Source: Actinobacteria bacterium casp-actino2
GTDB lineage: Bacteria > Actinomycetota > Acidimicrobiia > Acidimicrobiales > Ilumatobacteraceae
Direction: 5' to 3'
NCBI GenBank assembly: GCA_001510335.1
Contig: LFFB01000007.1
Span: 1-32,328, forward strand
Length of the DNA: 32,328 nucleotides
Under the pieces are notes generated by a model. The model saw only the letters and a list, made by a program, of their open reading frames with translations, was not told the origin of the DNA and searched no databases. How positions within the stretch are numbered: the stretch's first letter is position 1; each line of letters opens with the position of its first letter. Of the stretch, positions 1 through 32,328 are shown in pieces. Both the position numbers and the translations under genes were made by a program.

Positions 1-1
1 G

Positions 2-487
2 ACTCACGCTCACGAAGTTGGCGAGACCTTCGCGGTGGCCTGCACTGAAGGTGGAGAAATACGCGTCACCGTTACTCAGACTGGCCTACCACTTGGGCTC
101 ATCGCCGTTGGCTATCTCTTTGAAGCATTTGACCATGAGCAGAATTCAGCAGGACGCATCTGGATTGAGCCCCATCAACCAACGAAAGCAACTGCTGAAA
201 CTTTAGGCACGGTTGATGTCGCGGTGTTACCAACGCAATCAGTTGTCGCCGTAGTTCTGCCAGTGACCGCCGGACCAAAGAAGTCTGCACAAGCTGCGAA
301 GCTCGCAAACGCTCGGGCTTTAGTAGCAACGGCAACTCAACCACAGCGTGATATGAAGCTTTGGCAAAAGGCTTTGTATTACGTGAACGGCAGCAACGCC
401 CACGCGCACAATCAACTCGTTGGCACCAACACTCAGTTCATTGAACTACGAACTGGCGACTGGCTCGATGTGAAGTCAGGTCGCTAG
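2..487 (+). CDS. C-terminal part of an unrecognised protein (5' end outside window)
   Basis: The frame is open from the first bases of the window to a TAG at 485-487, so this is the last 161 residues of a longer protein whose start lies upstream. I do not recognise the family. The visible part is soluble-looking, with no membrane segment: a stretch rich in beta-type residues (EIRVTVTQTG), an Ala/Lys-rich helix (KKSAQAAKLANARAL) and a C-terminal segment HAHNQLVGTNTQFIELRTGD. A GTG at position 35 is in frame, but nothing near it marks it as a start and coding character continues upstream of it. The gene converges on the fucosidase, with only 4 bp between the two stop codons. Function is unknown; confidence refers to it being a real gene. 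Confidence 0.7.
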   Translation, partial: THAHEVGETFAVACTEGGEIRVTVTQTGLPLGLIAVGYLFEAFDHEQNSAGRIWIEPHQPTKATAETLGTVDVAVLPTQSVVAVVLPVTAGPKKSAQAAKLANARALVATATQPQRDMKLWQKALYYVNGSNAHAHNQLVGTNTQFIELRTGDWLDVKSGR

Positions 488-491
488 GTAT

Positions 492-1832
492 TTACTGAAT
501 GCGCAACGTGTAAACGGGCGTGTCATCAGGACGATTAGGCAAAGTTACGGAGTTACCTTCACGCTTCAGTTGCGCATGGTGTCCAAGCAATTTCACATCG
601 CCCTTTGGCAATCCGTCAATCGTGATTTTCGCAGTTAACGGACGACCAATGACCATGGCGTAAGTTGCTCCATCTGCACCCTTGGTCAAACGCACCACGA
701 GTCCTTCATCGGTTGACAACGTTGAAACCTCATGGGGTCGACTGCCGTAGATTGCGTCACCATTGACTGACAACCACTGACCCATCGCCAGCAAACGCAA
801 TTGCTGAGCCCACGGGATCTCGCCACCTGGCATTGCGCCGTAGTTCAACAATAGGTTTCCACCGTCAGCCACAATGTTGACGAACATCGTGATGAGTGCA
901 GGAATCGACAAATATGTTGAGTCATCTTCATCTTGCGTGTAACCAAAGCTGGTTCCAATTCCGCGCGTGACTTCGTACATCTTTTTTGGTCCCGCGGCTT
1001 TGGTTGTGTATTCAGGAGTTCCAAAGTCGGCGTGACTGGTCCCCTGCATCACACCAATGAAGTCAAAGCGATCATTAACGACACCCTCAGGATTGCCGTT
1101 GTAGAAATCAGCCATTAACTGCGCAGCACCTTCGCCGAATCGTGGATAACCAATGTCGTTCCACAAAACATCAGGGTTGTACTTACGAATCAATTCGTGC
1201 CAGTGGGCTTCGGCATACGCGTGATAGGTATCATCTTGTGGAATCGCTGCGTACAAAGTCGCCCAACTCTTGATGCCGAGACCTTGGAAGGTCCAGTCAA
1301 TTCCACCGGAGTAATACACACCGAAACGAAGTCCAGCGTTACGGGCAGCATCAGCACACTCTTGAACAAGATCACGTTGCGACGACCATTTCTCACCATG
1401 AGTCGGGTTGGGTGTTTCTGATGGCCACATCAAAACGCCATCGTGGTGCTTGGTGACCATCACGCAATACTTCGCGCCTGACGCTGCGAGTAATTGCTCC
1501 CAACGCTTGGAGTCCCATCCCTTCGCCGCTTCAAAAAAGATGTTGACAAAAGTTGAATAGTCGCAATCGCCCCACACTTTCTCGTGATAGAGGGCTGCAG
1601 GTGAACCAGGAATATTGATGGAGTTCTGATACCACTCGGCATACGGCGTATGGCTGAATGCCATCTCTTCGCCTTCTTCACGAGCAAGAGTGAATGGATC
1701 TTTGCCTAACGGCGCGAATGCTGGAACCGATCCCACCGTCCAGTGCGAGAAGATGCCGAACTTGGCATCTTGAAACCACTCCGGAACTTCGTGTTGCGAT
1801 AGCGACGCGAAGGTTGGCTCATACTTCGTCAT
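492..1832 (-). CDS. Alpha-L-fucosidase, glycoside hydrolase family 29 (cytosolic)
   Basis: This enzyme hydrolyses terminal alpha-L-fucose from glycans by the retaining GH29 mechanism. The 446-residue protein shows the family pattern: WFQDAKFGIFSHW at 19-31, KYCVMVTKHHDG at 121-132, a YYSGGIDW segment at 173-180, VLWND at 222-226 with D226 at the expected nucleophile position, GNLLLN at 325-330 and NGDAIYGSRP at 357-366, followed by a short C-terminal beta domain. There is no signal peptide, so it should act in the cytoplasm on imported oligosaccharide. The start at 1832 is preferred: the frame stays open up to 2081, but that extension runs into the MscS gene and has no family similarity, while ATG 1832 has GGGGGC just upstream. 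It is probably the last gene of an operon with MscS (64 bp gap) and the HAD phosphatase. Confidence 0.93.
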   Translation of the reverse strand: MTKYEPTFASLSQHEVPEWFQDAKFGIFSHWTVGSVPAFAPLGKDPFTLAREEGEEMAFSHTPYAEWYQNSINIPGSPAALYHEKVWGDCDYSTFVNIFFEAAKGWDSKRWEQLLAASGAKYCVMVTKHHDGVLMWPSETPNPTHGEKWSSQRDLVQECADAARNAGLRFGVYYSGGIDWTFQGLGIKSWATLYAAIPQDDTYHAYAEAHWHELIRKYNPDVLWNDIGYPRFGEGAAQLMADFYNGNPEGVVNDRFDFIGVMQGTSHADFGTPEYTTKAAGPKKMYEVTRGIGTSFGYTQDEDDSTYLSIPALITMFVNIVADGGNLLLNYGAMPGGEIPWAQQLRLLAMGQWLSVNGDAIYGSRPHEVSTLSTDEGLVVRLTKGADGATYAMVIGRPLTAKITIDGLPKGDVKLLGHHAQLKREGNSVTLPNRPDDTPVYTLRIQ

Positions 1833-1835
1833 ATT

Positions 1836-1841
1836 GCCCCC
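1836..1841 (-). promoter_or_regulatory. Ribosome binding site deciding the fucosidase start
   Basis: On the minus strand GGGGGC lies 3 nt before ATG 1832. It supports this ATG over the upstream in-frame extension that overlaps the MscS gene. The spacing is short, so this is moderate evidence. Confidence 0.4.
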
Positions 1842-1896
1842 AATATCTATTGTCCAAGATACGGACAAAAAAACACTACTCCGATGGGGCTGTTTG

Positions 1897-2793
1897 CTAA
1901 GAGTCCTGCGCAGAGAGTCTTTCTTCGGTGCGACGCACCAGGTTTTCACGCTCGGCCGCCGTAAGAGGCCGGGAGGTCCGAATATTGAGTTCAATTTGAT
2001 CAACACCGGCGATCGGCGTGGCGGTTGTGATGTCGTCGACGAGCAAGACCTCGGTGAGGTGTTCAGAACCAGCAAGTTCACGAATGGTCTCAGCAGCCTT
2101 CAGTGCTGCTTCGCCACGTTCGGCATCAATCGGCAACTGAATAGCAATCTTTGTGGCCACTGGTTCTTGGCTAATGTTGCGTACCGAAATTAAGGCGATG
2201 TGCGGAAGGTGAACAGTGCTGTAGCCATCACGAACTCGAGTCGATACGAGCCCTACATGTTCAACAATTCCTCGTACGCCATTCGGGAAGGCTCCGCTGA
2301 TTTCAACTTCATCACCAACCCCATATCGATCCTCTAACAGAACCGACAGTCCAGTGAGATAGTCATTAACTTTCTGCGATGCTCCGTACGCGATACCTGC
2401 CCCAAGGAAGCCCGCACTCGAAAGCACAAGAGGACCATTGAGTTCCAAAATATGAAAGATCGCTATTAAAACACCAACCCAAATCACGACAGCCAGTAGA
2501 TGATGCAACATCCGTGACACCGCATCCACCCGTTGTCGTCGGCGATTCTCGCCCACCTCACCTTGCTCTAGTTCTTCGTAACGGGCCCGTGTACGCCACC
2601 ACTGTGAGGGACGGGCGATACTTCGCTGAGCGATGTAACGCACCAATCGGCGAATAATCACATGCGATAAGCGCGTCACAATAAAGGCCCCAATAACAAC
2701 AAGTAAAACGAGCAACGGCTGAGAAATCGCTTCGCGAGCCGTTGCTGGTTGATCCGGAGTTGGGTTGAGAGTTGAAATGAATTGAAACAACAT
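1897..2793 (-). CDS. MscS-family mechanosensitive ion channel
   Basis: A small-conductance mechanosensitive channel family protein of 298 residues, which opens under membrane tension to release solutes. Three membrane segments are visible: about 26-46 (LLVLLVVIGAFIV), 99-117 (LLAVVIWVGVLIAIF) and the pore-lining type segment 121-145 (Gly/Ala-rich AGFLGAGIAYGASQ, then KVNDYLTG). The MscS beta domain follows at about 146-205 (LEDRYGVGDEVEI, GIVEHVGLVSTRVRDG), then an alpha/beta C-terminal domain to 298. Between TM1 and TM2 is a charged linker (RARYEELEQGEVGENRRRQR). The start is ATG 2793, directly behind a very strong Shine-Dalgarno sequence with unusually tight spacing. It sits between HAD phosphatase (24 bp upstream) and fucosidase in one orientation, so co-transcription is likely; no functional link between them is evident. 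Confidence 0.92.
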   Translation of the reverse strand: MLFQFISTLNPTPDQPATAREAISQPLLVLLVVIGAFIVTRLSHVIIRRLVRYIAQRSIARPSQWWRTRARYEELEQGEVGENRRRQRVDAVSRMLHHLLAVVIWVGVLIAIFHILELNGPLVLSSAGFLGAGIAYGASQKVNDYLTGLSVLLEDRYGVGDEVEISGAFPNGVRGIVEHVGLVSTRVRDGYSTVHLPHIALISVRNISQEPVATKIAIQLPIDAERGEAALKAAETIRELAGSEHLTEVLLVDDITTATPIAGVDQIELNIRTSRPLTAAERENLVRRTEERLSAQDS

Positions 2794-2794
2794 G

Positions 2795-2802
2795 ACCTCC
2801 TC
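2795..2802 (-). promoter_or_regulatory. Ribosome binding site with unusually tight spacing (MscS gene)
   Basis: GAGGAGGT on the minus strand ends only 1 nt before ATG 2793. The core is near perfect, but the usual spacing is 5-9 nt. The second codon is TTG, so initiation there would give a more usual gap. Confidence 0.5.
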
Positions 2803-2817
2803 AGTGTGCCGTCGTTT

Positions 2818-3543
2818 CTATGCTTTCCCTGTTTGCGACACTATTCCGTGTATCCATTCAGGTAGTTCATTGATACTTTTTAGTTCGCCAAACCGCTGAC
2901 TCACTGGCGGATGTTCGGCCTTTTCTAGTTCCCACAAGAACTGATACGGAATGTGGACCGCATGTCCACCCAATTCAAGAATCGGCAAAATGTCACTCTT
3001 CACCGAATTGCCAACCATGCACACTCTTTCGGGTTGCACAGAAATATCTCGAAAAACTTTGGTGTAGGTTGCGACATCTTTCTCCAAAACGATCTCCACA
3101 TGATCAAACAGATGATCCAGTCCACTTGATGTGACCTTCCGAGTCTGGTGTACCAGATCACCCTTCGTAATCAAGATGAGACGATGGTGTTGAGCGAGTT
3201 CTTGTAAAACTTCAGGAACCCCATCGAGTAAGCGGACTGGTGCCAGTAACAAATCTCGCGTGAGGTGTATAAGCTGAGCCAATACGTCTGTTGAAACTTG
3301 ACCTTGACTGATCGTGATCGCTGCTTCAACCATGGAGAGCCCAAAGGCCTTCACGCCATATCCATAGGTATGCAGATTGGCTCGTTCAGTTGCTGTCAAC
3401 GCAGCTTTGATATCAATCCCCGTTGGTGCAAACGGTGCAAGCAATTCATAGAACGCCATTTCTGTGGCATGAAACCCATCTTCACTGTGCCACAGGGTGT
3501 CATCGGCATCAAAGGCCAAGCAATCAAAAGTAGCCATAGACAT
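2818..3543 (-). CDS. HAD-superfamily phosphatase
   Basis: A haloacid-dehalogenase-type hydrolase of 241 residues, predicted to dephosphorylate a small cytosolic metabolite; the substrate cannot be read from sequence. Motif I is FDADDTLW at 11-18, with nucleophile D12 and acid/base D14. Motif II is LITKGD with T126, the motif III lysine is probably K162, and motif IV is GNSVKSDI at 178-185 with D184. The insert between motif I and II (about 20-100) is a helical cap of the C1 class, as in YjjG-like phosphatases. Starts at residue 1 or residue 3 (both ATG) are possible; the first follows AGAAGAA. It is the first gene of the minus-strand set HAD-MscS-fucosidase, and a 21-bp dyad lies 52 bp upstream. 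Confidence 0.9.
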   Translation of the reverse strand: MSMATFDCLAFDADDTLWHSEDGFHATEMAFYELLAPFAPTGIDIKAALTATERANLHTYGYGVKAFGLSMVEAAITISQGQVSTDVLAQLIHLTRDLLLAPVRLLDGVPEVLQELAQHHRLILITKGDLVHQTRKVTSSGLDHLFDHVEIVLEKDVATYTKVFRDISVQPERVCMVGNSVKSDILPILELGGHAVHIPYQFLWELEKAEHPPVSQRFGELKSINELPEWIHGIVSQTGKA

Positions 3544-3594
3544 TTATTCTTCTAGAGTGCAATGAGTGAAGCGAGACAATTTGACCTGTGAAAC

Positions 3595-3615
3595 ATATTT
3601 TTACAGTAGAAATAT
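3595..3615. repeat. 21-bp near-perfect dyad upstream of the HAD operon
   Basis: The left arm ATATTTTTAC (3595-3604) and right arm GTAGAAATAT (3606-3615) pair at 9 of 10 positions around a central A at 3605. A looser outer pair, CTGTG at 3586-3590 and CACAG at 3618-3622, extends the symmetry with a 2-nt offset. Its position 52-72 bp upstream of the HAD start suggests a regulator binding site. It lies in the 149-bp intergenic stretch 3544-3692, in which I see no gene. Confidence 0.45.
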
Positions 3616-3692
3616 TACACAGAGGCAATGACCCGGTCTGCAACAGGGATTTACAGTCGGTCGCCTCGAGGAATATTTACCGATCTCGTAAC

Positions 3693-4082
3693 TCAACGAT
3701 GAATTGCATTGAGATAGTTGTAAACAGTAATTCGTGAAACGCCCATTGCATCAGCGACATCTTCGACAGCACGCCGCAAGGTAAACGCTCCTCGTTCATC
3801 GAGCAGTCGAATCGCGAGTTGCTTTTGTTCACGATTCATGTTGGGTAGTTGCTGACCCATTTCGCGCTCCACTGAGTCAATCAAACGCGCAAGCGCGCCA
3901 TGAAGATCGGGAAGACGAACCGCTGCGATTAATTCACCTTCAAATACGAGTGGAATATCGGCAGCCTCAATTTGAGTCGCATCAATCACTGAACATCCGA
4001 GTGCATCAATAAGGGGTTGCAACGTCGCAAGTACTTGATGATTGATATCAAGTGGCGTTTGACTGATCTCAGAAGAAGTCAT
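3693..4082 (-). CDS. DauR/YheO-type helix-turn-helix regulator (short form)
   Basis: A 129-residue DNA-binding protein. Residues 82-127 form the HTH found at the end of YheO/DauR regulators: an opening helix REQKQLAIRLLDERGAF, then TLRRAVEDVADAMGVS and the recognition helix RITVYNYLNAI. The N-terminal 80 residues replace the usual PAS-like YheO domain with a compact segment (IPLVFEGELIAAVRLPDLHGA, then a helix LARLIDSVEREMG). The start ATG overlaps the stop of the thiamine-binding gene by 4 bp (ATGA), so the two are translationally coupled. From memory this short HTH form is often paired with a thiamine-binding protein in actinobacteria; a vitamin-linked regulatory role is inference. Confidence 0.85.
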   Translation of the reverse strand: MTSSEISQTPLDINHQVLATLQPLIDALGCSVIDATQIEAADIPLVFEGELIAAVRLPDLHGALARLIDSVEREMGQQLPNMNREQKQLAIRLLDERGAFTLRRAVEDVADAMGVSRITVYNYLNAIHR

Positions 4083-4315
4083 GGCTGGACCTTTTCCATA
4101 TGCAATGTCACATGGGTCGCGCCATGCGCGTAAGCATCGCGAACTAAGTCGCTGACAGCAATTGCCGCTATGTGTTCATCAGCATCGAACTCGGTCGCGA
4201 ACGGGCCGAACTCAACATTGATTCCATGCGCTTCAACCGCCGCCACCGCGGCGAGTACGTGAGGTCCAGGCTGACCCTCAACAAACGGCTCAATAGTGAA
4301 CTCAACGCGCAGCAC
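4079..4315 (-). CDS. Thiamine-binding protein, MTH1187/YkoF-like family
   Basis: A 78-residue single-domain protein of the thiamine-binding family (formerly DUF77), a small ferredoxin-like fold. Visible features are the first strand VEFTIEPF, the helix HVLAAVAAVEAHG, the strand pair INVEFGPFATEFDAD, a helix IAAIAVSDLVRDAYAHG and a last strand THVTLHMEKV. Members bind thiamine or related compounds in the cytosol; most have no known catalytic role. The start is GTG 4315: there is no in-frame ATG and no clear Shine-Dalgarno. The gene lies 34 bp after the WXG100 stop and overlaps the HTH gene by 4 bp, consistent with a three-gene operon. Confidence 0.85.
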   Translation of the reverse strand: MLRVEFTIEPFVEGQPGPHVLAAVAAVEAHGINVEFGPFATEFDADEHIAAIAVSDLVRDAYAHGATHVTLHMEKVQP

Positions 4316-4349
4316 GCCAATATCGTAATCGGTCGGGCGCCGTATCGCC

Positions 4350-4637
4350 TCAGGGCATGCCCATCACCCGACGAAGTTCGTTAGCCCGCATTAAACAATC
4401 TCGCCCGGCTAGGTCAAAGGCTTCCCCCAAGCGACTGAGGGCGGTTCGAAACGAGGCCTGCCAATCTTGTTCAAATGCTTGACGGGCCGGCCCATTCCAA
4501 TTCGTTGAAGCCAAAGCCGAATTGACGACTGCAACCAAAGCCTCAATATCGGCTCGCTGACGACTCAAGGTGTGACCGAGTGAAATGAGTTGATCGGGGT
4601 CGGCTCCGATCATGCCTCCGGCGGTGAATTGCGACAT
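4350..4637 (-). CDS. WXG100-family protein (EsxA-like)
   Basis: A 95-residue helical hairpin protein of the WXG100 type, normally small dimers exported by ESX (type VII) secretion. The turn motif W-N-G lies in NWNGPARQAF near residue 47-56. The flanking helices are DPDQLISLGHTLSRQRADIEAL before it and the segments around ALSRLGEAFDLAGR after it. There is no signal peptide. The start ATG 4637 has AAGGGA upstream. No ESX ATPase, membrane protein or partner WXG100 gene is in this window, so it may be an orphan substrate or use machinery elsewhere. It is the first gene of the set WXG100, thiamine-binding protein, HTH regulator. The C-terminus lacks an obvious YxxxD/E export signal, ending RRVMGMP. 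Confidence 0.8.
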   Translation of the reverse strand: MSQFTAGGMIGADPDQLISLGHTLSRQRADIEALVAVVNSALASTNWNGPARQAFEQDWQASFRTALSRLGEAFDLAGRDCLMRANELRRVMGMP

Positions 4638-4658
4638 TTGACATCCCTTCTCATTTAC

Positions 4659-4673
4659 CCGTGACTTTCACGG
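4659..4673. repeat. Short perfect hairpin between Nudix and WXG100 genes
   Basis: CCGTGA (4659-4664) and TCACGG (4668-4673) form a perfect 6-bp stem with a CTT loop. It lies downstream of the Nudix stop and upstream of the WXG100 start on the minus strand. No T-run follows in the transcribed direction, so it is a weak terminator candidate or an operator. Confidence 0.3.
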
Positions 4674-4710
4674 TCACACATCGTGGGCACAGCCTCGTCA
4701 ACGGCGGTGA

Positions 4711-5223
4711 TCAAAAATCAATCAAAGGGAGAAGTAAAGCCAAACTGTCAGGAAGAAAGTTTTCGCGGCGCAACAAGTCATCAAGACCATCACGATGCAC
4801 CCACCAAGCCTCAACCACTTCACCGTCATCAAATGTGAACGGCCCTTGAGTCGTCACCACATAGCAACGCGCCATCAGACTGACCTGATCGTCTTCATAC
4901 GACCGAGACGTCACTGGATCAAGTTCAATCAAATCAACCTCTTTGATCCCGACTTCTTCAGCAAGTTCGCGCCGAGCCGCTTCAAGGTAGGGCTCGCCAG
5001 CGCCAACAACTCCGCCCACCGCGATATCACACCAACTCGGCCAAATGTCTTTTTGAGGTGATCGGCGATGGACTAATAGTCGGCCCGCTCCATCAAGGAT
5101 CGCAATGAAGACAGCACGATGGCGCAGACGGTCGGCGCGCATGACTCGCCGTGGCACGGTTTGAATGATCTGATCTGACTCGTCCACCACATCCACAAGT
5201 TCTTCACCAGCATTCAGACCCAC
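4711..5223 (-). CDS. Nudix hydrolase (YfcD / IPP-isomerase-like)
   Basis: A 170-residue Nudix protein that hydrolyses a nucleoside diphosphate-linked or related pyrophosphate substrate. The Nudix box is complete at 71-93: G71, E77, R85-E86-L87, E89-E90, G92, so the metal-binding glutamates are intact. The N-terminal strand VDVVDESDQIIQTVPRR and the segment HRAVFIAILDGAGRLLVHRRS match the YfcD group, which resembles isopentenyl-diphosphate isomerase; the exact substrate is unknown. The start is GTG 5223 with GGTAGG about 8 nt upstream. It is transcribed divergently from the M20 amidohydrolase across a 53-bp gap. Confidence 0.88.
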   Translation of the reverse strand: MGLNAGEELVDVVDESDQIIQTVPRRVMRADRLRHRAVFIAILDGAGRLLVHRRSPQKDIWPSWCDIAVGGVVGAGEPYLEAARRELAEEVGIKEVDLIELDPVTSRSYEDDQVSLMARCYVVTTQGPFTFDDGEVVEAWWVHRDGLDDLLRRENFLPDSLALLLPLIDF

Positions 5224-5264
5224 TCGTATTACCTACCACACAAATCAGCGGTGACCCACAGGTC

Positions 5265-5270
5265 TACGAT
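5265..5270 (+). promoter_or_regulatory. -10 box TACGAT for a leaderless transcript of the M20 gene
   Basis: TACGAT fits the actinobacterial TANNNT -10 consensus and ends 6 nt before ATG 5277. That would place transcription initiation at or beside the start codon. No Shine-Dalgarno precedes the ATG and no -35 is evident. Confidence 0.4.
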
Positions 5271-5276
5271 ACGCAT

Positions 5277-6506
5277 ATGGCTGATCCCACCGATATCTCC
5301 ACTTTGACCGCGGAGTCACTTGACCTTCTTGATGACACCATCGCTCTGCGCCGTCGATTACACGAGTGGCCCGAACTCGGCAATCACCTACCGAAAACTC
5401 GTGAGGAAGTTTTAGCGGCTCTTGAAGGTCTGCCACTCGGAATCAAACTTCATGAAACGACTTCGGGAATTGTCGCTTCGCTTGAAGGTACCCGCCCCGG
5501 CCCAACTGTGCTGTTGCGCGGTGACATGGATGCATTGCCGATGCCTGAAGACACCGGCGTAGATTTCAGTTCACGAGTTGAAAATGTGATGCACGCATGT
5601 GGACACGACACGCACACCGCAATGTTGGTTGGCGCTGCTCGTTTGCTTTCGTCACATCGCGATCAATTACAAGGCCGCGTCGTGTTTATGTTTCAGCCTG
5701 GCGAAGAAGGTCACGCTGGCGCGCGCTTCATGCTTGAGGAAGGTCTGCTTGATGTTGGTCCACTTTCAGACGGATCGGTATCTGAAGTCACTGGTGCATT
5801 TGCGATTCATACCACTTCATCTCTGCCCACCGGATTTGTTAGTACAAGAGGCGGACCTATTATGGCTTCGAGTGACACATTGGCAATTCGTGTGATTGGT
5901 CGTGGTGGACACGGAAGTGAACCATTCCGAACTCTTGATCCGATTCCGGCAGCCTGTGAAATTGTTGGTGCATTGCAGTCATTGATGACACGCCGGATCA
6001 ATGTTTTTAACCCTGGTGTCTTGACGGTGACACAAGTACATGCCGGGACTGCATTCAACGTCATTCCCGAATTCGCCGAGGTGTTCGGCACGATTCGGGC
6101 AATCAGCGAAACAACGCGTCGCATGATTCATGATGGTGTACGCCGCGTGGCTGAAGGAATCGCAGCAGCACACGGACTCGAGGTCACCGTTGAACTGACA
6201 GATGGCTACGACGTCACTGTCAATAGCCCCACCTATGCAAACACCGCTGGAAATATCGCCAAAGAAATTATTGGTAGCGATCGCTTTATTGAATTGCCCA
6301 ACCCAGTCATGGGTGCGGAAGATTTTGGCTATGTACTCAACCATGTACCTGGTGCAATGGTTTTCTTGGGTGCAACTCCACACGACCGGAATCTTGCAAC
6401 TGCCGCACCTAATCACTCGAACCGCGTGTTCTACGACGAAGAGTGCATGAGCACTGGTATTTCGATTTATAGCGCCGTGGCGCTTCGACATCTCTCAGGA
6501 GTTTGA
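5277..6506 (+). CDS. M20-family amidohydrolase (hippurate / N-acyl-amino-acid hydrolase type)
   Basis: A metal-dependent cytosolic amidohydrolase of 409 residues, in the group that removes acyl groups from N-acyl amino acids, hippurate or IAA conjugates. The M20 motifs are complete: RGDMDALPM at 81-89, HACGHDTHTAML at 106-117 (C108 and H110), FQPGEEG at 139-145 with E143/E144, H178 in AIHTTSSLPTG, the dimerisation domain around GHGSEP at 211-216, GAEDFGYV at 346-353 and the last ligand H380 in APNHSN. The start ATG has no Shine-Dalgarno but follows a -10-like box by 6 nt. The 3' end overlaps the convergent SDR gene by 12 bp. Confidence 0.93.
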   Translation: MADPTDISTLTAESLDLLDDTIALRRRLHEWPELGNHLPKTREEVLAALEGLPLGIKLHETTSGIVASLEGTRPGPTVLLRGDMDALPMPEDTGVDFSSRVENVMHACGHDTHTAMLVGAARLLSSHRDQLQGRVVFMFQPGEEGHAGARFMLEEGLLDVGPLSDGSVSEVTGAFAIHTTSSLPTGFVSTRGGPIMASSDTLAIRVIGRGGHGSEPFRTLDPIPAACEIVGALQSLMTRRINVFNPGVLTVTQVHAGTAFNVIPEFAEVFGTIRAISETTRRMIHDGVRRVAEGIAAAHGLEVTVELTDGYDVTVNSPTYANTAGNIAKEIIGSDRFIELPNPVMGAEDFGYVLNHVPGAMVFLGATPHDRNLATAAPNHSNRVFYDEECMSTGISIYSAVALRHLSGV

Positions 6507-7349
6507 ACTCGGACCTGCGGGATAGCGGGCATCACCAAGCACCATTTCCATTGCGGGTTCAATGTTTGGTCCACGTCGCAAGTGGTGACCACCGTCGGCA
6601 CTAATGCATGTGCCCGTGATCCACGAACTTTCATCGCCCAATAAGAAGCGCACAAGTTTGCCAATGTCTTCAGTGCTGCCAACACGACCCAACGGCATTT
6701 GTTCCAAGTAGTCATTCAAGATCACATCGAGGGTCATGATGCCTTCAGTTGCATCGGTCGGTACGAGTCCGGGTCGAACTGCGTTCGCGCGAATGTTTCG
6801 ACAACCAAGTTCATCGGCCGTCTGACGGATCAACATCTCGAGTCCGGCTTTCGACACGTCATATGGAGTCATGAAGCGGTGTGTCACTGGACCAGCGATT
6901 GAAGAGATTGCAACTATTGAGCCACCACCTTGAGCAGCAAGATGACTCACCGAATGTTTGATCGTCAGAAAAGCACCGGTGAGATTTGTGCCAAGAATTC
7001 CGTTCCAGTCATCAAGCGATGTCAAGTGAATTGGGCCACCACCGCCGTACCCGGCATTGGCAACCACCATCGTGAATTTGCCAGCGTTGTTCGCCACCGT
7101 GCAGGCATTGGCAACACTCTCTTCACTGGTGACATCGCAGGCAACTGTGAGCACCTGTGCACCACCCTCTGCGATCGAACGCAATTCTGCAGCCGAGGCT
7201 TCAAGGCGCTCCACATTGCGAGCGGCCAACATGACGGTCGCGCCATCTTGGACGAGTTCGCGGGCGCAACCAAGTCCGATGCCCGAGCCTCCTCCAGTAA
7301 TGAGTGCGACTTGACCTAACAGTGGGTGGGGATTGCGCGTCGAAGACAT
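6495..7349 (-). CDS. Short-chain dehydrogenase/reductase (SDR)
   Basis: A classical SDR oxidoreductase of 284 residues using NAD(P)(H). The cofactor motif TGGGSGIG is at 18-25, NAG at 98-100, the structural N122, and the catalytic set S150, Y163 and K167. The core ends in the usual WITGTCISADGG. A C-terminal tail of about 30 residues (HHLRRGPNIEPAMEMVLGDARYP) extends beyond most classical SDRs and may form part of a substrate lid. The substrate is unknown. ATG 7349 is preceded by CACGAT with a 6-nt gap, resembling the leaderless starts elsewhere in the window. It is divergent from the toxin-antitoxin pair and its 3' end overlaps the M20 gene. Confidence 0.92.
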   Translation of the reverse strand: MSSTRNPHPLLGQVALITGGGSGIGLGCARELVQDGATVMLAARNVERLEASAAELRSIAEGGAQVLTVACDVTSEESVANACTVANNAGKFTMVVANAGYGGGGPIHLTSLDDWNGILGTNLTGAFLTIKHSVSHLAAQGGGSIVAISSIAGPVTHRFMTPYDVSKAGLEMLIRQTADELGCRNIRANAVRPGLVPTDATEGIMTLDVILNDYLEQMPLGRVGSTEDIGKLVRFLLGDESSWITGTCISADGGHHLRRGPNIEPAMEMVLGDARYPAGPSSNS

Positions 7350-7436
7350 GCAGAGATCGTGTCACATTCGCCCCAGCTGCTGGCAAGCGACCCACGTAAC
7401 AATGTGGTGAAAAAGAGAAAACAGAAAAGGCGGCTT

Positions 7437-7718
7437 TTGCGGTTACCTATTTTCGTATTACAATATTCTGAAGTTCATATCCACCCTTCCGCCTTTAAAC
7501 ATGGGCAGTCAGTTTCAGATATTCAACACGGCCTCAACTTCTCTCGCCATCACTTCCGTATTGAGGACTCTTACGAACCGGCGCGAATTTTGATCATTGG
7601 ACCAGATACACATGGAAATTTTCTTGAACTCATCGGGATCGTTACCAACAAAGATGAACTGCTCATCATTCATTCAATGTTCCTTCGTCAACAATTTCAT
7701 CCTCTCCTAGAAAGATAA
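7437..7718 (+). CDS. Putative toxin of a type II toxin-antitoxin pair
   Basis: A small basic protein (93 residues from the TTG at 7437). It has a conserved-looking core VHIHPSAFKHG, then a helix SDIQHGLNF, strands RILIIGPDTHGNFLELIGIV and a C-terminal LLIIHSMFLRQQF. The H..SA.KHG opening and the GPD.....LEL strand pair resemble BrnT/DUF4258-like RNase toxins, which inhibit translation until bound by antitoxin; the assignment rests on this pattern and the neighbour. The next gene, 6 bp downstream, encodes a ribbon-helix-helix protein. The start is uncertain: TTG 7437 has AAAAGG 6 nt upstream, GTG 7404/7407 would add a lysine-rich stretch, and ATG 7326 overlaps the divergent SDR gene. Confidence 0.65.
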   Translation: MRLPIFVLQYSEVHIHPSAFKHGQSVSDIQHGLNFSRHHFRIEDSYEPARILIIGPDTHGNFLELIGIVTNKDELLIIHSMFLRQQFHPLLER

Positions 7719-7724
7719 CCAGCC

Positions 7725-8003
7725 ATGAAGAAAACAAATCCTCACTATGTGCTTAAGAGTGGCCGAGTTATCAACGATGACAAAATAGAAAAGTTGTCAG
7801 CCAAAATCGAGCACGAACAATTTGACCTTTCGCAGATCAAACGACTCAGAGGTCGTCCTCGACTTGGAAAAGACCCTTCAGTCATTATTCCGGTCAGACT
7901 CGATACAGATTTGGTTGACGAATTGGATCTTCGAGTGCACGATTCAGGTCAAACCCGCAGTGAGGTTATTCGACTCGCATTGAAGCGCTACCTAGCGTCA
8001 TAG
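7725..8003 (+). CDS. Ribbon-helix-helix (CopG-like) antitoxin
   Basis: A 92-residue protein with a C-terminal ribbon-helix-helix DNA-binding domain at about 53-91: the strand VIIPVRLD, helix DLVDELDLRVHDSG and helix TRSEVIRLALKRYL. The charged N-terminal half (KIEKLSAKIEHEQF and the GRPR-containing linker at about 43-46) would be the flexible toxin-neutralising region. In known systems such proteins bind the toxin and repress their own promoter as dimers. The gene order, toxin first with a 6-bp gap, resembles the brnTA and higBA arrangement. Which toxin residues it covers cannot be read from sequence. Confidence 0.75.
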   Translation: MKKTNPHYVLKSGRVINDDKIEKLSAKIEHEQFDLSQIKRLRGRPRLGKDPSVIIPVRLDTDLVDELDLRVHDSGQTRSEVIRLALKRYLAS

Positions 8004-8060
8004 AGCAAACAATTTGTTGAGCATTCGCTACTTCTGCTCCTAACAAGGCATCATAGAAAG

Positions 8061-9287
8061 ATGGATCAGCAAACTTCTCCGCTCTCAGGAATTCGAGTCC
8101 TTGACTTGACGCGAGTTCTTGCTGGTCCACATTGCGGTCGTATGTTGTGCGATTACGGCGCTGAAGTCATCAAAGTAGAACCACCCGACGGCGACCTCAC
8201 TCGATTCTCGAGTCCACGGGTCGGATCGCTTGCGACGTACTTCATTCAACAAAATGCCGGCAAGAAATGCATCAGTCTTGATTTGTCGACATCAGAAGGG
8301 GCCGACATCTTTCGCCGTCTCGCGGCAGAGAGCGATGTTGTTCTTGAGAACTATCGTGCCGGCGTCATGGATCGACTCGGTCTCGGTTACGAAACACTGG
8401 CAAAGATCAACCCACGACTGATCTATGCCTCAATCAGTGGTTACGGAGCTGATGGACCGTGGGTACATCGGCGGGCCTATGCAACAGTGATTGGCGCCGA
8501 AAGCGGAATGACACGCATGCAGGGCGACGCACGTGGTGGCGATTATTCCAATGATCCTTGGTCGCACGCTGACACCTACACTGCCCTTGAGATGACGACG
8601 GCAATTCTTGCTGCGCTGTTTCAACGCCAACGTTCAGGACAAGGTGAACGCATTGATGTCTCAATGGCCGAAACAATGTTGTACATCAACGAACATGTGC
8701 ACGATGAGTTGTATGACGGAGTCGTTGATCCCAACTGGATTCGATCATTCCAACCCGGCGACTATCCCATCATGCAAGTTGCCGATGGCAGCACGGTTGT
8801 CATTAGTGGCCACCCTGCCGAACGCGGAACTTTTGAAATCATCGTGAACACGATGGATCGACCTAAACTTTTAACCGATCCTCGATTTGCTGATGTGCAG
8901 ACGCGCCTTCGCAACTTGGGTGCACTGCAAGATGAAATGCGAAATTGGGCAATGACCTTGCCAAACGCGCAAGCCTTCGAAGATCACTGTGCCCAATTTG
9001 GATTAGCCGTTGGGATCATGCGCAGCGTTCGAGAATTAGCGGAAAGTGAGTGGGCGACAGCGCGAGGTGCGATCACCAGAGTTCCCGACCGAGTAGGTGG
9101 CGAAGTCCGTATTCCAAATGCCCCGTGGCACTTTGCGAATAGCCATGTCGGAACTTCTGGCGAGCCGCGCTATCGCGGTGAGGATAATCGCAACGTGCTT
9201 CGCGACATCTTGAATATGGGTGACGACGAAATCAGCGCTCTTGAGACAAATAACGTCCTGTCAAGCCGTATACCGAAAAAACCTTAA
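8061..9287 (+). CDS. Type III (CaiB/BaiF) acyl-CoA transferase
   Basis: A family III CoA-transferase of 408 residues, moving CoA between carboxylic acids in the cytosol. The N-terminal signature is complete: LSGIRVLDLTRVLAGPHCGRMLCDYGAEVIKVEPP at about 8-42 (first half RVLDLTRVLAGP, second half YGAEVIKVE). It continues with a KKCISLDL strand at 68-74, NYRAGVMDRLGL at 97-108 and ISGYGADGPW at 125-134. D171 in HADTYTAL aligns with the catalytic aspartate of the family, followed by RQRSGQGERIDVSM. The substrate is not evident; such enzymes often serve breakdown of steroids, fatty acids or branched acids. No strong Shine-Dalgarno precedes ATG 8061. The 3' end overlaps the YczE-like gene by 4 bp. 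Confidence 0.93.
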   Translation: MDQQTSPLSGIRVLDLTRVLAGPHCGRMLCDYGAEVIKVEPPDGDLTRFSSPRVGSLATYFIQQNAGKKCISLDLSTSEGADIFRRLAAESDVVLENYRAGVMDRLGLGYETLAKINPRLIYASISGYGADGPWVHRRAYATVIGAESGMTRMQGDARGGDYSNDPWSHADTYTALEMTTAILAALFQRQRSGQGERIDVSMAETMLYINEHVHDELYDGVVDPNWIRSFQPGDYPIMQVADGSTVVISGHPAERGTFEIIVNTMDRPKLLTDPRFADVQTRLRNLGALQDEMRNWAMTLPNAQAFEDHCAQFGLAVGIMRSVRELAESEWATARGAITRVPDRVGGEVRIPNAPWHFANSHVGTSGEPRYRGEDNRNVLRDILNMGDDEISALETNNVLSSRIPKKP

Positions 9288-9931
9288 GCATCAATCCCTG
9301 TTGGTTGCTGAATCACGTCGGTTCCCATAAATCGCACCATTGGTGGCAACGTCCGTGCCAAGACCGGTCCGGTCAAAATGACAAACAGAATTGTGCCGAT
9401 TCCAATTTGTCCGCCGAGCAATATGCCAGCAGTAACGACTGCACCTTCAATGCCCCATCGTCCAACTTGCATACTTAAACCTTTGTCATTGAGGCCAAGC
9501 ATCAGAAGCTCCATTGGGCCAGTACCGAGCGTTGTCGCGACTCCCACAGAAATCGCGGAATACAACAATGCCATTCCTACAACCATCATCACTACGCGCC
9601 AAATCATCAGTTCTGGTTCGGGCATCAGTGGCAAAACAATGTTCACCACCTGACCAACTAAAACGGTTCCTATCAAAGTTCCCCAATTTGGTGGACGCTT
9701 GACTGCAATTGCAAACAGAGTGAAGAGCGCGCCGCTAATCCAACCCATCGTGCCAACGCCGATATTGAGTTGCTTTGCTCCACCAGTTGAGAGCACATCA
9801 GCCGGCGCAACTCCAAGGTGAGCTGACACCATCATGGAGATACCAGTACCGAGCATCACGATGGCAAGCAACAAAGCGGCCGCACGAAAACGAAACGATT
9901 TCTTTTCAGTTGTCGTTTCGTGTTGAGTCAC
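9284..9931 (-). CDS. YczE/YyaS/YitT-family membrane protein
   Basis: A polytopic membrane protein of 215 residues with about five hydrophobic segments: 17-37 (AALLLAIVMLGTGISMMVS), about 62-77, 84-102, 110-132 and 160-187. The sequence SAHLGVAPADVLSTGGAKQ after TM1 and the glycine-rich TTLGTGPMELLMLGL stretch match the YczE group, whose biochemical role is poorly defined; one member affects surfactin production. The start is GTG 9931, with a TAGTGT -10-like box ending 6 nt upstream, suggesting a leaderless message. It converges on the CoA-transferase with a 4-bp overlap. Confidence 0.8.
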   Translation of the reverse strand: MTQHETTTEKKSFRFRAAALLLAIVMLGTGISMMVSAHLGVAPADVLSTGGAKQLNIGVGTMGWISGALFTLFAIAVKRPPNWGTLIGTVLVGQVVNIVLPLMPEPELMIWRVVMMVVGMALLYSAISVGVATTLGTGPMELLMLGLNDKGLSMQVGRWGIEGAVVTAGILLGGQIGIGTILFVILTGPVLARTLPPMVRFMGTDVIQQPTGIDA

Positions 9932-9937
9932 CCAACC

Positions 9938-9943
9938 ACACTA
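9938..9943 (-). promoter_or_regulatory. -10 box TAGTGT for a leaderless GTG start (YczE-like gene)
   Basis: On the minus strand TAGTGT fits TANNNT and ends 6 nt before GTG 9931. No Shine-Dalgarno is present. No convincing -35 was found. Confidence 0.35.
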
Positions 9944-10028
9944 GGTGCTCTCCCACAACATCCATTGTGATTCTGGTGTTGATTTAGTTGGCATATCCAA
10001 ATAAAACGACACCGAAATCACAAATGAG

Positions 10029-10793
10029 TTAGATCTTTTTGGGGGGACGAGGGAAGAAAGGACTCGTTCGGGCAATATAAGCGTCATAACCTTCACGGCG
10101 CTTCTTCAATGACTTCTCTAACAAAGTCACACCACTCACACGACGCAAGAAATATGTCATGACCGCGGCCCCGATAAAGCCCCAGGCTCCACTTCCTGTT
10201 TCGGCGGCAACAATCGCGATTCCCCACCATACACATGAATCACCGAAATAATTTGGGTGACGAGTGAACTTCCACAGTCCTTGATCCATCACTTTGCAGG
10301 CGTTAGACGCATCACCCTTAAAGCGCGCGAGTTGTGCATCGCCAACAACTTCAAAGAACAAACCGATCAAATACACAGCAATTCCTACGAAAGCAATGAA
10401 TCCGACTTTCGGTGTGGCATCTGATTCACCAATCTGAACCGGCAACGACACAATCCACATCAATGTTCCCTGTAAACCGAAAACAGTTACCAAACTAATG
10501 ATGGGAAATCGAGGTCCCCAATGTTTACGCATCGCTCGGTAGCGAAAATCCTCACCATGGCCCGAATTGCGCCACAACAAATACAGACCGAGTCGCAAAC
10601 CCCAAACTGTCGTCATCACAGTCAAGATCCATTGGCGGACGTTGTCACCATCGGCAACGACACGTGAAATCCAAGCCACTAAGACAAAACCAAGCCCCCA
10701 CACAATGTCGACGATGGACGCATTCTTTTTGATCAAACTAACAATCCAAGTTGTCACCATTAAGGCAACAATTCCTATGGCCGAACTCAACAT
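10029..10793 (-). CDS. DUF1295 / steroid 5-alpha-reductase-like membrane enzyme
   Basis: A multi-pass membrane protein of 254 residues in the DUF1295 family, related to steroid 5-alpha-reductase and isoprenylcysteine methyltransferase C-terminal domains. The diagnostic C-terminal block is GLWKFTRHPNYFGD at 172-185, followed by the ending LLEKSLKKRREGYDAYIAR and TSPFFPRPPK. About six hydrophobic segments precede and surround it. The reaction is probably NADPH- or SAM-dependent modification of a lipid; the substrate is unknown. I prefer ATG 10793, 4 bp after the acyltransferase stop with GGTGA upstream, over ATG 10826, which lies inside the acyltransferase gene. It is likely co-transcribed with the acyltransferase. 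Confidence 0.85.
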   Translation of the reverse strand: MLSSAIGIVALMVTTWIVSLIKKNASIVDIVWGLGFVLVAWISRVVADGDNVRQWILTVMTTVWGLRLGLYLLWRNSGHGEDFRYRAMRKHWGPRFPIISLVTVFGLQGTLMWIVSLPVQIGESDATPKVGFIAFVGIAVYLIGLFFEVVGDAQLARFKGDASNACKVMDQGLWKFTRHPNYFGDSCVWWGIAIVAAETGSGAWGFIGAAVMTYFLRRVSGVTLLEKSLKKRREGYDAYIARTSPFFPRPPKKI

Positions 10794-10797
10794 CACT

Positions 10798-11805
10798 TCA
10801 CCCACGATGATTTCTCCCCATCTCATGTCTTGCTTTTAGCGCTTCATCAACTTCGCGATCCATGTGCATCCACTCACTATCTAACCACTTTGTTAACTCG
10901 TCGGTGTCAGTGATTGAGTTACCTGGAATTGAAGTACGGTCGACGCGACGCAAATGAAAGCGAATCGGTGCCATGCGAGAAGAAATCGCGCGCAAGATTC
11001 CGCCAAAAGTATCAAGACCTTCAAAACCAACGTGCCAGGCGAAGACAACATTGGCACTTGGACTACCTCGCAACATGGCCGCCGCACCAGCCGGTCTCGG
11101 AGGTAGCAAATGCTTCATCTCTTGCAAACGATCGGCACGGGCCGAGTCATTGAGAGCGATTTTCTCAATTGCCCGCTTGCGCTTCTTATCATTAGCGCGA
11201 GTGCCCTCAGGGAAAATGATCCCAACGGTCGACGCGTCAATATCTGTCACTAACGTTTCAAGTGCCAGTAGCTCGGGCGTTGAGTCAGTTGCGTTGCGAT
11301 CAAGAAAATGATTGGGCAAACGTTGACCCACGACATCAAGACATGGATCGGCCAAGAGTTCGCGTTTCAACACATACCGCGGATTCATCTGTGCGAGCGT
11401 CGTCACGACATAAGCCGAGACCAACGAATCAGCCAAACTCGCGTGGCGGGCAAACATTAAAACCGGTCCAGGTTTCAATGCATCAATGTTTTCAACCTCA
11501 ACCGAAAAACCACATGTTGCTTTCAATGATCGTAAGAGTCGATCGGCCCACCACCGCTGCAGGGCGTAATGCTTTGGCAAGTTCTTGCTTTGTCCAGTCA
11601 GCCAATAAAACGCTGAGCACACAACTCCGACTGTTTCGAGCCAAGCCCAACACACCGCGAACGACAGCAGACGCGCCAATGGAAAACGCCACTTCCAACG
11701 GCACGCATCAATCACCAATACGAGTGGCAACCACATGGGTATCGCCACTGTCAAAATCACCGCGCCAAGAATCAGCCCCGTCATGCTGATCAGGCGGCGC
11801 TTCAT
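10798..11805 (-). CDS. PlsC-like 1-acyl-glycerol-3-phosphate acyltransferase family protein
   Basis: A membrane-associated acyltransferase of 335 residues that transfers acyl chains to a glycerophospholipid or similar acceptor. The N-terminus has two hydrophobic segments (about 7-33 and 43-68). The catalytic HX4D box is HASLAD, H121 to D126. The acceptor motif FPEGTR is at 198-203, followed by the basic helix DKKRKRAIEKIA. The C-terminal third (WHVGFEGLDTFGGILRAI) is longer than in housekeeping PlsC proteins, as in the LpxA-unrelated family members often found near lipid-modifying genes. ATG 11805 follows a TACGCT box by 6 nt. It lies between two DUF1295 genes, one co-directional and one divergent. 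Confidence 0.87.
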   Translation of the reverse strand: MKRRLISMTGLILGAVILTVAIPMWLPLVLVIDACRWKWRFPLARLLSFAVCWAWLETVGVVCSAFYWLTGQSKNLPKHYALQRWWADRLLRSLKATCGFSVEVENIDALKPGPVLMFARHASLADSLVSAYVVTTLAQMNPRYVLKRELLADPCLDVVGQRLPNHFLDRNATDSTPELLALETLVTDIDASTVGIIFPEGTRANDKKRKRAIEKIALNDSARADRLQEMKHLLPPRPAGAAAMLRGSPSANVVFAWHVGFEGLDTFGGILRAISSRMAPIRFHLRRVDRTSIPGNSITDTDELTKWLDSEWMHMDREVDEALKARHEMGRNHRG

Positions 11806-11811
11806 GTCACA

Positions 11812-11817
11812 AGCGTA
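11812..11817 (-). promoter_or_regulatory. -10 box TACGCT for a leaderless acyltransferase transcript
   Basis: On the minus strand TACGCT fits TANNNT and ends 6 nt before ATG 11805. The intervening TGTGAC is not a Shine-Dalgarno sequence. Confidence 0.4.
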
Positions 11818-11880
11818 GATCTCAGTGGACCCCTACGAGAGACGCAGAACCCGTTAATCATCGGGTCGTTCGGTCAAGAT

Positions 11881-12786
11881 GTGGGTATGAATTCTTCTCG
11901 CGCATCCTCGTGGACCCGCTCGCGATCCTTCGCCTTGATAGTTGTTCTCTATCTTGTGGCTGTTGCTGGGTCATTGCTCATCGCGTCAATCATTGGTTCA
12001 GACCACCCCGTCAAGGGCCTCATCTGGGGATACGTCGCGTCGGTTGCGTTTTTATACATCGCCAGCCAAATCGTCGGCAATGGTTCAACCTTTGATGCCT
12101 GGTGGAGCGTGATGCCCCCAAGTTTTGCCATCTGGTTCTGCATCGTGCTTGATGACCCTGGACTTTTCAGCGACGCTGACCTGCGCCGTCTGGCGGTGGC
12201 GGTATGCGCCACGCTGTGGGGCGTACGTCTCACGGCAAACTGGGCCATCGGCTGGACCGGACTCGATCACGAAGACTGGCGTTACAGCATGCTGTACGAG
12301 ACCGCGCCCATGCCGCGCTGGGCCGTCAGTCTGACCTCGGTTCACCTGTTCCCAATGATCGTGGTCACCTTGGGTTCAATTCCGATGGCCATTGTGGCCT
12401 CGCATTCCGATCGAAGTTTTGGAGTACTGGACGGCACTGCGATTGTTGTCGCCCTCACTGGAGTAGCCCTTCAACAGTTCGCCGACCTTGATTTACGCCG
12501 TTTCAACCGCACCAAACAACCCGGTGATGTTCTCAATACTGGACTCTGGTCGCGATCACGCCATCCCAACTATTTAGGGGAAATGTGCTGGTGGTGGTCG
12601 CTTTTTATCTTCGTCCTTGCCGCCGAACCGGGTTCGTGGTGGGCTGGTGTCGGTGCCTTATCCATGACCGTCATGTTTTTTGCGGCCAGTATCCCAATCG
12701 CCGAAAAGCGCAGCGCCGAACGTCGCCCAGGTTGGGAGGCCTATCAGGCCAGCACCCCCATGGTCTTCCCCCGCCTTCGTAAATAG
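11881..12786 (+). CDS. Second DUF1295-family membrane enzyme
   Basis: A 301-residue multi-pass membrane protein, distantly related to the DUF1295 protein at 10029-10793. It carries the same signature, GLWSRSRHPNYLGE at 221-234, and an ending of the same type (EKRSAERRPGWEAYQ, then STPMVFPR). Hydrophobic segments lie at about 17-37, 44-64, 79-91, 138-162, 170-185 and 236-268. The role is inferred as lipid or steroid-like ring reduction or methylation; the substrate is unknown. GTG 11881 and ATG 11887 are both possible starts; CAAGAT lies 6 nt before ATG 11887. It is divergent from the acyltransferase across 75 bp, so one regulatory region could serve both paralogues. Confidence 0.84.
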   Translation: MGMNSSRASSWTRSRSFALIVVLYLVAVAGSLLIASIIGSDHPVKGLIWGYVASVAFLYIASQIVGNGSTFDAWWSVMPPSFAIWFCIVLDDPGLFSDADLRRLAVAVCATLWGVRLTANWAIGWTGLDHEDWRYSMLYETAPMPRWAVSLTSVHLFPMIVVTLGSIPMAIVASHSDRSFGVLDGTAIVVALTGVALQQFADLDLRRFNRTKQPGDVLNTGLWSRSRHPNYLGEMCWWWSLFIFVLAAEPGSWWAGVGALSMTVMFFAASIPIAEKRSAERRPGWEAYQASTPMVFPRLRK

Positions 12787-12802
12787 TGTCAAGTTAGTTG
12801 GG

Positions 12803-12844
12803 ATGTCAACCGATACAACAGGGTGCTTATTGCGACGACTGTGA
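12803..12844 (+). other. Thirteen-codon upstream ORF overlapping the GGDEF-EAL start
   Basis: ATG 12803 opens a 13-codon frame ending in TGA at 12842-12844, which overlaps GTG 12841 in the frame of the GGDEF-EAL gene as GTGA. It could be a coupled leader peptide. Alternatively it is the true N-terminus in shifted frame: one extra G in the GGG run at 12821-12823 would join it to the main frame. The evidence is positional only. Confidence 0.25.
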
Positions 12845-14301
12845 TTCCGGCCCTTCTGTTGGCCGTCGCTTTGCTCACTGTCGTCAGCATCGCCAACTTG
12901 TTACGTCAACACTCACGCACTCAACGACTTGTCGTCAGTTTGCGGTCCGAACAAGAACAGCTCGCCCAAGCCAATGACCGCTTGGCCCATGTTGCCTCCC
13001 ACGACTCGTTAACTGAACTTCTCAATCGTCACGGAATTATCGAACACCTCGAACGCGCCATCGCCCACAGTCGCGATTCACACAAGATCGCCGTCCTGTT
13101 CATGGATGTCGATCGCTTTAAGAGCATCAACGATTCACTTGGTCACGGGGCGGGCGATCAACTTCTGCAAGTGATGGGACGCCGTATTCGCACAGTGATG
13201 CCATCTGGTTGTGTTGCCGGACGTCTCGGCGGTGATGAGTTCGTCATTGTGATTGACGAGGCATCGGACATATCTCGAGTTTCCGACATTGCACATCGTC
13301 TCGCTCAGGTCATGAGTGAACCCCTTGAACTCAGTGGTCGCCTTGTACGAATTTCAGTCAGCATTGGCGTAGCAATCGGACCCGACGCCAATGACACCGC
13401 AAGTGAACTCATCGGCTTTGCCAACGTTGCTCTACATCGCGCCAAAGACGCCGGTCGTGATCGTATTGAGATCTTCACTTCAGATATTCGCGTTGAAATG
13501 CAACGACGCGCTGCTGAAGAACGTTCACTTCGTCTTGCTATTGATGCCGGCGATGTTGTTCCATTCTTTCAACCAGAGTTTGATGCCAACACTGGCCAAA
13601 TAATTGGCACTGAAATTTTGGCGCGATGGATTCGACGCGACGGATCTATCACGAGTGCAGGTGCGATGCTCACGATGGCCGAAGACGCCAGCACACTTGA
13701 ACGACTGACATCAGTCATCATGCAACAATCACGGCCCGTGATTCGTCGCTTGGTGGCACTCGGGCTCCCAACCGGATTTCGATTCCGCGTCAACTTGCCC
13801 CACCGTTGTACTCCACGCGCGTGGCGTGATGGCCAAGTGGCCTCTTACTTCACAGGTATTGATCCGAGCATGTTGACACTTGATGTCTACGAGACTGCGA
13901 TGTTCAGCGATCTCGTTGGAGCTGCTGGGGTGCTGACCGAGATGCGTCAACTCGGCGCTCGCGTTTGTCTGGAGGATGCCGGCCGCGGTGGTGGGTCTTT
14001 GTCAATGTTGCGCTCACTTCCACTTGATGAAGTACGCGTCGATCGTCTTCATGTTGACGCTCTCACGTCTCATGCCAGCGATCGCGCTGTTGTTCGCGCC
14101 ATGGTCAATTTGGCAAAAGACCTCGGTATCAGCATTTCTGCTGACGGGGTTGAAAGCGGAGCCCAGGCCGATGCGCTTCTTGCACTTGGGTGTACGACTC
14201 ATCAGGGGCACCTCTACTCACCAGCGATTACCGCATCAGCACTTGAGGACATGATCTTAAAAATAACCGCAGACCGCGCTACTGACGGTCTGATGGCGTA
14301 G
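12823..14301 (+). CDS. Membrane-anchored GGDEF-EAL protein with altered EAL domain
   Basis: A cyclic-di-GMP signalling protein of 492 residues. One N-terminal membrane segment (about 5-27) and a short coiled-coil-like stretch (36-57) lead into a GGDEF domain at about 60-222. Its GGDEF motif at 136-140 is intact, so diguanylate cyclase activity is possible; the RxxD inhibitory site is absent. The EAL domain (about 235-480) reads EIL at 264-266. It keeps N324, E357 and Q461, but the usual DDFG is EDAG (384-387), the catalytic lysine is R405 and the AEGVE glutamate is D441. Phosphodiesterase activity is therefore doubtful and c-di-GMP sensing possible. The start is uncertain: GTG 12823, GTG 12841, or ATG 12803 if one G is missing. 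Confidence 0.9.
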   Translation: MLIATTVIPALLLAVALLTVVSIANLLRQHSRTQRLVVSLRSEQEQLAQANDRLAHVASHDSLTELLNRHGIIEHLERAIAHSRDSHKIAVLFMDVDRFKSINDSLGHGAGDQLLQVMGRRIRTVMPSGCVAGRLGGDEFVIVIDEASDISRVSDIAHRLAQVMSEPLELSGRLVRISVSIGVAIGPDANDTASELIGFANVALHRAKDAGRDRIEIFTSDIRVEMQRRAAEERSLRLAIDAGDVVPFFQPEFDANTGQIIGTEILARWIRRDGSITSAGAMLTMAEDASTLERLTSVIMQQSRPVIRRLVALGLPTGFRFRVNLPHRCTPRAWRDGQVASYFTGIDPSMLTLDVYETAMFSDLVGAAGVLTEMRQLGARVCLEDAGRGGGSLSMLRSLPLDEVRVDRLHVDALTSHASDRAVVRAMVNLAKDLGISISADGVESGAQADALLALGCTTHQGHLYSPAITASALEDMILKITADRATDGLMA

Positions 14302-14343
14302 CGTTTCCCATTCGTGTAGCCGAAAAAACTTGGGATCATATGG

Positions 14344-15240
14344 ATGCTCATCAGCGCAAGTGCGTATTCGATGTTCACCATCTTCGGCAAAACCGTTCTC
14401 AAAGAACTTGACGCCATTGACGTTCTTCTGTGGCGTTTCTTCATCGCTGTTCCGGTCGCGTGGATTTTTACTGTCGTACGCCACCGACGTGGTGGTCCCA
14501 GCCCATTTTCGGTGGCCTGGAAACCACGGTTCGCAGCCGGCTTAGTTTTCGGTTCAGTTTCATGGTTGGGTTTTACAGCCCTTGACCGCATGCCTGGTGC
14601 GTTATACATCGTCATCATTTACACCTATCCAGCTATGGTCGCAGTTGGTGCATCGCTGTTGGGAAGATCAGCATCAAAACATGTGTGGATTGCAGTTGCA
14701 ATCACTCTCGTAGGTATCGCACTCACGGTTCCCGAAGTTCTTGATGGTGCTGGTGGCGCGACAATACTTGGACTCATTCTCACTCTTGGTAATGCTGTGA
14801 TGTACGCGGCGTACATGATCTTGAGTGAACGCCTCGTGAGAGGAGATCAAGCCTGCGACGGACTCGTGGCATCCGCATGGAGTTTGACAGGTTCTTTGGT
14901 CTTTGCAGTTGTCATTGCAATCTTCAAATGGCCACCCGATTTCCCCGCCACTTTCAACGGCGCGAGTTCAATGGTTGGTCTCGCTTTAATCAGCACAGTT
15001 ATTGCCAGTATGGGATTTTTCTTAGGAGTTCGTCATCTCGGTCCGGCGTCAGCCGCGCTTGTCGCAACCACCGAACCAGTTCTCACGTTAATTTGGGTTG
15101 TTCTCATTCTCGGAGATTCGCTCAAAGCAATTCAGTTACTTGGTGCTGCCCTCGTGATTATTGGTGTGGTGTGGTCGCAACATACTCCTCCTGAAATAGT
15201 CAACAACAAAAACACCGACGCTCATCCAACGAGCGCCTGA
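14344..15240 (+). CDS. EamA-family (DMT superfamily) transporter
   Basis: A drug/metabolite transporter-type inner-membrane permease of 298 residues with about ten hydrophobic segments and two EamA repeats. The first repeat ends near VAITLVGIALTVPEV. The second begins with LGLILTLGNAVMYAAYMILSE and includes GVRHLGPASAALVATTEPV, with the typical Pro-containing helix before the last pair. The family exports amino acids, metabolites or drugs; the substrate is unknown. It lies 42 bp after the GGDEF-EAL gene on the same strand and may share its message. No clear Shine-Dalgarno precedes ATG 14344. Its 3' end overlaps the convergent secreted-protein gene by 19 bp. Confidence 0.9.
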   Translation: MLISASAYSMFTIFGKTVLKELDAIDVLLWRFFIAVPVAWIFTVVRHRRGGPSPFSVAWKPRFAAGLVFGSVSWLGFTALDRMPGALYIVIIYTYPAMVAVGASLLGRSASKHVWIAVAITLVGIALTVPEVLDGAGGATILGLILTLGNAVMYAAYMILSERLVRGDQACDGLVASAWSLTGSLVFAVVIAIFKWPPDFPATFNGASSMVGLALISTVIASMGFFLGVRHLGPASAALVATTEPVLTLIWVVLILGDSLKAIQLLGAALVIIGVVWSQHTPPEIVNNKNTDAHPTSA

Positions 15241-16070
15241 AGTTCATCTACACTCACAGCCACAAAAGTGCTCGTTGTATACGACGGCAAAGTTCCGCCA
15301 GTACCGCTATTGGATGTCCACGAGATCTCCCAATCAACGGAAACGACGCCAACGAATACTCCCCCGTTTCGACTGATCGACGAATGTTGATAGGTGTACA
15401 TACAAGGGGACGATGCTTCGTCTCCAAAAGCGACACTCCATTCAAAACCTGGCCCATCACACTCCATCGAACCAACAAGTCCGCCGTTGGCTGTTCCATC
15501 ATCTTGAGAGATGAATCGCAGTCGCACCGGAGTTGCGGTCGTACGTGCCCATGCCGAGCCAAATACTGTTGGCACCCAAGCCATCGCGGTCACCGGACGC
15601 CACCAATTCGTAGCAGCCCAGATCCACATTCCAACATTGACAACAACATTGTCAATGGGTGGAGCAGTCATGACCGATGGTTGAGGCAATCGGCCACGAA
15701 CCAAGATGGCGGCATTCTGCGCCAATTGGGCAGTTGATGGTCGAGGAATCCAGGCCAATGTTATCTGACCATCAGGTGTGTGTCGTTGGTACAAGTCGTA
15801 ACGAATGGAACCAACCGGTTTGCTGATTCCAGTTGTTGCACCGATGCCACTGTCGTAGATGATCGCCGGCACCCAACGAAAACCAAATGAGTCCTGCCCT
15901 GATCCGCCTGGTGGTGATGAAGTTTGAATACCAGCCCAAATGGTGTCACCGGTGGTTCCCCCACTGCCAACTGGTGCATCAGTGGCTAAAACCTGACGAT
16001 GAACATCAGCACACATCATCACAACCAGTGAAACAAGAAGGCCCAGCACACTCATGCGTCGAAGCCGCAT
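15222..16070 (-). CDS. Secreted protein with a PKD-like C-terminal domain
   Basis: An exported protein of 282 residues. The N-terminus MRLRRMSVLGLLVSLVVMM is a clear signal peptide, with likely cleavage after QVLA near residue 29. A Gly/Ser-rich stretch (SGGTTGDTIW, PPGGSGQD) follows. The C-terminal 130 residues have the layout of actinobacterial secreted PKD-like proteins: TPVRLRFISQDDG, a cysteine in MECDGPGFEW, a second in SPCMYTYQHSS, then FVGVVSVDWEISW and a closing strand ending VDELQALVG. The two cysteines may form a disulphide. I base the family call on remembered pattern. ATG 16070 is chosen for its strong ribosome binding site; it overlaps the upstream lipoprotein gene by 19 bp. Confidence 0.78.
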   Translation of the reverse strand: MRLRRMSVLGLLVSLVVMMCADVHRQVLATDAPVGSGGTTGDTIWAGIQTSSPPGGSGQDSFGFRWVPAIIYDSGIGATTGISKPVGSIRYDLYQRHTPDGQITLAWIPRPSTAQLAQNAAILVRGRLPQPSVMTAPPIDNVVVNVGMWIWAATNWWRPVTAMAWVPTVFGSAWARTTATPVRLRFISQDDGTANGGLVGSMECDGPGFEWSVAFGDEASSPCMYTYQHSSISRNGGVFVGVVSVDWEISWTSNSGTGGTLPSYTTSTFVAVSVDELQALVG

Positions 16071-16645
16071 AGATCCTCCTCGGTTGTCCAACGAGTGGGA
16101 GTTCCTTTATTCCATAGCCATTGACCCTCAACTTTGGTCAATGTAAATGTCACCAACGAACTCATCATGGAGTCGTCAAAGATGATGTCGCCATCAACTA
16201 ATACGACATCATCGGTAATGCAGGTGTACACGAGGGCCTTTGATGGCGACAGGGACTCTGTCTTGTCGATTCGGTAGCGAATTTCTCCACCGCCCGTTGC
16301 AGTGATTCGGGCACTTCGACGAGTGGTGATGAGTTCCGTGAGGTCGTTGTAGATCGGACTATTTACTTCGGTAAATGTTGCAACATCGCACGAATACGGC
16401 TGACGCCCGCATTCAATACGCGCTTGCATCAGTGCGGCAAAGGCACTCTCTAGATCATCGGCGGCGGTCGGTGGCGGATCACTCATATTTTCCGCGGCCA
16501 CTGGATTGCTTGGATGGATGACCGCTGTTGGCACCACTGCGGTGTCTGGAGAATCAGTTTCAATCAGTTGACCAATCACGTCACCCGAAGTCCCGCCGCA
16601 CGCCCCGAAAAGCAACATTGCTCCAAAGAGCCATTGTTTCTTCAT
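16052..16645 (-). CDS. Lipoprotein with NTF2-like domain
   Basis: A predicted lipoprotein of 197 residues. The signal MKKQWLFGAMLLFGAC ends at the lipobox cysteine C16 (FGAC). A disordered Pro/Thr/Ala-rich linker runs to about residue 60, then an alpha/beta domain: helices DDLESAFAALMQARIECG and SPIYNDLTELI, and strands RSARITATGGGEIRYRI, ALVYTCITDDVVLVDG, SSLVTFTLTKVEGQWLWNK. This layout suggests an NTF2/SnoaL-like fold, often a non-catalytic cell-surface module in actinobacteria. ATG 16645 has AAAGGA 6 nt upstream and is preferred over ATG 16660. Its stop lies inside the next gene (19-bp overlap), so the two are coupled and may act together at the cell surface. Confidence 0.75.
   Translation of the reverse strand: MKKQWLFGAMLLFGACGGTSGDVIGQLIETDSPDTAVVPTAVIHPSNPVAAENMSDPPPTAADDLESAFAALMQARIECGRQPYSCDVATFTEVNSPIYNDLTELITTRRSARITATGGGEIRYRIDKTESLSPSKALVYTCITDDVVLVDGDIIFDDSMMSSLVTFTLTKVEGQWLWNKGTPTRWTTEEDLCGFDA
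16075..16081 (-). promoter_or_regulatory. Ribosome binding site deciding the secreted-protein start
   Basis: GAGGAGG on the minus strand lies 4 nt before ATG 16070. It favours this start over the in-frame ATG at 16091, and it lies within the end of the upstream lipoprotein gene. Confidence 0.65.
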
Positions 16646-16651
16646 CAATTT

Positions 16652-16657
16652 TCCTTT
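16652..16657 (-). promoter_or_regulatory. Ribosome binding site deciding the NTF2-like lipoprotein start
   Basis: AAAGGA on the minus strand lies 6 nt before ATG 16645. It overlaps the first codons of the longer in-frame alternative at 16660, arguing against that start. Confidence 0.55.
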
Positions 16658-16823
16658 CATAGTGACACAGTGGGATTTCTGAACCTCCCAACGGTGTCGG
16701 TTGCAATGAAGAGTGACGAAGAAAAAACAGACGATCTATAGGTCAAATGAACTAGTCATGACCTCAATCGATTCACATTCGTGCATGTCTGACGGCCTTG
16801 ACAAAATCTGTAAAACTCTTACC

Positions 16824-18401
16824 ATGGCTTCACCAATTTCACGTCGGATGTTTTTTGCCCTCAGTGCCTCGGTCGTCGTGGTCGCTTGCTCAAAGGATGA
16901 AAAGTCGGCAGATACGCAACCAGGGACATCAACTACTTCTGCTCCGACCACCAGTCCGGTTCCACAGGTAGCACTATCGGGTGATCCGTTCACTCTTGGC
17001 GTTGCTTCAGGAGACCCCACAACCGAGTCGGTGATCTTGTGGACGCGGCTAGCGATTGATGCCCTCAACGGCGGTGGCATGCCTGACGAAAACATTGATG
17101 TGCTTTGGGAAGTCTCAAGCACTGATCAATTCACCGACATCATTGCTTCTGGTGTTGCGACCGCCGAAACAAGATTTGGTCACGCAATTCATGTCGATGT
17201 TCCGCTGCCCACTCAACAAAGTGTTGTTTCATATCGGTTCCGAGTGGGCGACTACACGAGTCCCGTTGGTCAAACACGACTAGCAGCACCCGCTGATTCA
17301 GTTGAGCCAGTACGCATTGCCACGGCATCGTGCCAGAACTACACCGCTGGTTATTACACCGCGTATCACGACATGGTGCAAGAGGCGCCGGATTTGGTTG
17401 TTTTCCTTGGCGACTACATCTACGAAGGTGGTGTCGGAACTCTCGGCGACAATACGGTTCGTCTTCATAACAGCGAAGAAATCACTGACATCAACGCGTA
17501 CCGAAATCGGTACGGACTGTACAAAAGTGATCCTCTTTTGCAGGCTGCTCACGCTGTTTGTCCTTGGGTCGTTACTTGGGACGACCATGAAGTGGAGAAC
17601 AACTACGCCAACTTAAATCCCCAAGACGCCACTGACACGGCTGGGTTTGCTGAACGTCGCGCCGCGGCTTACCAAGTTTGGTGGGAACATATGCCGGTTC
17701 GACTTGCCCCGCCCGTTGACCAAGACCTCACCATTTACCGTCAGGTCAAGTGGGGTGGACTTGTCAACATGCTTGTTCTTGATAGTCGTCAATATCGCGA
17801 CGATCAAGCCTGTGGAGATACCATTCTGCAAGTTACGCCCGCTTGTGAAGAAGCTCTGCTCCCCGACCGAACCATTCTCGGCACACAACAAGAAACATGG
17901 GTTGCCGACAACGTGGTGAGTGATTCCACATGGACCGTCCTCGCCAACCAAACCGTCATGACCGATATCAGACTCGGTGCAGCGATTCTGAATTACGACC
18001 AGTGGGATGGTTATGCCCCATCACGCGATCGACTACTTGAAACCGTTGCCACGGCTCAGGCGAAAAATCTCATCGTACTCACCGGCGATATTCATCTGGG
18101 AGGCGTTGGCCAACTGACAACCACATCTGATCCAGAGACTCCACGAGGTATTGAGTTTGTCGCGACATCAATCTCATCAAGTGGCAGCGTCAACGCAGCA
18201 ACCGAAGCCCTCTTTGTCTCTTTAACCAACATCATTGATGCCGAGGCACAACATCGTGGTTACATTTTGCACACCGTCACCGCTGATTCGTGGACTGCCG
18301 ATTACCGCATTGTTGATAATGCGTTAGTAGAGGGTTCGACAGTTTCGACGTGGAAAACTTTCAAGGTGACTGCGGGTTCCCCTGAAGTCATTGAAGTCTG
18401 A
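16824..18401 (+). CDS. phoD: PhoD-like alkaline phosphatase/phosphodiesterase, Tat-exported lipoprotein
   Basis: A metal-dependent phosphatase of the PhoD family, 525 residues, acting outside the membrane to release phosphate from phosphoesters. The start MASPISRRMFFAL gives a twin-arginine signal (R7-R8), a hydrophobic core and a lipobox-like VVAC with C22; a Thr/Ser/Pro linker follows to about residue 48. An N-terminal domain (50-155) precedes the catalytic domain: C170 in TASCQNY, D197 and Y200 in LGDYIYEGG, WDDHE at 252-256 with N259-N260, and TGDIHLGG at 420-427. These match the Fe/Ca ligand motifs of PhoD. Upstream in-frame ATGs at 16758 and 16785 would put the twin arginines 30 or more residues in, so 16824 is preferred. 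Its 3' end lies 2 bp from the next convergent gene. Confidence 0.88.
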   Translation: MASPISRRMFFALSASVVVVACSKDEKSADTQPGTSTTSAPTTSPVPQVALSGDPFTLGVASGDPTTESVILWTRLAIDALNGGGMPDENIDVLWEVSSTDQFTDIIASGVATAETRFGHAIHVDVPLPTQQSVVSYRFRVGDYTSPVGQTRLAAPADSVEPVRIATASCQNYTAGYYTAYHDMVQEAPDLVVFLGDYIYEGGVGTLGDNTVRLHNSEEITDINAYRNRYGLYKSDPLLQAAHAVCPWVVTWDDHEVENNYANLNPQDATDTAGFAERRAAAYQVWWEHMPVRLAPPVDQDLTIYRQVKWGGLVNMLVLDSRQYRDDQACGDTILQVTPACEEALLPDRTILGTQQETWVADNVVSDSTWTVLANQTVMTDIRLGAAILNYDQWDGYAPSRDRLLETVATAQAKNLIVLTGDIHLGGVGQLTTTSDPETPRGIEFVATSISSSGSVNAATEALFVSLTNIIDAEAQHRGYILHTVTADSWTADYRIVDNALVEGSTVSTWKTFKVTAGSPEVIEV

Positions 18402-18403
18402 TT

Positions 18404-18724
18404 TCAGCCCTGTACAACGCAATCAATTACCTTATCGACAATTGCCGTACCTTCGTCTGAGAGACCAATAGCGGTGGTCTCAAGAGTTCCATTAATCAAT
18501 CCATCCAAGTTCTCGGTCAGAAGATTCACATCTGCATCACTTAATTCTGAAAGGACTTTGTCGAGGCAGTCTGCGTCTACTTCAATACCTTGATCGCCAG
18601 CCGACTTAATGAGTTCTTGTGCAATAACTTCAGCGCCATTGGAGTTACCGCCATCGTCGTCACCACATGACGAAAAGCCCACGATTGCAATTGCTGATAC
18701 CACTAATCCGACAAACTTTTTCAC
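18404..18724 (-). CDS. Small lipoprotein of unknown function
   Basis: A 106-residue predicted lipoprotein. The signal MKKFVGLVVSAIAIVGFSSC ends in a lipobox-like FSSC at C20, followed by an acidic Asp/Gly/Asn linker (GDDDGGNSNG). The mature part is all-helical and acidic (AEVIAQELIKSAG, LDKVLSELSDADVNLLTENL), with one cysteine in VDADCLDKV and one in the final IDCVVQG, which could pair. I do not recognise the family. The GTG start at 18724 is chosen because AGGAG lies 6 nt upstream; the frame is open to 18781, but that extension has no such site. It is 57 bp downstream of the permease and closes the six-gene minus-strand block. Confidence 0.7.
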   Translation of the reverse strand: MKKFVGLVVSAIAIVGFSSCGDDDGGNSNGAEVIAQELIKSAGDQGIEVDADCLDKVLSELSDADVNLLTENLDGLINGTLETTAIGLSDEGTAIVDKVIDCVVQG

Positions 18725-18730
18725 TTCCGG

Positions 18731-18735
18731 CTCCT
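18731..18735 (-). promoter_or_regulatory. Ribosome binding site deciding a GTG start (small lipoprotein)
   Basis: AGGAG on the minus strand lies 6 nt before GTG 18724. With the signal peptide beginning at that codon it fixes the start. Confidence 0.55.
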
Positions 18736-18781
18736 GGCAAATCATCACTTGACGTTCAAATGCGTGCCAAACCCTAGTCAT

Positions 18782-20773
18782 CTAGGCCGAAGCTAAAACG
18801 GATTTCTCTTGCTTGGCCAGTTCTTTTGCGTGCCGCTTTTGCGCAACTTGCATTCGAATACCACCGGCGATTCCTTCGGGATTGGCAATCGCAGTGACAA
18901 TCAACAACACTCCACCTATGAGTGCCTCCCAACGACCAAATGAACCGAACACTTGATTCATCGAATAAAAAGCAACTCCTGATGCTGCCGTGACACCGGC
19001 AGTCACTGCTCCGCTGACGCTTGTGATACCACCGAGATAGGCGAACGATAACGCTGTCAGCGACGCAATGGTTCCGTACGACAGATCGGACACGGCACCG
19101 AATCGATAAGCAATCAGGGAACCACCCATACCGGCGATAAAGGCCGACAACCCGAACATCATCATCTTCACATGGGTGTTGTTGATGCCAACAGCTGCTG
19201 CCGCCCTTTCATTGCTACGAACTGCCAACATCACTCGACCCGATCCACTGCGACGAATGTTGGCCACCATCAGACACAAAACCGTCAGAACCGCCAAAAG
19301 GAAAAAGGCAAACACGGGTCGCGATGTCTTATTTCCGTACACCAACCCTAAGTTCCAATCACCCAACGATGGATTGGGAATTTTTGGTCCTCCAGTAGCC
19401 ATGCTGCCGATTACCCACGGATGCTTAAAGACAAATTCGGCAATGGTCACTCCGCCGGCCAGGGTCACGATCGCCAAGTTGGTACCACGTACCCTCAGGG
19501 CCGGTAGACCAACCAAAACCCCGAACACCATGGCACCAAGCGCCGCAAGAATAGGAGCGATCGGAAAGGGGATTCCGTAATTGGTCGCCAATTTTGACAA
19601 CGCGAATCCGCCAATACCAGCAAAAGCCATTTGAGCAAGAGAAGTCTGACCACCAAAACCGATCAAGACGACGAAAGACAATGCCAAGACCGCCGCGATC
19701 AACGAACTCATAATGGCGGCGCGCCACAACGGTCCAAGGAAAAGAATGCCCGCTGACGCAATCAGAATGGGTACTCCCACTGAAAACCACGTGACATTGG
19801 CTGGCGGAACGTACGGCAGTTTCCAGCCACCAACCGCTCCACGTTCGGGCAGACGCTCACCCGACACAATCATGGTGACGATGATGACCATAAACGGCAA
19901 ACCCTCGCGCATTCCATACTGAGGCCACCAACTAAAATCAAGTTGCATCTTGGTGAATGTGCTCTGCACCATTCCGATGGCAACACCCGTTAACACTGTT
20001 GGCCAAAAGTTGCGGAACTTACCAATGAGTGCAGCACCCAATGCTGGAATCAAGAAACCAAATGTAAAAATCGAACCATTGAGTTGCACGAGAGGTGCGG
20101 CCAAAATGGCAACTACTGCACCGACAACCGAAGAAAGCACCCAGCCCGAAGCCGCCAAGAAATCGGGTGAATGACCGAGAAGAACAGCTCCCTTTTCATT
20201 CTCGGCGGCCGCTCGAGTGGCGAGACCAAATCGGAGGTACTTACTGACTGCCCACACAACGAGGGTGATCAGTAGCACAATGCCCAACAGCCAAAGTCCG
20301 TCTCGCGGCACGCGAAGGGATTCGGTAATCGTCACGACCTCGCGGGGCAAAATTGGATCGACTCGCATTGCGAGTTGATCAGGAAACCGTCGATCCTTCA
20401 GACCAATCAAAACAATGATCAAGCCCACACTGGCCACAACTCGAGCCAAAGCGGGAGCATTTCTTAAGGGACGAAATATCAATGCGTATATAACCAGTCC
20501 GGTAAGCGCCGCAGTCAACAGAGCCAAAATAAATGCCCATATGAAGCCGACATCGCCGCCAAAGTGGTACCGGTCTGGCAGACCCGGAATGGGGAACAAA
20601 TAGGCCCCATTCCGGAGTTCTGCGTAAACGTAAGCACTCCACATTGCAATCGCGCCGTAGGCAAAATTGACAATGCCAGAGCCCTGATAACTAATGATGA
20701 GACCCATTGCAAAACCAGCAATGATCGCCCCAGCAGCGCTACCGAGCAACAAGTAAAAAAGATAGTCATTCAT
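18782..20773 (-). CDS. Fused LivH-LivM branched-chain amino-acid-type ABC permease
   Basis: A 663-residue inner-membrane permease that joins both LivHM-type subunits in one chain. The LivH-like half is about 1-320: SYQGSGIVNFAYGAIAM at 29-45 and its ATPase-contact loop RFGLATRAAAENEKGAVLLG at 181-200. The LivM-like half is about 330-645: GFGGQTSLAQMAFAGIGGF at 372-390, VRGTNLAIVTLAGG at 428-441, and its contact loop around GRVMLAVRSNERAAAAVGI at 512-530. A charged tail (KRHAKELAKQEK) ends the protein. Substrates of this family include branched-chain amino acids, amides, urea and aromatic acids. The binding protein is 45 bp upstream, but no LivG/LivF ATPase gene is in the window. Confidence 0.93.
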   Translation of the reverse strand: MNDYLFYLLLGSAAGAIIAGFAMGLIISYQGSGIVNFAYGAIAMWSAYVYAELRNGAYLFPIPGLPDRYHFGGDVGFIWAFILALLTAALTGLVIYALIFRPLRNAPALARVVASVGLIIVLIGLKDRRFPDQLAMRVDPILPREVVTITESLRVPRDGLWLLGIVLLITLVVWAVSKYLRFGLATRAAAENEKGAVLLGHSPDFLAASGWVLSSVVGAVVAILAAPLVQLNGSIFTFGFLIPALGAALIGKFRNFWPTVLTGVAIGMVQSTFTKMQLDFSWWPQYGMREGLPFMVIIVTMIVSGERLPERGAVGGWKLPYVPPANVTWFSVGVPILIASAGILFLGPLWRAAIMSSLIAAVLALSFVVLIGFGGQTSLAQMAFAGIGGFALSKLATNYGIPFPIAPILAALGAMVFGVLVGLPALRVRGTNLAIVTLAGGVTIAEFVFKHPWVIGSMATGGPKIPNPSLGDWNLGLVYGNKTSRPVFAFFLLAVLTVLCLMVANIRRSGSGRVMLAVRSNERAAAAVGINNTHVKMMMFGLSAFIAGMGGSLIAYRFGAVSDLSYGTIASLTALSFAYLGGITSVSGAVTAGVTAASGVAFYSMNQVFGSFGRWEALIGGVLLIVTAIANPEGIAGGIRMQVAQKRHAKELAKQEKSVLASA

Positions 20774-20794
20774 AATGTGGTTCTCAATTTTCCT

Positions 20795-20809
20795 TGTTGC
20801 TCGGCAACA
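20795..20809. repeat. Perfect hairpin between binding-protein and permease genes
   Basis: TGTTGC (20795-20800) and GCAACA (20804-20809) form a perfect 6-bp stem with a 3-nt loop. It sits in the 45-bp gap between the binding-protein stop and the permease start, with AAGGA following on the minus strand. No T-run follows. The position suits an mRNA-stabilising element or partial terminator that keeps binding protein in excess over permease. Confidence 0.5.
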
Positions 20810-20818
20810 CTTAACTGA

Positions 20819-22189
20819 TCAGGGGAGCAGCGGGATGCTGTCCCACAATTTGGCGTTGTCAACGGTGACCACCGCTCCATCTTTGTACTCCGTAGCCTCA
20901 AAGACGAACGAGCAGAACGACGAGTAGGTCGGAGCAGCTGCGCCGCAGTCGAGTGGAGTGATTCCGCCAAACAGGTACAGACCATCAGTTACCTTTAGGT
21001 AGTCGTACAAGTTTTGACCCGTCATCTCAGTACCTTCAGCAACCATTTGGGCGGCAATGTCACGGAGCGTCAACGTCAAAACGGTTCCCAGACCACCAAG
21101 GCCGAGAGCAGTGGTCTTCACATCAGCGGGCTCAACACCCATTTCGCCTGTTTCCTCATTTGGAATATAAGGAGCCAAGATCTTTTGGAGCAATGCCTTT
21201 TCTGGGGTGTCGCGTTCAATTTGACCACCAACGAATACCCAACCATTTGCATCATCGCCAACTTGGCTGATGACATCGCTATCCGAGCAGATGCTGGTCG
21301 TCAAGACTGGCTTGGTGATACCCGCAGTGGCATAACCACGAATGGTTCCGATACAGCCAGCATCGGCATACAGCGAGATCAAAATATCAGGGTCATCCGC
21401 ATCGGCGGCCTTCATCAAACCGAGATAGCCCGCATCGGTTTCGTTATCTCCACCTTTGACGGCTTTCCATTTGATTCCAGCCTTATCTAAAGCTGCTTGA
21501 ACACCAGCAGCAGTTGAGTTAGCCCCTGCATTGTCGGCATGAATCATGCCGACGGTCTTGGCCTGGTAGCGATCCTGAGCGATCACGGCCATGACCGCAG
21601 TCGTCGTCGCGTTTCCACCCGTCAAGAACAAGGCTTCCGCCGTGTTGTCGGGCGGCAGAATCGGCAATACGCCAATCACGGGAATGTTCGCTGCTCCATA
21701 GGTGGCATAGTCAGGGAACAGATCGAGTCCTAGAAGGACCAGTTCAACGCCCTTACCGATTAACTCTTGAGCACATTTCTGTGACGTTTCAGGAGTACCA
21801 CCAGCAACGCAGGTTTCGAATTTGACCGGGCGACCACCGAATCCACCACTGGAATTCATGTATTCAAAAGCGGCCTCGGCAAAGCGACGAAGATCTGGAA
21901 AGTCAAGACCGTTGGGATTGCCTTCGGTGTTGACCATTCCGATCAGCATCTCAGGTCCAGTCGGCGGACCGTCTTCGCTTACAGGTGCATCCGTGCCTGG
22001 AGCATCCGAGGTCATCGGTGCGTCACTCGACGGTGCTTCGCTTGTTGCCGGTGCTTCAGTTTCCGCTGGCGTACTATCGCCATCGTCACCACCACAGGCA
22101 ACAAAGAACAGACCGCCAGCAACGATCGCGGCGAGCGCTCGTGAGCGCCGCCGTGATCCTGGAGTCCCCAAACTCATGGATCGTGTCAT
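20819..22189 (-). CDS. ABC transporter substrate-binding lipoprotein (LivJ/K type)
   Basis: A periplasmic-binding-protein-like lipoprotein of 456 residues, type I fold, that would capture the substrate for the LivHM permease. The signal peptide (arginine-rich RRRSR, then ALAAIVAGGLFF) ends at the lipobox FVAC with C32. A long low-complexity Ala/Pro/Ser/Thr/Asp linker runs to about residue 78. The binding core starts at MLIGMVNTEGNPNG and includes AAFEYMNSSGGFGGRPV and CVAGGTPETSQKCAQELI, typical of the family. ATG 22189 has GAGGGGG upstream. Ligand identity cannot be read; the neighbouring oxygenase suggests an aromatic or isoprenoid-derived compound (inference). Confidence 0.92.
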   Translation of the reverse strand: MTRSMSLGTPGSRRRSRALAAIVAGGLFFVACGGDDGDSTPAETEAPATSEAPSSDAPMTSDAPGTDAPVSEDGPPTGPEMLIGMVNTEGNPNGLDFPDLRRFAEAAFEYMNSSGGFGGRPVKFETCVAGGTPETSQKCAQELIGKGVELVLLGLDLFPDYATYGAANIPVIGVLPILPPDNTAEALFLTGGNATTTAVMAVIAQDRYQAKTVGMIHADNAGANSTAAGVQAALDKAGIKWKAVKGGDNETDAGYLGLMKAADADDPDILISLYADAGCIGTIRGYATAGITKPVLTTSICSDSDVISQVGDDANGWVFVGGQIERDTPEKALLQKILAPYIPNEETGEMGVEPADVKTTALGLGGLGTVLTLTLRDIAAQMVAEGTEMTGQNLYDYLKVTDGLYLFGGITPLDCGAAAPTYSSFCSFVFEATEYKDGAVVTVDNAKLWDSIPLLP

Positions 22190-22208
22190 ATTTCCCCCTC
22201 AGTTGTAT

Positions 22209-22223
22209 GCCGCGAATTGCGGC
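22209..22223. repeat. Perfect hairpin between oxygenase and binding-protein genes
   Basis: GCCGC (22209-22213) and GCGGC (22219-22223) form a perfect GC-rich stem around a 5-nt GAATT loop, in the 40-bp gap upstream of the binding-protein gene. Together with the hairpin at 20795-20809 it brackets that gene. Confidence 0.45.
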
Positions 22224-22229
22224 GCTTAC

Positions 22230-23570
22230 TTAGTTGGCCACTGTGGCCGATACCCAACTGCCGTGGAACCCAAAGGGGATTCGTGGCAGTTGAACAGTTG
22301 CAATGAATTCGCTGCTCATGGACTTGGCGTCCACGATGACGAACTCACTTGCGTCCTTGTGTTGGTCATAGATGTATGTCATCAAGTAACCATCGTCTTC
22401 AGTCTTGGCGCCTTCGGCTGGAGCGAATACGACTTCGCCGCAGGTGCGACCTTTACCGAGTTTGATTTCAGCGCAAGTTCCGGCCTGACGGTCGTACTTC
22501 AAAATCGCACCTTCGTCAACTTGACCAAAGCCGGCGTTACCCATCGACATCTCGTAGCCGTAACGGTGCTTCTTGCCGATGACTGCATCGTTCACGCGCG
22601 GGAATTCTGCTCCACGATCATCAATTTGTTCTTCGGTGACTTTGCCAGTGGTGGTGTTAATGGTCCAGCGCCACAAGTTGGGAGGCGGGAAGTCCATCGC
22701 ATCTTTTTTCCAGATGTGTTCAAACCGAGCCACATCAAGAATGATCTTGTCGCCTTCTTCGTAGCTGTTCATTGGGTGGAAGACGTAGCACGGATTGATG
22801 TCGTACCACTTCACTTGTGAATCGTTTCCGTTACGTGGCATCACACCAAGACGTGCTGGGTATGTGTCACTCCATGTGATCGGCATCTTGCCTTCGATGG
22901 CCAAGTTGAGATCAAACACCGCAGGCAGGTCCATGAACACCACGTAGTTTTCGGTGATGTTGAAGTCGTGCATCATGGTTGAACCAGTGACGGTAATTTC
23001 TTCGCGCTGCACCATCTTGCCATCGGCCGATACACGGAAGTAGGTGAGGTAAGGAGGCAGTGGTGCATAACCAAATGCCAACATCTCGCCAGTCGTCGGG
23101 CAGATCTTCGGGTGTGCGGTGAATGCGCCCTTCAAAACGCCGTTGTAATCGGTTGAACCAATGGTGTTCAGGTTGCCGTCAAGTACGTACGGGAAGTGTC
23201 CTTCTTCAAGAGCAAGAATTTGGCCTGCGTGTCCAACCACGTGAGTGTTGGCTTTCGAACACGTCATGTCCATCGTGACCGAAGGGTCAAGGATATTGAT
23301 CGATGGATCCTTGATGAAAGGTGTCTGCACATAGCGGTTGCGATACCACTTTGCTGCACCGTCTTGTAGACGAAGACCGTGGATCATTCCGTCGCCAAAG
23401 AACGGGTGATCGCTCATACCAGTTAACGGATTCGCACCATTACGAAGGTAGCGACCATCAAGCTCAGTAGGAATGCTTCCCACAACTTTCAGATCGGTCA
23501 GCGTGAGTTCTTCTTGGGTTGGACGACCGTTACCTTGAAGGTGAGCCGGGATTTCTTCAAGCATTGACAT
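22230..23570 (-). CDS. Carotenoid cleavage oxygenase family (RPE65-like) protein
   Basis: A non-haem iron(II) dioxygenase of 446 residues in the family that cleaves carotenoids, apocarotenoids or lignostilbenes at a double bond. All four iron-binding histidines are visible: H153 in FTAHPKICP, H201 in MMHDFNITENYVVF, H265 in CYVFHPMNSYEEGD and H436 in GFHGSWV near the C-terminus. The N-terminus has the family element GRYLRNGANPL at 39-49 and HPFFGDGMIHG at 55-65. There is no signal peptide, so it is cytosolic. AGGAG precedes ATG 23570 by 9 nt. It is 45 bp downstream of the PPOX protein and 40 bp upstream of the binding protein, so a catabolic role on an imported substrate is plausible; the sequence does not separate carotenoid from stilbene specificity. 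Confidence 0.93.
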   Translation of the reverse strand: MSMLEEIPAHLQGNGRPTQEELTLTDLKVVGSIPTELDGRYLRNGANPLTGMSDHPFFGDGMIHGLRLQDGAAKWYRNRYVQTPFIKDPSINILDPSVTMDMTCSKANTHVVGHAGQILALEEGHFPYVLDGNLNTIGSTDYNGVLKGAFTAHPKICPTTGEMLAFGYAPLPPYLTYFRVSADGKMVQREEITVTGSTMMHDFNITENYVVFMDLPAVFDLNLAIEGKMPITWSDTYPARLGVMPRNGNDSQVKWYDINPCYVFHPMNSYEEGDKIILDVARFEHIWKKDAMDFPPPNLWRWTINTTTGKVTEEQIDDRGAEFPRVNDAVIGKKHRYGYEMSMGNAGFGQVDEGAILKYDRQAGTCAEIKLGKGRTCGEVVFAPAEGAKTEDDGYLMTYIYDQHKDASEFVIVDAKSMSSEFIATVQLPRIPFGFHGSWVSATVAN

Positions 23571-23615
23571 GATGTGTCTCCTGAGTGATGAGGGTTATTG
23601 ACTATTGAAAATTGT

Positions 23616-24116
23616 TTACTTCTTGACTGCGTCTGGTGATCGAGCCCACATCAATGTGGCATCGAAACTGAGTGAATAATCGGGAATAAATTCCATGATC
23701 ACGCGATGTGGTGAATCAAGGAACTTGCGGAATTCGTCGGCGGCCTGCTGATTGTCGGGACGCAAACGATTAGCGAACTCGGGATAGAACCAATCTTTGG
23801 TGGCACGGTCGTCGTGAATAAAGCAGTCACCCTTATAGGTAATGGTTTTGCCACCACCAAGACTTGAGCCAGTGCTGTTGATACAAATCGATGAACGTGG
23901 ATTACGTCGTAACGCCGGAATGCGCTTGCGGGTTTCGGCGGCGGTCAACCACAACTTGCCGTCTTTGGGCAGATACGACATCACCACACCAAAAGGTTCG
24001 CCCTTGTTGTTGACCCACATGAAGACACATTCGCCCAGTGAGTAGACCAACTTGTGTTCAAGCTCTGGGGTGAGAGCACATTCGGTGAGATCTTCATAAC
24101 TGTCTTGGTTGGACAT
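23616..24116 (-). CDS. Pyridoxamine-5'-phosphate-oxidase-like (PPOX) flavin-binding protein
   Basis: A 166-residue split-barrel protein of the PPOX class, binding FMN or F420. Visible elements are the strand GECVFMWVNNKGEPFGVVMSY, KLWLTAAETRKRIPALRRNP (the phosphate-side strand and helix) and SSICINS, followed by TYKGDCFIHDD and a C-terminal VIMEFIPDYSLSFD. Such proteins carry out redox reactions on small substrates; which one is not evident. AAGGGA lies 5 nt before ATG 24116. It is 78 bp downstream of the TetR gene and 45 bp upstream of the oxygenase, so it probably serves the same pathway. Confidence 0.87.
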   Translation of the reverse strand: MSNQDSYEDLTECALTPELEHKLVYSLGECVFMWVNNKGEPFGVVMSYLPKDGKLWLTAAETRKRIPALRRNPRSSICINSTGSSLGGGKTITYKGDCFIHDDRATKDWFYPEFANRLRPDNQQAADEFRKFLDSPHRVIMEFIPDYSLSFDATLMWARSPDAVKK

Positions 24117-24150
24117 TGCGTTCCCTTAACTCACTAGTTGATCAATATGT

Positions 24151-24159
24151 GACGACAGT
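24151..24159. promoter_or_regulatory. Second match to the TetR operator half-site
   Basis: GACGACAGT matches the half-site GCCGACAGT of the inverted repeat at 24807-24831 in 8 of 9 positions and lies in the promoter region of the PPOX-oxygenase-transporter genes. The opposite half is poor (about 5 of 9) and the spacing differs by one base, so this is a weak call. Confidence 0.25.
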
Positions 24160-24183
24160 AACACGCCCGTCGCGCCATATCTA

Positions 24184-24206
24184 CCCCGCGTAAGTTATTT
24201 ACGGGG
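24184..24206. repeat. Bulged hairpin across the TetR stop codon
   Basis: CCCCGCGTAA (24184-24193) pairs with TTACGGGG (24199-24206), leaving a 2-nt CG bulge. It spans the TetR stop codon at 24195-24197. No T-run follows on the minus strand, so it would at most attenuate read-through into the PPOX gene. Confidence 0.35.
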
Positions 24207-24806
24207 ACCCTGTAGTCCGTTCCACATCAAGTCGCTGATCTGAGCGGCTACTTCGTCAACGGCCCGCTCGGGCTGGGTGATCCACCACACCGAAATCATT
24301 TGCAGCATTCCCACGATGGCAAATGACCAGGCATCTGCCACTTTGGGGTCCTGACCTTGGCTTTTGCGCCAAACCGCAAGGGTTTTAGCCAAAGGTGTCG
24401 TTGAGCGTTCGGCTAGGGACAGGCGTCCGATGGCGGTTTGTTCGGTGGTTCCACCCGTGACGTACAAGAAAAGTTCACGATGTTCGGCCACCGCCAACAA
24501 GTTGGCCCGCACCAACCGGCTCAGGCTGGCCTGATTCAGCGTTTCGCCGGCGATTGCGTCCTCGGTCGCTTCGAGCATCCGATCGGAGAGGCGTTCGGCC
24601 AGGGCGTCAGCCAATTCGGCTCGCCCACCGACCCGGTCGTACACAATCGGCTTGGTTACCCCGGCCTCTACGGCGACCGCTTCGAGGGATGCCCCCGGTC
24701 CGTCTCGCTTGATGACCCGTTCAGCGGCGTCAAGCACATGATCTCGATCGATCACCAGTTGCCCACCAATCGGGCGGCCTGGACGACGCGACGACGGAGC
24801 AGACAT
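24195..24806 (-). CDS. TetR-family transcriptional regulator
   Basis: A 203-residue repressor-type regulator. The N-terminal HTH is at about 24-68: HVLDAAERVIKRDG, then ASLEAVAVEAGVTKPIVYDRVG with the recognition helix, then RAELADALAERL. The C-terminal helical domain (about 75-200) would bind a ligand and dimerise; the ligand is unknown. An arginine/proline-rich N-terminal arm (SSRRPGRP) may contact DNA. ATG 24806 is preferred over GTG 24833 because a 25-bp inverted repeat, a likely autoregulatory operator, occupies 24807-24831. It heads the six-gene minus-strand block and is divergent from the SDR at 24927, so it could control both directions. Confidence 0.9.
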   Translation of the reverse strand: MSAPSSRRPGRPIGGQLVIDRDHVLDAAERVIKRDGPGASLEAVAVEAGVTKPIVYDRVGGRAELADALAERLSDRMLEATEDAIAGETLNQASLSRLVRANLLAVAEHRELFLYVTGGTTEQTAIGRLSLAERSTTPLAKTLAVWRKSQGQDPKVADAWSFAIVGMLQMISVWWITQPERAVDEVAAQISDLMWNGLQGPRK

Positions 24807-24831
24807 GCCGACAGTCTGCCCCACTATCGGC
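24807..24831. promoter_or_regulatory. Probable TetR operator: inverted repeat abutting the TetR start
   Basis: The left arm GCCGACAGT (24807-24815) and right arm ACTATCGGC (24823-24831) are inverted repeats matching at 8 of 9 positions, with a 7-nt spacer CTGCCCC. The element touches the TetR start codon in the 120-bp gap between the divergent TetR and SDR genes. Binding there would block TetR transcription, as in autoregulated TetR systems. Confidence 0.55.
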
Positions 24832-24926
24832 ACTGCTTCAAAGAATTCTTCAAATTGCCCCTATCGCCAGGTTTCTTACTGCTGGTAACTTTTACGCAGA
24901 TTCAAAATACACATGGGGGAATTCTG

Positions 24927-25682
24927 ATGAGTGGACTATTTGATCTGTCGGACGATGTCGCAGTCGTGACCGGAGCCGGTCGCGGTATCGGCGAAGGCAT
25001 TGCGAAGACTTTGGCCGAGGCTGGCGCCGCAGTTGTGTGTGCCGCGCGACGTGCCGATGAAGTTGAACGAGTGGCTGCAGAAATTCGTGCAGCCGGCGGC
25101 CGTGCTATTGCCATGCCTACTGACGTCACCGATAACGCCGCGGTTGAAGCTCTCGCGCAAAAAGCCATCAGCGAATTTGGTCATCTTGATATTTGGGTGA
25201 ACAACGCCGGTGGTTCACCGATTCAAGCACCACTCACCAATCTCGATCCCAACGAATGGGATGCAACAATGCGACTCAACATCACGTCCGTTTGGGTATG
25301 CACCAACGTTGCGGCACGACTCATGCGCGATGGTGGACGCATTGTGAATATCTCATCGAAGGCCGCCGTCAATACCGTGATGGGAAGCGGTCACTACGCA
25401 GCTGCAAAAGCAGCGGTGAACTCACTCACCGTTACTTATGCAAAAGAACTTGGTCCACGTATTCGCGTGAACTGCATCATGCCTGGTGCAGTACCAACCG
25501 AAATCATGATGAAGGCTTTGCGTCTTGAAGACGATGACTTGCCAAAACTTGAAAAGATGTTGCGCTTGCCTATGCGCCGTTTAGGTACACCGGAAGATTT
25601 AGGTCAAGCAGTTTTGTATTTCGTTTCACCGGCTTCTAGTTGGGTAACGGGTCAAGTCATTGGCATCGACGGAGGTTTGTGA
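24927..25682 (+). CDS. Short-chain dehydrogenase/reductase (SDR)
   Basis: A classical NAD(P)-dependent SDR of 251 residues. TGAGRGIG is at 15-22, NNAG at 92-95, and the catalytic set S144, Y157 and K161 is intact; it ends with WVTGQVIGIDGG. An arginine pair after CAA (39-42) may favour NADP(H). The substrate is unknown. The frame is open far upstream to 24438, but that part is antisense to the TetR gene; ATG 24927 follows GGGGGA and is the true start. A four-codon frame (ATG 24913) ends in TGA overlapping this ATG. The next gene's ATG overlaps its stop (TGATG), indicating coupled expression with the MDR reductase. Confidence 0.92.
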   Translation: MSGLFDLSDDVAVVTGAGRGIGEGIAKTLAEAGAAVVCAARRADEVERVAAEIRAAGGRAIAMPTDVTDNAAVEALAQKAISEFGHLDIWVNNAGGSPIQAPLTNLDPNEWDATMRLNITSVWVCTNVAARLMRDGGRIVNISSKAAVNTVMGSGHYAAAKAAVNSLTVTYAKELGPRIRVNCIMPGAVPTEIMMKALRLEDDDLPKLEKMLRLPMRRLGTPEDLGQAVLYFVSPASSWVTGQVIGIDGGL

Positions 25683-26686
25683 TGACTGAGTTAAACAAGA
25701 AAATCGTTTTGAAGAGTCGTCCCGCTCATCGCCCAGATGATTCAAACTTTGAATATCGTGAAGAACAAACCGCAGAACTCACTGATGGAATGTTGCTGAT
25801 CAAGGTTGATCTTCTCGGTATTGATGCGTTTATTCGCACCACTTTGAATGAAGGCAGTTTTCATCGAGGTGCCGAAATAGGCGGAGTCATCCCCGCTCTC
25901 GGAGTTGGTGTCGTTCTTGAAAGCAAGGCAGAAGGTTTCGCCGCAGGCGACCATGTCTTTGGACCGCTATGTTCACAAACTCATGCAGTGATGCCAGCGT
26001 TCACCATGAAAAAGATTGACACGACAGTTGCACCTGCGTCGGCGTATCTCGGAGCACTTGGATTGACCACTGGGCTCACTGCGTACTTCGGAATTGTTGA
26101 TGTCGGTCAAGTCAAGCCTGGCGACACTGTTGTTGTCTCTGGAGCAGCCGGAGCTGTTGGTTCAGTTGCTGGTCAGATCGCCCGCCTGAGTGGTGCAAGC
26201 AAAGTCATCGGCATTGCCGGTGGCGCTCACAAATCAAAGTTCTTGGTTGACGAACTGAAGTTTGACGCAGCGATTGATTACAAGAATGAAAATGTTGCAG
26301 CGCGACTTGATGAGTTGGCGCCCGATGGCATCAATGTGTTCTTTGACAATGTTGGCGGCAACATTCTTGATGATGTGTTGATGCGCATTGTTGAGGGATC
26401 ACGCATTGTCATTTGCGGCGGCATATCTCAGTACGAAAACATGGACGATGTTCGCGGACCCAAGAACTACCTCAAGTTGGCCGAACGACGTGCGCGTATG
26501 GAGGGCTTTGCGGTCTTCCATTTCGCTGAACACTACGCCCGTGCCGAAAAGAGTCTTGCCGATTGGCTGCGTAGCGGAGAATTGGTTGTTCGTGAACAGA
26601 TCGAACAAGGTGTTGAGAACTTCCCAGCCGTCATGAACCTGTTGATGACGGGTGGCCATTACGGCAAATTGCTTCTCAAGGTGTAG
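25682..26686 (+). CDS. Zinc-independent MDR-family NADP-dependent oxidoreductase (PTGR/CurA-like)
   Basis: A medium-chain reductase of 334 residues related to leukotriene-B4 12-hydroxydehydrogenase / prostaglandin reductase and CurA, which reduce the double bond of alpha,beta-unsaturated ketones or aldehydes with NADPH. The nucleotide-binding loop is SGAAGAVGS at 153-161, followed by VGSVAGQIARLSGASKVIGIAGG. The substrate-side motif FFDNVGGNILD is typical of the group, and catalytic zinc ligands are absent. The start ATG overlaps the SDR stop by one base, with GGAGG from the SDR's last codons as ribosome binding site. With the SDR it could act in sequence on an unsaturated carbonyl compound (inference). 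Confidence 0.9.
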   Translation: MTELNKKIVLKSRPAHRPDDSNFEYREEQTAELTDGMLLIKVDLLGIDAFIRTTLNEGSFHRGAEIGGVIPALGVGVVLESKAEGFAAGDHVFGPLCSQTHAVMPAFTMKKIDTTVAPASAYLGALGLTTGLTAYFGIVDVGQVKPGDTVVVSGAAGAVGSVAGQIARLSGASKVIGIAGGAHKSKFLVDELKFDAAIDYKNENVAARLDELAPDGINVFFDNVGGNILDDVLMRIVEGSRIVICGGISQYENMDDVRGPKNYLKLAERRARMEGFAVFHFAEHYARAEKSLADWLRSGELVVREQIEQGVENFPAVMNLLMTGGHYGKLLLKV

Positions 26687-26707
26687 TCCCGCACTTTTCC
26701 AGCGAGA

Positions 26708-28354
26708 ATGAGCGATGTGAGCAGCATCGTCATCTCCGAACTTGAATACGCGCCTCCCGGAGCCGACCAGCTTTTCTTTGATGTCAGTTTTGGTGTTGCC
26801 CCAGGCGAACACGCTGCCCTGGTTGGCGCTAACGGCGTTGGCAAGAGCACCATTCTTAAAATCTTGACAGGTGAATACGAATGCGATGGCGGCGACTTCA
26901 CTGTCAATGGCACCATGCTCTCAATGACCCAAGACGTTGGTATGTCACGACCAACTGACACTTTGCGCGAAATGCTCATTGAAGTCGCACCCACCGCGTT
27001 ACGCGCCGCGGGTCGCGCACTTGTTGCCGCCGAGAAGGCACTCGCTGATGGCAGCGACGATGGCATGGGTTACGCCAACGCTCTCGGTGAGTGGGGCGAT
27101 CTTGGCGGATACGACCTCGAAACAAAGTGGCAGGCCGCCGCTCAGCGAAGTGTCAAGACACCAGTTGACGATTTTTCTCGACGCTTAGTGAGTGAACTAT
27201 CGGGCGGTGAACGTAAACGACTCGTGCTTGATTTGTTGTTGACATCTGGCGCCGATGTTCTATTGCTTGACGAACCCGATAACTATCTTGACATTCCTAC
27301 GCGTGGTTGGCTTGAAGAACAAATCAAGGCGTGCAAGTCAACCATCTTGATGGTTAGTCACGATCGGACATTGCTAGAGCGTGTCGCAACCAAGATTGTG
27401 GTCATCGAAGGTTCGGGTGCTTGGGTGCATGGCGGTTCGTATGTCACATTCCCCGAAGCGCGCGCCAAACGACAAGAGTTAATGGGCGACGATCTCAAAC
27501 GTTGGAACGACGAAGAACGTCGACTTTTCCATCACATGAAGATCATGAAGCAACGCGCAGCACAAAACTTCAAAAATGCAACAAAAGCCAATGGCGCAGA
27601 AAGCCGTTGGGAAAAATTCGTGGCAGCCGGCCCACCTCCCCCGCCAGTAGCCGACCAACAGATTCATGTTCGTTTGCGTGGAGCAGATGCGGCACGCCGC
27701 GTTGCCAAACTTGAAAACGTTTCAGTAGGCGATTTGTTCTTTCCATTCTCTGATGAAATTCATCACGGTGAACACGTCGGCTTGATCGGTCCGAACGGAA
27801 CTGGAAAGAGTCACCTACTTGCAGTACTCAACGGCGTCACGCCTGATGTCGGTTCCGTGACCTTCGGTCCGCGCACTTCGGTTGGTGTGTTTACGCAGAT
27901 CAACGATCGACCCGACTTCACGGGCCGTCAATGTCTTGACATCGTGCGCGATCGTTTGGTTGAAGACGAGAAATCGATGAAGGCGTTAGCTCGATACGGG
28001 CTGGTCAATAATTCACGCCAAGAGTTTCAGACATTGTCAGGTGGTCAGAAGGCTCGTCTCGAAATTTTGTGTCTCGAAATTGAAGGACACAATGTTCTGT
28101 TACTTGATGAACCAACCGACAACCTCGACATTGAATCTTCAGAAGCCCTTGAACGAGCTCTTGATGGGTTTGAGGGAACCGTCATCGCCGTGAGCCACGA
28201 CCGGACCTTTCTGGCCAAATTCGATCGCTTCATCATGATCAATGACGACGGCGATGTCTACGCCCTGCCCGATTATCAGATTGCCATGACCGGACTGGCC
28301 GAACCCACCAAACTTGCCACCGTTCGCCTAGCCAAGAAACTCAGTGAGGCGTAG
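26708..28354 (+). CDS. ABC-F family ATPase (ribosome-associated type)
   Basis: A soluble protein of 548 residues with two ATP-binding domains in one chain and no membrane segment, the ABC-F layout; characterised members act on the ribosome in translation or antibiotic protection. Domain 1: Walker A GANGVGKST at 40-48, signature LSGGE at 165-169, Walker B LLLDEP at 186-191. Domain 2: Walker A GPNGTGKS at 362-369, signature LSGGQ at 444-448, Walker B LLLDEP at 465-470. The linker (about 250-310) is charged and helical (MKIMKQRAAQNFKNATKA). The segment after Walker B reads DNYLD and TDNLD rather than the common TNHLD. It lies 21 bp after the MDR gene. It should not be counted as the missing Liv ATPase. 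Confidence 0.9.
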   Translation: MSDVSSIVISELEYAPPGADQLFFDVSFGVAPGEHAALVGANGVGKSTILKILTGEYECDGGDFTVNGTMLSMTQDVGMSRPTDTLREMLIEVAPTALRAAGRALVAAEKALADGSDDGMGYANALGEWGDLGGYDLETKWQAAAQRSVKTPVDDFSRRLVSELSGGERKRLVLDLLLTSGADVLLLDEPDNYLDIPTRGWLEEQIKACKSTILMVSHDRTLLERVATKIVVIEGSGAWVHGGSYVTFPEARAKRQELMGDDLKRWNDEERRLFHHMKIMKQRAAQNFKNATKANGAESRWEKFVAAGPPPPPVADQQIHVRLRGADAARRVAKLENVSVGDLFFPFSDEIHHGEHVGLIGPNGTGKSHLLAVLNGVTPDVGSVTFGPRTSVGVFTQINDRPDFTGRQCLDIVRDRLVEDEKSMKALARYGLVNNSRQEFQTLSGGQKARLEILCLEIEGHNVLLLDEPTDNLDIESSEALERALDGFEGTVIAVSHDRTFLAKFDRFIMINDDGDVYALPDYQIAMTGLAEPTKLATVRLAKKLSEA

Positions 28355-28357
28355 TCT
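28352..28357 (+). promoter_or_regulatory. -10 box TAGTCT for a leaderless hydroxylase transcript
   Basis: TAGTCT fits TANNNT and ends 6 nt before ATG 28364, overlapping the TAG stop of the ABC-F gene. The hydroxylase has no Shine-Dalgarno. The match could be chance within a short intergenic gap. Confidence 0.3.
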
Positions 28358-28363
28358 GCAGTT

Positions 28364-29278
28364 ATGGCCGGATCGTCCCGAAAGATTGATTTCATCGACA
28401 AGATCACGCTGCCAGTATTTGCAGCCACCATGGTCTGGGAACATCGAGTCTTAAAGAAGCGTCAGTTGCGCGAACTCGTTGATGTTGATGCCGTTGCACC
28501 AGTCGATGATGGCAGCCCGGTTCCCGATCCACTCGTTCCACTTGGTTACGAAAAAAACGACACAGCCGGAAGTCTCGGCTTATTAGTTGGCTCAATCTTG
28601 ATGGCTTTTGCTCTTGACGGTACCTACCGCAAGATTCATGGATTCTTGTTTCGTCACCGTCTCTCCAACTTTGGTTCACGCCGCGGTTCAATCATTACCG
28701 CGATGATCGTCTGGGATTTTTTGTATTACTGGAACCACCGTTGGATGCACAGGGTGCGCTTGTTCTGGGCCGATCATGCCGCGCATCACTCGGGTCGTCG
28801 CTACAACTTGTCAACGGCGCTTCGGCAATCGTGGAACGGCTACCTCACTACTTGGGTGTACTGGCCAATGCCGCTTCTTGGATTCCAATATTCATCATTT
28901 GTCAAAGCTCGGCAATTGAACTTGTTGTATCAGTACTGGATTCATACCGAGGCGATTGATCGTTTACCTGATTGGGTTGAAAAGATCTTCAACACGCCGT
29001 CGCATCATCGAGTACACCACGGTGCCAACAAGCAGTACATCGACAAGAACTACGCCGGCATCTTGATTATTTGGGACCGCATGTTCAAGACCTTCGAACC
29101 CGAGATTCGTCAACTGCAATACGGGCTCACTAAGAACATCCGCACCAACAATCCTGTCAAGATGGCCTACGGCGAACTTGCCCAGATCGCCAAAGACGTT
29201 GCTCAAGCCGACAACTTCAATGAGCGCCTACGTTATGTTTTTGCTGCCCCAGGCTGGTCGCCTGACGTTGCTGCGTAA
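28364..29278 (+). CDS. Sterol desaturase / fatty-acid hydroxylase family membrane di-iron enzyme
   Basis: A membrane-bound di-iron oxygenase of 304 residues that hydroxylates or desaturates a lipid, sterol or carotenoid-type substrate. All histidine clusters are present: H125 and H129 in NHRWMH, H138, H141 and H142 in DHAAHHS, H184 in YWIHTE, and H204, H205, H208, H209 in HHRVHH. Hydrophobic segments lie at about 69-85, 108-122 and 161-180. The N-terminal 65 residues (MVWEHRVLKKRQ, PVPDPLVPLGYE) are longer than in minimal members. It is 9 bp after the ABC-F stop, possibly with its own leaderless promoter, and ends 3 bp from the convergent monooxygenase. Confidence 0.9.
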   Translation: MAGSSRKIDFIDKITLPVFAATMVWEHRVLKKRQLRELVDVDAVAPVDDGSPVPDPLVPLGYEKNDTAGSLGLLVGSILMAFALDGTYRKIHGFLFRHRLSNFGSRRGSIITAMIVWDFLYYWNHRWMHRVRLFWADHAAHHSGRRYNLSTALRQSWNGYLTTWVYWPMPLLGFQYSSFVKARQLNLLYQYWIHTEAIDRLPDWVEKIFNTPSHHRVHHGANKQYIDKNYAGILIIWDRMFKTFEPEIRQLQYGLTKNIRTNNPVKMAYGELAQIAKDVAQADNFNERLRYVFAAPGWSPDVAA

Positions 29279-29281
29279 GAA

Positions 29282-30763
29282 CTAAACGAGAGTTTTGGCT
29301 TTCGTGAATTGCATGGCGCCGTCATCAATCGGTGACTTCACAATCATCTGCTTATCAACCGCGATGAGTTGCGGATTGAGCCACGGAGCATGATCTCCTT
29401 GCTTGGGCATCAAGTGCATCATGCGTTGCATGTAGCCCGCTGAGAAATCATCAATCCATGGACGAGCCTTCATACCTTGGTCTTCTGCTCGTAAACGCGG
29501 CGTGGCTTGTTGCGTGCCGGTTTTCTTCATGTGATTCAGTAGTCGACAGGTGTAATTACTCACCACATCGGCACGCAGAGTCCATGACGCATTGATGTAT
29601 CCAAAGGTCGACACCAAGTTTGGTACATCTGAATACGCCAAACCTTTATAGGTCCAGGTTTGTGCAAAGTCGACTTCATTGCCGTCAACCTTGAATTCAA
29701 TTTCACCAAGTGTGACGAGATTGAGTCCGGTGGCAGTGACGATGATGTCTGCTTCAAGAGTTGCACCCGACTTCAGCAAAACGCCCGTCTCGGTAATGCG
29801 CTCAATGTGATCGGTGACAACCGAGGCCTTGCCAAGGTTAATTGACGTGAAGAGATCACCATTAGGGATGAGGCACATACGTTGATCCCAAGGGTTGTAT
29901 GTGGGCGTGAAGTGGGTATCAACGTCGTAATCGGGTCCAAGAGCTTTACGCACTCCGCCCAAGATTTGGGTTTTGATCTTCTCAGGTTGTGTGCGCGTGC
30001 GGTTGTAGAAGAATTTGGTCAGCGCAATGTTTTTGGCACGGGTAATCGCATAAGCAGTTTTCTCCGGCAAGATCTTGCGAAGTCTGTCGGCGATCGCATC
30101 ATGATCGGGTCGAGAGACTACGTATGTTGGCGAACGCTGCAACATCGTGACGTGGGCAGCTTTTCTTGCCATTGCCGGCACGACTGTCACTGCTGTTGCG
30201 CCAGATCCGATAACAACAACACGCTTGCCTGTGTAGTCGAGATCGCTCGGCCACTTTTGTGGATGCACGACTCGTCCACTGAAGTTTTCTATTCCCGGAA
30301 ACTCTGGCGTGTAGCCCTCTTTGTAGCTGTAGTAACCAGAACACATCGACAAGAAACCACACGTGTAAGTGAGTGTCTCGTTTGTTTCTTTATGAGTTGC
30401 GGTGACGGTCCAGGTGGCCGTCTCGGATGACCACGATGCGTTGGTGACCAAATGATTGAACTGAATCTTTTTATCAATTCCGTTTTCGCTCGCGGTCTCG
30501 CGCAAGTAATTCAAGATTGATGGACCATCAGCGATTGACTTGGCTTCTTTCCAAGGTTTGAAGCTGTACCCAAGCGTGTGCATGTCGCTGTCGGAGCGCA
30601 CGCCTGGATAACGGAACAGATCCCAGGTGCCGCCGAGATCGGCGCGACCTTCCAAAATTGTGTACGTACGGTCGGGACACTGATCTTGCAAGTGATATGC
30701 CATGCCAATACCTGAGATTCCGGCACCGACGATCAAAACATCTACATATGTGGACTGCGACAT
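29282..30763 (-). CDS. Flavin-containing Baeyer-Villiger-type monooxygenase (EthA-like)
   Basis: A FAD- and NADPH-dependent monooxygenase of 493 residues. The FAD-binding GAGISG is at 13-18, the Baeyer-Villiger fingerprint FSGRVVHPQKWP at 161-172, and the NADPH-binding GSGATA at 186-191; a late ATG motif (VTATGLNL) closes the second Rossmann fold. The sequence resembles the mycobacterial EthA/MymA group, which oxidises ketones to esters or thioamides and related sulphur compounds; the natural substrate here is unknown. ATG 30763 is preferred over GTG 30781, with AAGGGG about 10 nt upstream. It is divergent from the aldo-keto reductase and converges on the hydroxylase. Confidence 0.92.
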   Translation of the reverse strand: MSQSTYVDVLIVGAGISGIGMAYHLQDQCPDRTYTILEGRADLGGTWDLFRYPGVRSDSDMHTLGYSFKPWKEAKSIADGPSILNYLRETASENGIDKKIQFNHLVTNASWSSETATWTVTATHKETNETLTYTCGFLSMCSGYYSYKEGYTPEFPGIENFSGRVVHPQKWPSDLDYTGKRVVVIGSGATAVTVVPAMARKAAHVTMLQRSPTYVVSRPDHDAIADRLRKILPEKTAYAITRAKNIALTKFFYNRTRTQPEKIKTQILGGVRKALGPDYDVDTHFTPTYNPWDQRMCLIPNGDLFTSINLGKASVVTDHIERITETGVLLKSGATLEADIIVTATGLNLVTLGEIEFKVDGNEVDFAQTWTYKGLAYSDVPNLVSTFGYINASWTLRADVVSNYTCRLLNHMKKTGTQQATPRLRAEDQGMKARPWIDDFSAGYMQRMMHLMPKQGDHAPWLNPQLIAVDKQMIVKSPIDDGAMQFTKAKTLV

Positions 30764-30843
30764 AGTGATTAACCCCTTCACGACTCAACAACAAACTAGT
30801 TCGTCAAAACATATGATGTCTTCAGCGGGCGGCGGCAAGGAAC

Positions 30844-30849
30844 TACCAT
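30844..30849 (+). promoter_or_regulatory. -10 box TACCAT for a leaderless aldo-keto reductase transcript
   Basis: TACCAT fits TANNNT and ends 7 nt before ATG 30857. AAGGA lies 12-13 nt upstream, too far for a normal ribosome binding site. Confidence 0.35.
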
Positions 30850-30856
30850 CATAACC

Positions 30857-31735
30857 ATGTTGCCCTTCGCAGAATTCGGTCGTACTGGTCATCGTTCAAG
30901 TCGGGTCATCTTTGGCGCGGCAGCACTTGGTGGCATGAGCGAATCTCGGGCAATCAAAACACTTGACCTCGTTGCTTCGTTCGGTGTCAATCACATCGAT
31001 ACTGCGGCCATGTATGGATCTTCGGAAGACCATCTCAAGCCGTGGCTCGCCGATCATCGTTCAGAAGTTTTCCTAGCCACCAAAACTGAAGAACGCGTTG
31101 GGTCGGTTGCTCGTGCTGCGCTAGAACGATCGCTTCAACGAATGGGAGTCGATCACATTGATCTCATTCAGCTCCACAATTTGGTTGAACCAGACGAATG
31201 GGCGACAGCTTTTAACAAAGGCGGTGCGGTTGAAGCATTGAACCAAGCTCGGGCTGAAGGACTAGTGAGCTTTATTGGGGTGACCGGACACGGCTTACGT
31301 ATTCCATCAATGCACTTGCGGAGTCTTGCTGAATTTGACTTCGATGCTGTTCTGTTTCCGTTCAACCATTCGCTGCTGTCAATTGATCAATATCGCGATG
31401 ATGTCACTGCTTTACGGGACTTATGCCGAGCGCGAAACACTGCAACTCAAACCATCAAAGCGGTGGCTCGTCGCCGCTGGGAGGACGGAACCAGTGGTCA
31501 TCGCAGTTGGTATGAGCCGCTCACCGACACCGACGCCATTCAACGCGCCGTTCGGTACGTGTTGTCACAACCCGATCTCTTTCTCAACACCACCAGTGAT
31601 GCCACATTGTTGCCACTCATTTTTGAAGCAGCGCAAGGTGAACTGGCTCGCCCTCTTGATGAAGAGATGAATCGTGACACTGCTGAATTCGGAGTGACAC
31701 CGTTATTTGATGGAGCGGCACTCGACCGAATCTAA
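30857..31735 (+). CDS. Aldo-keto reductase family protein
   Basis: A cytosolic (alpha/beta)8-barrel oxidoreductase of 292 residues, using NADPH to interconvert carbonyls and alcohols. The catalytic tetrad is complete: D48 and Y53 in HIDTAAMYG, K76 in LATKTEE and H107 in LIQLHNL. The C-terminal part is divergent (WYEPLTDTDAIQRAVRYVLSQPD), closer to the bacterial Tas/YajO-like or ferredoxin-type AKR relatives than to classical aldose reductases. The substrate is unknown. The start ATG follows TACCAT by 7 nt. It is divergent from the monooxygenase and ends 7 bp from the convergent SDR. Confidence 0.9.
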   Translation: MLPFAEFGRTGHRSSRVIFGAAALGGMSESRAIKTLDLVASFGVNHIDTAAMYGSSEDHLKPWLADHRSEVFLATKTEERVGSVARAALERSLQRMGVDHIDLIQLHNLVEPDEWATAFNKGGAVEALNQARAEGLVSFIGVTGHGLRIPSMHLRSLAEFDFDAVLFPFNHSLLSIDQYRDDVTALRDLCRARNTATQTIKAVARRRWEDGTSGHRSWYEPLTDTDAIQRAVRYVLSQPDLFLNTTSDATLLPLIFEAAQGELARPLDEEMNRDTAEFGVTPLFDGAALDRI

Positions 31736-31742
31736 AAGACAA

Positions 31743-32327
31743 TTACGAAATAACAATTCCGCCATCGCACTTAATGACCTCACCAACGGTGAACGCTCCG
31801 GCACGTGAGCTCAAGAAAATTGCCAAGCCAGCGATGTCTTCAGGTGTACCAACTCGCTTACGCGGGTTGGTGCGTCCAACAGCATCCCAGTCGGTTCCTT
31901 CAACGTCTCCACCGCCACCGACACCGGTGCTCAGCATCCACGTGGGGAACGGTCCTGGTGCAATCGCGTTCACCAAAATCTTGCGCTTCACCAATTTGGC
32001 GGCCATCTGACTCGTGAGTGAGTGCAACGCAGCTTTCGACGGTCCGTATGAGTGAGTGTCAAACATCGGTGTGCGAATACCATCAATGGAACCAATGTTG
32101 ATCACTCGTGATGGATCTTCGTTGGTGGCTTTTGCTTCGAGCAACGGCAGCATCTTTTGTGTCAGAAAGAAAACGCCCTTGACGTTGGTGTCAAACACTT
32201 TGTCCCAACCGGATTCGGGGAAGTCATCGAGTGGTGCGCCCCACGACACGCCAGCGTTATTCACCAAGATGTCTATGTGGTCTTCGCGCTGAGTCAACTC
32301 GGCAACTAAAGATTCAATGCCACTTAA
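31743..32327 (-). CDS. Short-chain dehydrogenase/reductase, N-terminus outside window
   Basis: The frame is open to the right edge of the window, so the first residues, including the TGxxxGIG cofactor loop, are missing. The visible 194 residues are a classical SDR: DILVNNAGVSWGAPL, the asparagine in TNVKGVFF, the catalytic serine in NIGSIDG, then YGPSK with Tyr and Lys, APGPFPTWM, and the closing GEVIKCDGG. A glycine-rich insert (GVGGGGDVEG) occurs in the substrate lid; this kind resembles RhlG-type SDRs. A TTG at 32297 is in frame but is internal, because coding continues beyond it. It converges on the aldo-keto reductase with a 7-bp gap. Confidence 0.9.
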   Translation of the reverse strand, partial: LSGIESLVAELTQREDHIDILVNNAGVSWGAPLDDFPESGWDKVFDTNVKGVFFLTQKMLPLLEAKATNEDPSRVINIGSIDGIRTPMFDTHSYGPSKAALHSLTSQMAAKLVKRKILVNAIAPGPFPTWMLSTGVGGGGDVEGTDWDAVGRTNPRKRVGTPEDIAGLAIFLSSRAGAFTVGEVIKCDGGIVIS

Positions 32328-32328
32328 C

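Follow-up and report, generated by a model that had tools for sequence, protein, structure and literature searches.

The window analysed here is a 32,328-nucleotide stretch of DNA from casp-actino2 (Ilumatobacteraceae; assembly GCA_001510335.1, contig LFFB01000007.1, positions 1 to 32,328, forward strand). The host is a lake bacterium, seemingly without the ability to make carotenoids. A sequence-only reading of the window had placed six genes in one direction, encoding a TetR-family regulator (TetR), a PPOX-type protein (PPOX), a carotenoid cleavage oxygenase (CCO), a LivK-type binding lipoprotein (LivK), a fused LivH-LivM permease (LivHM) and a small lipoprotein. The open frames agree with these positions, all on the minus strand (Table 1). 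The spacing of 40-78 bp given for the genes held for the first four junctions, from TetR through PPOX, CCO and LivK to LivHM (78, 45, 40 and 45 bp); the fifth, between LivHM and the small lipoprotein, measures 0 bp, or 57 bp with 18724 taken as the start of the small lipoprotein. No family match was obtained for the small lipoprotein in Pfam. Scanning positions 18000-25200 for promoter-like and terminator-like sites returned 4 and 9 sites, respectively (means in shuffled sequences, 5.2 and 8.0), and was uninformative because the counts are close to the shuffle means.

Table 1. Genes and features of the locus, with positions numbered along the window.
Feature	Position	Strand	Remarks
TetR-family regulator	24195-24806	-	Frame opens at 24833; TetR_N 27.7 bits, cut-off 24 (Pfam)
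PPOX-type (PNPOx-like) flavin or F420 protein	23616-24116	-	PNPOx_N 25.7 bits, just under cut-off 28.1
Carotenoid cleavage oxygenase (CCO), four-histidine iron enzyme	22230-23570	-	RPE65 398 bits, E 1e-118
LivK-type binding lipoprotein	20819-22189	-	Peripla_BP_6 81 bits
Fused LivH-LivM permease	18782-20773	-	Two BPD_transp_2 stretches in a single frame
Small lipoprotein	18404-18781	-	Probable start is internal GTG at 18724; local
Divergent SDR oxidoreductase	24927-25682	+	Conserved-unit member
CurA-like (MDR) alkenal/enone reductase	25682-26686	+	Conserved-unit member; NCBIfam curcumin reductase 279 bits, cut-off 440
Palindrome TTAC-N5-GTAA	24876-24888		Lies between the starts of SDR and TetR; probably the operator of TetR

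Among 150 genomes of the family, close orthologues of the fused LivHM adjoined CCO in 29 of 33 cases (25 with CCO within 5 kb among the matches listed and 4 with CCO fragments at contig ends), as against 1 of 61 distant LivHM paralogues. The linkage of LivHM and CCO recurs elsewhere in the order, in four other families (15/62), with the genes arranged differently. Across the loci of other genera, the flanking genes change while the block stays, indicating that its conservation exceeds chance. The identity of PPOX is 67-99% across most actinobacterial blocks and falls to 45% in locus L174 and 40% in L084. The SDR adjoins the block at 80-83% identity in loci of three groups (g22, g25 and g19), and the CurA-like reductase comes after it in other genera. 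The comparison shows that, within the family, TetR, PPOX, CCO, LivK and LivHM are conserved as a unit together with the divergent SDR and MDR genes. Thus, the proposed coupling of the oxygenase to a Liv-type uptake system is borne out by conserved neighbours, and a neighbourhood search for the six families found five of them kept. The sixth, the small lipoprotein, is local and lies outside the conserved unit, its homologues or tandem copies having been found only in near relatives within the same genus. The six-gene boundary is also too narrow on the other side, where the SDR, the CurA-like reductase and the SDR/TetR palindrome are conserved as well. In one genus (g2; loci L097 and L098) the transporter is missing beside CCO. 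Note that genes outside the window were located by tblastn and a codon-usage gene call, so that their starts are approximate.

The palindrome TTAC-N5-GTAA has a single match in the window and was present in the SDR/TetR gaps of 25 of 29 other genomes, with 0.03 expected (one gap counted per genome). A longer palindrome pattern matched only at this site in the 1.57 Mb draft genome. It is the position alone that is informative: genome-wide counts are not, because a reversed control pattern matched at least as often in most of 7 genomes (8 control matches vs 1 for the pattern in G000). Outside the actinobacteria, a TetR of 36-44% identity adjoins CCO in 13 of 34 loci, and a variant of the palindrome precedes CCO in 13/13 of these loci and in 0/21 of those lacking TetR beside CCO. 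This comparison shows that TetR, a matching palindrome and CCO co-occur across phyla, and the tracking of TetR adjacency by the variant suggests that TetR probably controls CCO. The split does not represent 34 independent observations, as a tree-aware test on these loci made plain: TetR adjacency changed 7 times or more, but well supported branches provided no more than 3 independent pairs (3/3 concordant; sign test p 0.25, a weak result). When TetR/CCO gaps were compared with YTAC-N5-GTA from the CCO side, 2 of 15 (L124 and L162) matched only on the other strand; the variant is thus an imperfect palindrome. As to the class of regulator, the best NCBIfam model for TetR is FasR (38.9 bits, cut-off 330). 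The best matches of the predicted TetR model include FasR, PfmR, DesT and FadR, which are among its closest solved folds at ~20% identity; other regulators such as MtrR, NalD and EthR are matched as well. FasR, DesT and FadR are acyl-CoA-responsive regulators.

CCO falls within PF03055 (398 bits, cut-off 27) and has the four iron-binding histidines, H153, H201, H265 and H436, which are invariant in 13 aligned sequences, the window's included. E123, E322 and E379 are likewise invariant in this alignment and are candidate second-sphere acidic residues, of which E123 was placed against a solved enzyme. The best NCBIfam model for CCO is the 8'-apo-carotenoid 13,14-cleaving dioxygenase (NF052295), with the score under the equivalog cut-off (406.5 bits vs 675). 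The solved sequences closest to CCO carry the name carotenoid 9,10-dioxygenase, and VP14 and the lignostilbene enzymes rank behind them. MtCCO (Rv0654) and the CCD1 types are four-histidine RPE65-family enzymes like CCO, and a review (PMC5133782) describes M. tuberculosis as likewise keeping a CCO in a host in which carotenogenic genes were not found. In contrast to these enzymes, CCO here lies in a block, probably TetR-controlled, with a binding-protein transporter.

The nature of the substrate was considered against several alternatives. The locus could be a lignostilbene or phenylpropanoid module, combining Liv-type import of aromatic acids with stilbene cleavage by the oxygenase. Lignostilbene dioxygenases (SYK-6 enzymes, NOV1 and PbLSD) share the fold family and the four histidines with CCO, which retains their Phe59/61 position as F57 and scores 229 bits with the NCBIfam lignostilbene model (cut-off 800); moreover, aromatic-acid binding proteins are among the LivK fold matches. 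However, the carotenoid names of the best solved matches speak against such a module, as do the residues at the substrate site. In lignostilbene dioxygenases, Tyr101 and Lys134 bind the 4-hydroxyl group (PMC8191317, PMC6097328). Alignment to 5v2d places the equivalent residues, Tyr103 and Lys135 of PbLSD, at a Leu and at the invariant Glu122 of CCO. The replacement of this Tyr and Lys makes stilbene cleavage unlikely; the stilbene-like compound offered earlier as a possible substrate is disfavoured, and we regard the module as a whole as improbable. We infer from the sequence comparisons that the substrate may be an apocarotenoid.

No match to PF00494 (phytoene/squalene-synthase type) was found in any of 12 genomes of the genus (drafts; seven at 90-97% complete), and therefore a substrate of the carotenoid type would have to come from outside the cell. 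CCO enzymes elsewhere often serve to turn over or detoxify carotenoids that the cell itself makes, and PF00494 matches do occur in 9 of the 38 family genomes with a close CCO (E below 1e-200; 150 genomes in total). Such a role is nevertheless very unlikely here, given the lack of PF00494 matches in the genus, and it would leave the transporter without a role. Alternatively, imported apocarotenoids could be converted to retinal for a rhodopsin, as would suit the 3 of 12 genus genomes that have a match for rhodopsin but none for PF00494. We consider this the least probable of the alternatives: there was no positive association of rhodopsin with CCO in the 150 family genomes (rhodopsin matches in 14/38 with a close CCO vs 53/112 others), and one genome of 97% completeness (G022) carries the block while lacking a rhodopsin match.

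The transporter comprises the type I binding protein and the two permease domains of a Liv-type (HAAT) importer. Cys32 of LivK is invariant in 20 sequences. The predicted LivK fold is that of a type I binding protein (best Z 29.7), with 11-18% identity to solved bacterial binding proteins among the matches listed. Binders of amino acids, aromatic acids and fatty acids obtain similar scores, and the fold was for this reason dropped as a guide to the ligand. Liv/HAAT importers, including the aromatic-acid importers of Rhodopseudomonas, have the type I binding lipoprotein and the LivH and LivM domains in common with this system, but here the permease halves are fused and LivG/LivF were not found in the locus. 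Indeed, of 31 loci only one has LivG and LivF within 5 kb; in the other 30 no ATPase was detected over this distance, although several contigs end sooner. LivG-like genes are present elsewhere in the genome. On the stretches covered of the 34 non-actinobacterial loci, this transporter was not found beside CCO. Furthermore, the history of the LivK-LivHM cassette differs from that of CCO (p-AU 2e-72), indicating that the cassette has been exchanged independently of CCO. Thus, while the conserved neighbourhood stands, the description of the uptake system as the oxygenase's own was too strict, in view of the ATPases not found nearby, the CCO loci in which this transporter was not found and the independent exchange.

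These three observations, together with the match of the LivK fold to leucine-binding proteins, also favour the possibility that the transporter imports an ordinary Liv substrate (a short organic acid or an amino acid), its link to the oxygenase being one of co-regulation or co-location only. Against this stand the contrast between close orthologues and paralogues in adjoining CCO, and the recurrence of the linkage, with the genes rearranged, in four further families of the order. We consider an ordinary Liv substrate rather unlikely, though less so than the other alternatives.

The reading we favour, with somewhat better than even confidence, is that the block is a scavenging module under TetR control, serving to take up an apocarotenoid-like polyene from outside the cell. 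The polyene, most likely a phytoplankton apocarotenoid, would bind to the LivK lipoprotein and enter through LivHM, with LivG-LivF ATPases from other loci supplying the energy. CCO would then cut a C=C bond to yield carbonyls (enals or enones), which the CurA-like reductase and the SDR (and PPOX) would reduce or oxidise, and the processed products would enter CoA-dependent breakdown. PPOX scores below the cut-off for F420-dependent oxidoreductases (TIGR03618; 31 bits vs 79). From the palindrome that the two operons share, TetR would repress both the SDR-MDR operon and the one in which it is itself encoded, until a product of the pathway, perhaps an acyl-CoA, releases it. In keeping with this reading, two gammaproteobacterial loci (L162 and L168) contain TetR, CCO, MaoC pieces, MDR and PPOX without the LivK-LivHM transporter, with PPOX at 44-46% and the CurA-like reductase homologue at 49-50% identity. 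Likewise, in genomes of a sister genus (g25), a second CCO cluster encodes P450, acyl-CoA-synthetase-like, enoyl-CoA-hydratase-like and thiolase-like proteins, and an orphan LivG-LivF pair lies within it.

The sequence-only reading knew of no well-described locus with this exact gene set, and a literature search over titles and abstract starts, with subscription journals thinly covered, likewise found no description of it. A genus without a PF00494 match in 12 genomes retains a CCO with a dedicated regulator and an adjoining uptake system. Should an apocarotenoid be the substrate, these aquatic bacteria would feed on, or remove, breakdown products of algal pigments. The regulator, the candidate operator and the binding protein are all open to bench testing.

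More tentatively, and in our view possible rather than probable, the locus may belong to a cross-phylum module that scavenges exogenous apocarotenoids, with a core of TetR, palindrome and CCO to which each lineage adds its own import machinery. In Acidimicrobiia this would be the ATPase-less LivK-LivHM cassette, which genera would have exchanged with the CCO/LivK boundary as the breakpoint, and which might be driven by the LivG-LivF pair of the second CCO catabolic cluster. Its counterpart in some proteobacteria would be the TonB-dependent receptor or MFS_2 carrier that adjoins CCO there.

Six open frames occupy 18404-24806, all on the minus strand, and the gene arrangement proposed in the sequence-only reading was borne out. 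The frames are separated by gaps of 78, 45, 40 and 45 bp, with 0 or 57 bp (depending on the start chosen) before the small lipoprotein. Pfam supported a TetR regulator, an RPE65-family carotenoid cleavage oxygenase (CCO; 1e-118) and a Peripla_BP_6 binding protein (LivK), and placed BPD_transp_2 as two stretches within a single permease (fused LivHM). The small lipoprotein matched no Pfam family, and the PPOX protein scored slightly under the PNPOx_N cut-off. The window corresponds to contig 7 of a draft genome of 1.57 Mb, 68% complete.

We searched the CCO and LivHM proteins each against an identical set of 150 family genomes and analyzed their co-location among the matches listed (94 LivHM rows in list order, E to about 1e-100, and ~150 CCO rows). 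Close and distant LivHM matches were divided at 52% identity, a line set post hoc with the list already seen. A listed CCO lay within 5 kb in 25 of the 33 rows with at least 52% identity, and four further rows (genomes G143, G040, G034 and G099) contained a CCO fragment at a contig end, giving 29/33. Below 52% identity, a CCO lay within 5 kb in 1/61 rows (9/61 within 16 kb). The four exceptions among the 33 were G066, with a CCO-less block, G024, whose contig of 5.6 kb has no CCO, and two genomes (G037, G064) in which the contig ends at most 1.4 kb upstream. The coupling recurred in four other families of the order, where a listed CCO (E to 1e-110) was found within 5 kb of 15 of the 62 listed LivHM matches (E to 1e-100); in one family, 7/8 pairs were separated by 160-171 bp. 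CCO-transporter coupling, pointed out in the sequence-only reading, is a conserved feature, and the transporter is likely tied to the CCO substrate.

The six genes as a set were retained only in part. In genera g22, g25 and g19, MDR and SDR are followed in divergent orientation by TetR, PPOX, CCO, LivK and LivHM, with an EcKL-type kinase between TetR and PPOX in some; this arrangement persists while the flanking genes differ; some loci are without one member, or the member lies past the contig end. TetR-PPOX-CCO-LivK-LivHM is kept and the divergent SDR/MDR pair belongs with it, whereas the small lipoprotein is local: it or its homologues were seen only in closely related genomes of the window's genus, G056 and G069 having tandem copies. 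In genomes of g11, g13, g14, g17, g18 and g19, LivHM can adjoin a 46-53% CCO relative in place of the close CCO. Genus g2 (loci L097 and L098) has the close CCO and EcKL without the transporter. Several genera and four gammaproteobacterial-type loci have an EcKL (ecdysteroid-kinase-like) phosphotransferase next to the CCO; in the window genome, a 55% homologue is encoded away from the block, on contig 4.

Compared with the window, G069 showed 91-93% nucleotide identity in the CCO and 67-70% in LivK-LivHM, switching at the CCO/LivK boundary, and g25 genomes showed the opposite trend. The LivHM tree grouped the window with g25 to the exclusion of G069, and the PPOX-CCO tree gave the reverse; forcing the PPOX-CCO grouping onto the LivHM data was rejected (p-AU 2e-72). 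Thus, the transporter cassette is exchanged independently of the CCO; this weakens the case for a strict one-to-one pairing of the two, although the cassette still comes back to the same position.

Cys32 is invariant in the lipoprotein LivK, whose type I binding fold is predicted well (pLDDT 81) and matches amino-acid, aromatic-acid and fatty-acid binders equally. LivG-LivF lay within 5 kb in 1/31 blocks (L086 only), several contigs ending sooner. The sister genus g25 has an orphan LivG-LivF pair inside a second CCO cluster (L213, L218) with thiolase-like, acyl-CoA-synthetase-like, P450, SDR and enoyl-CoA-hydratase-like proteins. In G043 this cluster and the block lie on a single contig, and G022 (L214) combines the cluster with its own LivK-LivHM. 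The second-cluster ATPases may serve the block. The window genome (L099) has a second CCO in a catabolic cluster with these same kinds of protein; SnoaL-like proteins are encoded in all four clusters, and L213, L218 and L214 add a molybdopterin oxidoreductase and Liv genes. G043 has three CCO paralogues near Liv genes, the third (contig 34) near LivK, LivHM and LivG.

The sequence-only reading had left the substrate as apocarotenoid or stilbene-like. The CCO retains the four histidines, and its best solved-structure matches were entries named carotenoid 9,10-dioxygenase, then VP14, then lignostilbene enzymes. In the alignment with the lignostilbene dioxygenase PbLSD (5v2d), Tyr103 and Lys135 correspond to Leu and Glu122 of the CCO, Glu122 being invariant in 13 sequences obtained by protein search rather than by peptide patterns. 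We equate these PbLSD residues, by our own mapping of chain to paper numbering (offset 20), with Tyr101 and Lys134, which according to passages of PMC8191317 and PMC6097328 bind the lignostilbene 4-hydroxyl group. The replacement disfavours a stilbene-like substrate. The recurrent partners, a CurA-like reductase and SDR, and in the gammaproteobacterial loci L162 and L168 two MaoC-like pieces, MDR, a second CCO and PPOX, fit the handling of carbonyl products. An apocarotenoid would be the most economical candidate substrate. PF00494 (squalene/phytoene synthase) was found in none of the 12 sampled genomes of the window's genus (24 in the collection), seven of them listed as 90-97% complete, and in 9/38 family genomes with the close CCO (E below 1e-200) vs 29/112 others. 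Therefore, a carotenoid-like substrate would most likely come from outside in this genus. Retinal supply as the general purpose was rejected, since rhodopsin matches occurred in 14/38 family genomes with the close CCO vs 53/112 others.

Distant loci were found with two CCO peptide patterns; 34 of the best 80 of 175 relatives were non-actinobacterial by record title. Ten of these 34 had a TonB-dependent receptor (L129, L132, L153, and L179 by clustering with L153) or an MFS_2 carrier (L131, five more by clustering) beside the CCO, which may point to repeated pairing of the CCO with import in other lineages.

The palindrome TTAC-N5-GTAA between the SDR and TetR starts is the sole match in the window, and ASTTAC-N5-GTAAS has no second match in the draft genome. 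TTAC-N5-GTAA occurred in 25/29 SDR/TetR gaps (one per genome, window excluded) vs 0.03 expected from shuffles, counts that are not independent events because the genomes are related. The remaining four gaps contain GTAC-N5-GTAC (three) or CTAC-N5-GTAA (L165), so that a loose form occurs in 29/29 (0.38 expected). Among the 34 non-actinobacterial loci, a TetR of 36-44% identity directly adjoins the CCO in 13; YTAC-N5-GTA, at most 250 bp upstream of the CCO or within its initial 60 bp, was present in 13/13 of these and 0/21 of the others. Read from the CCO side, 13/15 TetR/CCO gaps match (two of the 15 loci actinobacterial), L124 and L162 matching on the other strand only. A tree-aware test of the TetR-site association in the 34 loci was weak: it counted at least 7 changes and 3 independent pairs with support, and all three pairs agreed (p 0.25). 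G056 and G069 carry an extra strict-form palindrome ~10 bp upstream of the predicted start of a PEP-utiliser-domain type gene, whose N-terminus matches such a protein in the G066 block region.

Coordinates of features in the window and compared loci
Feature	Location	Remark
Palindrome TTAC-N5-GTAA	window 24876-24888	between SDR and TetR starts
LivK-LivHM cassette exchanged between genera	window 18782-22189; L066; L074	identity shift at CCO/LivK boundary
PEP-utiliser-domain type protein	L203:1526-3016; L078:15716-17437	
Second CCO cluster	L213:1-18000; L218; L214; L099	G025 and G043 (L213, L218); G022 (L214); window genome contig 79 (L099)
Third CCO	L217:1-6800	G043 contig 34
EcKL beside CCO	L077:4629-5642; L127:12193-13242; L097:8412-9443	
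F420-type luciferase-like oxidoreductase	L128:1883-2752; L163; L170; L076:4607-5479	

The F420-type luciferase-like oxidoreductase recurs near the CCO, actinobacterial loci and a Pseudomonadales record being 79-84% identical. Metagenome contigs L106, L108, L150 and L182, titled Bifidobacterium breve or Ferrithrix, carry genes near-identical to those of the window's family or syntenic with them, suggesting mislabelled records.
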